A DNA stretch of 64,000 bases from Neorhizobium galegae (GTDB lineage: Bacteria > Pseudomonadota > Alphaproteobacteria > Rhizobiales > Rhizobiaceae), in the NCBI RefSeq assembly GCF_021391675.1, contig NZ_CP090095.1:1741501-1805500 (forward strand). The letters are read 5' to 3'. Position numbers and translations under genes: made by a program. Below, one piece after another: positions 1-64,000 of this stretch; positions within the stretch are counted from its first letter, which is position 1, and each line of letters starts with the position of its first letter. The notes below the pieces were generated by a model. The model did no database searches. It was not told the DNA's origin and was given only the letters and a program-made list of their open reading frames with translations.

Positions 1-241
1 CGTTCTTGTCCCGGAAATGGTAGAAGAACCCGCTCTTGGTGATCCCGGCTTCGGCGATCAGCTCGTCGATCGAGGTGGCGGCGAAGCCCTTGGCGAGCAC
101 CGCGGCTTCCGCAATCTCCAGGATGCGGTCGCGGGTGGCTGCCCCTTTGCGTGTCTCCCGCGTTTCCGAAAACTTGACCGCCGGTACAGTTTCGCCCTGC
201 CCAGCATCGGCAGCGTCAAGCATACCCGTCCGTTGAGACAT
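1..241 (-). CDS. TetR/AcrR family transcriptional regulator (partial, N-terminal 80 residues)
   Basis: The frame starts at an ATG read leftward from 241 behind a good ribosome site (GGGAGG near 246-251) and runs off the left edge. After a polar N-terminal tail of about 30 residues it shows the TetR helix-turn-helix pattern: TRDRILEIAEAAV, then GFAATSIDELIAEAGI, then TKSGFFYHFRDK, which is the recognition helix region. The C-terminal ligand domain lies outside the window. It is divergent from the homocysteine methyltransferase gene that begins near 401, so it probably controls that gene and itself from the shared intergenic region. The ligand cannot be inferred. Confidence 0.88.
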   Translation of the reverse strand, partial: MSQRTGMLDAADAGQGETVPAVKFSETRETRKGAATRDRILEIAEAAVLAKGFAATSIDELIAEAGITKSGFFYHFRDKN

Positions 242-400
242 GCTAACCTCCCGTGAATTCTAGAGAATTTCAAAAAATATACCGGCTGTACCGTAAGCTT
301 ACTAGAAGCTCGGCACGGAAATCTGCAAAAAATCGGTCATTCCCAGAGCGGCCCGGAGCAAAGCCGGGATCCGCTTGCCATGTTTTACCACAGGAGACAG
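242..400. promoter_or_regulatory. divergent control region of tetR and the homocysteine methyltransferase gene
   Basis: This AT-richer stretch separates two divergent genes. It contains the palindrome-like GAATTCTAGAGAATTTC (about 254-270) and two copies of TACCG about 10 bases apart (about 281-295). A TetR operator is expected here, but no single dyad stands out, so the exact site is not assigned. Confidence 0.35.
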
Positions 401-1354
401 ATGATGGCCAAGTATCGCCATAACCTGCCGCAGCTCAAACGCGGCGACTTCCTTTCCGACGGCGGGCTCGAGACGACGCTGGTCTTCCACCGCGGCATCG
501 ATCTTCCGGCCTTCGCCGCCTTCCCGCTTCTCGATGCCGCAAAGGGCCGCGAGGAACTGACCGAATATTACGAGGCCTACCTGGCGATCGCCCGCGAGCG
601 GGGCCTCGGCTTCATCCTCGACACGCCGACCTGGCGGGCGAATGCCGATTGGGGGCCGCAGCTCGGTTACGACCGCGCGGCACTGAGGGCGCTCAACATC
701 CGCTCGGTCGACTATGTCGAGAAGCTGCGCCGCCTGTGGGAACGGCCAAGCACCCCGATCGTCCTCAACGGCGTGATCGGACCGCGCGGCGACGGCTACA
801 AGGACGGCAACATGGAGCCCCTGGCGGCCGAGGACTATCACGCCTTCCAGGCTGAGGCTTTTGCCGACAGCGAGGCGGACATGATCTCGGCGATCACCAT
901 GAACAATGTCGGCGAGGCGGTCGGCATCGTCCGGGCCTCGAAACGTGCCGGCATGCCCTGCGTCGTTTCCTTCACGGTCGAGACCGACGGCAGGCTCGTC
1001 AACGGCAAGACGCTGCAGGCGGCGATCGAGGAGACCGATGCGGCGACGGATGGTTACGCGGCCTATTACATGGTCAACTGCGCCCATCCGAGCCATTTCG
1101 AGGATGCGCTTGTCCGCGGCGAGGCCTGGGTGAAGCGGATCGCGGGCATTCGCGCCAACGCGTCCGCCAAGAGCCACCAGGAACTCGACGAGTCGACGGA
1201 GCTTGATATCGGCGATCCGCGCGATCTCGGCGCCCGTTACCGGAGGCTGCGCCAAAACCATCCGGCAATGCGGGTGCTCGGCGGTTGCTGCGGCACCGAC
1301 CACCGGCACCTGCAGGCGATCTGCGACGCCTGCCTGCCGGCGGCCGCGGCCTGA
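401..1354 (+). CDS. homocysteine S-methyltransferase family protein
   Basis: A 317-residue cytosolic enzyme of the Pfam S-methyl_trans (BHMT/MmuM) family, expected to move a methyl group from a methylated donor such as S-methylmethionine or a betaine to homocysteine or a related thiol. The N-terminus has the family signature LSDGGLETTL. The zinc cysteines are visible as NCAHP in the middle and GGCCGTD near the C-terminus. An in-frame ATG at 380 exists, but the AGGAGA at 392-397 sits correctly for the ATG at 401, which I prefer. It is divergent from a TetR gene and is followed 17 bases later by a small DUF1127-like gene with its own strong ribosome site. The methyl donor is not predictable. 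Confidence 0.88.
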   Translation: MMAKYRHNLPQLKRGDFLSDGGLETTLVFHRGIDLPAFAAFPLLDAAKGREELTEYYEAYLAIARERGLGFILDTPTWRANADWGPQLGYDRAALRALNIRSVDYVEKLRRLWERPSTPIVLNGVIGPRGDGYKDGNMEPLAAEDYHAFQAEAFADSEADMISAITMNNVGEAVGIVRASKRAGMPCVVSFTVETDGRLVNGKTLQAAIEETDAATDGYAAYYMVNCAHPSHFEDALVRGEAWVKRIAGIRANASAKSHQELDESTELDIGDPRDLGARYRRLRQNHPAMRVLGGCCGTDHRHLQAICDACLPAAAA

Positions 1355-1370
1355 GGGAGGAGGGAGGAGC

Positions 1371-1574
1371 ATGCCTGCCACTACATTGCTCGGCGCCATC
1401 GCCCTGATCTCCGGCCGTTGGCTCAATCCCTGCGTTACGGTGAAGGATGCCGATGGCGAGCGGGGCCGGGCGAGGCTCAGGGCGCTGCCCATGATCGACG
1501 AGCACCTGCTGCGCGATATCGGCTTTCGCGAGGAGGTGTCCCGTTTCCACCGCAACCGCTTTCCGGGTTTTTGA
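1371..1574 (+). CDS. small DUF1127-like protein (67 aa)
   Basis: The start ATG follows GAGGGAGGAGG, a near-perfect ribosome site, 17 bases after the methyltransferase stop. The C-terminal half has the DUF1127 (YjiS-like) pattern: a run of leucines and arginines, then HLLRDIGF and a basic tail ending RNRFPGF. The family is made of small arginine-rich proteins that are abundant in alphaproteobacteria; some members affect phosphate or carbon metabolism and RNA turnover, but no role can be assigned to this one. The N-terminal segment TTLLGAIALI is mildly hydrophobic. It is probably cotranscribed with the preceding gene. Confidence 0.7.
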   Translation: MPATTLLGAIALISGRWLNPCVTVKDADGERGRARLRALPMIDEHLLRDIGFREEVSRFHRNRFPGF

Positions 1575-1704
1575 CCGCGGGGACCGGTTCTCGCAAAGGC
1601 CTTCCGGCGGTTTCGGCTGCCGGGAGGCACTTCTCTCGTCTTTCCACAGTCATCGCGTGGCGGTATAGCTCGCGGCCCATTCGACGATTGAGAGGAGGAC
1701 GAGC

Positions 1705-2490
1705 ATGGATGCGACTGATGTCGGCGCCCATTGGGAGAGCAATGCCGAGACCTGGACGATCTATTCGCGGGCGGGTTACGACAAATATCGGGATGCGCTG
1801 AATACGCCGGCCTTCCTCGAGATGTTGCCGCCGGTCGCCGGATTGAAAGGCCTCGATCTCGGCTGCGGCGAGGGCACCAATACCCGCGAGGTCGCGCGGC
1901 GCGGGGCCAATATGACCGGCCTCGACATCGCCCCGACCTTCATCCGTTATGCCCGCGAGACGGAGGCTGCCGATCCGCTCGGCGTCACTTATGTGCTCGG
2001 TGACGGGCAGGGGATCGACTTCCCGGACGAGAGCTTCGATTTCGTCACCGCCTTCATGTCGATGATGGACATGGCCGATCAGCGAGGGGTGCTGACGGGC
2101 ATCTGCCGTGTGCTGAAACCCGGCGGCTTCCTGCAGTTCTCGATCCTGCATCCCTGTTTCGTGCCGCCGACGCGCAAGAACATCCGCGACGAGACGGGCG
2201 AGGCCGTGGCGGTGCAGATCGCTGACTATTTCGACGAGACCGATGGCCGCATCGAACGCTGGCTGTTTTCGGACATCCCGGCCGAGGAGCGGGCGAAGCT
2301 GACGCCGTTTGCGGTGCCGCGTTTCCACCGGACGCTGACCACCTGGGTGTCGATGATTGTCGAGGCCGGGCTGGTGATCGAAGCCTTTGGCGAGCCGATG
2401 GCGTCGGAAGAGGTGGCGCTGGCAGAACCGGTCGTTGCCGATACCCGCGTTGCGCCGATCTTCCTGCATATCCGCGCCGGCAAACCTTGA
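1705..2490 (+). CDS. class I SAM-dependent methyltransferase
   Basis: A 261-residue cytosolic enzyme. Motif I of the Rossmann-type methyltransferase fold is plain at about residues 49-57 (GLDLGCGEG), followed by an acidic residue at the end of strand beta-2 (TGLDIAP) and the motif V region KPGGFLQFSILHPCF around residues 136-150, as in Methyltransf_11/25 proteins. The start ATG lies behind GAGGAGG. The substrate is unknown; the family includes small-molecule, lipid and quinone methylases. It converges on the PhnA-like gene, with a hairpin terminator between them. Confidence 0.85.
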   Translation: MDATDVGAHWESNAETWTIYSRAGYDKYRDALNTPAFLEMLPPVAGLKGLDLGCGEGTNTREVARRGANMTGLDIAPTFIRYARETEAADPLGVTYVLGDGQGIDFPDESFDFVTAFMSMMDMADQRGVLTGICRVLKPGGFLQFSILHPCFVPPTRKNIRDETGEAVAVQIADYFDETDGRIERWLFSDIPAEERAKLTPFAVPRFHRTLTTWVSMIVEAGLVIEAFGEPMASEEVALAEPVVADTRVAPIFLHIRAGKP

Positions 2491-2500
2491 GACGCGAAAA

Positions 2501-2529
2501 GAGCGGCCACGCTTTTCGCATGGCCGCTC
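2501..2529 (-). terminator. intrinsic terminator for the PhnA-like gene
   Basis: A perfect 9-bp stem, GAGCGGCCA at 2501-2509 and TGGCCGCTC at 2521-2529, closes an 11-base loop. Read on the minus strand it is followed by TTTTCGC, so it best serves the leftward gene. It may also stop the rightward methyltransferase transcript. Confidence 0.7.
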
Positions 2530-2546
2530 GATCATGATCGCGGCGT

Positions 2547-3461
2547 CTAGTAGCGCGTCGCGACCAGCAGGTCTTCCTCCTCGTCCCGCTGGCGGCCGCC
2601 GAGGGCGGCGGCTGCACAGGAGATGAACGCGCCGACGAGCAGCGACAGCGAGCCGACCAGGGCGGTCGTGGCGGCCGCCTTGCGGGCCTCGTCCACGGCC
2701 TGCTGGGCGGCGACCTTGGCATCCTCGATCCGCTTGAGGACCGCATCGACGCGGGCACGGGCATCCTGCGGCGAAAGGCCGGTGCGGGCCGCGACGATGG
2801 TTGCCAGATAGGCCTTGTCGTCTTCCGGCACGCCGCCCTTTACGGCACCGTTGAGAAGAATGCGCGACACTTCCGCGGTGGCCGCCCCGTCGTCGTTCTG
2901 GGCGCGGGCCTGGGCCTGCTGCGGACGCAGCAACGCATCGGTGAAGTAGGACGTCGCCATATCTGTGCCGCCGGACGAGCTGTCCGACGACGCGGCCGCT
3001 GCGGTACCGGCGACGCCGGCAGTCGCCGCCGCCGAGCCGACCGCCTGAGCGCCGGCGCCGGCAAGCGAACCGAGCGACGAAGCGAGGAAACCCGCGACGA
3101 AGACGGTTGCGACGGCCCAGGAAACGAAGCCGTGGGCGGTATCGCGGAAGAACACTTCGTCGGTGTGGACTGCGGCCCATTTGGTGCGCAGCCGGCCGGT
3201 CAGATATCCGCCGAGCGCTGCCGACAGCCATTGCACCACCACCAGCCAGATCGCGGCGCTGATACCGACGGTGGCGGCCGAACTGCTTTCACCCGACCAG
3301 GGGGAGATCATGGTGAGGCCGAGGCCGGAACCGAAAAGGATGAGGATGAGGCTGATGCCGATGGCGGCAACCGCGCCGCCGATGATCGGGCCCCATGCGA
3401 TCGCAGATTTTGACGACTCCACCGGAGTTGCGACCGCGGAGCCTGTGGATGAAATGGGCAT
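2547..3461 (-). CDS. PhnA-like integral membrane protein
   Basis: A 304-residue protein starting at the ATG behind AGGAGGCGG; longer upstream frames have no ribosome site. Hydrophobic segments are visible at about residues 12-42 (beginning WGPIIGGAVAAIG), 55-80 and 100-140, and again near residues 275-295. A Ser/Ala-rich linker and an amphipathic, Lys/Glu/Ala-rich stretch (about 225-270) that could form a coiled coil separate the last two. It ends in an acidic tail with EEEDLL. I recall similar rhizobial proteins labelled 'PhnA-like', but there is no evidence for a link to phosphonate metabolism. It forms a two-gene unit with the 25-residue membrane peptide just upstream. Confidence 0.7.
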   Translation of the reverse strand: MPISSTGSAVATPVESSKSAIAWGPIIGGAVAAIGISLILILFGSGLGLTMISPWSGESSSAATVGISAAIWLVVVQWLSAALGGYLTGRLRTKWAAVHTDEVFFRDTAHGFVSWAVATVFVAGFLASSLGSLAGAGAQAVGSAAATAGVAGTAAAASSDSSSGGTDMATSYFTDALLRPQQAQARAQNDDGAATAEVSRILLNGAVKGGVPEDDKAYLATIVAARTGLSPQDARARVDAVLKRIEDAKVAAQQAVDEARKAAATTALVGSLSLLVGAFISCAAAALGGRQRDEEEDLLVATRY

Positions 3462-3472
3462 TTTCCGCCTCC

Positions 3473-3550
3473 TCAACGCATGAAGAGAACGAGAAGGATG
3501 ACGATCGGCAGCGGGATGCCGAGAAGCCAAAGCAGAATGCCGCGTCCCAT
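3473..3550 (-). CDS. 25-residue hydrophobic membrane peptide
   Basis: A very short frame encoding MGRGILLWLLGIPLP followed by VIVILL-type hydrophobic residues and ending LFMR. It starts at an ATG with a strong, well spaced ribosome site (AGGAGG eight bases upstream). Its stop overlaps the ribosome site of the PhnA-like gene, and the gap between the two genes is only 11 bases. The peptide is one transmembrane helix with charged ends and a central Gly-Ile-Pro-Leu-Pro kink. The tight coupling suggests cotranslation with, and possibly function alongside, the PhnA-like membrane protein. I recall near-identical short peptides in other Rhizobiales, which would support a real gene, but I could not check this. 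Confidence 0.7.
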   Translation of the reverse strand: MGRGILLWLLGIPLPIVILLVLFMR

Positions 3551-3797
3551 GGTGAACCTCCTGAAAGAACACAGTTTGTTGTCGAATTGCGTTCCCCCAA
3601 CACGCCGGCCGACGGTTGGTTCCTGACGCCGAGTTATTTAACGATTTTTGCAGAGACGGGGCGGTTGCCGACGGACCGGTTCAAGGTGTGGTGACGTCCC
3701 CGGTCGAGCCCGAATGGTCACTAAAGCGTGAGCCTGTAACCGGGGTGCTGCCGGCCGCGAATGAGGCTGTAATGGCCATGCTGCAAGGAGCATCCCC

Positions 3798-4499
3798 GTG
3801 AACAACCGGAATTCGTTTCGTCTCGCATTCGCCGCCGCGTCCCTGAGCCTTCTGGGCGCCGCGCCCGCCTCGGCCGGCGCGCGAAATCCCGTGGTGGTCG
3901 AGTTGTTTACGAGCCAGGGCTGTTCGTCCTGCCCGCCCGCCAATGCCAATCTGGTCAAGCTGAGCAGCGATCCCGACATCCTGGCGCTCAGCTTCGCCGT
4001 GACCTATTGGGACTATCTCGGCTGGAAGGACATTTTCGGCAAGGAGGAGTTCACCCAGCGCCAAGTAACCTACGAACCGGCGCTGGGTCAGTCGAGCCCG
4101 TTCACGCCTCAGATGGTCATCAATGGCCGCACTTCGACGGTCGGCCAGGATCTCGGTGAAGTCCGCAGCCTGATTTCAGCAGAGAGGCCGCTTGCCGGAC
4201 CTGCCGTGCGCCTGAAGGGCGATACTGCAACGATCGACGGCGGCGGCAAACCGGCGTCGCCTGCGGATATCTGGCTGGTCCGCTATGATGCGGGCCTTGT
4301 CGAGGTTCCCGTGGCGCGCGGCGAAAATGCCGGCGAGACATTGCCCCATGCACATGTGGTGCGCGAACTGACGCATCTTGGGCTGTGGAACGGCAAGGCA
4401 CAAAGCCAGACGATATCGCCGGCAAAGCCCAACGAGAAACGTGCTCTGCTCGTTCAGGAGCGCAATGGCGGCCAAATTCTCGCGGCTGCGACGGATTGA
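3798..4499 (+). CDS. DUF1223 secreted thioredoxin-fold protein
   Basis: A 233-residue exported protein. The N-terminal 27 residues form a Sec signal peptide ending in PASAGA. The mature protein starts with the DUF1223 signature VVELFTSQGCSSCPPA, giving a CxxC pair at about residues 42 and 45 in a thioredoxin-like fold, and continues with the family block TYWDYLGWKD and FTPQMVINGR. DUF1223 proteins have no firmly established function; a periplasmic thiol role is an inference from the CxxC. Translation starts at GTG behind AAGGAG. No partner gene is adjacent. Confidence 0.85.
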   Translation: MNNRNSFRLAFAAASLSLLGAAPASAGARNPVVVELFTSQGCSSCPPANANLVKLSSDPDILALSFAVTYWDYLGWKDIFGKEEFTQRQVTYEPALGQSSPFTPQMVINGRTSTVGQDLGEVRSLISAERPLAGPAVRLKGDTATIDGGGKPASPADIWLVRYDAGLVEVPVARGENAGETLPHAHVVRELTHLGLWNGKAQSQTISPAKPNEKRALLVQERNGGQILAAATD

Positions 4500-4887
4500 T
4501 GAAGAGCGGAGGGATGGTTTTATAAGACACTTATCCCTTGGCGATTCTTGGTTTGGACCCGGAGATCGGACGGGGCGCCGAAGCTGCGTGCTCCCACTGG
4601 TGTCCGCAGCATCCGTATCGAGCGGTTCTGGGCGACGCGGTTTCATTCCATCGGTACCGAAGCCTGCTCTCGATGCTGTTACACTTGTTGATCGGCTCTC
4701 CGCCACTCGCAGCCGGCGAGTTAAGGAAGTCTTTATGAATTCGTGAAAAATGAATGGATACTTGCCGGCGGTCCGGGCCTGAGGGGCTTGGTTGGGATGA
4801 CCGTGACTGCCGCGCGGTGCGTAACCTTTTGAGTAACCGCCTGCATGTGTTCGCGACGCAGGTGCTGTACGGAGTAAAGCCAAGACC
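4500..4887. other. 388-bp intergenic stretch
   Basis: No frame here has both a ribosome site and coding character. The right-hand 150 bases are locally AT-richer (TTAAGGAAGTCTTTATGAATT region, about 4720-4740) and probably carry the promoter of the outer-membrane protein gene. No clear operator or terminator was found. Confidence 0.4.
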
Positions 4888-5517
4888 ATGAACAAGAAGC
4901 CCTTCGCCCTGGCGATCTTCGCCGCATCCTTCGCCACGCCCCTCTGGGCTGCCGACCTCGCGCCCTATTCCGAACCGCCGGCTTATAACGAACCTGCCGG
5001 CGCGCCGAAAGCGGGCTGGGGTGGCGCCTATGTCGGTGCCGATCTCGGCATGGCATCCCGCAAGCTGAACCCGTTCGATGGCGACAAGGGCCTCGTTCTG
5101 GGCGCTCACGGCGGCTACAACATGGACCTCGATTCCGGCGTCGTCGGCGCGGAAATCGAAGCCTCGCATCTCGGCAACGTAGAAAGCCGCGTACCGGGCG
5201 GCAAGATCACGGAAAAGGGCCGCGTCGCCGCCAAGGCCAAGGCCGGCGTCGGCTTCAACCAGACGCTCGTCTACGGCACCGCGGGTGCTGCGCTCACCAG
5301 CTTTGGCGGCAAGAACGGCACATCCGGTCCGGACGGCTGGAAGCCGGGCTGGATCTTGGGCGCCGGCGTCGAGCAGAAGCTCACCGACAACCTGTCGGCC
5401 CGGGTCGAATACAATTACACCATGACCAACGATGTCCGCAGCACTTCCGGCGGCGTCTCCTCCAGGACCGACGTGCGCGACCAGACGCTCAAGGCTGGCG
5501 TGAACTACAAGTTCTAG
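4888..5517 (+). CDS. outer-membrane beta-barrel protein (Omp25/Omp31-like porin family)
   Basis: A 209-residue protein with a signal peptide cleaved after PLWA (residue 21), then a Pro-rich linker, then about eight alternating amphipathic strands with the small-barrel pattern: WGGAYVGADLGM, VLGAHGGYNMDL, VVGAEIEASH, RVAAKAKAGVGF, LVYGTAGAAL, WILGAGVEQKL, ARVEYNYTM, and a C-terminal strand ending in a terminal Phe (LKAGVNYKF), the usual signal for outer-membrane insertion. These proteins are abundant structural or immunogenic surface proteins in Rhizobiales. It is probably monocistronic, with a hairpin downstream. Confidence 0.85.
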   Translation: MNKKPFALAIFAASFATPLWAADLAPYSEPPAYNEPAGAPKAGWGGAYVGADLGMASRKLNPFDGDKGLVLGAHGGYNMDLDSGVVGAEIEASHLGNVESRVPGGKITEKGRVAAKAKAGVGFNQTLVYGTAGAALTSFGGKNGTSGPDGWKPGWILGAGVEQKLTDNLSARVEYNYTMTNDVRSTSGGVSSRTDVRDQTLKAGVNYKF

Positions 5518-5581
5518 TGCCGCAAGCTCTCCGGATCCATCGGATCTGGAGAGGGTATCGTCGCGGTTCGACAATCTTCAA

Positions 5582-5611
5582 AGCGCCGTATGCCGGGAGG
5601 CGTACGGCGCT
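5582..5611. terminator. hairpin between convergent genes
   Basis: A 9-bp stem, AGCGCCGTA at 5582-5590 and TACGGCGCT at 5603-5611, lies between the outer-membrane protein gene and the leftward Gly/Asn-repeat gene. The T-rich tail is weak, so this is a probable bidirectional terminator. Confidence 0.5.
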
Positions 5612-5632
5612 GTCGGTTTAGAGGGGCGGCTC

Positions 5633-6265
5633 TCAGAGAGCTGCGTCCGAGTCGAGCTGGTCGCGGACCTGGTCGATCTTGCCGACCGCCGGCCCCACTC
5701 CAAGCTCGTCCTGCGCCCATCCGAAGGCCTCGTCGGTCACCGGAGCGCCCGCGAAATCCTCCAGCGCATCGCGAAGCGCGGCTTCGCCGAGCTCGGGATC
5801 GGTGGCGGCAGGGTCGATGCCGTTCGTCAGTTCGTATTGCGCATAGGCCTTCACGTAGGCCGAGAGCGAGGTCATCCGCGGATCGCTGGTGTTGAGATAG
5901 GCGTGGTAATTGCGCTTCAGGGAGCTGAGGCCCGCCACTTTTGCGGCTTGCGGCTTGGCTTTCTGCGCGGGTGTTCCGTTCGAAACCTTGCGGTCGGCAT
6001 CCTTCTTCGTCCGCTCCTTGCCGGAGCCGAGACTGGCCGAAGTCGACCGGCCCTTGCCGGAATTGCCATGATTCGAGACGTTGTCGCGACCACCGCCATT
6101 GCCGCCACCGTTTCCGCCGCCGCCACCGTTACCACCACCGCCGCCATTACCTCCGCCATTGCCATCCTTGGCCAAGGCGAGGTCCGGAAACCCGGTCACG
6201 CCTGCGCCGACGGACACTGCGGCGAGCGCAAGGACGACGATGCCGTTCTTGAGGACCTTGTTCAT
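5633..6265 (-). CDS. secreted Gly/Asn-repeat protein of unknown function
   Basis: A 210-residue protein starting at the ATG behind AGGAGA; the longer upstream frame has no ribosome site. Residues 1-31 are a signal peptide ending in LALA. The mature N-terminus is a low-complexity tract of GGGN-type repeats (about residues 34-60), followed by a Lys/Ser/Arg-rich basic linker and an alpha-helical C-terminal half with the segment LKRNYHAYLNTSDPRM and many acidic residues. No known domain was recognised. Such proteins, with a Gly-rich stretch and a conserved C-terminal helical region, are common as uncharacterised secreted proteins in rhizobia. Confidence 0.65.
   Translation of the reverse strand: MNKVLKNGIVVLALAAVSVGAGVTGFPDLALAKDGNGGGNGGGGGNGGGGGNGGGNGGGRDNVSNHGNSGKGRSTSASLGSGKERTKKDADRKVSNGTPAQKAKPQAAKVAGLSSLKRNYHAYLNTSDPRMTSLSAYVKAYAQYELTNGIDPAATDPELGEAALRDALEDFAGAPVTDEAFGWAQDELGVGPAVGKIDQVRDQLDSDAAL
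6090..6163. repeat. trinucleotide-rich tract encoding Gly/Asn repeats
   Basis: On the plus strand the segment is an irregular run of CCG, CCA, ATT and GTT triplets. Read leftward it encodes the GGGN repeats of the secreted protein. Its near-repetitive nature makes it prone to length variation between strains. Confidence 0.7.
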
Positions 6266-6294
6266 GTTCACCCATCTCCTCGATATGCATTGCC

Positions 6295-6327
6295 AAAGCC
6301 ACAAGAAGTTTTGCGCTTCGTGGCTTT
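6295..6327. other. stem-loop upstream of the Gly/Asn-repeat gene
   Basis: An inverted repeat has AAAGCCAC pairing with GTGGCTTT and an inner GAAG/CTTC pairing around TTTTGCG. It lies about 30 bases upstream of the leftward start at 6265. It could be a 5' UTR element or the terminator of the LysR gene; no T-tract follows it on the minus strand. Confidence 0.4.
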
Positions 6328-6380
6328 TCACATGCCCCGCATTCTGGAGCAGGGGCGGATATAAATCCATGGGATTAGGA

Positions 6381-6439
6381 CCAATGAGCCTGCCTTCGGG
6401 ACCAAGGTCCGGTGGGGGCGGGGACCTTGGTCTCATTGG
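6381..6439. other. long interrupted inverted repeat
   Basis: The inner arms GACCAAGGTCC (6400-6410) and GGACCTTGGTC (6422-6432) pair perfectly around a G-rich loop. Outer arms CCAATGAG (6381-6388) and CTCATTGG (6432-6439) extend the stem after an 11-base bulge. It lies between the LysR stop and the next leftward gene and may be a terminator or a structured RNA leader. Confidence 0.5.
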
Positions 6440-6493
6440 GAGCCTGCTCCCCACATGCCCCGTCCGACAGTGCATCGTCGCTTTGACCGAAAC

Positions 6494-7384
6494 CTAGGCG
6501 CGATAACGAAGCGCGTTCAGCAGGAGCACGAATGCAGGGGAATGCTGCCGCCGGCTCGGGTAATACAAATGATAGCCAGCGAAGGGCGGGCACCAATCTT
6601 CAAGAACCCGGACCAGGCGTCCGTCCTCGATGTATGGCTGGGCGTAGTCCTCCAGCATGTAGGCGATGCCAAGGCCGGTGAGGGCCGCGTTGATCCTGAG
6701 TGAACCGCTGTTGAACACCGCCTGTCCGTCGACCCTGACGTTCACGACTTTTCCAGCCTTCTCAAACTCCCACGCGTTGATGGCTTTGGAGGTGGGCATC
6801 CGGATGTTGATGCAGTTGTGATGCGTCAGATCCTCGGGAGTTACCGGCAGTCCCTGCTTTTCGAAATAGGACGGTGAGCCGACCACCGCCATTCTCAGGT
6901 CAGGCCCGATGCGCATCGCGATCATGTCCTTCTCGACCTGTTCCCCCAGACGAACCCCGGCATCAAACCGCTCGGCCACGAGGTCGACCATGGTCGCATC
7001 GACGATCACTTCGATCTTCACCTCCGGGTATTCGCGGAGAAACTTCTCGAGCACCGGCCACAGGATTGTGTCTGCCGCGTGCCGGCTCGACGTGATGGCA
7101 ATCCTTCCGGCAGGACGCTCCCGCAGATGCATCAATGAATCAAGCTCCGCGTCAATCTCCTCGAACCGGGGCCCGAGCGACGCCAGAAGGCGTTCGCCCG
7201 CTTCCGTGGCAGAGATGTTTCGGGATGTCCGTGCAAGAAGCCGCAACCCAAGACGTTCTTCCAGGTTCTTGATCGTCTGGCTCAAAGCCGACTGCGAGAC
7301 GTTCAATCTCGCCGCGGCCTTCGTGAAGCTCCCTTCTCGGGCCACGGCGACGAACACTGCAAGGTCGTTATAGAGCTTGGCCAT
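6494..7384 (-). CDS. LysR family transcriptional regulator
   Basis: A 296-residue regulator. Residues 4-63 form the winged helix-turn-helix (FVAVAREGSFTKAAARLNVSQ and the following SALSQTIKNLEERLG). The rest is the LysR substrate-binding domain (PAGRIAITSS, GLGIAYMLEDY). It is divergent from the carboxylesterase and flavodoxin genes, with about 100 bases between starts, the usual arrangement for a LysR protein that controls its neighbour. It resembles the branch of LysR proteins that regulate oxidoreductase and flavodoxin modules. The inducer is unknown. Confidence 0.9.
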   Translation of the reverse strand: MAKLYNDLAVFVAVAREGSFTKAAARLNVSQSALSQTIKNLEERLGLRLLARTSRNISATEAGERLLASLGPRFEEIDAELDSLMHLRERPAGRIAITSSRHAADTILWPVLEKFLREYPEVKIEVIVDATMVDLVAERFDAGVRLGEQVEKDMIAMRIGPDLRMAVVGSPSYFEKQGLPVTPEDLTHHNCINIRMPTSKAINAWEFEKAGKVVNVRVDGQAVFNSGSLRINAALTGLGIAYMLEDYAQPYIEDGRLVRVLEDWCPPFAGYHLYYPSRRQHSPAFVLLLNALRYRA

Positions 7385-7484
7385 CGATAAGTTTTCCTAA
7401 TAGGCCCTAGAGCATTCCACCATCTTTTCGATGGAAGCAAGTCGGACTAGGTTTCCTTGCGAGATCGAGGGCATGGAGAAAACG

Positions 7485-9140
7485 ATGAAAATCGGGCAGC
7501 AGACCAGACGCAAGTTCCTTTCCACCCTGGCAGTCGGCCTGGCCGCGCCAGTCTTTTTCAGAGGCAGCGTGTCGATGGCGGCCCAATCCGCAACCGTCGG
7601 GATCAGGAATGGCGTCCTGCGCGGCTCCTTTGCAAAGGGGGCCTTCGGCTTCAAGGGGGTCCCCTATGCCGCAAGCACGGCCGGTGCCAATCGCTTCAAG
7701 GCTCCGCAACCGGTGCAGGACTGGTCAGGCGAGCGCGATGCCACGAAATACGGCCCCCTCAGCCCGCAGATCAACACCGGAATGAGCGGGCCTGTGTTCG
7801 GCTGGTATAACCAGAACGAGCCGCTCGGCGAGGACTGCTGCGTCCTCAACGTTTTCACGCCCGACCTGGACAGGAATGCCAATCGCCCGGTGATGTTCTA
7901 TATCCATGGCGGTGGATACATCAACGGCGGGGGAGGCGGTGCCGGCCTCGACGGGAGCAATCTCGCCCGCTACGGCGACGTCGTGGTCGTCACGATCAAC
8001 CACCGCCTCAACGCATTCGGCTACACCAACCTGTCCCACCTCGATGCCGAGCGTTTCGGCGACGCAGCCAATGCCGGCAATCTCGACATCGTTGCGGCAC
8101 TGGTATGGGTCCGCGACAACATCGCTGCATTCGGCGGAGACCCCGGCAGCGTAACCGTCTTCGGACAGTCCGGCGGCGGGTCGAAGATCATGACCCTGCT
8201 GGCCATGCCGAAGGCCCAAGGATTGTTCCATCGCGCCATCAGCATGAGCGGCGCGGCCGGCCTCAACGTCGATCCGGCGGAGGCCATGGAGCCTTATGCC
8301 AACGCGTTCATCAGGGAGCTCGGTGTCGATCCGAACAACCTCGCGGTGGCGCAGCAGATCCCGATGCAGACCGTGCTCGACTCGCGCAACCGTGCCGTGG
8401 CCGCCTCGTTCGAAGGCGCCCGCCCGGTCATCGACGGAAAGCACATCGTCACCCGTCCGATGACGGCGGAAGGCCTCGCAATGCATGCCAAGGTGCCGCT
8501 CATGATGGGGAGCACCAAGACGGAGGCCAGCCTGTTCTTCCAGAGCGACATGCGGAACTTCAAGCTCACCGACGACCAGATGCGGATGAGGATGCGCACG
8601 GTGTTCAAGATCGGCGACCGGAAGGTCGATGCCATCGTGGCGGCGTACCGCCAGGCGTCACCCGAGATGACCCCGTCCGACATCCTGGTCGCCGTCGCCT
8701 CCGACGTACAGTTCCGTCTTCCGTTGACGGGGGCCGCCGAGACCAAGTCGGGCGCATCCGGCCAGGCTCCCGTCTACATGTACAGTTTCAACTGGCCCAT
8801 CCCGTGGGAAAACGGCGTGCTCGGCTCGCCGCATGCCGTCGATATCCCGTTTGCGTTCGGCACCGTGAACGAGGCCGGGGAGATGACCGGGTCGGGCGAC
8901 GAGGCAATGGAGACCTCCATGAACCTGATGTCGGCATTCGCGAACTTCGCGCGGACCGGAAACCCGAACAACGATCGCATGCCGGAATGGAAGCCGTACG
9001 ACGCCGCGGCGAGGACGACGATGCTCATTGGTGCGACGTGTGAGGCGGCTACGGATTGGCGGGGTGACGCCCTCCGGGAGGTCTCGGCGCTGAAGATCGA
9101 TCCGTTCAATCGCGCGGCGCTCTACAAATACGAGTCCTGA
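7485..9140 (+). CDS. exported type-B carboxylesterase/lipase family protein
   Basis: A 551-residue alpha/beta hydrolase. The N-terminus has a twin-arginine motif (TRRKFLSTLAVGLAAP), so export through Tat is likely. The oxyanion-hole segment YIHGGGYINGGGG and the nucleophile elbow GQSGGG (Ser at about residue 229) are clear; the Glu in STKTEAS and the His in PHAVDIPFAFG complete the type-B carboxylesterase triad. I chose the ATG at 7485, seven bases after GGAG; ATGs at 7431 and 7473 are possible. It is followed after 13 bases by an exported flavodoxin and is divergent from a LysR gene. The ester substrate is unknown. Confidence 0.88.
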   Translation: MKIGQQTRRKFLSTLAVGLAAPVFFRGSVSMAAQSATVGIRNGVLRGSFAKGAFGFKGVPYAASTAGANRFKAPQPVQDWSGERDATKYGPLSPQINTGMSGPVFGWYNQNEPLGEDCCVLNVFTPDLDRNANRPVMFYIHGGGYINGGGGGAGLDGSNLARYGDVVVVTINHRLNAFGYTNLSHLDAERFGDAANAGNLDIVAALVWVRDNIAAFGGDPGSVTVFGQSGGGSKIMTLLAMPKAQGLFHRAISMSGAAGLNVDPAEAMEPYANAFIRELGVDPNNLAVAQQIPMQTVLDSRNRAVAASFEGARPVIDGKHIVTRPMTAEGLAMHAKVPLMMGSTKTEASLFFQSDMRNFKLTDDQMRMRMRTVFKIGDRKVDAIVAAYRQASPEMTPSDILVAVASDVQFRLPLTGAAETKSGASGQAPVYMYSFNWPIPWENGVLGSPHAVDIPFAFGTVNEAGEMTGSGDEAMETSMNLMSAFANFARTGNPNNDRMPEWKPYDAAARTTMLIGATCEAATDWRGDALREVSALKIDPFNRAALYKYES

Positions 9141-9153
9141 GAGGAGGCGGGGC

Positions 9154-9732
9154 GTGAGCCATAAGATCCCGAAACGCACGCTCTTGAAGGCGATATCGTT
9201 GACGGCCGCAGGTGTGGCCATACCCCGGGTGCCGGCACTCGCAGCTCCGCAGCCCCGCGTGCTGGTGGCCTATTTCTCCCGAACCGGGAACACACGGGTG
9301 ATCGCGAAACAGATCCGGCGTGCCCGCGATGCCACGCTCTTTGAAATCATAGCGGCCACGCCCTATCCGGAGGATTACCAGGCAACGGTCGCCCAGGCTG
9401 CGGCAGAGACCAAATCCGCCTATCTGCCGCCCCTCACGCATTTCGTTGCCGACATTCAATCCTACGACACGATCTTCCTGGGCTTCCCCATCTGGGGAAT
9501 GACCGCGCCGCCGGTGATCCGATCATTCCTGCTGGCCCACGACCTGGCGGGAAAGCAGGTCGTTCCGTTCATGACCCACGGCGGTTACGGCCCGGGCAAC
9601 AGCATCAGCGTCGTCGGGGCTCATGCCCCCAAGGCAATCGTCCGCCCCGGCTTTTCCCTGGAGGCCGATCAGGAGAAGCGCACGCAGGACACGGTCTCGA
9701 CCTGGCTCGACACCGTGCCGCGGAGCGACTGA
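9154..9732 (+). CDS. exported flavodoxin-like protein
   Basis: A 192-residue protein starting at GTG behind GGAGGCGGG. An N-terminal signal with KRTLLKAISLTAAGVAIP and cleavage after PALA indicates Sec or Tat export. The mature part is a flavodoxin: the FMN phosphate loop FSRTGNTRVIAKQI, the segment FLGFPIWGM, and the FMTHGGYGPGNS loop. Exported flavodoxins of this kind are found in many proteobacteria and are thought to act as periplasmic quinone or thiol reductases, but their physiology is poorly known. It is the second gene of a carboxylesterase-flavodoxin unit divergent from a LysR gene. Confidence 0.85.
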   Translation: MSHKIPKRTLLKAISLTAAGVAIPRVPALAAPQPRVLVAYFSRTGNTRVIAKQIRRARDATLFEIIAATPYPEDYQATVAQAAAETKSAYLPPLTHFVADIQSYDTIFLGFPIWGMTAPPVIRSFLLAHDLAGKQVVPFMTHGGYGPGNSISVVGAHAPKAIVRPGFSLEADQEKRTQDTVSTWLDTVPRSD

Positions 9733-10069
9733 GGCGTTCCGCCGGCCAGGTCGAGGCTTCCTTTGTTCCGTGGCAACGATCCGGCGGGCTCTTGCACGAC
9801 CTCGGACAAGGATGTCACCGATACCGGATCAGACTATCCTGATGCGTTCGATGAACTGCGGCGGTGGAAGTGTCCACCCTCGCCAATATCGCTGTCATAA
9901 CCCATATTCTGTCCCTTCTGCCGGAGCGGGCACGGACGGTGCAAACCTGTGCAAATGCTGGGGCGCGTCCTTTTCACAAATGAAATAAATCTGTCACAAA
10001 ACTGTAATGAGCAACAGATAGAGGGTAGCCGACGCCCAAGCGTCAATCCGAATTCCAAGGGAGAAATCC
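9733..10069. other. upstream region of the pst operon
   Basis: The 337-bp gap between the flavodoxin stop and pstS contains the Pho box described separately, about 60 bases before pstS. No phoR gene or other coding region is present. The remainder shows no clear element. Confidence 0.6.
9991..10008 (+). promoter_or_regulatory. Pho box (PhoB operator) of the pst operon
   Basis: The sequence CTGTCAC AAAA CTGTAAT has two CTGTNAY heptamers spaced by four A residues, giving the 11-base periodicity of PhoB direct-repeat sites. It lies about 62 bases upstream of the pstS ATG, right for a -35-replacing activator site. PhoB is encoded in the same operon, so the operon is probably autoregulated. Confidence 0.85.
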
Positions 10070-11104
10070 ATGAAGAAGTATCTAGGAAGCTGCGCTGTAG
10101 CCGCAATTCTGCTGGCCACCGCAGGCGTTGCAACGGCTCGCGATCAGGTTCAGGTTGCCGGTTCCTCCACCGTTCTTCCCTATGCGAAGATCGTTGCGGA
10201 AGCTTTCGGCGAAGCCTTCCCGAAATTCAAGACCCCGATCGTCGAGTCGGGCGGCACCGGCGCTGGCCTCAAGGAATTCTGCAAGGGCGTCGGCGAAGCC
10301 ACGATCGACATTGCAAATGCTTCCCGCCCGATCAACAAGTCTGAAGCCGAAGCCTGCAAGGCCGCCGGCGTCAGCGACGTCCAGGAAATCCGCATCGGCT
10401 ACGACGGTATCGTTTTCGCGACTGCCAGCAGCAACGGTGACATGAAGCTCGAGCCGAAGGACATCTACAAGGCTCTCGCTGCTCAGGTCGTTGTTGACGG
10501 CAAGCTCGTCGCCAACCCCTACAAGAACTGGTCGGAGATCAATCCGACGCTTCCGAAGGGCCCGATCGCCGCCTACATCCCGGGCGAAAAGCACGGCACC
10601 CGCGAAGTTTTCGAACTGAACGTTCTTGCCGCAGGCTGCAAGGATTCCGGCGCAACCGACGTCATCGCCAAGGAAATCGCTGAGAAGGCTGCCCAGGCCA
10701 AGGCTTGCGTTGCTGTTCGCAAGGACGGCGTTGCCGTGGACATCGACGGCGACTACACCGAGACGCTCGCTCGTATCGCTGCCAACAAGACCGGCGTCGG
10801 CGTATTCGGCCTCGCTTTCTACGAAAACAACGCCGACAAGCTGAAGGTCGCCACCATGCGCGGCATCAAGCCGACCGCGGCCACGATCGCTGACGGCACC
10901 TATCCGGTTTCCCGTCCGCTGTTCTTCTACGTCAAGAAGGCTCACCTGGGCGTCGTCCCGGGCCTCAAGGAATACGTCGAGTTCTTCCTCTCCGACGACA
11001 TGATCGGCCCTGACTCGCCGCTCATCGAGTACGGTCTGGTTGCCGCTCCGGACGCGCAGCGCGAACAGGCCCGCAAGGACTTTACCGCTGGCAAGTCCAT
11101 GTAA
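10070..11104 (+). CDS. pstS: PstS, periplasmic phosphate-binding protein
   Basis: A 344-residue substrate-binding protein that captures inorganic phosphate for the PstCAB transporter. The signal peptide ends at ATARD (about residue 23). The phosphate-binding segments are present: VAGSSTVLPYAK near residues 28-39, SGGTGAG near 64-70, and SRPINKSEAEAC near 84-95. It begins behind AAGGGAGA, about 60 bases after a Pho box, and is followed by a strong hairpin before pstC, consistent with extra PstS relative to the membrane subunits. Confidence 0.95.
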   Translation: MKKYLGSCAVAAILLATAGVATARDQVQVAGSSTVLPYAKIVAEAFGEAFPKFKTPIVESGGTGAGLKEFCKGVGEATIDIANASRPINKSEAEACKAAGVSDVQEIRIGYDGIVFATASSNGDMKLEPKDIYKALAAQVVVDGKLVANPYKNWSEINPTLPKGPIAAYIPGEKHGTREVFELNVLAAGCKDSGATDVIAKEIAEKAAQAKACVAVRKDGVAVDIDGDYTETLARIAANKTGVGVFGLAFYENNADKLKVATMRGIKPTAATIADGTYPVSRPLFFYVKKAHLGVVPGLKEYVEFFLSDDMIGPDSPLIEYGLVAAPDAQREQARKDFTAGKSM

Positions 11105-11111
11105 TCAAAAG

Positions 11112-11137
11112 AACGGCGCCGCTTCGGCGGCGCCGTT
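11112..11137 (+). terminator. intercistronic hairpin between pstS and pstC
   Basis: A perfect 11-bp stem, AACGGCGCCGC and GCGGCGCCGTT, closes a stable TTCG tetraloop and is followed by TCTCT. It lies 8 bases after the pstS stop. It is likely a partial terminator or an mRNA-stabilising stem that raises PstS over the downstream subunits. Confidence 0.75.
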
Positions 11138-11285
11138 TCTCTCCGGCCGCAGGCTTTTGCCTCGGTGGGGGATCGTCGTTCTTGCGGCGATGGTGTTGCG
11201 CGAGGCGCGACGGCGATGCGATCGGTTCCGATGACCGGAGCTGGGCGGTGATGGGTTGCCGCCGAAGGCGGTACGCCGGGGGATT

Positions 11286-12773
11286 ATGATGAACACATCA
11301 CTAATATTGTTGATTTTGGCGATAATCGGCATAGCCGGTTACGTCGCCGGTGCCCGGTATGCAATGGCACTGGTCGGAGGAATTTCCTCCAAACTTCATT
11401 CGCGGCCTGGATATTACGGTTCTTTTGTCGCCGTCTGGGCGATCTTGCCGGCCGTCGTCATTCTTTTTGTCTGGCTGGTCGCCAGCCCCATGTATATCAG
11501 CTCCTCGGTGCGCGGTGCGTTTCCCGAAGAGGTGAAAACCCAATCGCAGGCCGAGCAGGGCCTGAGCTACGGCATGATCACCTCGATTGCCCGCGGCATG
11601 AATGCGCTGACCGGCGACGAGATCGCCCGCATCGAGAATAGTCCGGTGGAGCTTCGTGCAGCGCTTGGCGCCAAGGGCGTTCCGCTTGCGGGTGATCCGC
11701 AGCCCTTCATGGTCAAGGCGGCTGCCGAACTGAACAGGATGACCTTCGTCAGCCGTATCCTGATGACGATCGTCGTTCTGGGGGTTTCCATCGGCGGCGC
11801 CCTCTTCGCCTATCGCCAGATCGCGCCGCGCTTCCGCGCCCGCAACCGGGTGGAAAAAGTGGTTCTCGGCAGCCTCGTCGTCGCTTCTTCGATCGCTATT
11901 CTGACCACGGTCGGCATCGTCGCATCGATGCTGACCGAAGCTACTCACTTCTTCACCGCCATTCCCGCCTGGGAATTCTTCTTCGGCACGGTATGGGATC
12001 CGCGTTTTGCGGCTGCGGGCTCGGGTGGCTCCGAAGGTCAGTTCGGCCTCATTCCGCTGCTGCTCGGCACGCTCTATATCGGTTTCGTCGCGATGCTCTT
12101 CGCGGTTCCGATCGGCCTCTTTTCGGCAATCTACATGTCGGAATACGCCTCGCCGAAAGTCCGCGCGGTTGCCAAGCCGCTGCTCGAAGTGCTTGCCGGC
12201 ATTCCGACCATCGTCTACGGCTTCTTCGCATTGACGACGGTCGGTCCGTTCCTTCGCGACATTTCTTCGCAGCTGAACGGCCTGGTCACCGGCGACTACG
12301 CCAACTTCATCCAGGCACAGAGCGTTCTGACGGCCGGTTTCGTCATGGGCATCATGCTGATCCCCTACGTCTCCTCGCTGTCGGACGACATCATCACCGC
12401 AGTGCCGCGTGCCCTGCGTGACGGCTCGCTCGGTCTCGGCGCCACCCGGTCGGAAACCATCAAGAAGGTCGTCCTGCCGGCCGCTCTGCCGGGCATCGTC
12501 GGCGCGCTCCTGATGACCGCATCGCGCGCCGTCGGCGAAACCATGATCGTCGTGCTTGCGGCCGGTGTCGCCGCCCGCCTGCAGATCAATCCGTTCGAGC
12601 CGATGACGACCGTGACCGTCAAGATCGTCAACCAGCTGACGGGTGACCTCGAGTTCACCTCGCCGCAGACCCTGGTTGCCTTCGCGCTGGGCATCACGCT
12701 GTTCGCCATCACGCTTTGCCTCAACATCTACGCGCTCTATATCGTGCGCAAATACCGGGAGCAGTACGAATGA
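11286..12773 (+). CDS. pstC: PstC, phosphate ABC transporter permease
   Basis: A 495-residue inner-membrane permease. It has an extended N-terminal part (helices near residues 5-25 and 40-65, then a periplasmic stretch) and the BPD_transp_1 core in the C-terminal half, with the EAA loop LGLGATRSETIKKVVLPAAL that contacts PstB. This long form is common in alphaproteobacteria. The start ATG at 11286 follows GGGGGA; an upstream TTG at 11256 is less likely. Its stop overlaps the pstA start as ATGA. Confidence 0.93.
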   Translation: MMNTSLILLILAIIGIAGYVAGARYAMALVGGISSKLHSRPGYYGSFVAVWAILPAVVILFVWLVASPMYISSSVRGAFPEEVKTQSQAEQGLSYGMITSIARGMNALTGDEIARIENSPVELRAALGAKGVPLAGDPQPFMVKAAAELNRMTFVSRILMTIVVLGVSIGGALFAYRQIAPRFRARNRVEKVVLGSLVVASSIAILTTVGIVASMLTEATHFFTAIPAWEFFFGTVWDPRFAAAGSGGSEGQFGLIPLLLGTLYIGFVAMLFAVPIGLFSAIYMSEYASPKVRAVAKPLLEVLAGIPTIVYGFFALTTVGPFLRDISSQLNGLVTGDYANFIQAQSVLTAGFVMGIMLIPYVSSLSDDIITAVPRALRDGSLGLGATRSETIKKVVLPAALPGIVGALLMTASRAVGETMIVVLAAGVAARLQINPFEPMTTVTVKIVNQLTGDLEFTSPQTLVAFALGITLFAITLCLNIYALYIVRKYREQYE

Positions 12774-14089
12774 CCGATGTGGTTTCTCCCGCCGCCGGCA
12801 TCCCCAAGGCCAAGGCCGTCCGTCGCGATATCGGCATCAAGGGCCGTTACGCCGCCGAGCGTCGCTTCCGTGCCTATGGCATCGCCGCGCTTTCCTTCGG
12901 CATCATCTTCCTGATGCTTCTGCTGTGGTCGGTGGTCTCCAAGGGATACACCGCCTTCCAGCAGACCATGATCACCATGCCGGTCGAGTTTTCGCAGCAG
13001 ATCATCGACCCGCAGAACGAACGGACCACCAACCCGCAGAAGCTGATGACGGCGAACTATCCGGTCGTCGCCCGCAACGCTCTCGCCAAGCTGCTCAACG
13101 TCAGCGTGGACGACCGTGTCGCAGCCCGCGCAGTCAGCCAGATGCTGTCGGATGGCGTGCGTGTTCAGCTGCGTGACCTGGTCGTCGCCAATCCGGCGAT
13201 CATCGGCACGACGCAGACGGTCACCCTGCTTGCTTCCGGCGATATCGACTCGGCCTACAAGGGTCAGATCGACCTCACCGTCAGCCAGGAGAACCGCAAG
13301 ATCAACGACCAGCAGCTCGGCTGGATGACGCAGCTCTCCGACAGCGGCGCGCTCGCCAAGCATTTCAACAGCGGCATTTTCGTCAACGGCGCATCGAGCC
13401 GTCCGGAAGCGGCCGGCGTCGGCGTCGCGCTCATCGGCTCGTTCTACATGATGCTGATCGTGCTCGTCTTGGCTCTGCCGATCGGCGTCGCGGCCTCGAT
13501 CTATCTCGAGGAGTTCGCGCCGAAGAACAAGTTCACCGACCTGATCGAGGTGAATATCAACAACCTCGCGGCCGTTCCCTCGATCGTCTACGGTCTTCTC
13601 GGTCTGGCGGTCTTCGTCAACTTCATGGGCCTGCCCCGTTCCGCCTCCTTGGTCGGTGGTCTGGTGCTCACCCTCATGACGCTGCCGACGATCATCATCG
13701 CGACCCGCGCGGCACTGAAGGCCGTGCCGCCGTCGATCCGCGCGGCCGCCCTCGGGCTCGGCGCATCGAAGATGCAGACGATCTTCCACCATGTCCTGCC
13801 GCTTGCCATGCCGGGCATCCTGACCGGCACCATCATCGGCCTGGCCCACGCACTCGGCGAAACCGCGCCGCTGCTCCTGATCGGCATGGTGGCCTTCGTC
13901 GCCAACTATCCGACCACGCCGCTCGACCCGTCGACGGCGCTGCCGGTCCAGATCTACATGTGGGCGAACGAAGCGGAGCGCGCGTTCGTCGAGCGTACCT
14001 CGGGAGCAATCATCATCCTGCTCCTGTTCCTCATCCTAATGAATGTTGGCGCAATTCTCTTGCGGCGTCGCTTCGAGCGGCGCTGGTAG
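12770..14089 (+). CDS. pstA: PstA, phosphate ABC transporter permease
   Basis: A 439-residue inner-membrane permease that pairs with PstC. It has a long N-terminal extension with one helix (about residues 45-65) and a periplasmic loop carrying an N-terminal DUF3333-like region, as in rhizobial PstA, and then the transport core with the EAA loop [20 protein letters not shown]. The ATG overlaps the pstC stop (ATGA), indicating translational coupling; a longer upstream in-frame start within pstC is not supported. Confidence 0.93.
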
Positions 14090-14102
14090 AAGGAGTATGA
14101 CA

Positions 14103-14918
14103 ATGAATATGATGTCAGAATCGGCAGTAGAAAAGGCGCTGGACCAAAAGATGAGCGATGCTTCCCACAAGATGATCGGCAAGGACGTTTCGGTTTATTA
14201 CGGTGAAAAGCGTGCGCTTTTCGACGTGAACCTCAACGTCCGCGAAAACACTGTGACGGCTCTCATCGGTCCTTCCGGCTGCGGCAAGTCCACCTTCCTG
14301 CGCTGCCTCAACCGCATGAACGACACGATCGAGAATTGCCGCGTCACCGGCAAGATCACCCTCGACGCGGACGATATCTACGACAATAACATCGACGTCG
14401 TGGAACTTCGCGCCCGCGTCGGCATGGTGTTCCAGAAGCCGAACCCGTTCCCGAAGACCATCTACGAGAACATTTCCTACGGTCCGCGCATCCACGGTCT
14501 TTCCAAGAACAAGGCCGACATGGATCAGATCGTCGAGGCGAGCCTGCAGCGCGCCGGTCTCTGGGGTGAAGTCAAGGATCGCCTGCACGAATCCGGCACC
14601 GGCCTCTCCGGCGGTCAGCAGCAGCGCCTGTGCATCGCCCGCGCGATCGCCGTGTCGCCGGAAGTCATCCTCATGGACGAACCCTGCTCGGCTCTCGACC
14701 CGATCGCGACCGCCAAGGTCGAGGAACTCATCCATGAACTGCGTGCCAACTACACGATCGTGATCGTGACGCACTCGATGCAGCAGGCTGCCCGCGTCTC
14801 GCAGCGCACCGCCATGTTCCATCTCGGCCAGCTCGTCGAGGAGAACGACACCGACAAGATGTTCACCAATCCCGACGACCAGCGCACCCAGGATTACATC
14901 ATGGGCCGTTTCGGCTGA
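14103..14918 (+). CDS. pstB: PstB, phosphate ABC transporter ATPase
   Basis: A 271-residue ATPase that powers PstCA. Walker A is GPSGCGKST at about residues 56-64, the signature motif is LSGGQQQRL, and Walker B is [13 protein letters not shown]. The PstB-specific segment [19 protein letters not shown] is present. The ATG at 14103, six bases after AGAAGGAG, is preferred over the ATG at 14097, which is too close to it. It is followed by phoU after 45 bases. Confidence 0.96.
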
Positions 14919-14963
14919 TCCAGCCGACTGTGCCGCCTGAAAATCAATTTTGAGGACTAGAAG

Positions 14964-15677
14964 ATGGCATCGACCCATATCCTGTCGGCTTATGACGACG
15001 AACTGAAATACCTGAGCCGCCGCATCTCCGAAATGGGCGGCCTCGCCGAGCAGATGTGCTCGGACGCCGTGCGGGCGTTGGTCAATTCCGACGCAGCACT
15101 CGCGCAGAAGGTCATCTCCGACGACGTGATCCTCGATCACGCCGAGCGCGAGATCGGCGACAAGGCGATCATCACGATCGCCCGCCGCCAGCCGGTTGCA
15201 GCCGACCTTCGCGAGATCGTCGGTTCGCTGCGCATCGCCTCCGATCTGGAGCGCGTCGGCGACCTTGGCAAGAACACCGCCAAGCGCGTCATCGCGGTTC
15301 AGGGCACCGGCGTTCCGCGCAAGCTCGCCCGCGGTCTGGAGCATCTCTCCGATCTTGCCCTCGTGCAGCTCAAGGACGTCCTCGACGTCTATTCGACGCG
15401 TTCGGCGGAGAAGGCCGAGGCGATCCGCAGCCGCGACGAGGAAATCGACGCGATGTACACCTCGCTGTTCCGCGAACTCCTCACCTACATGATGGAGGAT
15501 CCGCGCAACATCACCACCTGCACGCATCTTCTGTTCTGCGCCAAGAACATCGAGCGTATCGGCGACCACGCCACCAACATCGCCGAGACCATCTACTACA
15601 TGACGACAGGCGCCCAGCCGGAAGGCGATCGTCCGAAGGACGATTCGTCGAACACGCTCGGCGCGATCACCGAATAG
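14964..15677 (+). CDS. phoU: PhoU, phosphate-specific transport accessory protein
   Basis: A 237-residue all-helical cytosolic protein made of two three-helix PhoU repeats, each with the metal-binding E/DxxxD-type pattern: DLERVGDLGKNTAKR in the first and KNIERIGDHATNIAE in the second. PhoU couples the PstB transporter to PhoR/PhoB and holds Pho signalling off when phosphate is sufficient. The start lies behind GAGGAC. Position between pstB and phoB is the standard rhizobial order. Confidence 0.95.
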   Translation: MASTHILSAYDDELKYLSRRISEMGGLAEQMCSDAVRALVNSDAALAQKVISDDVILDHAEREIGDKAIITIARRQPVAADLREIVGSLRIASDLERVGDLGKNTAKRVIAVQGTGVPRKLARGLEHLSDLALVQLKDVLDVYSTRSAEKAEAIRSRDEEIDAMYTSLFRELLTYMMEDPRNITTCTHLLFCAKNIERIGDHATNIAETIYYMTTGAQPEGDRPKDDSSNTLGAITE

Positions 15678-15707
15678 AGACGGAATGTTGACGGAGCAGG
15701 CTGAAGA

Positions 15708-16391
15708 ATGCTGCCAAAAATCGCTGTCGTAGAAGACGAAGAAGCGCTGAGCGTGCTTCTTCGCTACAATCTGGAAGCCGAGGGTTATGAGGTCGATACC
15801 GTTTTGCGGGGCGACGAAGCCGAAATTCGGCTTCAGGAGCGGGTACCGGACCTTCTGATCCTGGACTGGATGCTGCCCGGCGTTTCCGGCATCGAACTCT
15901 GCCGCCGGCTGCGCATGCGCCCGGAAACGGAGCGCCTGCCGATCATCATGCTGACGGCCCGTGGCGAGGAGAGCGAACGTGTTCGCGGCCTCGCCACCGG
16001 TGCCGACGACTATGTGGTAAAACCCTTCTCGACGCCGGAACTGATGGCGCGCGTCAAGGCCATGCTGCGCCGGGCCCGTCCCGAAGTGCTCTCCAGCGTG
16101 CTCCGCTGCGGGGATATCGAACTCGATCGGGAAACCCATCGCGTTCACCGCAAGAGCCGCGAAGTGCGTCTTGGCCCGACCGAATTCCGCCTGCTCGAAT
16201 TCCTGATGGCGGCGCCGGGGCGGGTCTTCTCCCGCTCGCAGCTTCTGGACGGCGTCTGGGGTCACGACATCTATGTCGACGAGCGTACGGTCGATGTCCA
16301 TGTGGGAAGACTTCGCAAGGCACTCAACTTCTCCAACATGCAGGATGTCATCCGCACCGTCCGCGGTGCCGGATACTCCATGGAAACATAG
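15708..16391 (+). CDS. phoB: PhoB, phosphate regulon response regulator
   Basis: A 227-residue OmpR-family regulator. The receiver has acidic pocket residues E9 and D10, the phospho-acceptor D53 in LLILDWMLPG, T83 in MLTARGEE, and K105 in VVKPFS. The C-terminal winged helix contains RLGPTEFRLLEFLM, DERTVDVHVGRLRKAL and VIRTVRGAGYSM. It activates genes with Pho boxes, such as the one before pstS. The cognate kinase gene phoR is not in this window. A closely related but receiver-degenerate copy follows after 14 bases. Confidence 0.95.
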   Translation: MLPKIAVVEDEEALSVLLRYNLEAEGYEVDTVLRGDEAEIRLQERVPDLLILDWMLPGVSGIELCRRLRMRPETERLPIIMLTARGEESERVRGLATGADDYVVKPFSTPELMARVKAMLRRARPEVLSSVLRCGDIELDRETHRVHRKSREVRLGPTEFRLLEFLMAAPGRVFSRSQLLDGVWGHDIYVDERTVDVHVGRLRKALNFSNMQDVIRTVRGAGYSMET

Positions 16392-16405
16392 TTGGTGGCC
16401 ACGAG

Positions 16406-17092
16406 ATGAGCGCGCGGGTCCTGTTGGTCGACGACGACGAGTCGTTCCGTCTGATATTGCAGAAAGCCCTCGTGGCCGACAGCTTCGTCGTGTCGATGCT
16501 GGCAAGTGGAGCCGAGATCTCGAATCGCTTGAAAGCCGTTCCGCCGGATATCCTGGTCATGAGTTCGGACCTTCCGGGCGTGCAAGGTCTCGAGGTCTGC
16601 CGCGAGGTGCGTCTCGATCCCGTCCTGTCGCGCCTTCCGATCATCCTCCTCGTGCCGTCGGGTGGCGAAGGCCTTCACCTTACCGCGCTGGCGGCGGGCG
16701 CCGACGATTGCCTCATGAAGCCATTTTCCCCGGTCGAGCTCGTCGTCCGTGTGAAGAACCTGCTCAGGCGCGTCAATCCCGCCCTCCTGGACCATATGCT
16801 CAAGGTCGGCGATCTCACGCTCGACCGGGAAGCCCATCGGGTTCACCGGCAGAAACGGGAGGTCAAGCTCGGGCCGAAGGAATTCAAGCTTCTTGAATTC
16901 CTGATGCGGACACCGGGCAAGGTCTATTCCCGCTCGGAGCTCAAGGCATCCCTGTGGGGCGACGACACGACCGTCGACGAGCGCGCGATCGATGTCCATA
17001 TCGGCCGGCTTCGCAAAGTCATCAGCCTTGGCAAGTCCGACAACGTGATCCGGACCGTACGTGGCACCGGATACGCTTTGGGCGATTTCTGA
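16406..17092 (+). CDS. PhoB-like response regulator with a degenerate receiver
   Basis: A 228-residue tandem relative of PhoB that aligns with it without gaps over the receiver. The DNA-binding half is strongly conserved (KLGPKEFKLLEFLM, VDERAIDVHIGRLRK, DNVIRTVRGTGYAL), so it probably recognises Pho-box-like DNA. In the receiver the phospho-acceptor D53 is replaced by S53 (VMSSDLPG) and the switch Thr83 by V83 (LLVPSGGE), while D9, D10 and K105 remain. It therefore cannot be phosphorylated in the normal way; an Asp at position 55 is two residues away. It probably ends the pst operon and could compete with or support PhoB at Pho promoters. No experimental counterpart is known to me. Confidence 0.88.
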   Translation: MSARVLLVDDDESFRLILQKALVADSFVVSMLASGAEISNRLKAVPPDILVMSSDLPGVQGLEVCREVRLDPVLSRLPIILLVPSGGEGLHLTALAAGADDCLMKPFSPVELVVRVKNLLRRVNPALLDHMLKVGDLTLDREAHRVHRQKREVKLGPKEFKLLEFLMRTPGKVYSRSELKASLWGDDTTVDERAIDVHIGRLRKVISLGKSDNVIRTVRGTGYALGDF

Positions 17093-17264
17093 CACCGTCT
17101 CGTTGGGATTGAGGTTTACCTTTATCCTTACCGTCTCATGGCGACCCGGCGGATCATTGCCATGGAGGCTGGCGAAGCAGCATTCGCCGTCCATTGGTTT
17201 GTCCGTCTCGAAGCCAAGCATGGATCCCGCCAGAAAACGGAGAAGAGGGAGGAAGGGTAGAGGG

Positions 17265-17945
17265 CTAAAAATGATCCTCTGGACGATCTTCGTCGTAGGG
17301 AAATATGAGTTTACCCGAGCTGGCCAATTCATCCCGTACGTTGGAAAATGTCTTCTCCAATTTCTCGACAAGCATCTCACTCAGTCTGAGATGACGCTCG
17401 TCTGCTTCTGAATGCTTATATAGCTTGAGATCCTTTACTGAAAGTATGGCCCAATCGTCTGGCCCACCCCTCGTTGTGGCGTACGCATTTTTTAAGAGCG
17501 TCAGCGACGCCAAAGTCAAAGCAGGGACGATGTCGGCTTTGTTGTTCCAAATATGTATTGCTGTATGTCGCCCGTCGAGATTTAGGCCGAGATTTGGTTC
17601 AAATCTAACTCGAAACATTGATGCCGGGCTTTCGTACGTCGCGGCAGAAAACTTCATAGGCTTATAAAGCTGCAAGGCTTTCCAGCTTGCGAGGCGTTTT
17701 ATTCCCTTGATGGCTGACGTTCGCTCCGCTTCCAGCTTTATGTTTTGCATTGAAGCGATGATTTCGTGAAGCGGCTTTCCTTGTGCGACAAGCTCATTGG
17801 CGCCTTGGCGGAATGAGGTGTGAAAGTCTCTTCCGCCTTTCTTCGAAGGGGAAAGCCGTTTTTTTATAGATGTGCGTTGAGGGCGCTCCCTTAAGAACAA
17901 CATGCCCATGAACGCAGAAAAACCGAATGTCGTTATAGGTGTCAT
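17265..17945 (-). CDS. hypothetical protein of an accessory region
   Basis: A 226-residue protein I do not recognise. The start ATG follows AGGAG by eight bases; an in-frame GTG at 17954 overlaps that site. It has a short hydrophobic start (FGFSAFMGMLFL), a basic segment rich in Lys and Arg, and no clear catalytic motif. Its base composition is visibly AT-richer, and its codon use less GC-ended, than that of its neighbours, which suggests recent acquisition. It lies between the pst operon and nrdJ with nothing related beside it. Confidence 0.55.
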   Translation of the reverse strand: MTPITTFGFSAFMGMLFLRERPQRTSIKKRLSPSKKGGRDFHTSFRQGANELVAQGKPLHEIIASMQNIKLEAERTSAIKGIKRLASWKALQLYKPMKFSAATYESPASMFRVRFEPNLGLNLDGRHTAIHIWNNKADIVPALTLASLTLLKNAYATTRGGPDDWAILSVKDLKLYKHSEADERHLRLSEMLVEKLEKTFSNVRDELASSGKLIFPYDEDRPEDHF

Positions 17946-17954
17946 CCAGGACAC

Positions 17955-18115
17955 TCCTCGATAAAAAGGGTGCCAGGCTACTCGACTCCGAGCCTTTCAA
18001 TCCTATAATTGATCCTGCTACGGTATAGGGATGAAAGTCTCTTTGCCCCGCGTTGCCTTGGCTTTCGCGGCGTGTCGTGGCCAGGTTGGCGCTTGGTCAC
18101 GGCACGAGCGGAGCA
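17955..18115. other. short non-coding part of the accessory patch
   Basis: AT-richer sequence without a convincing gene. A short frame (ATG near 18113, read leftward) starts directly after the 56-residue gene, but shows no coding character beyond a weak ribosome site. Confidence 0.3.
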
Positions 18116-18286
18116 TTATCGCTCCTTCCGAACGCCCTTGAAGGGCGTGCCATCTTTTTTCCCGTCCATAAACTTCCCATCGGGGCCGCGTTTGGTCCAG
18201 GTATCTGTTTTGGGATTGTGAACCTGAGTGCGATCGCGCACCGCGCCATTGCGGTGTCCATCGCCTTTCGGCGGGTTCGTAGCCAA
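18116..18286 (-). CDS. 56-residue basic protein with TTG start
   Basis: The frame begins at TTG, correctly spaced behind a strong ribosome site (GGAGGTG), and encodes a small Lys/Gly/Asp-rich protein with the blocks KGDGHRNGAVRDRTQV, NPKTDTWTKR, GKFMDGKKD and GTPFKGVRKER. I recall small proteins with the same KDGTPFKGVRKE ending scattered in proteobacterial genomes as uncharacterised genes, often in accessory regions. It is positively charged and probably soluble. Function is unknown. An overlapping frame in another reading phase (18018-18311) lacks this pattern. Confidence 0.6.
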   Translation of the reverse strand: MATNPPKGDGHRNGAVRDRTQVHNPKTDTWTKRGPDGKFMDGKKDGTPFKGVRKER

Positions 18287-18637
18287 CTAAATCACCTCCG
18301 TTTCTGATCACTGCCCAGATTGTCTGGGTAAGGAATCAGTAGCGGAGTTTTAACGAATTGTAAATGAGTATTTCAGGGGAATTTTGTCTGTCTACTTACT
18401 ATACGTTCGATTCTTTGAAGTCAAGGGCGCGCTATGGGAGAATTCATAAATTTATTGGTGGAGTTATTGAATTTAAAAAAATAAACTACATTGCCACTCG
18501 GCTTTTGCCCAGTAACATAGTACTTATCGTTGCTCTATCGCGCGAATGTGTCGAGAGGCGTATCCTTGACCTCTAGTTTGGTGGATTCGCTACGTCTCGA
18601 GTTTCCTAAGGCTAGACAGGAAGCTGGGATATAGTCC
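18287..18637. other. AT-rich non-coding stretch before nrdJ's 3' end
   Basis: About 350 bp of AT-rich sequence with a small inverted repeat (GCCCAGA/TCTGGGT, about 18313-18327) and no gene with a ribosome site. A 70-codon frame at 18364 lacks a ribosome site and recognisable features. It looks like the edge of an inserted accessory segment. Confidence 0.35.
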
Positions 18638-18659
18638 AGCCCGAAGTCTCCTCCGGGCT
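18638..18659 (-). terminator. possible terminator of nrdJ
   Basis: A 6-bp stem, AGCCCG and CGGGCT, around a 10-base loop lies 27 bases after the leftward nrdJ stop. No T-tract follows it, so the call is weak. Confidence 0.35.
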
Positions 18660-18685
18660 AGCTCTTCTTCAGCTATTCACAGAAA

Positions 18686-21600
18686 TCAGCTGCACCCGCT
18701 CGTCGCGCCGCAAGTGTCGCACTTCTCGCAAGTCCCATTCCGGACCATCGTGAAGTTCTGGCACTCGCCGCACATGTTGCCCGTATAGCCTTGGGCGATC
18801 GAGCGCATGCGGCGTTCGTTTTCGACCTTTTTGGCTTCCGTCTTGGCGGTCGCAGCCTCGTCGGCGGCCTTGTCGGAGAAGAGGGCGGTGGTGGCTGCCT
18901 GTTCTTCGACCAGTTCCTCGACGATCTCTTCGGCGAGTTCCTTGGCGCGCTCCTCGTAGTCCCGCTTGAAGGAGACGATTTCGGAGGTCGAGATGGCGAC
19001 GGTCGGTTCCAGCTTGCGGGCGGCGGCACCGGCAAAGGCGGTGACGTTGGTGCCGGCCGAGGCGCGGGCAGGGGCGGCGGTGGCCGAGCCCTTGATGTCG
19101 GCCGGGCGGTCGCCGCCGGTGCCGGAGACGAGCGTCGGCTTGTAACCGCGGGTCAGGCCCTTGGAGACCACATCCGCCTTGCCTTCCGAAACGCCGCGGC
19201 CGAGCGCGGTGTTGGAGAAGTCCGACGTATCGACATGCGCGAGGTCGTGGCGGCCGAGATAGGAGATCGCCAGTTCGCGGAAGACGTAGTCGAGGATCGA
19301 CGTGGCGTTCTTGATCGCGTCATTGCCCGTGACGATGCCGGCCGGTTCGAACTTGGTGAACGTGAAGGCGTCGACATATTCCTCGAGCGGCACGCCATAC
19401 TGAAGGCCGAGCGAGACGGAGATCGCGAAGTTGTTGATGAAGGCGCGTAGCGCCGAGCCTTCCTTGTTCATGTCGAGGAAGATCTCGCCGAGGCGGCCGT
19501 CGTCGTATTCGCCGGTGCGCAGGAAGATGGTGTGACCGCCGATCTTCGCCTTCTGGGTATAACCCTTGCGGCGGCCGGGCAGCTTTTCCTGGCTGCGGAC
19601 GACCTTTTCGATTATCCGCTCGACGATCTTTTCGGTGATCGTCACCGCCTGGGCGGCGGCCGGCTGGGCCAGCAGTTCCTCGACGGCGTCTTCCGCATCG
19701 TCATCGGCAATCAGCGACGAGTTGAGCGGCTGGGAGAGCTTCGAGCCGTCGCGATAAAGCGCGTTCGCTTTGACACCGAGCTTCCAGGACAGCATGTAGG
19801 CGGAGCCGCAATCCTCGACGGTCGCGTCGTTCGGCATGTTGATCGTCTTGGAGATTGCGCCCGAGATGAACGGCTGGGCAGCCGCCATCATGCGGATATG
19901 GCTTTCGACCGAGAGATAACGCTTGCCGATCTTGCCGCAGGGATTGGCGCAATCGAAGACGGCCAGGTGTTCGTTCTTCAGGAAGGGCGCGCCTTCGAGC
20001 GTCATCGCACCGCAGACATGGATGTTGGCGGCTTCGATGTCCTTCTTGGAGAAACCGATATGCTCCAGCAGGTTGAAGCTGATGTCGGCGAGCTGTTCGT
20101 CGGAAACCTTGAGCGTGCCCTTGAGGAAGTCGGCGCCCAAGGTCCACTGGTTGAAGACGAACTTGATGTCGAAGGCGGCCTTCAGCGCACCGTTGACGGC
20201 TTCGATCTTCTCTTCGGTGAAACCCTTGGCCTTCAGCGAGCCGGGGTTGATGCCAGGCGCCTGGTTGAGATTGCCGTGGCCGACGGCATATGCCTCGATC
20301 TCGGCGATCTGGCTTTCCGAATAACCGAGCGTGCGCAGGGCTTCCGGGACAGCGCGGTTGATGATCTTCCAGTAGCCGCCGCCGGCGAGCTTCTTGAACT
20401 TGACGAGCGCGAAATCGGGCTCGATGCCGGTCGTGTCGCAATCCATGACGAGGCCGATCGTGCCGGTCGGGGCGATGACCGAGACCTGCGCGTTGCGGTA
20501 GCCGTGCTGTTCGCCAAGCGTGAGCGCCTTGTCCCAGGCAGCCTTGGCATGGGCGACCAGATCCTGGTCCGGGTTTTCCGAATGGATCAGCGCCACCGGA
20601 TTGACCGACAGCTGCTCATAGCCGGAGGTTTCGCCATGGGCGGCGCGGCGATGGTTACGGATGACCCGCAGCATGCTGTCGCGGTTCGGCGCGTAGTTCG
20701 GGAAGGGGCCGAGCTCGGAGGCGATTTCAGCCGAGGTGGCGTAGGAAACGCCGGTCATGATCGCGGTCAGCGAGCCGGCGATGGCGCGGCCTTCCGGCGA
20801 GTCGTAGGCAATGCCGGTCGACATCAGCAGGCCGCCGATATTGGCGTAGCCGAGGCCGAGCGTGCGGTACTGGTAGGAGAGTTCGGCGATCTGGCGCGAA
20901 GGGAACTGCGCCATCATCACCGAGATTTCGAGCACGACGGTCCACAGGCGCGTCGCGTGTTCGTAGTCGGCGATGTTGATGCGGGCGGTCGTCTTGTCCT
21001 TGAACTGCAGCAGGTTCATGGAGGCGAGGTTGCAGGCCGTGTCGTCGAGGAACATGTATTCCGAGCACGGGTTCGAGCCGCGGATCGGGCCGCCGGCCGG
21101 CGAGGTGTGCCAGTCGTTCATCGTCGTGTTGAAGTGGATGCCCGGATCGGCGGACGCCCAGGCCGCGTAGGAAATCTGTTCCCAGAGGTCCTTGGCCTTC
21201 AGCGTTTTCATTACGCGGCCGTCCTTGCGGGCGGTGAGATTCCAGTCCCCATCCGTTTCCACGGCGCGCAAAAAGTCGTCCTTCAGCGAGACGGAGTTGT
21301 TGGAGTTCTGGCCGGAGACGGTGAGATAGGCTTCCGAATCCCAGTCCGTGTCATAGGTCTTGAATTCCAGGTCCTTGTAGCCCTGGCGAGCAAACTGGAT
21401 GACGCGGCCGATATAGTTTTCCGGAACCTGATCCTTCTTGGCCGCCTTGATCTCGCGCTTCAGGGCCGGGTTCTTGAGCGGGTCGTAGCAATCGTCGCCG
21501 CTCCCGCCTTCGCAGTTGAGGCAGGCCTTCATGATCGCCTTCAGGTGGCGCGAGACGATCTTCGAGCCGGTGACAAGGGCCGCCACCTTCTGCTCTTCCT

Positions 21601-22495
21601 TGACCTTCCAGTTGATGTATTCCTCGATATCCGGATGGTCGATGTCGACGACGACCATCTTGGCGGCGCGGCGGGTGGTGCCGCCCGATTTGATGGCGCC
21701 GGCGGCGCGGTCGCCGATCTTGAGGAAGCTCATCAGGCCGGAGGAACGGCCGCCGCCGGACAGCTTTTCGCCTGCGCCGCGCAGCATCGAGAAGTTGGAG
21801 CCGGTGCCGGAGCCGTATTTGAACAGGCGGGCTTCGCGGACCCAAAGGTCCATGATGCCGCCTTCGTTGACGAGATCGTCCTCGACCGACTGGATGAAGC
21901 AGGCATGCGGCTGCGGATGCTCATAGGCCGACTTCGACTTGGTGAGCTTGCCCGTGAAGGGGTCGACATAGAAATGGCCCTGGCCGGGGCCGTCGATGCC
22001 ATAGGCCCAGTGCAGGCCGGTGTTGAACCACTGCGGGGAATTCGGGGCGACGCGCTGGGTGGCGAGCATGTAGGCAAGCTCGTCATTGAAGGCGGCCGCA
22101 TCTTCTTCGGACGTAAAATAGCCGCCCTTCCAGCCCCAATAGGTCCAGGTGCCGGCAAGGCGCGAGAATACCTGGCGCGCATCGGTTTCGGAACCGTACT
22201 GCTCTTCCTTCGGCAGCGCCTTCATCGCTTCCGTGTCAGCTACAGAGCGCCACAGGAAGGAGGGGACGTCGTTTTCCTCGACCTTTTTCAGGATCTTCGG
22301 AACGCCGGCCTTGCGGAAATACTTCTGCGCCAGAACGTCGGTCGCGACCTGGGAGAACTGCGCCGGCACGTCGATATCGGCAAGCCGGAAGACGATCGAG
22401 CCGTCCGGATTGCGGATCTCGCTGATCCCCTTGCGGAATTCGATTTCCCCGTAAGCGCCCGTGGCTGGCTTGGTGAAACGACGTTCGATGCGCAT
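18686..22495 (-). CDS. nrdJ: NrdJ, vitamin B12-dependent (class II) ribonucleoside-diphosphate reductase
   Basis: A 1269-residue cytosolic enzyme that makes deoxyribonucleotides using adenosylcobalamin, so it works with or without oxygen. The start is the ATG followed by [19 protein letters not shown]; the 21 codons upstream lack support. Family blocks visible are [35 protein letters not shown], the catalytic region [19 protein letters not shown], and [18 protein letters not shown]. The long C-terminal extension ends in the redox and zinc-like cysteine cluster [16 protein letters not shown] and GCS. Length is normal for the large alphaproteobacterial form. It is monocistronic, with a long upstream region carrying NrdR-box-like palindromes. 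Confidence 0.96.
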
Positions 22496-22618
22496 TGCCT
22501 TAAATCCCTCGTCAGTTGGCGCCCGATTGAAGAGCGCAGATGTGCCGCTCCAGCCCACACGTTCGACGCGCGCAGCCGGTTGAATGTTTCCCGTCCCAGG
22601 TGATCATCCGCAGATGCC

Positions 22619-22634
22619 AACCTGTATGTTGTGG
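22619..22634. promoter_or_regulatory. NrdR-box-like site 1
   Basis: Read on the minus strand it is CCACAACATACAGGTT, which matches the NrdR consensus ACACWATATATWGTGT at about 11 of 16 positions. It lies about 125 bases upstream of the nrdJ start. Confidence 0.35.
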
Positions 22635-22651
22635 TGATAACGGCTGCAACA

Positions 22652-22667
22652 CTACTACATATAGTAT
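22652..22667. promoter_or_regulatory. NrdR-box-like site 2
   Basis: Read on the minus strand it is ATACTATATGTAGTAG, about 12 of 16 matches to the NrdR consensus. Its centre is 33 bases from that of site 1, close to the roughly three helical turns that separate paired NrdR boxes. Confidence 0.4.
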
Positions 22668-22896
22668 TAACAGAATCTTTCCGCCAGTCCCAGCCGTTGT
22701 TCCGGAGCGGAAAATCGAGCACGCACGGAGACCGTGATAGCAGCCCGCCCCTCATAGCCGGACTGCATGATCTTTCCCGTCAAACTCGAAGAAGAACCGG
22801 CCTCGTTAATTCCGGTCCAGTCGCCGCCGCAACGTAAGGAACACTGTCGAACGAGCCGAGAGATTCGTCAAGGCGTAGATTGCAACGCTTTTATAA

Positions 22897-22912
22897 CCAC
22901 AAGATATTGTGG
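22897..22912. promoter_or_regulatory. NrdR-box-like site 3 (best palindrome)
   Basis: The site CCACAAGATATTGTGG matches the NrdR consensus at about 13 of 16 positions, and its AACCACAA/TTGTGGTT arms are perfectly symmetric around GATA. It adjoins a TTATAA hexamer (22891-22896). It is 400 bases from nrdJ, so the link to nrdJ is an inference. Confidence 0.45.
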
Positions 22913-23358
22913 TTTGCGGCTGTGGATAACGGGGACGAAGAAATAGCCGAGGATTCTCAGGCAGTTGCGGGGACAGCCTGAAACTTGCGTTACGAGGCGC
23001 AGAAATATTTCGTGAGCAGCGGCAGGTGCCGGAAGCCCGGTTCGGCGGGGTTTTGAGGGTTCGGCTGTACCATATCGAGGCAGTTCAAGAATCTGTGGCC
23101 ACCACTAATAGATAAGCCCGCGCGGTTTTTTAACCGGCAGGCCCGTGACAATCACCGAGATTTTTGAAAGGGGCCGGAAAGAATCAGCCGCCGGCGCTCA
23201 GCTCCTGATGAAGCCCTGTCCCCGCGGAAAAGACGCCCAGGTGTCCCAACTGACGTCCAGTGCGTCGGGACGATAGCCGCGCAAGCTATCCGAAAAGGCG
23301 TGGATGTGTGCCGAACAGGTTCTTCATCGGCGAGTCCCTTGGGACTTCGCTTATCGTT

Positions 23359-23397
23359 CCCTGGCGCTGCGGCGTCAACGATGCCGCAGCGCCAGGG
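23359..23397. terminator. perfect 15-bp stem-loop downstream of the PDC-sensor gene
   Basis: The arms CCCTGGCGCTGCGGC (23359-23373) and GCCGCAGCGCCAGGG (23383-23397) pair perfectly around a 9-base loop. It lies 14 bases after the leftward stop at 23412 and is likely its terminator, although no T-tract follows on the minus strand. Confidence 0.6.
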
Positions 23398-23411
23398 GTA
23401 TCTCGCCCGGC

Positions 23412-23993
23412 TCAGAGAGAATCGACGTTGATCCCGATCGTCACGGCGCCGATCGGTGTTCCACTCTCATCGGAAATCGTCACGCTTGCCTGCGACTGCA
23501 GCGTCTGGGACGATTCGTCCTTTTCGACCTCGTCGACGAAGAGCGCATTCTTGCCGGCACCGAAGGATTTCTTGAACTTTGCCTCATCGCCCTGCCAATA
23601 ATCGGAGGTTATGTCGCTCTGGCCGACATTGAGGCCCTTGGCGTCCATGATGAAGATTTCCGTAATCGCCCCTTCGGACTTTTCCTTCTTTTCCACGAGA
23701 AGTTTCGACAGGGCGTTGTTCAGCACGCTGTCGATCGTCGCACGATTGGAACCGTCGACTTCGGCGCGCCATTTCTTGTCGAGCACCAGGATATCGGCGT
23801 CGCTCAGCTTGGCGTTGGTGGCATTCTGGGCCTTGATCGCCGAAATGATCACTGCGTCGGTGAGCCAGGGCTTTACTTTACCGGTGACATATTCGGTCAC
23901 CGGCGCGACGTGGGCCTCCTCGGCCAGAGCCGTGCCAAGCGGCAGGGCGGATACGGTGCTGCCGAGAAGGAGCATGGCGATGATCTTATGCAT
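23412..23993 (-). CDS. secreted PDC/Cache-type sensor-domain protein
   Basis: A 193-residue protein with a signal peptide cleaved after TALA (residue 24) and no membrane anchor or output domain. The mature part resembles a single PDC (Cache-like) extracytoplasmic sensor domain, with a long N-terminal helix, ITEIFIMDAKGLNVGQSDIT in the core strands, a YWQGDEAKF segment, and a final strand IGAVTIGINVDSL. Free-standing secreted PDC domains are known only as annotated families, and their role is unclear. It starts 60 bases after the chemoreceptor stop, so it is probably cotranscribed with it and may act as a periplasmic ligand-binding partner (inference). Confidence 0.75.
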   Translation of the reverse strand: MHKIIAMLLLGSTVSALPLGTALAEEAHVAPVTEYVTGKVKPWLTDAVIISAIKAQNATNAKLSDADILVLDKKWRAEVDGSNRATIDSVLNNALSKLLVEKKEKSEGAITEIFIMDAKGLNVGQSDITSDYWQGDEAKFKKSFGAGKNALFVDEVEKDESSQTLQSQASVTISDESGTPIGAVTIGINVDSL

Positions 23994-24053
23994 AGGTGTT
24001 TCCCTTACATAGGTTGCTGACGTTTATGAGGTCATGCCGCCGCAGAGGCGTCT

Positions 24054-25901
24054 TCAGGACGCTTGTCTGAACGGAGCGGCAAAGCCGGCTCTTTTGTCGG
24101 AGAGAGATTGATGTCTCCCCGATTCGGAATGGGTCCGGGCACCATTTCCGGCTGTTTCTCCGACAGTGAAGCTGCTGGCCGAACTCAGCAGCAGACGGCC
24201 TTGCGAGAGCAGTTCCTGGCAGGCCGCATTGGTTTCCTCCACCATCGCGGCATTCTGCTGCGTAGCCTGATCCATCTGATTGATCGCGGTGTTGATCTCC
24301 TGCAGGCCCGTGGCCTGTTCCCGATAGGACTGGACGATCGAAACGATGCTGTCGCTGATGCGGTTGATCTGGTCGCCGATCTGGAGAAGGGCATCGCCCG
24401 TGTCGTTGACAAGCCCGACGCCTGCGGCGACCTCTTGATTGGAGCTGGTGATCAGAACCTTGATTTCCTTGGCCGCATTGGCCGATCTCTGGGCCAGCTC
24501 GCGGACCTCCTGGGCAACGACTGCAAAACCCTTGCCGGCCTCGCCCGCGCGGGCCGCCTCGACGCCGGCATTCAACGCCAGGAGATTGGTCTGGAAGGCG
24601 ATCTCGTCGATAACGCCGATGATGTGGCCGATCTGGCTGGACGAGGCCTGGATCCGGTCCATCGCCCCGATCGCATTGCGGACGACGGTTGCCGAGGAAT
24701 GGGCGCCCTTCTTCGTCTCCTCGACGAGGTGCCCGGCGCTCTCCGCCTTCTGTGAAGAGGTTCTGACCGTTGTTGTGACCTGGCCAAGGGAGGCGGCGGT
24801 CTCCTGGAGAGCGGCGGCCTGTCGTTCCGTGCGCTGAGCCAGCTGGTCGGCGGCGCCGGCAAGCTCGCTGGAGCGATCTTCCACCTGGTGGGACGCTTCC
24901 TTGATCTCCGTCAGGGCGGCGGCAACCGCCTCGACCATGTTGTTGAAGTCCAGCTGCAGTTTTTCAAAATCCGGCCCGAGACCATCGAGATGAATCGAAA
25001 AGTCACCTCCGGCAAGCTTTTCCAGCGAGTGTCCGAGCTGTGCCATGACGGCGCGTTGCGTGTTGCTGGTTTCCTCGGTGATCCTCGTATTACGGGCGCG
25101 TTCCTCGTCAAGCGACTGGCGCTGCTCCGCAGCGATACGCTCCTCTTCAACCTTCGCAATAGCCTCGCCGCGGAACACTTCCAGCGCGCGGGAGAGAACG
25201 CCGATCTCGTCCCCATTGCGCTGGTAGTCGACCGGGGATGTGAGGTCGCCGGTTTGCAAGGCGATGATGCGCGCACTGAGGTTCCTAACAGGGCGTCCTA
25301 CAAGTCGGCGCATTGCCAAGAGGAAGGCTGTGACCGCAACGGTGATGATGAGCAATTGGATAAGCAGGGTGTTCAGCACTTCCTGCTGCGCCGTGGCGAG
25401 GATCTTTTCTACCGACCAGGCAGTGAAGAGATAGCCCGTGACCTTGCCGGATTTGTCTGCGGGCAGGGGCACAACGATTCCGACCAGACCCCTCGAAGCC
25501 AGCGTCGTATCGACAACCGTGCTGTCGGGTTTCTGGCCGATCGCCTGGGCCAATTCGGCGGAAGACAGGACGCCTGCCACGCCTTCGCGTGCCCAGATGT
25601 CGACCGGGGCGAGCTCGGCGTTGAACGCAGCGAACTGGACGAGGTCGAGGGTAGGGTTGTCGCGCTGCAGAGCATAGGCTTCCCGCACCGCGTTGACCTT
25701 GCCCCATTTCACGCCGCCGGCCGCAACCGACGCGAACTGCTCGGCGCCGCGCGACCAATGTGCCGTCGCCGTGCTGATCAGCAAGCGCGTTTCGGATATC
25801 CAGGTATAGGTGGCCAGGGCGGAAATGCCACAAATGTTGACCGCGACGATAAGCGCCGCCAGTTTCGTGGTCAGCGGCATCCTATTCAGAAAATCACGCA
25901 T
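24054..25901 (-). CDS. methyl-accepting chemotaxis protein
   Basis: A 615-residue transmembrane chemoreceptor. TM1 is at about residues 13-33, the periplasmic sensor spans about 34-180, TM2 is at about 183-203, and a HAMP domain follows ([22 protein letters not shown]). A second HAMP-like segment is near residues 285-335. The signalling tip is plain ([18 protein letters not shown] then [30 protein letters not shown]). It lacks a C-terminal CheR-binding pentapeptide, as do many rhizobial receptors. The ligand is unknown. No che genes are nearby; the following gene encodes a secreted PDC protein. Confidence 0.92.
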
Positions 25902-26316
25902 GCGGGCCTCGATGTCGTGCAGACGCGACCGGGGGGACCCCAGCCTGGCGGATTGAACTCGGACATCGTACGCTGAGAGTGTTACACGACAGGCATCATG
26001 CCCGTGCCGCCATTGTCAGGCAAAGCCTACGGACGACAGTGTTCCTTCTTTATATGAAGAAAAAATAAAATTAGGACGCCCTCATGGGGAAAGCGGAGAA
26101 ATATACTCGCCTGGGGCGAGATCTCGACGCGAGTTCCTTGATGAATGCCAAATTCAAGCCGCGAGGCGTTCTCCTCGAGCCTTCACGAGCCGAAATGAAT
26201 GACTTTCACCGCAGGTCTTCGGGACGCGCCGGATTTAGTGGGCTCGTCCGCACGAAGCGCTCTTGCGGAGATGGCTCCACGTCGTCGCGCCGCGCCCGAA
26301 ACCTGGCTGCTCCAGG
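25902..26316. other. 415-bp intergenic stretch
   Basis: Contains the promoter region of the chemoreceptor at its left end and an AT-rich block (about 26050-26075). A 78-codon rightward frame from 26084 has AGGA at a workable distance, but its Arg/Ser-rich product looks non-coding and it runs into the 3' end of gpt. No other feature was seen. Confidence 0.4.
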
Positions 26317-26814
26317 CTAGCTGCGGTCCGCTTTGGCGATCGGCTCCTGATAGGTGAAGCCCATGTCCCAGGGGAAGTAGATCCAGGTGTCCTGGCTGAC
26401 TTCCGTGACGAAAGTGTCGATGGTCGGCACGCCGGAGGGTTTGGCATAGACGCAGGCGAAATGCGCCTTCGGCAGCATGGCGCGCACCTCCGATGCCGTC
26501 TTGCCGGTATCGGTCAGGTCATCGATGACCAGGACGCCGGCGCCCTCATCGACCATCAGTTCGGGCGTGATTCCCTTGAGCAGGTTCATTTCGCCCTGGT
26601 TGACGTAGTCGTGATAGGAGGCGATGCAGACCGTCTCGATGAGGCGGATATTGAGTTCGCGCGAAATGATCGCCGCCGGCACCAGGCCGCCGCGGGTGAT
26701 ACAGACGATCGCGCGGAAATCCCGCTTGAGGCCTGCGAGACGCCAGGCAAGCGCCCGGGCGTCACGATGGAATTGATCCCAGGAAACGGGGAAGGCTTTT
26801 TCGGGAAGAGACAT
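26317..26814 (-). CDS. gpt: xanthine phosphoribosyltransferase
   Basis: A 165-residue purine-salvage enzyme that converts xanthine or guanine plus PRPP to the nucleotide. The PRPP loop is [14 protein letters not shown], the N-terminal block is [18 protein letters not shown], and the C-terminal base-binding end has [10 protein letters not shown], all typical of Gpt. The start [12 protein letters not shown] fits the family; an in-frame ATG at 26829 is possible. The ribosome site is weak for both. An 8-bp inverted repeat lies just upstream. Confidence 0.92.
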
Positions 26815-26827
26815 GAGGCTGGCCACC

Positions 26828-26860
26828 ATTAGCGAAAGCATGTTGCTGGCTCTCGCTAAT
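26828..26860. promoter_or_regulatory. inverted repeat upstream of gpt
   Basis: ATTAGCGA (26828-26835) and TCGCTAAT (26853-26860) form 8-base inverted arms with a 17-base spacer, 14 bases upstream of the gpt start. Centre-to-centre spacing is 25 bases, so the arms are near the same DNA face. It could be an operator. Confidence 0.35.
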
Positions 26861-26892
26861 AGCGGCAATTCGCCCGTAGACGCAAGGATTTG

Positions 26893-27732
26893 TCAGCGGG
26901 AAAGCAAAGTCAGCGCCGTCATCGAATCGAGCAGGCTGCGCGTCACGCCGCCGAACAGCATTTCCCACCAGCGCGAATGGCCGTAGCCACCCATCACCAG
27001 AAGATCGACGCTGCCTTCCGACAGATGGTTCTCGATCGCTGCAGCCGCAGACTTGCCGCTCTTTCCCTGCGTCGACAGCGTCACGTTGATCCCGTGCCGG
27101 GCAAGGGTGGTCGCGATCTCGGCGCCTGCCATTTCAGGCGTCTGGCCGCCGCGGTCGCTCGGATCGACGCAGAAGACCTCGACGCTATCGGCAGCTTTAA
27201 GGAACGGCATCGAATCGAAGGTTGCCCGCGCCGCCTCCCGCGAACCGTTCCAGGCGATCATCACCCGCTTGATCGGTTGCGGCACCTTCAACGTGTAGGG
27301 GACGAGCAGCATCGGTCGGCCGCTGTCGAAGAGGAAAGTCTCGAGATCGGCGCGGTGATCGGCATGCGCCGGATCGCTCTGGCTCGCAACGATCAGATCG
27401 ACGGAGCGGGCGGTATCCATGACCGAATGGGAGCCGTAGCCCGCCGACGACATGAAACTGCGCCATTCGATGGAAAGTCCCTCGCGGGACGACTGTTGCC
27501 TGAAGATCCGTTCCACCTCCGCCGTCTCCTTCTGCGCCGCGTCCTGCAGGATCTGCACTGCGGAGGGATCCGGAATTTCCATCGGCGCGATCAGCGGCAC
27601 GGCGGCCAGCGTTTCTGCGTGGACGCCGATCAGGTGGGCGGAAAAACGTTCGGCGAGCGCGATCCCGTAATCGGTGATCGGCCCGGCGTTTTGAGGTGTG
27701 TCGAGAACCGCTAGAATGGTCTTGTAGGCCAT
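26893..27732 (-). CDS. universal stress protein family (two UspA domains)
   Basis: A 279-residue cytosolic protein. The N-terminal domain begins MAYKTILAVLDTPQNAG, and the second begins IKRVMIAWNGSREAAR. The second domain ends in the nucleotide-binding G-2xG-9xG-like segment VMGGYGHSRWWEMLFGGVTRSLL. Tandem USP proteins respond to starvation and oxidative stress; a specific target is not known. The start follows GAGGAGGC. It sits upstream of gpt on the same strand with an 80-base gap. Confidence 0.9.
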   Translation of the reverse strand: MAYKTILAVLDTPQNAGPITDYGIALAERFSAHLIGVHAETLAAVPLIAPMEIPDPSAVQILQDAAQKETAEVERIFRQQSSREGLSIEWRSFMSSAGYGSHSVMDTARSVDLIVASQSDPAHADHRADLETFLFDSGRPMLLVPYTLKVPQPIKRVMIAWNGSREAARATFDSMPFLKAADSVEVFCVDPSDRGGQTPEMAGAEIATTLARHGINVTLSTQGKSGKSAAAAIENHLSEGSVDLLVMGGYGHSRWWEMLFGGVTRSLLDSMTALTLLSR

Positions 27733-27856
27733 GGCCGTGCCTCCTCATCAACTGGTTCTGCGGGATTGGGAACCAGTGTCACATAAATACGTGTGTCGCG
27801 CTTTGATCCCGGTCAAGGAGCGGGCCGTCGGCGAAGAGAAGACTGAGTGCCGCGGG

Positions 27857-28642
27857 TCAGGCGTCGGCTGTCGGATTGGTGGCGATCTTGGCGCGGTCGA
27901 TGCCGGCGATCATCTCCGCCACGGCTAGTGCTGCCGCATCGAGAACCTGCGGATCGCGGGCGCGCACGACGATCTCGGTCGAGAACCGCTGCCCGTCATA
28001 TTTCGGATAGGAGCCGATGCTGGTCTCCGGATGCGCCTTCTGCACGGCCGACAGAAGCGTGCCGATATCGCCTTCGCCATAGGGGCAGGGCAGCGCCCGC
28101 GACAGCATTTTTGCGCCCGAGCGCAGCATCGGCAGCACGTTGTCGACCATCGCCTGGAAAACCTGCGGCACGCCGGCCATTACATAGACATTGCCGATGA
28201 TGAAGCCCGGGGCGGTCGAGACCGGGTTTGCGATATGCCTGGAGCCCTCGGGCATGCGGGCCATGCGCTGGCGCGCCTCGGTGAATTCCATCTCCCGGCG
28301 CTTGTACATGTCGGCAAGCAGTTTCATCGCATCCGGGTCGTGGATGCAGGGCACGCCGAAGGCTTTTGAGATCGCATCGGCGGTGATGTCGTCATGGGTA
28401 GGCCCGATGCCGCCCGAGGTGAAGACATAGTCGTAACGGCCGCGTAGCGCATTCAGCGCCTCGACGATCGCATCCTCCTCGTCGGCGACGATCCGCACTT
28501 CCTTGAGATCGATGCCCGACAGCGTCAGCAGATCGGCGAGATGGCCGATATTCTTGTCCTTGGTCCGGCCGGACAAAAGTTCATCGCCGATCGCGAGCAT
28601 GGCGGCGGTGACGATTAAGGATGGCTGCGACGCTTCAGACAT
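27857..28642 (-). CDS. competence/damage-inducible protein A (CinA N-terminal, molybdopterin-binding fold)
   Basis: A 261-residue cytosolic protein of the MoCF_biosynth/COG1058 family. The fold is visible in AAMLAIGDELLSGRTKDKN at the start, YDYVFTSGGIGPTHDDITAD near residues 68-88, and the NPVSTAPGFIIGNVYVMAGVP block. It lacks the CinA C-terminal deamidase domain, as is usual in alphaproteobacteria. Members include FAD- and nicotinamide-nucleotide-processing enzymes; the substrate is not determined here. The start ATG follows a weak GGAATATCC. Confidence 0.85.
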   Translation of the reverse strand: MSEASQPSLIVTAAMLAIGDELLSGRTKDKNIGHLADLLTLSGIDLKEVRIVADEEDAIVEALNALRGRYDYVFTSGGIGPTHDDITADAISKAFGVPCIHDPDAMKLLADMYKRREMEFTEARQRMARMPEGSRHIANPVSTAPGFIIGNVYVMAGVPQVFQAMVDNVLPMLRSGAKMLSRALPCPYGEGDIGTLLSAVQKAHPETSIGSYPKYDGQRFSTEIVVRARDPQVLDAAALAVAEMIAGIDRAKIATNPTADA

Positions 28643-28890
28643 GGATATTCCTCCGTAAGTGCCACACTCCTAAGCTCAATTTTTTGAAGGCAGAAGCAAT
28701 TTTGTCGGGAGGGACGCAGAAACCGCGTCTGTTACGAATTTATGATCCGCAAGCGAAATATCGTCTCCGAATCCTGAACAGTGCGTAGACCTCGCAAGGG
28801 CTGTCGCTCACTGGTGAAGCCGTTACATGTGGGTCTGGTTCTGGCCGCAGACGGCCTTGTTCACACACCAGACATCGAATGGAGAAGATC

Positions 28891-29490
28891 ATGGCGAAGG
28901 TTCTCGTGCTTTATTATTCCGCTTACGGCCACATCGAAAAGATGGCCTATGCCGTTGCGGAAGGCGCAAAGTCGGCAGGCGCCGACGTGACGGTCAAGCG
29001 CGTACCGGAACTGGTTCCGGACGAGGTCGCAAAGGCTTCCTACTACAAGATGGACCAGCAGGCTCCGGTCGCGACCGTCGAGGAACTCACCGAATACGAC
29101 GCGATCATCGTCGGCGCCGGCACCCGGTTCGGCACGGTCGCGTCGCAGATGCGCAATTTCTGGGATCAGACCGGCGGCCTCTGGGCACAGGGCAAGCTGG
29201 TCGGCAAGCTCGGCTCGATGTTCACCTCGTCCGCCACCCAGCACGGCGGCCAGGAATCGACCATCCTCGGCTTCATTCCGACCTTCCTGCACCAGGGCAT
29301 GGCGGTCGTCGGCCTGCCCTACGCCTTTGCCGGCCAGATGGGCACCGAAGAAGTCAAGGGCGGTTCGCCCTACGGCGCCAGCACGATCACCAACGGCGAC
29401 GGCTCGCGCCAGCCTTCCGAGATCGAACTCGAAGGCGCAAAGTACCAGGGCGCCCACGTCGCCAAGCTGGCTGCCAAGCTCGCTGCCTGA
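28891..29490 (+). CDS. wrbA: NAD(P)H:quinone oxidoreductase, WrbA type IV
   Basis: A 199-residue cytosolic flavoprotein that reduces quinones by two electrons and so limits redox cycling. Family blocks: [19 protein letters not shown] (FMN loop), [31 protein letters not shown] and [15 protein letters not shown] chose the ATG at 28891, behind GGAGAAG; the earlier ATG at 28879 overlaps that site. A strong terminator follows, so it is monocistronic. Confidence 0.95.
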
Positions 29491-29510
29491 TTGAATTGCG
29501 ATAATTTCTG

Positions 29511-29541
29511 AAGGGCGCGGCGAGAGACCTCCGCGCCCTTT
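29511..29541 (+). terminator. intrinsic terminator of wrbA
   Basis: A perfect 10-bp GC-rich stem, AAGGGCGCGG and CCGCGCCCTT, with a 10-base loop, is followed by TTGTTC, 20 bases after the wrbA stop. Confidence 0.85.
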
Positions 29542-29636
29542 GTTCGTCAGGCCAAGCTTTTTTCGTGGCTGGCGAACCGCTTCCGCGATTTGGGTGCTTG
29601 ACGACGCCCCGCAACTTCAAGAAACAGGACGCCCAT

Positions 29637-29722
29637 GCGGACGTGGCGAAACTGGTAGACGCAAGAGACTTAAAATCTCTCGGCCTTTGGTCATGCGGGT
29701 TCGATCCCCGCCGTCCGCACCA
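29637..29722 (+). tRNA. tRNA-Leu (anticodon UAA)
   Basis: All cloverleaf parts are visible: acceptor stem GCGGACG with CGTCCGC, D-loop GGTAGACGC, anticodon stem AGAGA/TCTCT with loop CTTAAAA (anticodon TAA), a long variable arm typical of tRNA-Leu, and T-arm GCGGG TTCGATC CCCGC. The CCA end is encoded in the DNA. Confidence 0.97.
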
Positions 29723-29789
29723 AGCCTGACCCTGCCTGCAACCGTTTGCGATGAAGACCGTTTGATATCCATTTTGATGGAGGCGTGCT

Positions 29790-30437
29790 TTGGGCTTTAC
29801 CTTTGCCATCGGCGATATCCACGGCTGCCTGGCGCAGCTGAAGGAACTGCTCGGGCATGTGGAGGACCATGCGCCTTCCGGGCACGTGGTGTTCATCGGC
29901 GACTATATCGATCGCGGGCCGAAGAGCAGGGGCGTGCTCGACCTCGTCATGGCCGGGCCGCGCAAGGAAGGGTGGCGGTGGACGGCGCTCAAGGGCAACC
30001 ATGAAGACATGATGGTCCGCGCGCATCAGAACCGCGGGCATGACGAGATCATCTGGCTCGACAATGGCGGCCGCGAGACGATGGTTTCCTTCGACGGCTA
30101 CGTGCCGCCGCAGGTGCTGTCATGGTGTGCGCATCGTCCGCTGATCCATATCGACGAGCATCGCATCTTCGTGCATGCCGGCGTCGACGAGACGCTGCCG
30201 CTCGATGGGCAGCGGGAGCGCGACCTGACCTGGAAGCGATTTGCAAGCGATGACGACGGCGAATTCTGGGGCCGGCATCTCTGCCACGGCCACACGCCGC
30301 TTCCCGGCAATCCGCAGACGGTCGGCAACCGCACCAATATCGACAGCGGCTGCGTATTCGGCGGCGAGTTGACCTGCGCGGTCTTCGATGACGACGAGCC
30401 CGGCGGGCCGATCCGTTTCCTCCGCGTGCCGGCCTAG
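29790..30437 (+). CDS. metallophosphoesterase, serine/threonine protein phosphatase family
   Basis: A 215-residue cytosolic enzyme with the PPP-family signatures GDIHG (residues 8-12), GDYIDRGP (37-44), and GNHED (about 69-73), and metal-ligand histidines in FVHAG and HGHTPLPG. Bacterial members hydrolyse phosphoproteins or dinucleotides such as Ap4A; which one is not known. It starts at TTG, six bases after a strong GGAGG site at 29779-29783. It ends by overlapping the stop of trkH by four bases in a convergent arrangement. Confidence 0.88.
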   Translation: MGFTFAIGDIHGCLAQLKELLGHVEDHAPSGHVVFIGDYIDRGPKSRGVLDLVMAGPRKEGWRWTALKGNHEDMMVRAHQNRGHDEIIWLDNGGRETMVSFDGYVPPQVLSWCAHRPLIHIDEHRIFVHAGVDETLPLDGQRERDLTWKRFASDDDGEFWGRHLCHGHTPLPGNPQTVGNRTNIDSGCVFGGELTCAVFDDDEPGGPIRFLRVPA

Positions 30438-31888
30438 TGGCGCCAGAAGATCGGCGTCAGCAGCACCAGCACGGTCAGGATTTCGAGACGGCCGAGCAGC
30501 ATCATCAGCGAGAGCAGATAGAGAGCGGGATCGCTGATCGTCGAGAAGTTGCCGACCGGGCCGACGATCGGGCCGATGCCGGGACCGACATTCGACAGCG
30601 CGGTGATGACCGAGGACGTGGCGGTCAGGACGTCGTAGCCGAACAGCGCCATGCCGACGCTGCCGACCACCCAGAGGAAAATATAGAGGCTGACGAACAG
30701 GAAGACCGCGCGCTGGGTCTCGGCATCCACCGTCAGGCTGCCGTAACGCACGGGATAGATCGCGTTCGGATAGATGAGCTTGTTCAGCCCGGCGCGGATG
30801 ACGTTGACCATCACCACGAAACGATAGGCCTTGATGCCGCCGGCCGTCGAACCGGAGCAGCCGCCCATGAAGGTGGCGAAGAAGGCCACAAGCACCGCGA
30901 ACGGTCCCCAGAGCGTATAGTCGTCACTTGCAAAGCCGCCGGTCGACAGGATCGAGGTGATGTTAAAGAACGAATGGATCAGCGCGTCGTCGAGTTCGAT
31001 GCCATTCCTCAGGTGATGGTAGACCGCAACGCCGATCGAGATGACGCAGAGATATCCGAGGAAAACCAGGATTTGCGGATCGCGCAGCGTATCCAGCCGC
31101 CCGCGCACGGCAAGCAGGATCAGCACAGAAAACGGCAGGCTGCAGATCGCCAGGAAGACGGTGCCGACGACCAGAAGGCCGTTGTTGTCGAAATAGCCAA
31201 ACGACATGTCGTGCGTCGAGAAACCGGCCGTCGCGATCGTCGACATCGCATGGTTCAGCGCATCGAAATGGTCCATGCCGGCAAGATCGTATGCAACGGT
31301 GCAGGCAAGCGTCAGCAGCACGTAGACGATCAGGAAGGCCCGGGTGAAACTCGCAAGCCGGGCGAACGGCTTGTCGTTGGTCTCCGACGATTCGAGCTTG
31401 AAGATCGAGGCGCCGCCGACTTTCAGGAACGGCAGGACGAACAGGCCGAGGCCGACGATTCCGATGCCGCCGAACCAGCAGAGCAGCGAGCGCCAGAGCA
31501 GGATGCCGGGCGGCATGGTGTCCAGCCCGACGATCACCGTCGAGCCGGTGGTGGTGATGCCGGAAATCGATTCGAACAGCGCCTGTGCAAACGAGAGCTC
31601 GTGTTCGGCAAGGAAGAGCGGGATGGCGCCCACTACCGAAAACATCGCCCACAACACGTTGACCAGCAGGAAACCCAGCCGCTTGTTGAAGACCGGCGGT
31701 GGGCCATGGGTCGCAAGCGCCGCTGCCGCCGCAAGTCCGCCGACCATGAAGCCGGACATCGCGAAGACCTGCCAGTCGCGATGCCCGTAATAAAGGTCCA
31801 CCATCGCCGGCAGGAACATGGCGAGCGACAGGTAGAGTGCGCAGAGCGCCGTCATGTAGATGATCGACCGAAGAAGATTGGCGTTCAA
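30434..31888 (-). CDS. trkH: TrkH family potassium uptake protein
   Basis: A 484-residue inner-membrane K+ transporter subunit that works with a peripheral TrkA protein. It has about ten hydrophobic helices and the selectivity-filter-like loops ISGITTTGSTV, MSTIATAGFSTH, TSILSTGGFAS and ITALSNVGPG, all of the TrkH/KtrB type, with a long extension of helices at the C-terminus. The start is TTG at 31888 with a weak ribosome site; a later ATG (residue 12) is possible. trkA is not in the window. Confidence 0.92.
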   Translation of the reverse strand: MNANLLRSIIYMTALCALYLSLAMFLPAMVDLYYGHRDWQVFAMSGFMVGGLAAAAALATHGPPPVFNKRLGFLLVNVLWAMFSVVGAIPLFLAEHELSFAQALFESISGITTTGSTVIVGLDTMPPGILLWRSLLCWFGGIGIVGLGLFVLPFLKVGGASIFKLESSETNDKPFARLASFTRAFLIVYVLLTLACTVAYDLAGMDHFDALNHAMSTIATAGFSTHDMSFGYFDNNGLLVVGTVFLAICSLPFSVLILLAVRGRLDTLRDPQILVFLGYLCVISIGVAVYHHLRNGIELDDALIHSFFNITSILSTGGFASDDYTLWGPFAVLVAFFATFMGGCSGSTAGGIKAYRFVVMVNVIRAGLNKLIYPNAIYPVRYGSLTVDAETQRAVFLFVSLYIFLWVVGSVGMALFGYDVLTATSSVITALSNVGPGIGPIVGPVGNFSTISDPALYLLSLMMLLGRLEILTVLVLLTPIFWRH

Positions 31889-31981
31889 AAAATGGTTGTC
31901 CCGAAGTTCGCGGCAACTGAAAGAAGCTTTGTCTCAGCCGTAAGCCTATGGCATAGCGGGACCATTCTTGAAATTCAATGG

Positions 31982-33286
31982 ATGGCCGATGTGACCGAGG
32001 CAGACGTGACCAAGGCGGGTGTGACCAAGGCAGGCGTGACGAAAGCGGGCGTGGACGAAGCCAGAGTGGCGATGCGGGAGATCTTTCCCGAAACGCCGCT
32101 GCAGATGAACGAGCACCTCAGCCGCCGTTATGGTGCCGAAATCTGGCTGAAGCGCGAGGACCTGTCCCCGGTCCGCTCCTACAAGATCCGCGGTGCCTTC
32201 AACTTCCTGCGCAAGGCGATCGCGTCAGGCGCCAGGGGCAAGACCTTCGTCTGCGCCTCGGCCGGCAATCATGCGCAGGGTTTTGCCTTCGTCTGCCGCC
32301 ATTTCGAGGTGCCGGGCGTGGTCTTCATGCCGGTGACGACGCCGCAGCAGAAGATCGACAAGACCCGCATGTTCGGCGGTCCGTTCATCACCATCAGGCT
32401 GATCGGCGACATTTTCGACCAGTGCTATGCGGCGGCCCGCGCCCATGTGGAAGAGATCGGCGGCGTCATGGTGCCGCCTTTCGATGACGCCGACATCATC
32501 GAGGGCCAGGCGACCGTCGCGGCGGAACTGGTCGAGCAATTGCCGGAAGGCGTGACGCCCGATCTGGTCATCCTGCCAGTCGGCGGCGGCGGACTTTCGT
32601 CGGGCACGACCGGCTACCTGAAGGACATCGTCAAGCGGGAAGACTTTCTCTTCACCGAGCCGGAGGGAGCGCCGAGCCTGAAGAAGAGCCTCGAGGCGGG
32701 CGAGCCGATCACGCTCGCCAAGCTGGATAATTTCGTCGATGGCGCGGCGGTGGCGCGGATCGGCGACCTGAATTTCGAGGCGCTGAAGGGCTTTTCGCCG
32801 GATCAGGTCCTGCTGGTGCCGGAAAACGCCATCTGCGTGACGATCACCGAGATGCTCAACGTCGAGGGTGTCGTGCTGGAGCCGGCGGGCGCCCTGTCGA
32901 TCACGGCGCTGGAGATGCTGGGATGCGAAAAGCTGGCCGGAAAGACGGTGGTCTGCGTCGTCTCGGGCGGCAATTTCGATTTCGAGCGCTTACCCGACGT
33001 CAAGGAACGCGCCATGCGCTATTCCGGTCTCAAGAAGTACTTCGTGCTGCGGCTTGCCCAGCGCCCCGGCGCGCTGCGCGATTTCCTCAATCTGCTGGGC
33101 CCGGAAGACGATATCGCCCGGTTCGAGTATCTCAAGAAATCGGCGCGCAATTTCGGTTCGATCCTGATCGGCATCGAAACCGCAAGGCCGGAGAATTTCG
33201 CCGGCCTGCTCGAACGCTTCGAAGCCGCCGGCATGGGCTACCAGGATATCACCGAGAACGAGATCCTGGCGAACCTCGTCATTTGA
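31982..33286 (+). CDS. ilvA: threonine ammonia-lyase (threonine deaminase)
   Basis: A 434-residue PLP enzyme that converts threonine to 2-oxobutanoate, the first step of isoleucine synthesis. The PLP lysine is in VRSYKIRGAFNF (K68), and the phosphate loop is VGGGGLSSG. The C-terminal 80 residues form a short ACT-like domain (YFVLRLAQRPGALRDFLNLL), a variant of the feedback-regulation domain. The start ATG at 31982 is preferred. The N-terminus carries an unusual VTKAG repeat encoded by a 15-bp tandem repeat; a start at ATG 32072 (MREIFPETPL) would exclude it. The stop overlaps that of the convergent hydrolase gene. Confidence 0.93.
   Translation: MADVTEADVTKAGVTKAGVTKAGVDEARVAMREIFPETPLQMNEHLSRRYGAEIWLKREDLSPVRSYKIRGAFNFLRKAIASGARGKTFVCASAGNHAQGFAFVCRHFEVPGVVFMPVTTPQQKIDKTRMFGGPFITIRLIGDIFDQCYAAARAHVEEIGGVMVPPFDDADIIEGQATVAAELVEQLPEGVTPDLVILPVGGGGLSSGTTGYLKDIVKREDFLFTEPEGAPSLKKSLEAGEPITLAKLDNFVDGAAVARIGDLNFEALKGFSPDQVLLVPENAICVTITEMLNVEGVVLEPAGALSITALEMLGCEKLAGKTVVCVVSGGNFDFERLPDVKERAMRYSGLKKYFVLRLAQRPGALRDFLNLLGPEDDIARFEYLKKSARNFGSILIGIETARPENFAGLLERFEAAGMGYQDITENEILANLVI
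31991..32065 (+). repeat. five tandem 15-bp units at the start of ilvA
   Basis: Five consecutive 15-base units beginning GTGACCRAGGCNGGY are present. Units 2 and 3 are nearly identical (GTGACCAAGGCGGGT, then GTGACCAAGGCAGGC) and the first and last are more diverged. They encode repeats of (V/A)TKAG-type pentapeptides and keep the reading frame. Confidence 0.8.
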
Positions 33287-34271
33287 GGATGCCGTTGAGC
33301 CAGGCGATGGTCCGGTCGGCAAGCGGCCCGGTCGTCGTCGGCGAGGTGATGTCGCCGGCAATCACATGGTTGCCGGGATCGCCGGTCTTTCCCACATCGA
33401 AAAGCGCGTGAGGTCCGCCCCAGCGCCCGGCGACTTCGCGCACCTTGTCGGGACGGATGACCTGATCGAGCGACGAATGGAGAAACAGCGCCGGCGTCTT
33501 GATCTGCTCGACCGGGCTCACGACGGAGAGTTTGACAAGGGCCGCCATCGGCAGCAGCGCGCTTGTCGGATACCGGGTCGTCCAGTGGGCGGCGTGACGG
33601 TCGTTATAGGGCGTGAAGCCGCGGCTTTTGCCCAGCAGCAGCCTTGAAAGCTGCGGTGCGACCGGTGTCGTCAGCAGGAAAGCGCCAAAACTGTTGATGC
33701 CATAGTTCGGCGACACGAAGACGGCGGCCGAGATGCGCGATGCGATCTTCGGATCGGCCAGCGCGAGCGTCGCAAGCGAGGCGCCGGTCGAGGTGCCGAT
33801 GACGATGACGCGATTGCCGAGCGCTTCACCGATCGCGAGACTTTCGGAAAAATCCGCCAGCCAGTATTCGAGGCTTGGCTCGCCCATGGCGTCGCCGCTG
33901 CGGCCATGGCCGGCGAGCCGGGTGAAAAAGAGATTGGCGCCGAGCGCTGCCGCGACGCGGTCGGGCAGGGGGCGTATCTCCTCGGCCGAAGCCGAAAAAC
34001 CGTGCAGGTAGATGATCGCGAAGGACGTCTTTGCCTTCGTTGCCGGATCGGCCCAGACGATGCGTTTGGCGGCCCCCGGCCGAATATCCGGATAGCGGCT
34101 TTCACCGGCGGCGAGATAGGCGTCGATATCGGTGCCGAGGCGGGCCTTGTCGAAAGCGGGAAAACCGTCAGCGGGCATGCGCGGGCCGGACATCAGCATC
34201 ACTCCGAAGGCGGCGACCAGGATCGCGCAGACATAAATGACCGTCCGCCATGACAGGAAACTCCTCCGCAT
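33279..34271 (-). CDS. membrane-anchored alpha/beta hydrolase
   Basis: A 330-residue protein with an N-terminal transmembrane anchor (about residues 8-28) and then a periplasm-facing or cytosolic alpha/beta hydrolase. The oxyanion segment is IIYLHGFSAS, the nucleophile elbow is GTSTGAS (Ser about 161), and the acid and His residues follow in LHSSLDQVIRPDK and DPGNHVIAG. Serine-hydrolase or lysophospholipase-like activity is plausible. The ATG at 34271, behind GGAGGG, is used. It is convergent with ilvA and in line with the glycerophosphodiesterase gene, with about 80 bases between them. Confidence 0.8.
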   Translation of the reverse strand: MRRSFLSWRTVIYVCAILVAAFGVMLMSGPRMPADGFPAFDKARLGTDIDAYLAAGESRYPDIRPGAAKRIVWADPATKAKTSFAIIYLHGFSASAEEIRPLPDRVAAALGANLFFTRLAGHGRSGDAMGEPSLEYWLADFSESLAIGEALGNRVIVIGTSTGASLATLALADPKIASRISAAVFVSPNYGINSFGAFLLTTPVAPQLSRLLLGKSRGFTPYNDRHAAHWTTRYPTSALLPMAALVKLSVVSPVEQIKTPALFLHSSLDQVIRPDKVREVAGRWGGPHALFDVGKTGDPGNHVIAGDITSPTTTGPLADRTIAWLNGILK

Positions 34272-34350
34272 CCGGCGCTCCCTCCGAACCAAGGGAGATG
34301 ATAGGCGGGCTTCGTGACGGCGGGAAGTCTATCGGCCGCAGATCGTCGAC

Positions 34351-35367
34351 CTAGCCGCAGATATGTGGCCGGGAGGGCAGGGCGCAGAAGCCGCGGCGCT
34401 CCGCCTCTGGCCGGGTCTTCTCGATCACGTTGGTCCAGACGAGGCCCGGAAAGCCTGAAGGGACCATGTCCCAGGTGTCGCGGTCGTCTATGCCGGAGGA
34501 TCCGGCGTCGCCGGCCTCGAACGGGCCGATCAGGACCACGTCCGATCCGGCTGCCTGCATCCGGTCGTAGAAACGCTCCGGCCAGCCCCAGAGGAGGAAG
34601 GCGAGGTTGGCCGGGGCCGGAACCAGGGTATCGCGGCAGGCTTGCGGCACGTAGCCGCTCCAGCCGAGCGCCAGGTAGGTGAGAAGGCAGGATTTTGCCG
34701 TGCGGTTCGAATAGCCCGGAAGGCCTGCGACCGAGCCGACCGCTTTTTCGGTCGGCTCGTTGCCGCCATAGACGCCGAATGTCGCTGCGCGGGCGGGCGG
34801 CTGGCTGTTGAGCAGGGCGGCCAGAGCTTCGCCTTCTTCCGCGCGGCGGCTCTTGAAGTTGATCAGGAAGCGGCCGTCCGGCAGGGCGGCAAAAACCTCC
34901 GGCAAAGTCGGCATCTGGCCCTTGCCCTGACCTCGGAACGGAAAGGTCCGGCCGCCATCGGCGGTGTAGCCGTAGCCGATGTCGAGTGTCTTCAGAACCG
35001 GCATCGGCGTCTGTTCCGTGACGCCCTTGGCCTCGGTGCGGCAATCGAGCGTCCAGTCGTGGAAGACGGCGAATTGCTTGTCCGGCGTCAGATGCACGTC
35101 GAGTTCGACCACGTCGGCGCCGGCATCGAAGGCGGCCTTCATGCCCGGAATGGTGTTCTCCAGAAAGCCGTGCGTTGGCGGCAGCATCAGGCTTGCGGTG
35201 CAGGTGTCGTTCTTCACGTTGGTGGCGTCGAAAAGCTGGTGCTGGCCGCGATGGGCGATGATCCTGAGCGGCTTGTCGCTGGGAAAGCTGGAGAAAAGCG
35301 AGGTATTGCCGACCCAAAGCGCGGCGGCGATGACGAGAGGGACGGCTGCGGCGATCTTCCATTTCAT
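34351..35367 (-). CDS. glycerophosphodiester phosphodiesterase family protein
   Basis: A 338-residue protein with a signal or anchor helix (residues 4-19), then a GDPD TIM barrel. The catalytic His and its partner are in RIIAHRGQHQLF, and the metal-binding block is GADVVELDVHLTPD and FAVFHDWTLDCRT. It should split glycerophosphodiesters into sn-glycerol-3-phosphate and an alcohol, a phosphate-salvage reaction that would suit Pho control; no Pho box was seen here. The sequence of the C-terminal half is more diverged. It lies upstream of the hydrolase gene on the same strand. Confidence 0.88.
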   Translation of the reverse strand: MKWKIAAAVPLVIAAALWVGNTSLFSSFPSDKPLRIIAHRGQHQLFDATNVKNDTCTASLMLPPTHGFLENTIPGMKAAFDAGADVVELDVHLTPDKQFAVFHDWTLDCRTEAKGVTEQTPMPVLKTLDIGYGYTADGGRTFPFRGQGKGQMPTLPEVFAALPDGRFLINFKSRRAEEGEALAALLNSQPPARAATFGVYGGNEPTEKAVGSVAGLPGYSNRTAKSCLLTYLALGWSGYVPQACRDTLVPAPANLAFLLWGWPERFYDRMQAAGSDVVLIGPFEAGDAGSSGIDDRDTWDMVPSGFPGLVWTNVIEKTRPEAERRGFCALPSRPHICG

Positions 35368-35471
35368 GCGGTCAGGCTCCTAATTGTGCGGGTGGATATG
35401 AGACGTCGAACCGTGACTTTTCCTTGGGTACCCTGCTTCCTGCCTGCGCAGGAATATGCTAGGCAGCCGCC

Positions 35472-35795
35472 ATGGCTTCGTTTCTGTCCAATATTTTCTC
35501 GATGTTCTCCGGTGGCGGCAAATCGGCCGAGGCACCTGCTGCTTCCGCCAAGCCTGTCGAGCATGGCGGCTGCATCATCCATCCCGCGCCGATCCGCGAA
35601 GGCTCGCAGTTCCGGCTGGCCGGACGTATCGAAAAGGACATAGACGGCGAGACCCTGGTGCGCAATTTCGTCCGCGCCGACGTCTTCACCTCCATGGACG
35701 ACGCGGTCGAATATACCGTCCGCAAGGCTCAGCAGATCATCGACCAGAATGGTCCCTCGCTGTTTTCCGATGGGGAGAAGTCGCGCTCCGCGTGA
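35472..35795 (+). CDS. hlyU: HlyU family transcriptional regulator
   Basis: A 107-residue protein of the alphaproteobacterial HlyU family. The N-terminus is Ser/Gly-rich, followed by HPAPIREGSQFRLAGRIEKD, VRADVFTSMDDAVEYTV and RKAQQIIDQNG, the family's conserved core. The family is named after a haemolysin regulator, but the alphaproteobacterial proteins lack a helix-turn-helix, and their role is unproven. No strong ribosome site was seen. A clean terminator follows. Confidence 0.8.
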   Translation: MASFLSNIFSMFSGGGKSAEAPAASAKPVEHGGCIIHPAPIREGSQFRLAGRIEKDIDGETLVRNFVRADVFTSMDDAVEYTVRKAQQIIDQNGPSLFSDGEKSRSA

Positions 35796-35864
35796 CATGC
35801 GTTCCGCATTGTGATCGCAAAAATTGCCGACCACACTCAAAATTAAAGCATTAGCGATAGCTTG

Positions 35865-35888
35865 AAGCATCTGTTCCGATGCTTTTTT
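35865..35888 (+). terminator. intrinsic terminator of hlyU
   Basis: AAGCATC pairs with GATGCTT around TGTTCC and is followed by TTTT. It ends only 17 bases before the Amt-fusion start at 35905. Confidence 0.8.
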
Positions 35889-35904
35889 CTGCGGTCGACT
35901 TTTG

Positions 35905-38900
35905 ATGCGATCTCGCTGGTCATATTTTATGCTTTTTTTCGGCTCCGGGCTTTCCGGCGGCCTTATTCCAGGTTTTGCCTTCGCGGATGATCTTCCTTCG
36001 GGCACCTCCCGACTGGACATGACCTGGGTTCTCGTCGCCGCCGGGCTGGTGATGATGATGCAGGTCGGTTTCCTTCTTCTCGAAGCCGGCATGGTGCGCT
36101 CGAAGAATTCGATCAACGTGGCGCAGAAAAACCTTCTCGATTTTGTCTTCGGCGTCGTCGCGTTCGCCGCGGTCGGCTTCATGATCGCCTTCAGCCGTTC
36201 GAACGGCTTCCTGTTCGGGACGCAGAGCGAGTTCTATTTCCTGCGCGATCTAGACAGCTGGCAGTCGGCCTTTTTCGTCTTCCAGGTCATGTTTTGCGGT
36301 ACTGCCGCGACGATTGTCTCGGGCGCCGTTGCCGAGCGTATGAAGCTGTCGGCCTATGTGTTCGGTTCGCTGTTCATGTCGGGGCTGATCTATCCGGTCT
36401 TCGTGCACTGGGCCTGGGGCTCGGCGCTGTTCCCGAATGCCTCGGCCTTCCTGTCGCAGATGGGTTTCGTCGATTTCGCCGGCTCCACGGTCGTGCATTC
36501 GACCGGCGGCTGGGTGGCGCTTGCGGCCTGCATGGTCATCGGCCCGCGCATCGGCAAGTTCAATGATGACGGAACGCCGGTCAGGATCGCCGGCCATAGC
36601 CCGGTCCTGTCGACCACCGGCGCGCTGCTGCTCTTCATCGGCTGGATCGGCTTCAACGGCGGTTCGACGCTCGGCGTTACCGACCAGGTGGCGCCGATCA
36701 TCATGAACACGGTACTGGCCGGCGGCATGGGCACCTGCGTCGGTTATGTCATCGGCTTCTACCAGGACGGCGTCATCCTTCCGGAAAAATCGAATTCCGG
36801 CATGCTCGGCGGGCTGGTTGCGGTCACCGCCGGCTGCCACATCCTCGATCCGGCAAGCGCCCTGATGGTCGGGGCGATCGGCGGCGCGGTGGCGATCTTC
36901 GGCAATGCCTTCATCGAGAGAAGGCTCAAGATCGACGACGCTGTCGGCGCGATCGGCGTGCATGCCTTTGCCGGCGTCACCGGAACCCTGCTTCTGGCGC
37001 TTCTCGCGCCGGTCGATCAGCTTCCGGCTGGCGGCAGGCTGGCGCAGCTGCATGTGCAGCTGGTCGGCGTCGGCGTCAATTTCTACTGGTCCTTCGGTCT
37101 CGGCTACGCCTTTTTCTGGGCGGCCGACCGGCTGATGCGGATCCGGGTTTCGGCGAAGGACGAAGAGGAAGGGCTGAACCTCGCCGAACACGCGACCCGC
37201 CTCGGCGTCGGCCACGTGGAGGACGCACTGACCGATCTTCTCGGCGGCAATGCCGACCTGCGCAAGCGCCTTCCCATGGTCAAGGGCGACGAGGCGGAAA
37301 AGCTGACCGGCCTCTTCAACCGGCTGATGGACAATGTCGAGGAGGAGGAGCGCAGCCGCGGAGAGCTGATCGAGCTCCGGCGCGACAACGAGGAATCAGA
37401 GCGCGTCGCAGCGCTGGCGAACGCTACGTTCGAGGCGATCCTGATCCACCGGGACGGGGTCATCGTCGACGGCAACGAACAGCTCGGCAAGATGATCGGC
37501 CTGCCGCTTGCCGAGATCATCGGCCGTTCCGCGTTCGATTTCCTGCATGACGGCGAGACGATCCGCGTCGTCGACATGATGAAACGCAACGACGACAACA
37601 GCCACGAGATCCGCGTGACGCTGGCGAACGGCGAGGAGATTCCCGTCGAGGCGCGCGGCCGCGACATCCTCTATCGCGGCGAGAAAGCCCGTATCGGCTG
37701 CCTCGTCGACCTCCGGGAGCGCAAGCTGGCGGAGAGCCGCATGCGCTACCTCGCTCTCCACGATCCGCTGACCGGGCTGCCGAACCGTGTGCTGTTTTCC
37801 GAGCGGCTGACCGAACTGGTGGACGCGGCTGGAAACGGCAAGGGATGCGGCGTCCTGATGGTCGATCTCGACCGCTTCAAGGACATCAACGACATCCACG
37901 GCCATCAGTCGGGCGACGCTGTGATCCGCGAAACCGCCGTCCGGCTTGCGGCCGAGGCAGGTCCGGACAACATCGTCGCCCGGCTCGGCGGCGACGAGTT
38001 CGCCGTCATCATCGCCCATACGTCCGATACCGACGAACTGGAGAAATTCGGCGATCGGCTGCTCGCCGCGATGGCCCACCCGATCGATATCGGCCACGGC
38101 GAGCAGGTCAATATCAGCGTCAGCATCGGCGGCGCGCTGTGCCCCGAAAACGCGGGGGACATGGACGCGCTGATCGGCTGCGCCGACGTTGCGCTCTATC
38201 ATGCCAAGAATGCCGGCCGGAACGCCTGCCGCATGTTCAGGCCCGGCATGAACGAACTGATCGAAAAGCGCCGGGCGCTGGAAGTCGATCTGGAAATCGC
38301 CCTGCAGCGGGGCGAATTCGAACTCTACCTGCAGCCGCGTGTCGAGGCGGAAAGCGGCCTCATCATCGGCCACGAGGCGCTGCTGCGCTGGTTCCATCCG
38401 AAGCGCGGCATGATCAGCCCTGGCGATTTCATTCCGGTTGCCGAAGCTTCCGGCAAGATCATCCGGCTTGGCGCCTGGGTGCTCGCCGAGGCCTGCAGAA
38501 TACTCGACGACCTCGACGGCCATATCAGCGTCAACGTCAGCCCGCTGCAGTTTCGTCACTCGGATTTCGTCGCCGATCTTGCCGACCTGCTGAAGCGCAC
38601 CGGCGCCGATCCGCACCGGATCGAGCTCGAGATCACCGAAAGCGTGCTGATCGAGGACGACAAGCGCGCCGTGCAGATCCTCAACGACCTGAAGCGCATG
38701 GGTTTCCACATCGCGCTCGACGATTTCGGCACGGGATATTCGTCCCTGAGCTATCTCAGCCGTTACCCGTTCGACACGATCAAGATCGACCGCAGCTTCG
38801 TCAACAACCTGAACCTGGTCGACAATGCGCAGATCATTGTACGCACGATCATAGACCTCGGCACCGGCCTGGGCATGAAGATCGTCGCGGAAGGCGTCGA

Positions 38901-39117
38901 AACGACCGAGCAGGCACTGTTCCTCGCGCATGCAGGCTGCGACGAGCTGCAGGGTTATCTTCTCGGCAAGCCCCGGAAAGTCAGCGAGATCACGCGCGAA
39001 ATCGATCCGGTGATCGCCACTCAGCTCCGTAACGTGCCGAAGAAGCTGCCGGAGATCCAGGATTACCTCGCGTTCGAAGGGGAAACCCACCAGCCGTTAT
39101 TGCATAGTCATGCATAA
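35905..39117 (+). CDS. ammonium transporter-PAS-GGDEF-EAL fusion protein
   Basis: A 1070-residue protein. Residues 1-28 look like a signal sequence, then an Amt/Rh channel of about eleven helices (about 38-412), a charged coiled linker (420-505), a PAS domain (505-605), a GGDEF domain (620-780) and an EAL domain (790-1035). The twin channel histidines are present (VVHSTGG at 198, GVHAFAG at 353). The cyclase motif GGDEF (695-699) and the phosphodiesterase motif EAL (824-826), with EITES, DDFGTGYSS and AEGVET, are intact; the RxxD product-inhibition site is absent (AGPD). It may sense or transport ammonium and change c-di-GMP. The start has no visible ribosome site; a TTG at 35902 is alternative. 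Confidence 0.88.
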   Translation: MRSRWSYFMLFFGSGLSGGLIPGFAFADDLPSGTSRLDMTWVLVAAGLVMMMQVGFLLLEAGMVRSKNSINVAQKNLLDFVFGVVAFAAVGFMIAFSRSNGFLFGTQSEFYFLRDLDSWQSAFFVFQVMFCGTAATIVSGAVAERMKLSAYVFGSLFMSGLIYPVFVHWAWGSALFPNASAFLSQMGFVDFAGSTVVHSTGGWVALAACMVIGPRIGKFNDDGTPVRIAGHSPVLSTTGALLLFIGWIGFNGGSTLGVTDQVAPIIMNTVLAGGMGTCVGYVIGFYQDGVILPEKSNSGMLGGLVAVTAGCHILDPASALMVGAIGGAVAIFGNAFIERRLKIDDAVGAIGVHAFAGVTGTLLLALLAPVDQLPAGGRLAQLHVQLVGVGVNFYWSFGLGYAFFWAADRLMRIRVSAKDEEEGLNLAEHATRLGVGHVEDALTDLLGGNADLRKRLPMVKGDEAEKLTGLFNRLMDNVEEEERSRGELIELRRDNEESERVAALANATFEAILIHRDGVIVDGNEQLGKMIGLPLAEIIGRSAFDFLHDGETIRVVDMMKRNDDNSHEIRVTLANGEEIPVEARGRDILYRGEKARIGCLVDLRERKLAESRMRYLALHDPLTGLPNRVLFSERLTELVDAAGNGKGCGVLMVDLDRFKDINDIHGHQSGDAVIRETAVRLAAEAGPDNIVARLGGDEFAVIIAHTSDTDELEKFGDRLLAAMAHPIDIGHGEQVNISVSIGGALCPENAGDMDALIGCADVALYHAKNAGRNACRMFRPGMNELIEKRRALEVDLEIALQRGEFELYLQPRVEAESGLIIGHEALLRWFHPKRGMISPGDFIPVAEASGKIIRLGAWVLAEACRILDDLDGHISVNVSPLQFRHSDFVADLADLLKRTGADPHRIELEITESVLIEDDKRAVQILNDLKRMGFHIALDDFGTGYSSLSYLSRYPFDTIKIDRSFVNNLNLVDNAQIIVRTIIDLGTGLGMKIVAEGVETTEQALFLAHAGCDELQGYLLGKPRKVSEITREIDPVIATQLRNVPKKLPEIQDYLAFEGETHQPLLHSHA

Positions 39118-39202
39118 TGGCCATAATCCGCATGGGTTGGAGCACGTAAAACGATAGCCGTTACAGCGGTATAGCACCTGCAGGGGGTGGAAGCGGATCG
39201 AA

Positions 39203-40486
39203 ATGCAAGCGTTCAATCTAGCCCTCTTCCTTCTGGAAGCGGTGATCTACTTCTCTGTCATGACGGCGTTCCTGCATTTCCGTCGTCAGCTCGGCCTCGG
39301 GGTGTTCCTGGCCGCTCTCGGCGTCATGCATTTCATGGAGACCTACCTCGCCGCGGTCTTCTACATCGATCTTCCGTTCGGCACCGTTTCGCCAGGCTCA
39401 TCGGTCTTTTTTGCCGGCAAGCTGATGATGATCCTGCTCCTCTACCTGAAGGAGGACGCGGCAGTCGTCCGCCAGCCAATCTACGGGCTTTTCCTCGGCA
39501 ATCTCCTGACGGTTGGCATCGCTCAGATTCTCCAGGTGCATGAAGTCGTGGCACTGCCGGGCGGCCGCGCCGCCGACATGGCGTTCCTGAGCGAGATGGG
39601 CTGGCTGATGGTGTGGGGCACGGCGCTGCTCTATGTCGACGCGATCGGCATCATCCTGCTCTACGAACGGCTGGGCCGGGTTCTGGGCAACAATGTCGTG
39701 CTGCGTTTCGCGATCAGCGGCGCAGCTGTCCTGACTTTCGACCAGATCGGTTTTTATTCGGGGCTGAACATCCTCTTCGGCGCGCCGCCTTCGGTCTTCT
39801 TCGGCGGGTGGTATGCCAAGCTGCTGTCCGTGGTGCTCTATTCCATGCTGTTTGCCGTCTATCTCAAGATTGAGCAGATCCCGCGGCTCGCCAGATCGAC
39901 GCGCGAGATTACCGATATCTTCAACGACCTGACGTTTCGCGAGCGTTATCAGGCGCTGCTTGCCAAGAGCGGGGTCGACGGGTTGACCGGTCTTTTCGAC
40001 CGCGGGCGCCTGGAGGCAGATGTTCCGAAGCTCATTCACCGCTGTCTCGATCGTGGAAAAGGGCTCAGCCTCATCATCGTCGACGCGGATCATTTCAAGC
40101 AGGTCAACGACCTCTTCGGCCATCTGAAGGGGGATGAGGTGCTGAAGGAGGTTGCCGTATGCCTGCAGGCCGGTTCCCGCCCGAGCGACCATCTCTCCCG
40201 CTTCGGCGGTGAGGAATTCGTGCTGATCCTGCCCGACACCGACCACGACAGCGCCCTGATGATCGCCGAACGCCTGCGGACCGCCATCTGCCGTTCGGTC
40301 ATTCGTCCCGACGGCCAATGCGTCACCGTCTCGATCGGCGTCGCCACGGCCCCGGAAGACGGACATGCGCTCGATGCGCTGCTCGGGGGCGCCGACGAGC
40401 GGCTCTACCGCGCAAAAAATGACGGCCGGGACAATGTCCACGGCCGTCTTGGCAGGCTCGTCCCGTCAGGCGCAGGGACGGCTTAA
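39203..40486 (+). CDS. membrane-bound diguanylate cyclase (GGDEF domain)
   Basis: A 427-residue protein with six or seven hydrophobic helices in the first 220 residues, not matched to a known sensor family, then a GGDEF domain (about 255-420). The motif is GGEEF (335-339), with the upstream DADHFKQVND metal segment. The inhibitory I-site RPSD (326-329) lies exactly five residues before it, so product feedback is expected. It starts 85 bases after the Amt fusion on the same strand, and the two may share control. The stop overlaps that of azoR convergently. Confidence 0.88.
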   Translation: MQAFNLALFLLEAVIYFSVMTAFLHFRRQLGLGVFLAALGVMHFMETYLAAVFYIDLPFGTVSPGSSVFFAGKLMMILLLYLKEDAAVVRQPIYGLFLGNLLTVGIAQILQVHEVVALPGGRAADMAFLSEMGWLMVWGTALLYVDAIGIILLYERLGRVLGNNVVLRFAISGAAVLTFDQIGFYSGLNILFGAPPSVFFGGWYAKLLSVVLYSMLFAVYLKIEQIPRLARSTREITDIFNDLTFRERYQALLAKSGVDGLTGLFDRGRLEADVPKLIHRCLDRGKGLSLIIVDADHFKQVNDLFGHLKGDEVLKEVAVCLQAGSRPSDHLSRFGGEEFVLILPDTDHDSALMIAERLRTAICRSVIRPDGQCVTVSIGVATAPEDGHALDALLGGADERLYRAKNDGRDNVHGRLGRLVPSGAGTA

Positions 40487-41100
40487 GCGGCGAGAGCGAG
40501 CTGCCGATTGCGCTGCTGGGCGCTGGCGATCGCCTTTTCAGCAGCTTCGGGGCCGAAGGCGACGCCTTCGACATAAATGACTTCCACATCGGTCATGCCC
40601 ATGAAGCCGAGGACGGTCGTCAGGTAAGGGACGGCATGGTTCATGCCGGAGGCCGGGCCCTCGGAATAGACACCGCCGGATGCAAGCACGATATAGACCT
40701 TCTTGCCCTTGGCGAGGCCTTCCGGGCCTTCAGCCGTGTAGCGGAACGTCTGGCCGGCGCGGGCGATGTTGTCGATCCAGCTCTTCAGCGTCGAATAGAT
40801 GTTGAAGTTGATGAGGCCGGTGGCGATGACCACGGTGTCGGCAGCCAGCAGTTCGGCGACCAGCTTGTCGGAATAGTCGGCGGCGGCAGCTTCTGCCGGG
40901 GTGCGGTCGGCCGCCGGCTTGCGGATGGCGGACGTGGTGACGCTGTCGAGATGCGGGATCGGGTTGGCGCCGAGATCGCGATGGACGACCGACGTACCAT
41001 TGTCGCGGGCGCTCAGTTCGTTGGCGAGGTCATGGGCGACCTTGCTGGACAGCGAGTCGTCGCCGCGCGGGCTGGAAGTGACGAGGAGGATGGAGGACAT
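40483..41100 (-). CDS. azoR: FMN-dependent NADH-azoreductase
   Basis: A 205-residue flavodoxin-fold reductase for azo compounds and quinones. The FMN phosphate site is TSSPRGDDSLSS near the start, followed by GLINFNIYSTLKSWIDNIARAG (dinucleotide region) and IVLASGGVYSEGPASG. The start ATG lies behind AAGGAA. It is divergent from a LysR gene, the common arrangement for regulated azoreductases that respond to quinone or electrophile stress. Its stop overlaps that of the neighbouring diguanylate cyclase gene. Confidence 0.93.
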   Translation of the reverse strand: MSSILLVTSSPRGDDSLSSKVAHDLANELSARDNGTSVVHRDLGANPIPHLDSVTTSAIRKPAADRTPAEAAAADYSDKLVAELLAADTVVIATGLINFNIYSTLKSWIDNIARAGQTFRYTAEGPEGLAKGKKVYIVLASGGVYSEGPASGMNHAVPYLTTVLGFMGMTDVEVIYVEGVAFGPEAAEKAIASAQQRNRQLALAA

Positions 41101-41207
41101 GCTTTTTTTCCTTATCTGGAGATCTTATCTGCGGTCTTGGGCCCGCAGAAGGATTGGAGAACGGGTGGATCCGCTGTGGTCGAGAGAACAGATAGGCGTG
41201 GACGCCC

Positions 41208-41245
41208 ATCGATAAAACTGAGATAATATCGAAGCTATCTATCGA
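41208..41245. promoter_or_regulatory. LysR operator candidate between azoR and lysR
   Basis: The intergenic region has the dyad GATAATATCGAAGCTATC (41222-41239; GATA-N10-TATC) and further TATCGA copies at 41227 and 41240 plus an inverted ATCGATA at 41208. The T-N11-A-like layout fits a LysR-type site close to the start of the regulator. Confidence 0.5.
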
Positions 41246-41253
41246 AAATCTGG

Positions 41254-42231
41254 ATGACGACCATGGATGCAAATCCCACACTCGATCAGTTGCAGGTGTT
41301 TCTGGCGGTTGCCGAGACGGGCAGCTTTTCCGCAGCCTCGCGGGTGCTGAACCGGGCGCAATCGGTGGTCAGCTATACGATCGGCAATCTTGAAACACAG
41401 CTGGAAGTTGCTCTCTTCGAGCGCAGCGGCGCCCGCCAGCCGAAGCTGACCGAAGCGGGCAAGGCGCTGCTGACCGACGCCCGGCGCATCGTCGCGGACC
41501 TCCAGGTGATGCGCGCCCGGGCGAAGAGCATCAAGCAGGGGCTGGAGGCAGAACTGTCGGTGGCGCTGAGCGTGATGGTACCGTCGGATGCCGTTGTGGC
41601 GGAGCTGCGTGAGTTCCGGGAGAGATTCCCGAGCGTGGCGCTCAATCTCAATGTCGGCGAGCTCGGCATGGTCATGGAGATGGTCATTTCCGGGAAGGCC
41701 GATATCGGTATAGGCGGATCGATCCTTCGGCAGGAAGACTCGGTGGTGATGGAGAAGATCGGCTACTCCTTCATGATTCCGGTCGCCGCTGCCGAACACC
41801 CGCTTGCAAAACTTGGTCGACCTCTGACGCTCGCGGACGTGCGCGAGGAAGTCCAGATGGTCGTCACGGATACGTCCGGTCTGACGAAGGGCCGCGATTT
41901 CAACGTCCTGTCCTACAAGACATGGCGCGTCAGCGACATCGCCACGAAGCACCAGCTGATCAAGGGCGGTCTTGGCTGGGGCGGCCTGCCGGCTTCGGTC
42001 GCCGGAAAGGACATCATGGACGGAACTCTCGTGGCGCTCGATCTCGAAGCCTACGAGCAGAGCAAATACCCGCTCTATGCCATGCGAAAGGCAGCAAACC
42101 CGCTGGGACCTGCGGGTCGGTGGCTGGTCGAGGCCATGGAGCGCCGGCTTTCGACCTGCCCGAGCCACGACGACTTCAAGCAGATGCTCGGTATCGAGCC
42201 TCGGGAAGGGATCTCTCAAGCCGCCGAATAG
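41254..42231 (+). CDS. LysR family transcriptional regulator (divergent from azoR)
   Basis: A 325-residue regulator with an N-terminal helix-turn-helix (LDQLQVFLAVAETGSFSAAS, AQSVVSYTIGNLETQLEVAL) and the effector domain with GLGWGGLPASVAG. The C-terminus is longer than usual. A second ATG is at 41263. It probably regulates azoR from the shared 150-bp region, which holds a palindrome. Confidence 0.9.
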   Translation: MTTMDANPTLDQLQVFLAVAETGSFSAASRVLNRAQSVVSYTIGNLETQLEVALFERSGARQPKLTEAGKALLTDARRIVADLQVMRARAKSIKQGLEAELSVALSVMVPSDAVVAELREFRERFPSVALNLNVGELGMVMEMVISGKADIGIGGSILRQEDSVVMEKIGYSFMIPVAAAEHPLAKLGRPLTLADVREEVQMVVTDTSGLTKGRDFNVLSYKTWRVSDIATKHQLIKGGLGWGGLPASVAGKDIMDGTLVALDLEAYEQSKYPLYAMRKAANPLGPAGRWLVEAMERRLSTCPSHDDFKQMLGIEPREGISQAAE

Positions 42232-42267
42232 CCGAAGCGGTTTCGGCCGGGCGCATTGACGCGGGGC

Positions 42268-43296
42268 TCAAAGCCACTCGATGCGCTTGAGAATCCACAG
42301 CGTGCCGGCGGAAATAACGACGACGAGCGCAACGATGATCAGGAAAGCCCAGGTCTCGTCGACGCCGGGAATGCCGCCGACATTCATGCCGAAGAGACCG
42401 GCGACGACGCTCGGGGGCAGGAGAAGGGCCGCCAACGCGGCAAGCCGGTTGGAATTGCGCGCGATCCGTTCGCCGATGACGGTGGAAAGGTCGTCATGAA
42501 GGATGCCGGTCCGGTCCCGGATCGCGTCGAGATATTCGATGAACCGCATCAGTTTGTCGATCACCTCGCGAAAGCGAAGCTTGTCCCGCTCCCTGAGCCA
42601 TGGCGCGTCGTCGTGCTCGATCCTGTTGAGCGCGTCGCGTTGCGGCGCGAGATAGCGGCGTAGCTGCACGGCGCGGCGACGCAGCAGCTTGAGCCTCTGG
42701 CGGACCTCGCTCGCTTCCCCCTTGAAGATCAGCTCGTCGAGTTCATCGACCTCTTCGTCCATGTCGTCGAGCACCGGTTCGAGATCGCGGACGAGCTTGT
42801 CGCTGACGAGCGCCAGCAGTTCTCCCGCCTGCCGGGGACCCTTGCCGTTGTCGAGCGCCCGCCGGATATCGCGCAGCGCCGTGATATAATGGCCGCTGTC
42901 GCGCAATGTCACCAGTCGGTGTTCGTCTACCCAGATATGCAGGGGAACGAGGTCGACCTCCTCGGAGCTTTTTTCTGCTTCTTCCGGCGGAGCGGCGCAG
43001 ACACCGCGCAGGATGATCAGCAGCCCGTCGTCCAGGGGCTCGACGCGTGGGCGGGAATCCTCTGCAAGAAGCGCCTCCGCCACCAGCGGATCGAAGCCGC
43101 CATTGGTGTTTATCCAGTCCGCCGTTGCCGGATGGTCGCGCTCGAAATGCAGCCAGACGAGACCGTCTCCCGGCTTCCAGCTGCAGGCCTCGGCCATATT
43201 CATCGTCCTGCAGCCGCCGTGCCCGTCGAGGACAAGGGCGAAGCGCAGGCCAGGCTCGTCTCCGTAGCTTACCGTGGTCTTTGCCTTTTCGAGCAT
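42268..43296 (-). CDS. CorA/ZntB family divalent metal transporter
   Basis: A 342-residue inner-membrane protein. A long cytosolic N-terminal domain is followed by two C-terminal helices; the first ends with the family GMN motif in AGLFGMNVGG, which is diagnostic for CorA. The cytosolic funnel is rich in charged coiled-coil residues. ZntB-like assignments suggest zinc efflux or uptake, and Mg2+ transport is equally possible. The ATG at 43296 lies behind GGGGAGG; the longer frame from 43341 is less likely. Confidence 0.87.
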   Translation of the reverse strand: MLEKAKTTVSYGDEPGLRFALVLDGHGGCRTMNMAEACSWKPGDGLVWLHFERDHPATADWINTNGGFDPLVAEALLAEDSRPRVEPLDDGLLIILRGVCAAPPEEAEKSSEEVDLVPLHIWVDEHRLVTLRDSGHYITALRDIRRALDNGKGPRQAGELLALVSDKLVRDLEPVLDDMDEEVDELDELIFKGEASEVRQRLKLLRRRAVQLRRYLAPQRDALNRIEHDDAPWLRERDKLRFREVIDKLMRFIEYLDAIRDRTGILHDDLSTVIGERIARNSNRLAALAALLLPPSVVAGLFGMNVGGIPGVDETWAFLIIVALVVVISAGTLWILKRIEWL

Positions 43297-43596
43297 CCGT
43301 GCGCATCCTCCCCGCCGATTTCGGATCGATTCTACCAGCAAATACCATGCCCGCGAAGGGTAAGCATTCCTTCAACAACGGCGGGACGACCGGAGCGCGC
43401 CGGCTGCGAGTTGACGACGTTTCGACCTCTGCTATAACGGCGCCACGGTCTGCAGTTCACCGAGGCGTCGCCGTCCCGAAAGGGAAGCTAAACCTGCACA
43501 TGAAAAGATCATCAGCACTTATCCCGTGCTCGAGTCGACAAGCCGGCGACCAGCGACACCCTGATTTTTAGGGAATGGCGCGTTTAAGGATAAGAC

Positions 43597-44157
43597 ATGC
43601 CGAGATCCATCTTTCCCATGGAGATCGCCGACCTGTCGGCTTTCGCCAAATCCGTCCGCAGCGAAATTCTCAGGTTCGATCACAAACCGAGCCATCTGGA
43701 GATGCTCAATCTCCTGACGCGCGCAGCGGGTTTCCGCAACTACCAGCATTTTAGAGCCGCTGCCAAAACGGCCGAGGTCATCGCTGAGTGGCGCCCGGTG
43801 CTGGACGACATGCCGGCGCCCGATGAGGCGCGGGTGCTGAAGACAGCGCGCCATTTCGACGAGGAGGGCAGGCTGGTGCGCTGGCCCGGCAAGCGCGGGC
43901 TGCAGGAAGTCTGCCTCTGGTTCCTCTGGTCGAAGATTCCGGCGGACCGAGAGTTCACCGAACGTCAGATCAGCGATCTGCTGAACACCCTGCACCTGTT
44001 CGGCGACGCCGCGATGTTGCGCCGCGACCTCTTCGATTTCGGTCTCGTCCAGCGTACCCGCGACGGCCGGGAATACCGCCGTATCGAGCAGAAGCCGCCG
44101 GCGGAATTGAACTTGCTGCTGTCGCGGATCGGTCTCGCCCGGGCAAAGGCGGCATAA
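43597..44157 (+). CDS. DUF2087 domain protein
   Basis: A 186-residue cytosolic protein. The C-terminal half is DUF2087: LWSKIPADREFTERQISDLL, LFGDAAMLRRDLFDFGLVQR, and TRDGREYRRIEQ, a winged-helix-like domain. The N-terminus is alpha-helical with FDHKPSHLEMLNLLTRAAGF. It resembles domains fused to regulators and probably binds nucleic acid, but no function is known. The start ATG follows AAGGA. Confidence 0.82.
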   Translation: MPRSIFPMEIADLSAFAKSVRSEILRFDHKPSHLEMLNLLTRAAGFRNYQHFRAAAKTAEVIAEWRPVLDDMPAPDEARVLKTARHFDEEGRLVRWPGKRGLQEVCLWFLWSKIPADREFTERQISDLLNTLHLFGDAAMLRRDLFDFGLVQRTRDGREYRRIEQKPPAELNLLLSRIGLARAKAA

Positions 44158-44246
44158 CCGTCAGTCGGCCAATTCCGGAACCGGTCCAAATCGCGATCGT
44201 GAGCCATCGGTCGGGACTTTCCCTGCCGATGGCACCGCCGACAGGA

Positions 44247-45083
44247 TCAGAGTTCCAGCGCACCCTGAATACATGCGACCACGTCTCCACCGATCCAGAT
44301 ATCGTCGCCGACTTTGTCGACATACACCCGGCCGGCGCGGCCAAGCACGGTGCCCTGGGTCGCAACGTAGCTTTCGGGCGCGACACCGGATCCGATCAGC
44401 CATTGGGCAAGGCCGGCGTTGAGACTGCCGGTGACCGGATCCTCATAGCCGTTGCGGGTAAAGGCACGCACCTCGAATTGCGCGTCCTTGCCGTCAAGAT
44501 CGGGATTGAAGCGCCCGACGAGCCCGACGCGGGTGCCGGCGAGAGCGGAATAGTCCGGCTTGACCGCCAGCACATCGGCGCGCGAGGGCAGGCGTACGCC
44601 GATCCAGTCCGGGCCGTTCTCGCACCAGTTGGAATCCTCGATCAGGTTGGCGGGCAGGCTGAGCGCCTTGGCGATCCGCTCCACCAGCGCCGGATCAACC
44701 GGGCCGCTGCGCGTAAGCGGCGGCGCCGCAAACGCAAGCCGATCACCGTCACGGCGGATGCGGACGAGGCCCGCGCCGCATTCCTGCACGATATCGCCGG
44801 TCGGTGACGTCTGTTGCTGCGAGAGCCAGACATGCGCGCTGCCGAGCGTCGGATGGCCGGCAAAGGGCAGTTCCTGCGACGGTGTGAAAATCCTGACCCG
44901 GTAGCTGGCCTTCGGATCGGTCGGCTCGAGCAGGAATGTCGTTTCGCTGAGATTGGTCCAGTTGGCGAAGGACTGCATCTGCGCGTCGCTCAGTCCGTCG
45001 GCGCCGATCACCACGGCAAGCGGATTACCGCGCATCGGCTGGCTGGAGAAGACGTCGACCTGCTGGAAGGAGAATTTTGGCAT
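44247..45083 (-). CDS. PhzF family isomerase-like protein
   Basis: A 278-residue cytosolic protein of the PhzF/YddE superfamily (diaminopimelate-epimerase fold). The pocket residue Glu47 occurs in LSETTFLL, and the two family blocks PFAGHPTLGSAHV and GYEDPVTGSLNAGLAQWL are present. It belongs to the metabolic branch rather than to phenazine synthesis, as there are no other phz genes. The substrate is unknown. It is upstream of a terminator shared with the next gene. Confidence 0.88.
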   Translation of the reverse strand: MPKFSFQQVDVFSSQPMRGNPLAVVIGADGLSDAQMQSFANWTNLSETTFLLEPTDPKASYRVRIFTPSQELPFAGHPTLGSAHVWLSQQQTSPTGDIVQECGAGLVRIRRDGDRLAFAAPPLTRSGPVDPALVERIAKALSLPANLIEDSNWCENGPDWIGVRLPSRADVLAVKPDYSALAGTRVGLVGRFNPDLDGKDAQFEVRAFTRNGYEDPVTGSLNAGLAQWLIGSGVAPESYVATQGTVLGRAGRVYVDKVGDDIWIGGDVVACIQGALEL

Positions 45084-45111
45084 TGCCTTGTCTCATTCAG
45101 TTGAAAAGAAA

Positions 45112-45133
45112 GACGGCAGCCAAGGCTGCCGTC
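45112..45133 (-). terminator. intrinsic terminator of cpdB
   Basis: GACGGCAGCC and GGCTGCCGTC form a 10-bp stem around a two-base loop. Read on the minus strand it is followed by TTTCTTTTC, 30 bases after the cpdB stop. Confidence 0.82.
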
Positions 45134-45162
45134 CAGATGTCACCGGAAGGTGATGTTGGCCG

Positions 45163-47151
45163 TTACAGCACGAGCCGGAACTTGGCGAAGCCGTTCTCGC
45201 CGTCGCCGGCGTCCTCGATCTTGGCACCCTTGACCGCGGTCGCGAACTGGCGGGCCTTGGGGCCGGTTTCGAAGATAGCGCTTGTGCCGGGCAAGGGCTT
45301 GAACGACCAGTTGGCGTCGGCCGACGGGTTGATCGTGCCCTGTTCGACGATATAGCGCACGATCACGTCGCGGTTGGTGTCGGGCGCCACGAAGATCACC
45401 TTGTCGCCGGCGATCTCCGGGAACTTGCCGCCGCCGCCGGCGCGGTAATTGTTGGTGGCCACCACGAATTTCTGGGCCGGATCGATCGGCTTGCCGTTGT
45501 ACTTGAGATCGACGATGCGGTTGGCGTTCGCATTGATCAGCTTGCCGTCCTTGTCGAAGCGGGTCGGCTGCGACAGGTCGATCTGGTAGGTGACGCCGTC
45601 GATCACGTCGTAATTGTAGGACGGGAAATCATTGTTGAGGAGAGGCGCGTCTTTCGCGCCGGTCTGCACCTGGTTGAACATGCCGGCCGACATTTCGAGC
45701 CAGTTCTTGACCTGCGCTCCCGTGATCAGCACCGCCTGCACGGTGTTCGGATAGAGATAGAGGTCGGCGACGTTCTTGATGGCGATGTCGCCCGCCGGGA
45801 CATCCGTGAAATACTCGGCGCCGCCGCGGCCGCCTGCCTTGAAGGGCGCCGCGGCCGAGAGCACGGGAATGTCCTTGTACTGGCCCTCTTTCAGCATGTC
45901 CTTGATGTACCAGGTCTGCGCATTGGCGACGATCTGCACCGACGGATCGTCGGCGACCAGCGCGAAATAAGAATAGAGCGGCGCCGAGCTCTTGCCGACC
46001 GCGCGACGGATATAGGCGAGCGTCGCCTCATGCTCTTCTTTCGCGGCAGCGATGATTTCCGGCTTGTCCTTGACGTCGGCGACGATCTTGCGGGCTTCGT
46101 CGCGATGGTAGATCGGCCGGGCTTCGGACGTGGAATCGACGATCTTCCAGCTCTTGCCGTCCTTTTCGAGCAGCAGGTCGATCAGCCCCATATGCGAGCC
46201 CCAGAAGCCGCCCATGACGGCCGGCTTGCCCATCAGCTTGCCCTTCTTGGTGTCGGCGCCGACAATGCCGTCGAAATCCTTGGTGCCCGGGAAGACCAGA
46301 TGCTGGTGGCCGGTGAAGATCGCATCGATGCCCTGAATGCCCGCGAGATAGAGCGAGGCGTTTTCCATCCGCTCGCTCTGTCCGCCACCGTCGATGCCGG
46401 AATGGGAGAGGGCGATGACGATATCGGCGCCTTCCTCCTTCATGACCGGCACCCAGGCTTTGGCCGCATCGACGATGTCTCGGGTCTGCGCCTTGCCTTC
46501 GAGGTTCTTTGCGTCCCATGTCATGATCTGCGGCGGCACGAAGCCGATAAAGCCGACCTTGACCGGGCTCGTCGCGCCTGAACCGTCACGGATCTGCTTT
46601 TCGACGATCACGTAAGGCTTCAGGAACAGCTCGTCCTTCTTGGCGTCGGAGGCGAGCTGGCCCTTGGTGAGGTTGGCGCAGACATAAGGAAAGCCGGAAC
46701 CGGCCAGAACCTTGAACAGGAAATCGAGGCCGTAGTTGAATTCGTGGTTGCCGAGCGTGCCGGCATCGTAGCCGAGGACATTCATCGCCTTGACGACCGG
46801 GTGCTTGTCGCCGTCCTTCATGCCGCGCTCATAGGCCATGTAGTCGCCCATGGGATTGCCCTGCAGGAAGTCGCCATTGTCGATCAGCATGGAATTGCCG
46901 GCTTCGGCGCGGATCGCGTCGATGATCGAGGCGGTGCGGGCAAGGCCGAGCGTGTCGTTCGGCTTGTCGGCGTAATAGTCGTAGGGGAAGACGTGGACGT
47001 GGATATCGGTCGTTTCCATGATGCGCAGATGCGCCTGATTGCCGGCCGCACGGGCGGCAAACGGGTGCAGCATGACAAGCGCCGACGAGGCGGCAAAACC
47101 TCCGAGCAGCGAGCGGCGGGTGATCGGATGAAGATCGTTGAGCGACGACAT
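45163..47151 (-). CDS. cpdB: 2',3'-cyclic-nucleotide 2'-phosphodiesterase/3'-nucleotidase
   Basis: A 662-residue exported enzyme. The start ATG lies behind AAGGAGG; the N-terminus has a twin-arginine signal (TRRSLLGGFAASSAL...ARAA). The metallophosphatase domain shows TDIHVHV, NGDFLQGNP, LGNHEFNYGLDF, SHSGIDG and FTGHQH in the correct order; the C-terminal half is the 5'-nucleotidase C domain with SYNYDVIDGVTYQIDLS. It scavenges phosphate and nucleosides from periplasmic cyclic nucleotides, so phosphate control is plausible, but no Pho box was found. Confidence 0.93.
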   Translation of the reverse strand: MSSLNDLHPITRRSLLGGFAASSALVMLHPFAARAAGNQAHLRIMETTDIHVHVFPYDYYADKPNDTLGLARTASIIDAIRAEAGNSMLIDNGDFLQGNPMGDYMAYERGMKDGDKHPVVKAMNVLGYDAGTLGNHEFNYGLDFLFKVLAGSGFPYVCANLTKGQLASDAKKDELFLKPYVIVEKQIRDGSGATSPVKVGFIGFVPPQIMTWDAKNLEGKAQTRDIVDAAKAWVPVMKEEGADIVIALSHSGIDGGGQSERMENASLYLAGIQGIDAIFTGHQHLVFPGTKDFDGIVGADTKKGKLMGKPAVMGGFWGSHMGLIDLLLEKDGKSWKIVDSTSEARPIYHRDEARKIVADVKDKPEIIAAAKEEHEATLAYIRRAVGKSSAPLYSYFALVADDPSVQIVANAQTWYIKDMLKEGQYKDIPVLSAAAPFKAGGRGGAEYFTDVPAGDIAIKNVADLYLYPNTVQAVLITGAQVKNWLEMSAGMFNQVQTGAKDAPLLNNDFPSYNYDVIDGVTYQIDLSQPTRFDKDGKLINANANRIVDLKYNGKPIDPAQKFVVATNNYRAGGGGKFPEIAGDKVIFVAPDTNRDVIVRYIVEQGTINPSADANWSFKPLPGTSAIFETGPKARQFATAVKGAKIEDAGDGENGFAKFRLVL

Positions 47152-47310
47152 GGGCAGCCTCCTTGGAACGGACCGATAAGCGACAATTCGGCGCCATATT
47201 GACCCGCGTGGATTGTATCTCCAAGCGGATTCTGAAGCGTTGGAGGAGACGAACGTGCGATCATTGTGTCTATCCCGGATGCCACCCACGCGAGGTGCAA
47301 AGGCCAGGCG

Positions 47311-47679
47311 TCAATAGGCCGCCATTCGCATGGCGTCGACGAGCTGCGCCATCTGGAAGGGTTTGGGAAGGAGGGGGATATGGCGCATGTCGGCAGGCAG
47401 GCCGAGCGGTCCGTATCCGGTCACGAAAATGAAGGGAATGTCCCGCGCGGTAAGGATCTCGGCGACTGGAAAGCTGGCTTCGCCGGCAAGGTTCACGTCC
47501 AGCAGGGCCATGTCCAGCGGAAGCGACCGGGCCTTGCTGATCGCTTCGTCGAGCCGCGAGGCCGTCGCCATCGTCCGGCAGCCGATCTGCTCCAGGAACT
47601 CTTCGAGCATCATCGAGACGAGGGCCTCGTCCTCGATGATGAGGACGCGAATTCCGGCGAAGATATGGGTGTCGTTCAC
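47311..47679 (-). CDS. single-domain response regulator
   Basis: A 122-residue receiver without output domain. The acidic pocket is LIIEDEALVS, the phospho-acceptor Asp is in MALLDVNLAG, the Thr is in IFVTGYGP, and the Lys is in LLPKPFQ. Translation starts at GTG within the stop of the histidine kinase gene (GTGA overlap), so the two are translationally coupled. Single-domain receivers of this type (FATGUY-like and related) relay phosphate from HWE kinases in alphaproteobacteria. Confidence 0.85.
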   Translation of the reverse strand: MNDTHIFAGIRVLIIEDEALVSMMLEEFLEQIGCRTMATASRLDEAISKARSLPLDMALLDVNLAGEASFPVAEILTARDIPFIFVTGYGPLGLPADMRHIPLLPKPFQMAQLVDAMRMAAY

Positions 47680-49295
47680 CTTGCACCCACTTGCACGAGT
47701 GGCGTCGCCACCGCCGGGACGGCGACGCCGGCGAGCGGGGCTTCCATCGTGCCGATGATCCCGGCAGGCTGGTCGAATATCACCGATGCCTTGCCGCCGA
47801 GATCCTGGGCAAGGCTGCGCTCGATCAGCCTGACGCCGAACCCTCGTCTCGACGGCGCAACCACGGGCGGGCCGCCGCTTTCCGTCCATGTCAATCGCAG
47901 CAAAGGTTCGGCACCTTCGACAATCTGCCAGTTGATCGCGACCTGGCCGTTAAGCGTCGAGAGCGCGCCGTATTTCAGGGCGTTGGTCGTTAATTCGTGC
48001 AGACCCATGGCAAGCGCGAGCGCCGCCCGCGGCAGCAGCCGGATGGGCGGCCCGGAAACCGCGAAGCGGTAGCCGCCGCCCTCGCCGAAGGGTGCCAGCG
48101 CGCCGGTGACCACGTCGTCGATATTGACCCCCTCCCAGTTTTCGCGGGTGAGCACGTCATGGGCGGCGGCCAGCGCCATGAGGCGCCGCTCCAGGTTCTG
48201 GCGCACGATCGGATCGCCGCCCCGCAGGGTCTGGGAGGCGATGGCCTGGATGGTCGCAAGCGTATTTTTGACGCGGTGGTCCAACTCGTTGACCATGAGC
48301 TGCAGCCGCTCTTCGATCCGTTTCCTCTCGGTGATCTCGACCGAGACGCCGACCATGCCGATGACTTTGCCATCGGCGTCGCGCAAAGGGGCTTTGGTCG
48401 ACGACCATATCCGAGGATGGTGGCCCGCGTGGCTGATGGCCTCTTCGAATTCCTCGGTTCTCGCCTGATCCATGATCCGGCGGTCGTTGGCCATAACCGC
48501 CCCGGCCTGGCTTTTGCTGTCCAGGAATTCCATGTCCGTGCGGCCCTCGACTTCGGACCATGGTCTGCCGATCAGGTCGAGCGTCGTGACATTCGCCAGG
48601 ATGATGCGGCCCTCCATGTCCTTGGCGTAGATCATTCCCGGCGCGGTTTCCAGGATGGTGCGCAGCAGGGCGTTGCTCTGATGGAGCTGCCGTTCGGCGA
48701 GCTTGATGGAGGTGATGTCATTGCTGACTTCGATCGCGACTTCCGGTTCCCCGGCTTCGCCGCGGCTCAGCGACCATTTGCTGACGATATGGATCTCCCT
48801 GCCGTCCTTGTGGCGACGTGTGAGCTCACCCTGCCATTCGCCGTCGCGAACGAGGGCCGAATTGATTTCTTCGAGAGAGGTTGGGCAGCGGGTGTGCAGG
48901 AACTCGACGCCGTCCTTTCCAAGGGCTTCCTTCACCGAATAACCGTAAAGGCGCTCCGCGCCGATCCCCCAGAATACGATCCTTCCGTCGAGGCTGCGCA
49001 ACATGCCCTGGGTCTGCCCGAATGCCTGCATGAACCGTTCGAGCCGGTAGAATTTCGCGTCGATATCGCGCTGTATCCTTCGTTTTGCCCATATGGATGC
49101 TGCGAACAAGGCAGTCGCGAGCGCCAGGAGGACGACCGCCTCGCCCGCAGTGACGGCCGGACGGCTCGGCTCGTCGGACTGCGCCAGAAGTGCGCCCAGT
49201 GCCAGGAGGGCGACTGCCAAGCATGTGACAAGGGTAACCAGCAGGCGCGGCGCCCGCGATGTAGGAGAAGGCAAGCTAAGGGGAACAGCAACCAT
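47676..49295 (-). CDS. HWE-type PAS sensor histidine kinase
   Basis: A 539-residue kinase. Two membrane helices (about 18-38 and 50-70) are followed by two PAS domains (about 90-205 and 210-330) and the HWE dimerisation and catalytic domain: phospho-His in LDHRVKNTLATIQAIASQ, N-box in HELTTNALKYGAL, the WxE motif in LTWTESGGPPV, and the G-box RRGFGVRLIE. The input signal is unknown. The first gene of a pair with a receiver whose start overlaps its stop. Confidence 0.92.
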   Translation of the reverse strand: MVAVPLSLPSPTSRAPRLLVTLVTCLAVALLALGALLAQSDEPSRPAVTAGEAVVLLALATALFAASIWAKRRIQRDIDAKFYRLERFMQAFGQTQGMLRSLDGRIVFWGIGAERLYGYSVKEALGKDGVEFLHTRCPTSLEEINSALVRDGEWQGELTRRHKDGREIHIVSKWSLSRGEAGEPEVAIEVSNDITSIKLAERQLHQSNALLRTILETAPGMIYAKDMEGRIILANVTTLDLIGRPWSEVEGRTDMEFLDSKSQAGAVMANDRRIMDQARTEEFEEAISHAGHHPRIWSSTKAPLRDADGKVIGMVGVSVEITERKRIEERLQLMVNELDHRVKNTLATIQAIASQTLRGGDPIVRQNLERRLMALAAAHDVLTRENWEGVNIDDVVTGALAPFGEGGGYRFAVSGPPIRLLPRAALALAMGLHELTTNALKYGALSTLNGQVAINWQIVEGAEPLLRLTWTESGGPPVVAPSRRGFGVRLIERSLAQDLGGKASVIFDQPAGIIGTMEAPLAGVAVPAVATPLVQVGAR

Positions 49296-49596
49296 CTAAG
49301 CATCCTTGGTTTTGCCTGTGCGCCGTGGCTGTCGGCTCAATACAGGCGGGAAAAACGTGGACGCTTGAACAGCCGCTACTCTTGACGAGGGCGGTTTTAG
49401 TTTTGCTTCCTCTGAATAGATTAGGACTTTAGCACTTATCAATTCAACGGCAAGTAGTAAATATTCCGCAAACGACAATCGGAGCTTGATGGGTTACGTC
49501 TTTGCCGTTTTTAGAACGATTCTGTCTGTGTATGGCGGCGATTCGCGATGCACGAATAAGTTGGAGATGGGGGCGGGGAAATTGAGCCCGCCGGCC
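49296..49596. other. upstream region of the histidine kinase
   Basis: A 301-bp AT-richer stretch. The promoter of the leftward kinase is expected in it. A 60-codon leftward frame that ends at the kinase start begins hydrophobic (SFAEYLLLAVELI) but has no ribosome site and no clear coding character. No operator was found. Confidence 0.4.
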
Positions 49597-49935
49597 TCAG
49601 CGCGAGGCTGGAACTTCTCTGTGGAAGAAGCGGAAATAGGACGATACCTGCGCCACCGCATTGCTGTTGATGCTGAACTGTACACCGAGCCGGCCGCTGC
49701 GGCGCCATTTGACTGTGCCTTCCAGGATGCCGAGCTCTTCGCTTTCGATCCGGACCGGACTGCCGTCGGCGGCATGCAAGGTGCGTCCGCCGAGGTCGAG
49801 CGCCATGCCGGTTGGCGAAAGGTCGGTAACGCGGCCTTCAACGGCTTGATTGAAATATTTGACCGTACCCAGGATGCGGGTCTTCTTGCGCTCCGCGCTG
49901 CGGGTCTTCATTCGTCCGTTGCTGGTGGCCGTCAT
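49597..49935 (-). CDS. PilZ domain protein
   Basis: A 112-residue protein consisting of one PilZ domain. The c-di-GMP-binding motifs are RxxxR in ERKKTRILG and DxSxxG in TDLSPTGMAL. The C-terminal strands (GTVKWRRSGRLGVQFSI) complete the barrel. It is likely a c-di-GMP receptor in the same window as an EAL/GGDEF fusion and a diguanylate cyclase. The ribosome site is weak. Confidence 0.88.
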   Translation of the reverse strand: MTATSNGRMKTRSAERKKTRILGTVKYFNQAVEGRVTDLSPTGMALDLGGRTLHAADGSPVRIESEELGILEGTVKWRRSGRLGVQFSINSNAVAQVSSYFRFFHREVPASR

Positions 49936-50091
49936 GCGATATAGCCCTCGTCGTTTCCTCTGTTGTTCCCACCAATAGGGAAGACTTGTTGAAGTCCGCT
50001 TAGGTCGATCTGTAAAAATCTATCGATGGCCCGAATCTCCTGACGGCGAAGCTCCTCGAGAGCCGCGACTTGACGGCCGTAAGCAATGTTA

Positions 50092-50123
50092 ATAGTGATG
50101 AGACAGACCTGTCTCATCACTAT
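50092..50123. promoter_or_regulatory. perfect 32-bp palindromic TetR operator
   Basis: Two 15-base arms, ATAGTGATGAGACAG (50092-50106) and CTGTCTCATCACTAT (50109-50123), are exact inverted copies around AC. The last two bases overlap the presumed start codon of tetR at 50122. A TTGACG hexamer (50070-50075) lies upstream, so the palindrome probably covers the -10 region and the transcript start. Confidence 0.8.
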
Positions 50124-50712
50124 GGTATGTTTCGTGTCATCCGAGCAAACTTCATCGAAGCGGCAGCATGTTGTCGAGACGGCCTACAGGCTGTTCACGC
50201 AGGACGGCTTTCATGCGACCGGCATCGACCGGATCATCGCCGAGGCCCAGGTGGCCAAGATGACCATGTACCGCCATTTTCCATCCAAGGAGGGCTTGAT
50301 CGTCGAAGTCCTCGATGAGCGGTTCCGGCGTTTCGAGGAGCAGCTCGACCGCATGGCTGCCGTGCCGAAGCAGCCGGAAGGGATGATCGAGGATATCATC
50401 GCGTGGTACGGGCGCTGGTTCGATCGGGCGGATTTCAACGGCTGCCTGTTTGCCCATGCCATTGCGGAACACGGCTCGCCCGGCCATCCCGTTTTCGAAG
50501 CCGCCGTCAGGCAGAAGGAAAGCCTCAGGCGCCGTATGGCGCATATTCTGGAGAAACGGATGTCCGGTGCCGAGGCCGAAACGGCGTCCACGGCAATCCT
50601 GATGCTCCTGGAGGGAGCGACCCTGATGGCCGAGATGGGGCAGGGCGGCAAAGCCATCGATGCCGCACGCGAGGCGGTATCGGATATCATCGCCGCGAGC
50701 CGCCGTACATGA
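50122..50712 (+). CDS. TetR family transcriptional regulator
   Basis: A 196-residue regulator with the TetR helix-turn-helix: KRQHVVETAYRLFTQDGF, ATGIDRIIAEAQVAK and MTMYRHFPSKEGL. The C-terminal ligand domain is helical. The likely start is the ATG at 50122, which overlaps the palindrome; an ATG at 50086 and a GTG at 50134 are alternatives. The mRNA is likely nearly leaderless. It ends with ATGA overlapping the EamA transporter start, so regulator and transporter form an operon under autorepression (inference). Confidence 0.88.
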   Translation: MVCFVSSEQTSSKRQHVVETAYRLFTQDGFHATGIDRIIAEAQVAKMTMYRHFPSKEGLIVEVLDERFRRFEEQLDRMAAVPKQPEGMIEDIIAWYGRWFDRADFNGCLFAHAIAEHGSPGHPVFEAAVRQKESLRRRMAHILEKRMSGAEAETASTAILMLLEGATLMAEMGQGGKAIDAAREAVSDIIAASRRT

Positions 50713-51542
50713 GCACATCCGTCGTCCTGCTTGCTCTCTCCGCAGCCGTGCTTCACGCCTGCTGGAATGCGTTCCTGCGCTCCGGCGCCGACCGTTTCTG
50801 GACGATGACGATCATGGCGTTGGCGATGAGTGTCGTCGCTTTGCCGGTAGCATTGATCCTGCCGCTGCCGGCCGCTGAAGCGTGGCCCTATCTGGTCGGC
50901 TCCGCGGTCTTCCAGCTGATTTACAGCCTGCTGCTGGTCGCCGCCTATCGGCATGGGGAACTGGGTCAGGTTTATCCGATCATCCGCGGCAGCGCGCCGC
51001 TGCTGGTGACGCTGGCAGGCGTGATCTTCGCGAGGGAACTGCCGCTGCCGCTCTCCATGGTCGGGATATGTTTCGTGGTGCTGGGTATCATGCTTCTCGC
51101 CCTCGGCAGGGGAAAGGCTTCTACCGGTTCGATGCTCTACGCGCTGGCGACCGGTGTTTCGATTGCCGGTTATTCGACGATCGACGCCGTCGGCATACGC
51201 CTGTCCGGCAATACGGCCGCCTATATCACCTGGGTCTTCGTGCTGCCCGGCATCCTGCTCCTGGTCGCTTTCATGGCGATGCGCGGACGCCTGCGGGTCG
51301 ATCTGCGGTCGCGCGAAACGCTGAAGGCGGTCGGCGGCGGCCTGGTTTCGCTCGTCTCCTACGGTGCGGTGCTGGTCGCCTATTCGATGGCGCCGGCGGG
51401 GCCGGTTTCGGCGCTGCGGGAAACCAGCGTCGTGTTTGCGGTGCTGATCGGCTGGCTGTTTCTCGGCGAGACCCTGTCTGCGAGACGTATCGCCGCCTGC
51501 ATCGTGGTTGCGGCGGGCGCCATTCTCATCGGCGTTTCATAG
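50709..51542 (+). CDS. EamA/DMT family transporter
   Basis: A 277-residue integral membrane protein with about ten helices in two EamA repeats (beginning SAAVLHACWNAFLRSG and GVSIAGYSTIDAVG). These export or import small metabolites such as amino acids and drugs. Translation is coupled to tetR through the overlapping ATGA. Its stop overlaps that of the convergent Lrp gene. The substrate is unknown. Confidence 0.86.
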   Translation: MSTSVVLLALSAAVLHACWNAFLRSGADRFWTMTIMALAMSVVALPVALILPLPAAEAWPYLVGSAVFQLIYSLLLVAAYRHGELGQVYPIIRGSAPLLVTLAGVIFARELPLPLSMVGICFVVLGIMLLALGRGKASTGSMLYALATGVSIAGYSTIDAVGIRLSGNTAAYITWVFVLPGILLLVAFMAMRGRLRVDLRSRETLKAVGGGLVSLVSYGAVLVAYSMAPAGPVSALRETSVVFAVLIGWLFLGETLSARRIAACIVVAAGAILIGVS

Positions 51543-51998
51543 CCCGACATTCGGCTTGTCGATGATCTCGCGCAGCGCGAAGCTCGAATTGATCTTCACC
51601 ACATGCGGCAGCGCCGACAGCCAGTCGCGATGGATGCGCTCGTAGTCCTCGAGGTCCTTGGCCGCGACCCGCAGGATGTAGTCGTATTCGCCCGACATCA
51701 GATAGCAGACCAGCACATTGGGACAGAGCTTCACCGCCGCCTCGAATTCGGTGAGCGTCTTGGCAAACTGGCCGGACAGCGAGATGTGGACGATCACCAT
51801 CATCTTGTAGTGGAGCGCCTTGTTGGAAAGGCGGGCATGGTAGCCGCTGATCGTGCCGCTTTTCTCAAGAATGTCGAGCCGCCGCGAACAGGCCGACGGC
51901 GACAGCCCGACCCGCTCGGCAAGCTCCGCATTGGAGATCCGGCCTTCCTGCTGCAAGGTCCGCATGATCGCAAGATCAATGGCATCCATGGCGCTCAT
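51537..51998 (-). CDS. Lrp/AsnC family transcriptional regulator
   Basis: A 153-residue regulator with the AsnC helix-turn-helix (MRTLQQEGRISNAELAERVG and LSPSACSRRLDILEKSG) and the RAM ligand domain (VHISLSGQFAKTLTEF, SGEYDYILRVAAKDLEDYER). It is divergent from alanine dehydrogenase and matches the AldR type that responds to alanine and controls ald. The intergenic region holds several TTCGCA/TGCGAA half sites. Confidence 0.92.
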   Translation of the reverse strand: MSAMDAIDLAIMRTLQQEGRISNAELAERVGLSPSACSRRLDILEKSGTISGYHARLSNKALHYKMMVIVHISLSGQFAKTLTEFEAAVKLCPNVLVCYLMSGEYDYILRVAAKDLEDYERIHRDWLSALPHVVKINSSFALREIIDKPNVGL

Positions 51999-52153
51999 TC
52001 GCAGATCCTTCGAAAAACTGCTCCGTCACGCAATTATCTGCGAAAATCTCATCCTTCGCAATTCGTCTTCGCAAGGACATTCGGCAGATTTTCTGGTTTG
52101 TTTCGGGCTGGGAACATCAATCGGCGAAGGCCATAACCTGAGAGGAACGCTGT
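51999..52153. promoter_or_regulatory. Lrp operator region of ald
   Basis: The dyad TGCGAA (52039-52044) and TTCGCA (52055-52060) spans 22 bases. Additional TTCGCA copies lie at 51998 and 52068. These half sites are likely contacts of the divergent Lrp/AldR-type regulator that controls ald and itself. Confidence 0.55.
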
Positions 52154-53272
52154 ATGCGTGTCGGATGCCCGAAGGAAATCAAAAACCATGAATATCGCGT
52201 AGGGCTTACCCCCGGCGCGGTACGTGAATATGTGGCCCATGGCCACGAGGTCTTGATCGAAACCAAGGCCGGCGCCGGCATCGGCGCAGATGACGGCGCC
52301 TATGCGGCAGCCGGGGCCAGGATCGTCGGTTCGGCCAAGGAAATCTTCGAAAAATCCGACATGGTCGTCAAGGTCAAGGAACCGCAGCCCTCCGAATGGG
52401 TGCAGCTCCGCGACGGCCAGCTCCTCTATACCTATCTCCATCTCGCGCCCGATCCGGAACAGACCAAGGGTCTGCTCGCGTCCGGCGTCACCGCCATCGC
52501 CTATGAAACCGTGACCGACGAGCGCGGCGGGTTGCCGCTGCTGGCTCCAATGTCGGAAGTCGCCGGTCGCCTGGCGATCCAGGCGGGCGCGACCGCGCTT
52601 CAGAAGGCCCATGGCGGCCGGGGCATCCTGCTCGGCGGCGTGCCGGGCGTGCTGCCGGCCAAGGTCGCCGTTATCGGCGGCGGCGTCGTCGGCCTGCATG
52701 CTGCCCGGATGGCCGCCGGCCTCGGTGCCGACGTCTCGATCATCGACCGCTCGCTGCCGCGTCTTCGCCAGCTCGACGACATTTTCAACGGCCGCGTCCA
52801 TACCCGTTATTCGACGATCGACGCGGTGGAAGAGGAAGTCTTCAGTGCCGACTTGATCATCGGTGCCGTCCTCATTCCGGGCGCCGCGGCTCCAAAACTG
52901 GTCAGCCGCGAAATGCTGTCGGGCATGAAGCAGGGCGCGGTCATGGTCGACGTCGCGATCGATCAGGGCGGCTGCTTCGAGACCTCGCATGCAACGACCC
53001 ATTCCGAGCCGACCTACGAGGTCGACGGCATCGTGCATTATTGCGTGGCCAACATGCCGGGCGCCGTGCCGGTGACGTCTGCGCACGCGCTGAACAATGC
53101 GACGCTGCAGCACGGGCTGGCGCTGGCAGACCGTGGGCTGCGGGCGATCGCCGAAGACCGCCACCTGCGCAACGGGCTCAACGTCCACAGAGGCCGGGTG
53201 ACCAACAAGCCGGTGGCAGAAGCGCTCGGCTACGAGGCCTTCGCGCCGGAAAGCCTGCTCAGCGTGGCGTAA
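52154..53272 (+). CDS. ald: alanine dehydrogenase
   Basis: A 372-residue cytosolic NAD-dependent enzyme that converts alanine to pyruvate and ammonia. Blocks: [20 protein letters not shown] at the start, [11 protein letters not shown] (Lys in the active site), YLHLAPDP (His in the active site), the Rossmann loop [19 protein letters not shown], and [15 protein letters not shown]. It is divergent from an Lrp regulator. A clear terminator follows. Confidence 0.96.
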
Positions 53273-53318
53273 CTGAAGAGCTGAAGGACCGCTGAGCCAT
53301 CAGTTAGGGGTTGGAGAG

Positions 53319-53347
53319 ACGCCGGGCGCTTCGCGTCCGGCGTTTTT
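53319..53347 (+). terminator. intrinsic terminator of ald
   Basis: ACGCCGG pairs with CCGGCGT, extended by three inner base pairs around a small loop, followed by TTTTT. It lies 47 bases after the ald stop. Confidence 0.85.
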
Positions 53348-53374
53348 CTGTCTTCAAAATCAATAAGATATGAT

Positions 53375-53433
53375 TTAGATATATCTAAGTAATTGACGAG
53401 GGCTCGGGAATTGCTATCTTTAGATATATCGAA
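53375..53433. promoter_or_regulatory. two palindromic PadR operators flanking a promoter
   Basis: TTAGATATATCTAA (53375-53388) is a perfect palindrome; TTAGATATATCGAA (53420-53433) is nearly identical. Between them lie TTGACG (53393-53398) and, 16 bases on, TATCTT, a plausible promoter for the PadR gene at 53455. Autoregulation is likely. Confidence 0.7.
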
Positions 53434-53454
53434 AGACAGTCTAAGGAGATAAAA

Positions 53455-54141
53455 ATGTTTAAACACAGGTTCGAAGGACGCAATGGTTGCGGCGAACGCG
53501 GCGGCCGCAAGGGTTTCGAGGAAGTGTTCGCTGCGCGCGGCGGGCCGCTTGGCGGAGGATTTGGACGCGGCGGCCGGGGCGGTCCCGGCGGCGGCCGCGG
53601 TTTCGGCGATGAGGGCGATGGCCGTATCGGCCGGTTCCTGATGCAGGGCGACCTGCGCCTCGTCGTATTGGCGCTGATCGAGAAGGAGCCGCGCCATGGA
53701 TACGAGATCATCAAGCATATCGAGGATCTCACCTACGGCTTCTACGCGCCGAGCCCCGGCGTCATCTACCCGACGCTGACCTATCTCGAAGAGGCCGGCT
53801 ACGTCGTCGCCGAGGCGGACGGCAACAAGAAGCGTTATGCGATCACCGACGAAGGTCGCAAATATCTCGACGAGAACCGCAGCTTTGCCGCGACGATCCT
53901 CGACCGGCTGTCGCAGCTCGCCGAGCGCATCAAGCAGCGTCAGGAACGCCACGAGCGCGGCCGTGACACCGGCCCGTCACTGCCGCGCAGCGTCGATGCG
54001 GCCATGCTCAACCTTCGCGAGGTGATCGCCCGCAAGCTCGAAGGTGATGAAAAGAAGGGCGGCGAGATCGTCAGGCTGCTGCTCGATTTCGCCGAAAACC
54101 TCGAACGCGACGACGAGCAGGGCGACAATACCCAGAACTGA
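53455..54141 (+). CDS. PadR family regulator (YqjI-like)
   Basis: A 228-residue regulator. Residues 1-60 are Gly/Arg-rich (RGGRGGPGGGRGFGDEG), followed by the PadR winged helix (VVLALIEKEPRHGYEIIKHI, SPGVIYPTLTYLEEAGYV) and a helical C-terminus. The layout follows E. coli YqjI, whose His/Cys-rich N-terminus senses metals. Here only a couple of His and one Cys remain in that region, so metal sensing is uncertain. The ATG lies behind GGAGAT. The promoter has two matching palindromes. Confidence 0.87.
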   Translation: MFKHRFEGRNGCGERGGRKGFEEVFAARGGPLGGGFGRGGRGGPGGGRGFGDEGDGRIGRFLMQGDLRLVVLALIEKEPRHGYEIIKHIEDLTYGFYAPSPGVIYPTLTYLEEAGYVVAEADGNKKRYAITDEGRKYLDENRSFAATILDRLSQLAERIKQRQERHERGRDTGPSLPRSVDAAMLNLREVIARKLEGDEKKGGEIVRLLLDFAENLERDDEQGDNTQN

Positions 54142-54171
54142 GGCTCAAGCAGGCTTGAGAACGAAGATGAC

Positions 54172-54200
54172 GGCGCGCCGCTTCGGTAGAACGGCGCGCC
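54172..54200. terminator. bidirectional hairpin between padR and DUF1203 genes
   Basis: Two copies of GGCGCGCC (54172-54179 and 54193-54200), themselves palindromic, pair around a 13-base loop. This fits termination for both convergent genes. Confidence 0.55.
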
Positions 54201-54208
54201 TTCGCATT

Positions 54209-54712
54209 TCAGATCGCCAGAGCCGTGTCAGCGAACGCCGGCACCTCGACCTTGTCGATCCGGCACTGGTAGCAATTGTTGCGGGCCGAGCGGACATGCA
54301 CATAGGCGATGTCGGCGCGGGCCAGCAGTTCCTCGGCGCGCGAGGCGATCCTCTCGGTCGGCGTCACCGCGCCGCTGCCATAGACGATCCGGTCGTCCCG
54401 TCCGTAGCCGCGGACGATATAGTCCGTGCTCGCCAGCATCGGCGGCAGAACCTCTTCCGCCGCATAACGTCGGCAGGGCTTCCTGTGCAGGAAGATCGGG
54501 CCGGTTTCCGCATAGGGCTGCAGTTCGGGGAAAGGACGATAGGCAAGAACCAGCAGCTCCTCGCCAGCCTCGATATTCTTGAGGCAATGGCGGCAGGGAT
54601 AACCGGGGCCATCGGACGTCATCGTTTCCGGCTGGCGTCCGTAGGCGTCGGCGCCGCCGTTCCAGAGGTGCTCGGCATCGGCGGCGGGCATGGCGATGAA
54701 GGCGATGGTCAT
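54209..54712 (-). CDS. DUF1203 domain protein
   Basis: A 167-residue cytosolic protein of the DUF1203 family. Conserved segments are GYPCRHCLKNIEAGEELLVLAY, GPIFLHRKPCRRY and a C-terminal HVRSARNNCYQCRIDKVEV. Paired Cys residues (PCRHC, NCYQC) might bind metal. No function is known. The ATG at 54712 follows AGGAGA. Confidence 0.85.
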   Translation of the reverse strand: MTIAFIAMPAADAEHLWNGGADAYGRQPETMTSDGPGYPCRHCLKNIEAGEELLVLAYRPFPELQPYAETGPIFLHRKPCRRYAAEEVLPPMLASTDYIVRGYGRDDRIVYGSGAVTPTERIASRAEELLARADIAYVHVRSARNNCYQCRIDKVEVPAFADTALAI

Positions 54713-54820
54713 GGCTTTCTCCTGTGCGTGTTGCACAAGAGATGACTCCGCCGGATATTCCCCGCCACCCGATACTTGCCGGCCCTCAAGAATATCAATC
54801 TGCCGCGCTGGCAGACCGGT

Positions 54821-55288
54821 TCATTTAGCTGCTGCCGGCGAGCGTATGATGTTTTCGGCGGCGATGCTGGGGCTCGACCAGTCGGTGAAGGTTGCAGCCA
54901 TCAGCCGCGATGTTTCGATCTCGATCCGGTCACCCGTTCGGGCGAGCTGGTTCTGGTCGTTCCAATTCCGCTGCAGCGTTCCACGATAGCTCTTATTGTC
55001 GGCGGGGGAGGTGTAGGCGAAGGAAATGAACGTATCTTCGGATACGTGCGACCCGAACTGCCGCCGCAACGCGTCGCAATCCGAGCTCCACCGGCGTGGC
55101 GTTTCGAAAAAGGGCATCTGCCGACGCGGCGGCCGCTTCGAACACAGCACATCGACCCTATCGATGCCGACGATCTGCGGGACATAGAGGGCGATCCTGA
55201 TCACGCCCCAAGAGAGAAACAATGTGACGACAACGAGCATCATCACCACCAAAGCGATCAGCATCGCCTTGGGTGAAAATTTCGACAT
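54821..55288 (-). CDS. membrane-anchored hypothetical protein
   Basis: A 155-residue protein with one N-terminal membrane helix (about 8-34, rich in Val/Leu) and a soluble, probably periplasmic domain with two Cys residues (VLCSK and SDCDA). No known family was recognised. Its ATG overlaps the stop of the preceding GNAT gene by one base (TGATG), so it is translationally coupled to that operon. The function is unknown. Confidence 0.65.
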   Translation of the reverse strand: MSKFSPKAMLIALVVMMLVVVTLFLSWGVIRIALYVPQIVGIDRVDVLCSKRPPRRQMPFFETPRRWSSDCDALRRQFGSHVSEDTFISFAYTSPADNKSYRGTLQRNWNDQNQLARTGDRIEIETSRLMAATFTDWSSPSIAAENIIRSPAAAK

Positions 55289-55845
55289 CAGCCGTCGAGC
55301 GCTTTCAGGAGCTCGGCATCCGTCATCGGCTGGACCAGCGCCTCATAGGTCGAGACGGGTGAAAACCCCATCATCTGGTAGAGCTGCAGGGCGCGCGGAT
55401 GGTCGAGCGTATTGGTGGTGACGGTCACCTTCTGCGGATTGTCCTGCCAGGCGGAGTAAAGCGCCTGGAGCAGGAACCACTTGCCGATGCCAAGCCCGAT
55501 CGCCCGCTCGAACAGCCCGAAATAGGAGAGTTCGATGACGTCGTCACTTTCCTTGAACAGCTCGAAAAAGCCGGCCGGCGCGCCGTTGACGTAAAGCACG
55601 GTGACGGACGTGCGCGGATTGTGGATGGCCGCCGCAAGCTCCTCGTCACTCATGCGCAGCCGCTTGTACCAGTGCCAGCGTTTTCCCACCTGCCGATAGA
55701 GATAGCGGTAATAGTGAAGCGGGATTTCGGGCGCGCGGATGATCGCCGTCTGGATATTCACCGGCACCGCCAGGCTCGTTTTCGGCGGTGCGGTCATTTC
55801 CAGGCTGGTGACATGGGCATTGAGCGGAGCGGGTTTCTTCGCCAT
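55288..55845 (-). CDS. GNAT family N-acetyltransferase
   Basis: A 185-residue cytosolic enzyme. The acetyl-CoA site appears as FGLFERAIGLGIGKWFLLQAL (Q/RxxGxG/A-like GLGIGK), followed by VTVTTNTLDHPRALQLYQMMGF, the final GNAT motif. The N-terminal part includes ETTRPYYRYLYRQVG-like aromatic residues (HYYRYLYRQVG). The start is the ATG just after the sseA stop. The acceptor is unknown. Confidence 0.85.
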   Translation of the reverse strand: MAKKPAPLNAHVTSLEMTAPPKTSLAVPVNIQTAIIRAPEIPLHYYRYLYRQVGKRWHWYKRLRMSDEELAAAIHNPRTSVTVLYVNGAPAGFFELFKESDDVIELSYFGLFERAIGLGIGKWFLLQALYSAWQDNPQKVTVTTNTLDHPRALQLYQMMGFSPVSTYEALVQPMTDAELLKALDG

Positions 55846-55850
55846 GGCGC

Positions 55851-56717
55851 TCACGCCGCTTTCGGCGCGGGCGGACCGGTGACGACGGGCGTGTCCTGGC
55901 GGCTGCCCCATTCGGTCCAGGAGCCATCGTAAAGCGCATTGTCCTCATGGCCGAGGGATTCGAGCGCCAGCGTGATGATTGCGGCGGTGAGGCCGGAGCC
56001 GCAACTCGTCACTACCGGCTTGCCGAAGTCGATGCCGGCATCCTCGATCGCCTTTTGCAGTTCGGCCAGCGGACGCAGCTTGCCGTTGACCGAGAATGTG
56101 CCGGACGGAAGGCTGGCCGCGCCCGGCATGTGGCCGGAGCGCATGCCGGCGCGAGGCTCGGGATCGGTACCGGCGAAACGGCCGGCCGGCCGTGCATCGG
56201 CGATCTGGCGCGTGCCGTCGCTGACGATCGACAGCATGGTCTGGAAGTCGATGACCTTATCGACCCGGAAGTTCGGGGTGAAGGTGACGGGTTCGGGCGA
56301 GGGGACGGTGGTCTCGAGCGGCCGGCCCTCGGCCTTCCAGCCGTCGATGCCTCCGTCGAGCACGAACACCTGTCTTGCGCCCATGATCCGGAAAAGCCAC
56401 CAGCCGCGCGGCGAGGAGAAGATGCCCGGGCCGTCATAGATGACGATCCGGTCGTTTTCGCAGATGCCCATCCGGCCGACGGCCTCGGCAAACACATCCG
56501 GCGCCGGCACCATGTGCGGCAGGCCGGTCGAGTGGTCGGCGACCTTGTCGTGGTCGAAGCGGATGGCGCCGGGAATATGCCCGGCCGCGTATTCGGCGTC
56601 CGCATTGCGGTTCTGTGCCGGCAGGTAGAAGGACGCGTCGAGGATCTTGAGGTCGGTGCTGCCGAGCTCTTTGTGAAGCCACTCGGACGAAACGACGAAA
56701 CGGCTGGTTTCACTCAT
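55851..56717 (-). CDS. sseA: 3-mercaptopyruvate sulfurtransferase
   Basis: A 288-residue enzyme of two rhodanese domains. The active-site Cys239 sits in the CGSGLTA loop, the sequence typical of mercaptopyruvate rather than thiosulfate sulfurtransferases. It carries sulfur from 3-mercaptopyruvate, a cysteine breakdown product. The upstream genes cysK and alaX lie on the same strand with short gaps, so a cysteine-related operon is likely. Confidence 0.93.
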   Translation of the reverse strand: MSETSRFVVSSEWLHKELGSTDLKILDASFYLPAQNRNADAEYAAGHIPGAIRFDHDKVADHSTGLPHMVPAPDVFAEAVGRMGICENDRIVIYDGPGIFSSPRGWWLFRIMGARQVFVLDGGIDGWKAEGRPLETTVPSPEPVTFTPNFRVDKVIDFQTMLSIVSDGTRQIADARPAGRFAGTDPEPRAGMRSGHMPGAASLPSGTFSVNGKLRPLAELQKAIEDAGIDFGKPVVTSCGSGLTAAIITLALESLGHEDNALYDGSWTEWGSRQDTPVVTGPPAPKAA

Positions 56718-56741
56718 GTCAAATCTCCTTTGGGCCTGATA

Positions 56742-57479
56742 TCAGGCCTCTGCGCCGGGCTCGCCGAACCGAATGCGGAACCGGCGGTTTTCCTTGCCCT
56801 TCTTCTCGATCTTGGCGATATGAATCGCCCCGACCTCCTGCGTTTCGGAGACATGTGTTCCACCGCAGGGCTGGCTGTCAACGCTGGAATTTTCGCCTAT
56901 GCAGACGAGGCTGACGCGGCCGAGCCCCATCGGCGGGCGGACGTTCTTCGACTTGACGATGCCCGGATTGGCGGCAAGCTCCTCGTCGGTGATCCACTGC
57001 AGGTAGACCGGATGGTTCTGGGCGACCAGCTCCATGAGTTTCGCCGTGACTTCGTCCTTGTCGATCGTCTCGGCCATGTCGAAATCGACGCGCGATTCTT
57101 CTTCGCCGACAGCGGCCCCGGTGATCGGATACTGGCAGACGACGGAGAGAAGATGGCAGGCGGTGTGCATGCGCATCAGCCTGTAGCGGCGCTGCCAGTC
57201 GATATGCATGACCAGGTTTTCGCCGGCCAGCGGCTGCGCCTCGCCTTCGAGCGGCACGTGGATGACGATATCCTTGCTGCCGCCGTGCCTGGTCTGGCCG
57301 AGCTGGATCCTGGTGCCGTCGGCCCGTTCGAGAAAACCGGTATCGCCCGGCTGGCCGCCGGATGCCGCATAGAAACAGGTGCGATCCAGTTCGATGCCGC
57401 CGTCCTCGTGGATGGCCGTCACCACCGCTTCTGCTGTCGATAGATAGAAGTCGTCGCGGTAGAGGGCTTCAACGGGCAT
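56742..57479 (-). CDS. alaX: alanyl-tRNA editing protein AlaX
   Basis: A 245-residue enzyme homologous to the editing and C-terminal domains of AlaRS, which clears Ser or Gly from mischarged tRNA-Ala. The zinc ligands are HTACH (H105, H109) and CGGTH (C205, H209), all present. The N-terminal FYAASGGQPGDTG loop is the family signature. Located between cysK and sseA. Confidence 0.93.
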   Translation of the reverse strand: MPVEALYRDDFYLSTAEAVVTAIHEDGGIELDRTCFYAASGGQPGDTGFLERADGTRIQLGQTRHGGSKDIVIHVPLEGEAQPLAGENLVMHIDWQRRYRLMRMHTACHLLSVVCQYPITGAAVGEEESRVDFDMAETIDKDEVTAKLMELVAQNHPVYLQWITDEELAANPGIVKSKNVRPPMGLGRVSLVCIGENSSVDSQPCGGTHVSETQEVGAIHIAKIEKKGKENRRFRIRFGEPGAEA

Positions 57480-57504
57480 AAATCACTCTGTTCTTTAAAT
57501 TGTA

Positions 57505-58542
57505 TCAGACCGTCTGGAAGGGAATGTCGATCTGCCGCTTCTGCGTCAGCCAGGCTGGCACCGGCAGGCCCTTCGACTTCAGGAAGTCCGGATTGAAAAG
57601 CTTGGACTGGTAGCGGTTGCCGTAGTCGCAGAGCACCGTCACGATCGTGTGGCCGGGACCGAGATCCTTGGCGAGCCGGACGGCGCCGGCGATATTGATG
57701 CCGGTCGAGCCGCCGAGGCAGAGGCCTTCGTGCTCGACCAGATCGAAGATGTAGGGCAGCGCTTCGGCATCCGGGATCTGGTAAGCGAAATCCGGCTTGA
57801 AACCTTCGAGATTGGCGGTGATGCGGCCCTGGCCGATGCCCTCGGTGATCGAATTGCCTTCCGACTTGAACTCGCCATGGGCGTAGAATTCATAGAGGGC
57901 AGCACCTTCCGGGTCGGCGATGCCGATCTTGATATCCGGATTTTTGGCCTTGAGGCCCATGGCGACGCCCGCAAGCGTGCCGCCCGAGCCGACCGCGCAG
58001 ATGAAGCCGTCGACCTTGCCGCCGGTCTGCCCGAAGATTTCGGGCGCCGTGGTCTGGATATGCGCTTCCCGATTGGCGACGTTGTCGAACTGGTTGGCCC
58101 AGATCGCGCCGGCCGGCTCGGTCTTTGCGAGCTCCTCGGCAAGGCGGCCCGAGATTTTTACGTAGTTGTTCGGGTTCTTGTAAGGGACCGCGGGAACCTC
58201 GACCAGTTCGGCGCCGAGCAGCTTCAGCGCATCCTTCTTTTCCTGGCTCTGGGTTTCCGGGATGACGATGACGGTGCGGTAGCCGAGCGCCTTGGCGACG
58301 AGGGTCAGGCCGATGCCGGTATTGCCGGCCGTGCCCTCGACGATCACGCCGCCGGGGCGCAGGAGGCCCTTCTTTTCGGCGTCGCGGATGATGTAGAGCG
58401 CGGCCCGGTCCTTGACCGACTGGCCGGGGTTCAGGAACTCCGCCTTGCCCAGAATTTCGCAGCCGGTCGCTTCGGAAGCGCCGTTCAGCCGGATGAGGGG
58501 CGTGTTGCCGATCACGTCGAGGACGGAGGAATGGGAGGTCAT
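57505..58542 (-). CDS. cysK: cysteine synthase A
   Basis: A 345-residue PLP enzyme that makes cysteine from O-acetylserine and sulfide. The PLP lysine K44 is in NPGQSVKDRAAL, the substrate loop is VEGTAGNTGIGL, and the PLP phosphate site is AVGSGGTLAGVA. The ATG at 58542 lies behind AAGAAGG; an upstream ATG at 58563 is possible. It probably heads the cysK-alaX-sseA-GNAT-membrane protein operon. A close relative is cystathionine beta-synthase, which is less likely without a CBS domain. Confidence 0.93.
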   Translation of the reverse strand: MTSHSSVLDVIGNTPLIRLNGASEATGCEILGKAEFLNPGQSVKDRAALYIIRDAEKKGLLRPGGVIVEGTAGNTGIGLTLVAKALGYRTVIVIPETQSQEKKDALKLLGAELVEVPAVPYKNPNNYVKISGRLAEELAKTEPAGAIWANQFDNVANREAHIQTTAPEIFGQTGGKVDGFICAVGSGGTLAGVAMGLKAKNPDIKIGIADPEGAALYEFYAHGEFKSEGNSITEGIGQGRITANLEGFKPDFAYQIPDAEALPYIFDLVEHEGLCLGGSTGINIAGAVRLAKDLGPGHTIVTVLCDYGNRYQSKLFNPDFLKSKGLPVPAWLTQKRQIDIPFQTV

Positions 58543-58882
58543 CGGGGGTGCCTTCTTGTTCATCGCACATGTAAACAGGGTCTTTTCGGCGGACAAGGAC
58601 CCGGAGGCAAGAAATTCTGTTTCCGGAAAGGGTTTGCCTCCGTAAAATCCGTCTTTCCGAGGCCGGGCCTGCGGTTGCGAAGGGCGGGAAATGAGGGGTC
58701 GAAGTGCCGACCTCTAATGTATCGACAAGCCCTTAAAAAAATCGGCCTTATTATATTGGAAGTAGTAATCCAAATTTCTCTCCATGCGTATAGACGTAAA
58801 GTTAAAGCAGCGGCGAAACCGTTTTAGGCGACGCATTGACCTCGCTTTGACCGGATTTTTGCATAAAACTGGCATTTTGGAC
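58543..58882. other. divergent region between cysK and the ChrR-like gene
   Basis: An AT-rich block (about 58730-58780) contains the inverted repeat TTGGA-N8-TCCAA (58756-58773). Two TTGACC hexamers lie at 58836 and 58847, and may belong to the rightward promoter. No coding region is supported; the in-frame ATG at 58784 would add 33 very basic residues to the ChrR-like protein. Confidence 0.4.
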
Positions 58883-59524
58883 ATGCTGCAGAACCTCGAA
58901 CGGCTGGATCTTCTGATCGCGCATTACGTGTCCGGCTCACTTCCGGAGCCGGCTCACGTTCTCGTCGGTTCGCATCTGGAAATGCAGGCTTCGGCCGGGA
59001 AACTGGCCGGTCTCATGGAGGCGTTTGCCGGTGATATCCTGCATATGATCCCGCCCGTGGCATTGTCGGCCCGCGAGCACCGGTTGGCTGAGATTTTCGC
59101 TTCTGCTGCGCCAGCAGAGCCTCCTGCCAGGATCTTCGAAAAATCGGGATTTCCCGCGTCGCTGCGTGCCTATGCGGGCACGGACCTTCCCGATATCAGG
59201 TGGAAAACGAAACTCCCGGGACTGCGCCACCACCTCATCGAAAGGTCGAAGGATGTCGAGACGAGCCTTTTATGGGTACGGCCGGGAAGGGCGCTGCCCC
59301 AGCACGGCCATCTGGGGCTTGAAATGACTTTGGTTCTCGACGGCGAATTTCATGACCATCGCGGCAATTTCGGCAAGGGTGATGTCTCGATCGCGGACGA
59401 AGTGCTGGACCATCGGCCGATCGCGGGCAAGCGCGGGCCGTGCCTCTGTTTTTCCGTGCTGTTCGCGCCGATCGCCCTTTCCGGCTCCACCCTCCGGTTT
59501 TTCGGCGATCTCGTCGGTCTCTGA
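58883..59524 (+). CDS. ChrR-like cupin anti-sigma factor homologue with degenerate zinc-binding N-terminus
   Basis: A 213-residue protein of the ChrR family. Numbered from this start it lines up with Rhodobacter ChrR: the cupin zinc ligands H141, H143, E147 and H177 are all present (PQHGHLGLEM, LDHRP). In the sigma-binding N-terminal domain only H31 remains; the other ligands H6, C35 and C38 are E6, Q35 and A38. No ECF sigma gene is adjacent. It may sense metal or singlet oxygen through the cupin but is unlikely to bind a sigma factor by the standard mode. An ATG at 58784 is a less likely start. Confidence 0.75.
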   Translation: MLQNLERLDLLIAHYVSGSLPEPAHVLVGSHLEMQASAGKLAGLMEAFAGDILHMIPPVALSAREHRLAEIFASAAPAEPPARIFEKSGFPASLRAYAGTDLPDIRWKTKLPGLRHHLIERSKDVETSLLWVRPGRALPQHGHLGLEMTLVLDGEFHDHRGNFGKGDVSIADEVLDHRPIAGKRGPCLCFSVLFAPIALSGSTLRFFGDLVGL

Positions 59525-59556
59525 TCCATCAAGGCCGGCGACGCCGGCCCTGGCGA

Positions 59557-59799
59557 TCAGTTCAGATGCAGTTGCGCTTCGCTGACCGCTTCTTCGAATT
59601 GCTGGCGCGCTTCCTCCGGCGACCTGCGCCCGTCGAGCGCTGCCCGGCAGACGCTGCGCGCCTTGACAAAGTGTGGTCCGCGCATGTCCGGCCACCGATC
59701 CGTCAGAAGCGCAAGCGCCTCGAACGGTCCGTTGATGACCTCAGTACCGAGTTGCCCGAAGGCGACGCGCACCGGTTTTTGCCAACTTGCCTGCGGCAT
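59557..59799 (-). CDS. DUF982 domain protein
   Basis: An 80-residue protein of the DUF982 family, with WQKPVRVAFGQLGTEVINGPFEAL, TDRWPDMRGPHFVKA and the helix PEEARQQFEEAVSEAQ. These small proteins are abundant in rhizobia and often lie on plasmids; the function is unknown. The start ATG follows GGGAGG. Confidence 0.82.
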   Translation of the reverse strand: MPQASWQKPVRVAFGQLGTEVINGPFEALALLTDRWPDMRGPHFVKARSVCRAALDGRRSPEEARQQFEEAVSEAQLHLN

Positions 59800-59902
59800 T
59801 TTTCGTTTCCTCCCTGGATACCAACCTTGGAAAACGACGAAGCTGGCAACTGGTTCCGTCAGGTTCAAAAAAAATCATGGGACAGGCGATGGCCAAAAAA
59901 CA

Positions 59903-59930
59903 AGCCGCCGTACCTCTCGATACGACGGCT
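59903..59930 (-). terminator. intrinsic terminator of the DUF1236-like gene
   Basis: A 10-bp stem with one mismatch, AGCCGCCGTA and TACGACGGCT, is followed on the minus strand by TTGTTTTTTGG. It lies 23 bases after the stop. Confidence 0.75.
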
Positions 59931-59952
59931 TTCGGTCAGCAATGCGGAACGA

Positions 59953-60342
59953 TCATTCGACGACCTGCACCACCGTGTAGGTGCGCGGATCGACGATGAC
60001 GCGCTGCTGGTTGACGATCGCATAGGCGTAGGTCGGCGATTCCGGGATCGGGGTGAGGACGACCTGCTGCGAGATCGGCTGGCCGACCACGACGCGCTCC
60101 CGCACCACGACGGACTGCTGTACCGGCTGCTGGCGCACATAGGTGATGACGCGTTCCGGCGGCGGATCGATCGCCGTGCCGGCGACCGCGCCGACCACGC
60201 CGCCCACGGCAGCGCCGACCGGTCCACCGACGATTGCACCGGTAACCGCACCGCCCACGGCACCGTTGACCGTGCTCTGCTGGGCCATTGCGCCGGTCGC
60301 GAGGAGGCCGACTGTCGCGGAGAGAATGATGAGCTTTTTCAT
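59953..60342 (-). CDS. small secreted DUF1236-type protein
   Basis: A 129-residue protein. Signal peptide cleavage after AMA (about residue 20), then a Gly/Ala/Val-rich repeat segment (VGGAVTGAIVGGPVGAAVG) like glycine-zipper sequences, then a C-terminal domain with VITYVRQQPVQQSVVV and YAIVNQQRVIVDPRTYTVV, matching DUF1236. These are cell-envelope proteins of rhizobia of unknown function. The ATG follows AAGGAAG. Confidence 0.75.
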   Translation of the reverse strand: MKKLIILSATVGLLATGAMAQQSTVNGAVGGAVTGAIVGGPVGAAVGGVVGAVAGTAIDPPPERVITYVRQQPVQQSVVVRERVVVGQPISQQVVLTPIPESPTYAYAIVNQQRVIVDPRTYTVVQVVE

Positions 60343-60427
60343 GGTCACTTCCTTTCGATTGAAGTGGCCGGAGAACGTGGCGACATCATTTTTCGTTCCG
60401 CCGCGATGGGCGCGCAGGACTTAAGTC

Positions 60428-61129
60428 CTAGTAGGACAGCTTGGGGTACCAATGCGGCGCCCGGCCTTCCGGGGTCGAATCAAGGATCGTCCAGATCGGC
60501 ATCAGATCGGGTGCGCCGCGCGGATCCTGGCCCGGATCGGCGGTGGCCCCGCCCATCTCGCCGCTCCAGAAATGCCGTATCGTTCCATCCCGGCGGGTGA
60601 ACACGTTGAAGGCCGCGTCATCGCTGCCGTCCTTGCCGAGCGCATGGTAATCCCGGCTGAACTCGCCGCTCGTGTCGGAATAGAGCGGCAGATGGTGCCA
60701 GCCGCGTTCGCGTCTGACGTCTGTGAGGCGCTGCAGCGGCGAACGCGCAACAACCGCGAACGCGACGCGCTGCTGGATGTCGGGAACCTCGCCGTCCCAG
60801 GAGGAGAGCAGCGACGTGCACATCGGGCAGGGCCGCTCCCGCTCCGGACCGAACATATAGCTGTAGATGACCAGCGTTTCCTTGTCCGCGAACAGTTCCT
60901 CGAACGAGATCGTGCCGTTCGCGCCCTCGAACGTGTAGTTCTTCGGCACATGTCCGCCCGGCGGCAGATGGCGTCGCTGCTCGGCAACCCGCTCGATATG
61001 GCGGCGGAGCTCGATTTCCTCGGCGAGAAGCGCATCCCGCGCCTCCCTGTATGCGGCGCTTTCGTTCGGGAAGTGCACACCGTTCTTTCTCGCAAGTTCG
61101 ACTGCTGGTGTGAGGCTCTGCATATCCAT
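60428..61129 (-). CDS. DUF899 thioredoxin-fold protein
   Basis: A 233-residue cytosolic protein of the DUF899 family. Segments: RRHLPPGGHVPKNYTFEG, LFADKETLVIYSYMFG, RPCPMCTSLLSSWDGE (CxxC in a thioredoxin-like fold) and DDAAFNVFTRRDGTIRHFWS. The function is unknown; a redox role is an inference. The start ATG follows GGAGG by six bases. Divergent from the hydrolase gene at 61293. Confidence 0.85.
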   Translation of the reverse strand: MDMQSLTPAVELARKNGVHFPNESAAYREARDALLAEEIELRRHIERVAEQRRHLPPGGHVPKNYTFEGANGTISFEELFADKETLVIYSYMFGPERERPCPMCTSLLSSWDGEVPDIQQRVAFAVVARSPLQRLTDVRRERGWHHLPLYSDTSGEFSRDYHALGKDGSDDAAFNVFTRRDGTIRHFWSGEMGGATADPGQDPRGAPDLMPIWTILDSTPEGRAPHWYPKLSY

Positions 61130-61292
61130 GACATTCCTCCATCTGTAATGGCCGGGCAGGAGACTTGGCCTTGCTCTCGCTGATATAGTCGCCAAATTGC
61201 GGGCGGCCATGGCTCGCCCATACAAAGAACGTGCGCCAACGGTGTGGTCCGACAGGCGCATATAAAAAGTGAACCGGAATTGAGGGAGCAAG

Positions 61293-61934
61293 ATGTCAGG
61301 GCGATTTCTGATCGAGGGGCCGGAAGACGCACGCGTCACGATCCTGCTGGCGCATGGCGCCGGCGCGCCGATGGATTCCGCATCGATGACGGCTGCGGCG
61401 AAAGCCCTGTCGGCCAAGGGTTTTCGCGTGGCGCGTTTCGAATTCGGCTATATGGCGGCGCGCCGTACCTCCGGCGATCGCAAACCGCCGCCGCGGGCCG
61501 AGACGCTCAATCCCGAATACAAGGCGGCGATCACCGAGCTCGGTGCGAAGGGACCGCTGATCATCGGCGGCAAGTCGATGGGCGGACGGGTCGCGAGCAT
61601 GATTGCCGACGAGCTTTACACGGAAGACAGGATCGCCGGATTGTTGTGCCTTGGTTATCCGTTCCATCCGCCGGCAAAACCGGAGCAGCTCCGCACCCAA
61701 CATCTCAAGGGGCTCAGGACCCCGGCGCTGATCTGCCAGGGAACCCGCGATGAGTTTGGCACCCGCGAAGAAGTATCCGGCTACGCACTCTCTCAGACCA
61801 TCGAAATCCTCTGGCTGGAGGATGGCGACCACGACCTGAAGCCGCGCAAGACGATTTCCGGATTTTCCGCCGCCGACCATCTCGCGACGATGGCTTCAAC
61901 CGTGCTGGCCTGGACTGCACGGTTGAAGCCTTGA
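61293..61934 (+). CDS. alpha/beta hydrolase (KANL3/Tex30 type)
   Basis: A 213-residue cytosolic protein. The oxyanion segment is LLAHGAGAPMDS, the nucleophile elbow is IGGKSMGGRVAS, and the later acid and His residues are in CQGTRDEFGT and EDGDHDLKPRK. The substrate is unknown. It starts behind GAGGGAG. Confidence 0.85.
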   Translation: MSGRFLIEGPEDARVTILLAHGAGAPMDSASMTAAAKALSAKGFRVARFEFGYMAARRTSGDRKPPPRAETLNPEYKAAITELGAKGPLIIGGKSMGGRVASMIADELYTEDRIAGLLCLGYPFHPPAKPEQLRTQHLKGLRTPALICQGTRDEFGTREEVSGYALSQTIEILWLEDGDHDLKPRKTISGFSAADHLATMASTVLAWTARLKP

Positions 61935-62144
61935 ATGCGGCCCAAGCCCCGACATTGGCGGCTCCTGCGTGCGTTCGAATGCTGTCGCCAAGGCTGGCCA
62001 TCGCTAGACCACAAACTTCCCATTTGATGTTACGAACTATTTAGTACAAAATGGCGTCGCTGATGCCGGCTCGAAGCGGGAGGTCGCTCGCCGGTGCATC
62101 TGAGGAGCCTCTTCGGTCACGTTCCGAGGAAATGGGAGGGAGCG

Positions 62145-64000
62145 CATGAAAACGTCGATAGCCACGGTTTCGATCAGCGGAGAGCTGCCCGAGAAGCTGG
62201 AAGCGATAGCCAAGGCCGGTTTCGATGGAGTGGAGATCTTCGAGAACGATTTCCTCGCCTTCGACGGCAGCCCCTCGGATGTCGGGAAAATGGTCCGCGA
62301 TCATGGCCTGGAGATCACGCTGTTCCAGCCGTTCCGCGATTTCGAGGGCATGCCCGCCACGCATCGCGGCCGCACCTTCGATCGCGCCGAACGCAAGTTC
62401 GACGTCATGCAGGAACTCGGCACCGACCTCGTTCTCGTCTGCTCCAACGTCTCGCCGGTCTCGCTTGGCGGCATCGACCGGGCGGCGGCCGATTTCCACG
62501 AACTCGGGGAACGGGCTGCCAAACGCGGGTTGAGAGTAGGCTATGAGGCGCTCGCCTGGGGCCGGCATATCAACGACCACCGCGATGCCTGGGAGATCGT
62601 GCGGCGTGCCGACCACCCGAATATCGGGCTGATCCTCGACAGCTTTCACACCCTGTCGCGGAAGATCGACATCAATTCGATCCGCTCCATCCCCAAGGAC
62701 AAGATCTTCATCGTCCAGCTCGCCGATGCGCCGCTGATCGACATGGACCTGCTCTACTGGTCACGGCATTTCCGCAACATGCCGGGCGAGGGCGATCTGC
62801 CGGTGACGGCCTTTACCACCGCGATCGCCGAAACCGGCTACGACGGTTATTTCTCGCTGGAAATCTTCAACGACCAGTTCCGTGGCGGCTCGAGCCGGGC
62901 GATTGCCGATGACGGCTACCGTTCGCTGATCTATCTCGGCGACCAGGTGCGGCGCAACCCGAACGCGTCGGGCCTGACGGTTCGCGACATGCCGGACCGC
63001 GCAACGGTCAAGGGGGTCGGTTTCGTGGAATTCTCCTCCGACGAAAAGGATGCGGCCGATCTTGCCGCGATCCTTCGAACGCTCGGTTTCCGCAAGACGG
63101 CCGTGCACAAGTCGAAGAAGGTCAGCCTCTACAGCCAGGGAGATATCCGTCTCCTCGTCAATACCGACGAGAAGGGATTTGCCAACGCCTCGTTTGCCGT
63201 CCATGGCACCTCGGCCTATGCGATGGCCCTCGTCGTCGAGGATGCCGGGCAGGCGTTCGAAAGGGCGGTGGCGCTCGGGGCTGAACCGTTCCGGCAGCAG
63301 GTGGCGGAGGGTGAGGTGGATATACCGGCGATCCGCGGCGTCGGCGGCGGGCTCGTCTACCTGATCGACGACAAGAGCAATCTCGGCCGTTTTTCCGAGA
63401 TCGATTTCCAGCCTGTCAACGAAGAGGGCGAAGCCGAGGTGGCGCCGGCTCATCTTGAGCATGTCGATCATATCGCCCAGACGGTCGCCTACGAGGAAAT
63501 GCTGACCTGGCTGCTCTTCTACACCTCGATCTTCGAGACGCAGAAGACGCCGATGGTCGACATCATCGATCCGGCCGGCGTGATACGCAGCCAGGTGGTC
63601 GAAAACGCTTCCGGCACGCTGCGGATCACCTTGAACGGTGCCGAGAACCGCCGCACGCTCGCCGGTCATTTCATCGCCGAAAAATTCGGATCCGGCGTCC
63701 AGCATCTCGCCTTTCAGACCGACGACATCTTTGCGACGGCCGCGGCGCTGCGCAAGAACGGTTTCAAGCCGCTTGCCATCTCGCCCAACTACTATGGCGA
63801 CGTCGAAGCCCGCTTCGGCCTCGATGCGGAGCTTTCAGAGCGGCTGAAGGAAGAGAACATTCTCTACGACCGCGACGAGCACGGCGAATATTTCCAGCTT
63901 TACAGCATGACCTATGGCGAGGGCTTCTTCTTCGAGATCGTCGAACGGCGCGGTTATCGCGGCTACGGCGCGCCGAACGCCATCTTCCGGATCGCGGCGC
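62145..64000 (+). CDS. quiC: 3-dehydroshikimate dehydratase / HPPD-like fusion (QuiC type, 3' end cut)
   Basis: The frame runs from the ATG at 62145 (behind GGGAGGGAGC) past the window edge with at least 618 codons. Residues 1-280 form a sugar-isomerase-like TIM barrel (ATVSISGELPEKLEAIAKAG, QPFRDFEGMP, LILDSFHT, YFSLEIFNDQFRGG), and residues 286 onward form a 4-hydroxyphenylpyruvate-dioxygenase-like domain (HLEHVDHIAQ, GVQHLAFQTDDI, FFFEIVERRGYRGYG). The combination matches QuiC1, which dehydrates dehydroshikimate to protocatechuate for the beta-ketoadipate path. The last residues of the gene are missing at the edge. Confidence 0.85.

Follow-up and report, generated by a model that had tools for sequence, protein, structure and literature searches.

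A PhoB paralogue with a pseudo-receiver domain follows phoB in a mosaic phosphate operon of Neorhizobium galegae

Response regulators of the OmpR family that lack the phosphorylated aspartate are a described class of aspartate-less or pseudo-receiver proteins, with ChxR, HP1043, RitR and NblR as examples (excerpts of PMC4395418, PMC12632262 and PMC3960148). How such proteins are switched is called a mystery in the excerpted part of PMC12632262, which offers two models: the pseudo-receiver pairs with a canonical regulator, or it is active constitutively, with control exerted on its expression. CmrR and CmrT of C. difficile interacted in pull-downs and showed no interaction in two-hybrid tests (PMC12548384, in excerpt), and BldM and WhiI of Streptomyces form heterodimers, as cited in the excerpt of PMC12632262. 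Within the Rhizobiaceae, arsenite-oxidase islands carry a second pst/pho set (PhoB1/pst1) beside the aio genes, and there is work on PhoB1 and PhoB2 in A. tumefaciens 5A (Kang 2012 and others, as cited in the excerpted parts of PMC3834237 and PMC7533571). Here we describe a gene that brings a pseudo-receiver into the operon of its own canonical paralogue, phoB. Our search of open-licence papers found no description of it.

We analysed a 64,000-nucleotide stretch of the Neorhizobium galegae genome (NZ_CP090095.1, positions 1,741,501 to 1,805,500; hereafter the window). The reading-frame list and its translations place directly after phoB a gene for a 228-residue regulator of the OmpR/PhoB type, which we call the twin (Table 1). 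Aligned with the PhoB of the window, the twin is 48% identical and free of gaps up to the last residues, in agreement with an earlier note on this DNA that had called it a gap-free PhoB homologue. The alignment also bore out S53 and V83 in place of the D53 and T83 of PhoB, and further revealed C102 in place of Y102. Of the three active-site residues that the note listed as kept, D10 and K105 are the same in both proteins; position 9 is Asp in the twin and Glu in PhoB, a swap within the acidic pair. Identity amounts to 51 of 122 residues over positions 1-122 and 58 of 99 over positions 127-225. The note's description of the DNA-binding half as nearly PhoB-like suits the recognition helix (12 of 17 identical) and the wing (9 of 10) and is somewhat strong for the whole half.

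Table 1. Features of the phosphate operon in the window
Feature	Position	Strand	Basis
Pho box ahead of pstS; its type is common to twin-carrying pst operons	9991..10008	+	only match of at least 12/14 in the window; same box in 8 aligned twin-operon promoters
Inverted repeat GACGC-N4-GCGTC between Pho box and pstS, common to twin-type promoters	10031..10044	+	alignment, pattern matches
pstS; twin-type leader, native-type body, joint at about 10121-10136	10070..11104	+	alignment, comparisons
pstC, pstA, pstB, phoU; native-type core	11256..15677	+	94-95% identical in DNA to the operons linked to phoR in G002 and G015
phoB, canonical; native-operon homology stops at 16385	15708..16391	+	TIGR02154, 343.7 bits, over cut-off
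Twin, the pseudo-receiver paralogue of PhoB (S53, V83, C102), with a winged helix like that of PhoB	16406..17092	+	alignment, profiles, tree, residue counts

Profile matches to Response_reg (E = 4.1e-19) and Trans_reg_C (E = 8.1e-26) indicate that the fold assignment is not due to chance. The receiver domain was found (PF00072, 69.2 bits) with S53 at the site of the phosphorylated aspartate, which makes the twin an aspartate-less receiver protein. The PhoB equivalog profile TIGR02154 gave 231.9 bits against a cut-off of 296.2, which the neighbouring phoB passes, and the pair D53 and T83, replaced in the twin, is present in all 61 PhoBs compared. At the base-contact positions listed in the excerpt of PMC3973317, the twin has kept R201, R219 and V197, and T194 is replaced by Ala. 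The predicted structure has a mean pLDDT of 87.5 and is good within each domain, with a pTM of 0.62 that makes the placement of the domains relative to each other unsure; we drew no active or inactive state from it, full-length matches among the 50 listed having an rmsd of 6.5-18 A. C102 invites the thought of a thiol or arsenite sensor, a role that we do not claim. C65, the other conserved cysteine of the twins, is also found in 61 of the 61 PhoBs.

A sequencing error that hides an Asp at codon 53, which the earlier note had named as a threat to its claim, is very unlikely because three other Neorhizobium assemblies have AGT at this codon too, Ser53 recurs in Rhizobium sp. LC145 as AGC, and two base changes are needed to turn AGT into an Asp codon.

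The note had suggested looking for a second gene in this position elsewhere, and we found a distinct clade of twins. A protein search returned 57 further full-length clusters (P0002-P0058, 51-98% identity) ahead of the canonical PhoBs among the best 120 of 708 matches. On the tree, these clusters formed one clade with P0064 and P0067, separated from the PhoBs with 100/100 support; P0064, P0067 and the fragment P0059 are left out of the 58 twins and 61 PhoBs counted here, and a second tree omitted pSinA_wHTH, P0058 and P0015. Of the 58 twins, the window's included, 21 have N at position 53, 15 have S, 10 have G, 8 have D, 3 have E and one has A. T83 is retained in 10 of the 58, and C102 is present in 56. 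The whole set of D/E9, D10, D53, T83 and K105 survives in five twins (P0029, P0034, P0036, P0037 and P0038), four of which carry Ensifer or Sinorhizobium names; these members had escaped the earlier note. When the tree was built without the active-site columns, it required at least 3 changes from D to another residue and at least 10 changes at residue 53 overall. The simplest reading of these sequences would be that a PhoB duplicate started with a working acceptor and then lost it. The deeper branches of the twin tree have weak support, so the tree does not fix the exact order of the losses. An ancestry as a PhoB duplicate inside one type of pst operon, with the Asp set still working in some Ensifer/Sinorhizobium and later lost, is borne out in part by these data.

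The twin is rare and, in the genus, family and order draws of genomes, confined to the Rhizobiaceae. It was called in 8 of the 57 genus genomes, where matches fall on either side of a gap between E <= 5e-104 and E >= 4e-94. At E <= 1e-95, a threshold that may miss divergent members, it was found in 4 of 394 genomes of an even family draw and in 2 of 397 genomes of the order draw, both of these within the family. At 15 of 15 twin loci examined (the window, G062, G077, G079, G068, G010, G026, G133, G179, NT-26, NT-25, two S. americanum plasmids and two E. adhaerens plasmids), the twin lies on the same strand directly after phoB; these loci, and the P values below, are not independent, since Neorhizobium supplies four of the genus genomes, NT-25 is near-identical to NT-26, and two loci each come from E. 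adhaerens and S. americanum.

Conservation among the twins falls on particular surfaces. Unchanged in 58 of 58 are L95, G98, D100, E111, R115, R121 and R122. We take L95, D100, E111, R115 and R122 to belong to the dimer face. The alpha4-beta5-alpha5 face is the dimerisation surface of OmpR/PhoB regulators (excerpt of PMC12632262). In E. coli PhoB, bases are contacted by R201, R219, T194 and V197, and changes at W184, G185, V190 and D192 abolish activation (PMC3973317, in excerpt). W184, G185, R201, T217 and R219 are likewise invariant in the 58 twins, and V190 is always V or I. T194 is replaced in 57 of the 58, mostly by Ala (A or V in 56), and near the activation loop L180 is replaced in 57, D181 in 58 and Y189 in 58. 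These four replacements mean that the DNA targets or the RNA polymerase contact may differ from those of PhoB.

The two halves of the protein have diverged at different rates. Pairwise identities among the twins average 52% for the receiver and 78% for the DNA-binding half, compared with 80% and 74% among the PhoBs. Between the window and LC145, the corresponding values are 71% and 93% for the twin and 95% and 99% for PhoB. Judged from these identities, evolution of the twin has been much faster in its receiver than in its DNA-binding half. All computed omega values were below 0.4, and those of the twin were 0.03-0.14 in two Neorhizobium pairs; most dS values are near or above 1, which makes omega rough in those pairs. 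Going by conservation, the twins look like proteins that gave up phosphorylation and kept dimerisation and DNA binding.

In the window, the genes form one predicted operon that runs from the Pho box through pstS, pstC, pstA, pstB, phoU and phoB to the twin. The gap of 14 bp before the twin was confirmed; phoB and twin share a strand, and a scan of the window gave no Pho box of the twin's own, so the two are predicted to be cotranscribed. The Pho box reported earlier upstream of pstS (CTGTCACAAAACTGTAAT) was recovered, and five shuffled windows averaged 0.2 matches of at least 12/14. Eight aligned twin operons, including that of the window, have in common the Pho box CTGTCACAAA(A/T)CTGT(A/T)AT, a repeat GACG(C/T)-N4-GCGTC and a related pstS leader. 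This twin-type promoter differs from the phoR-linked promoters of G002, LC145 and G019. In the window the repeat reads GACGC-CCAA-GCGTC; across twin-type promoters the loop varies and the stem is constant, apart from one change of the G-U type in R. rhizolycopersici, and the repeat is missing from phoR-linked promoters. It is a candidate operator or RNA hairpin.

The promoter pattern, at up to 2 mismatches, was present in 7 of 8 twin genomes of the genus versus 3 of 49 others (P = 3e-6), and in 3 of 4 twin genomes of the family draw versus 1 of 390 others (P = 2e-6). Because the genomes are related and twin operons served to define the pattern, these P values are optimistic, and the presence of the pattern in twin operons, as opposed to its absence elsewhere, is partly by construction. 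Promoter and twin are not inseparable, because twin-type (type-B) promoters without a twin occur on the NT-26 chromosome and in G029, G063 and G067. In G026, a twin is present and the twin-type promoter is absent. The NT-26 chromosome carries a pst-phoB operon with the twin-type promoter, phnEEDC behind it, no twin, and phoR far away; the plasmid-borne near-copy of this operon does have a twin. A search for a relic of the twin after the chromosomal phoB of NT-26 gave no credible match (best E = 1.0).

The operon of the window has been assembled from two sources and lies away from phoR. In G002 and G015, close relatives without a twin in which the neighbouring ribonucleotide reductase is 98% identical, phoR precedes pstSCAB-phoU-phoB. 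The operon of the window matches this native operon at 94-95% identity from 10121-10136, in the pstS leader, to 16385, at the end of phoB; upstream of this segment the sequence is of the twin type, and downstream lies the twin. The genome of the window has one PhoR over the cut-off (G000:C1:644487), 1.1 Mb from the operon. Six bases after this phoR, the sequence resumes at the last ~52 bases of phoB, a stub (L158 9519-9570, G000:C1). No pst match was found in G002 or G015 at the site of the window operon. Behind the twin, a 229-residue reading frame on the opposite strand (17265-17954) has no Pfam match, and this stretch is missing at the site in G002 and G015. By these comparisons the operon is a mosaic, with promoter, pstS leader and twin of the twin type and a native pstSCAB-phoU-phoB core. 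The plain reading is that a twin-type operon at a new site would have taken up the native core in place of its own; the native site would have been left empty, and promoter, leader and twin would be the remains of the twin-type operon. The earlier note had overlooked this relocation.

In each of the 8 twin genomes checked, phoR lies away from the twin operon and is absent from the stretches read around it: it is 1.1 Mb off in G000 and on other contigs in the remaining seven (G062, G077, G079, G068, G026, G133 and G179). In 7 of 7 hand-chosen twin-less genomes, the distance from phoR to phoB is about 7 kb or less. In G010, a phoR-linked operon is accompanied by a separate twin operon.

A subset of twins, also missed earlier, sits in arsenite-oxidase islands. 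Genes for aio or arsK/arsR occur within the stretch read at 8 of the 15 loci; a small reference set of aio and ars genes had no match at 6 of 15, namely the four Neorhizobium-type loci (the window's included), G026 and G133. The genome of the window has no AioA over the cut-off, and we do not class its locus as an arsenic island. At the G179 locus there is a weak arsR match and an aioX-like frame in just two short pieces after the twin (L175 11251-12096), and an intact AioA gene lies on another contig. AioA was found in 2 of 8 twin genomes of the genus versus 0 of 49 others (P = 0.018). In the family draw, AioA occurs in 44 of 394 genomes, and the twin in 1 of these 44 versus 3 of the 350 without (P = 0.38). 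We rejected the arsenic link as a general rule, as this draw shows no enrichment; the link is limited to a subset of islands. NT-26 (G009) has three canonical phoB genes besides the twin, two on its 322-kb plasmid and one on the chromosome; phoB copy counts leave out G133 and G179. In the arsenic island of pSinA, a gene for a very divergent PhoB-like regulator adjoins phoU (L114 4432-5094). We did not accept it as a twin, as it has a very long branch and falls outside the twin clade.

At the level of sequence, then, the twin has lost the acceptor and the Thr-Tyr switch pair, has kept the residues for the dimer face, base contacts and activation, lies in a Pho-box operon and is under purifying selection. 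This supports the earlier description of a receiver without phospho-acceptor encoded after phoB in such an operon, and agrees with its view of a Pho-box-binding regulator to the extent that the predicted parts for Pho-box binding and PhoB-like dimerisation are kept under selection. We infer that the twin would dimerise, bind DNA and pair with PhoB. The reading that we prefer, to which we give about an even chance, is that it acts as a phosphorylation-independent pseudo-receiver partner of PhoB whose dose is set by the Pho promoter. At low phosphate, PhoR would phosphorylate PhoB, and PhoB~P would switch on the Pho-box promoter of pstSCAB-phoU-phoB-twin. The twin would build up together with PhoB, pair with PhoB, with itself or with both by way of the conserved alpha4-beta5-alpha5 face, and bind Pho-box-like sites. 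The signal would then be the amount of twin and not its phosphorylation state, and part of the Pho output would depend on dose. This reading is supported by the 100/100 clade, the position at 15 of 15 loci, the invariant dimer and DNA residues, the identity and omega of the two halves, the promoter association and the interaction precedent in C. difficile.

The same retained DNA contacts and single promoter, from which twin and PhoB would be co-induced, could also make the twin a brake. It might occupy Pho boxes or form heterodimers with PhoB~P that are poor at recruiting sigma-70, giving delayed negative feedback on the Pho regulon. The consistently altered surface beside the activation loop (L180 to K/R, D181 and Y189 lost) fits such a brake; W184 and G185, the same in every twin, and V190, always V or I, are activation positions in the excerpt of PMC3973317 and argue against it, and we consider it unlikely. 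The replacement of T194 bears on another alternative, in which a PhoB-independent homodimer with altered recognition controls targets of its own, such as arsenic or phosphonate genes. Such a separate regulon gains from the aio or ars genes that adjoin the twin at 8 loci, but R201, R219 and T217 are invariant, the window is among the 6 loci without a reference aio/ars gene, and AioA is not enriched in the family draw; it strikes us as improbable.

That the twin is a decaying, functionless duplicate is very improbable. Its rarity in the three draws, the rapid divergence of its receiver and the drift of its active-site residues speak for decay. Against this, no genome match classed as a twin in the genus and family draws has an internal stop, the low omega values and the 93% identity of the DNA-binding half to LC145 stand, GC3 resembles that of phoB (0.785 and 0.731), and none of the four Neorhizobium-type genomes in which the mosaic operon was found lacks the twin.

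Returning to a partner of PhoB, we tentatively suggest a wider account. A PhoB duplicate, in a type of phosphate operon that occurs partly in arsenic islands, would be undergoing stepwise conversion into a partner that needs no phosphorylation, with D53 T83 (Ensifer) as the start, E or N as intermediates and S or G as the outcome. On uptake of this operon into the Neorhizobium chromosome, promoter, pstS leader and twin alone would have been kept round the native core, and promoter and twin would possibly act as a single regulatory unit, lending memory or persistence to the phosphate response.

BldM and WhiI are proteins of the NarL/FixJ type. As cited in the excerpt of PMC12632262, they resemble the proposed twin in that an atypical regulator works as a heterodimer with another regulator, and differ in being encoded by separate genes and acting as a coincidence detector. 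ChxR, HP1043, RitR and NblR have, like the twin, an OmpR/PhoB-type architecture without the phosphorylated aspartate and, in the excerpted literature, are expected to act without phosphorylation. Unlike them, the twin sits after its canonical paralogue in the latter's operon, keeps the DNA contacts of that paralogue, and belongs to a clade that still has Asp-bearing members. As with twin operons in such islands, the PhoB1/pst1 system of Rhizobiaceae is an additional pst/pho set next to aio genes (excerpts of PMC3834237 and PMC7533571). The PhoB of the pSinA island groups with canonical PhoBs on our tree, whereas the twin is a further gene after phoB and occurs in other islands, those of NT-25, NT-26, Ensifer adhaerens, S. 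americanum and LC145.

By analogy of arrangement, CmrR/CmrT is the closest described system, with a canonical and a pseudo-receiver regulator of the OmpR family in one operon (PMC12548384, in excerpt). That excerpt judges CmrR and CmrT unlikely to be duplicates, whereas phoB and twin are clear paralogues, and the kinase gene phoR lies outside their operon. The statement in the earlier note that no counterpart was described does not hold for the class, given the aspartate-less regulators (PMC4395418 and PMC12632262, in excerpt) and the CmrR/CmrT and BldM/WhiI precedents. The pseudo-receiver class is known, and the twin variant appears new. Here, a housekeeping phosphate operon has been put together from two sources and parted from its kinase gene. 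Both models in the excerpt of PMC12632262 fit the twin. Within its clade, natural variants of a single gene, always at the same position, range from an intact to a lost phosphorylation site. This series adjoins a canonical parent and a well-studied binding site, which makes pseudo-receiver switching directly testable.
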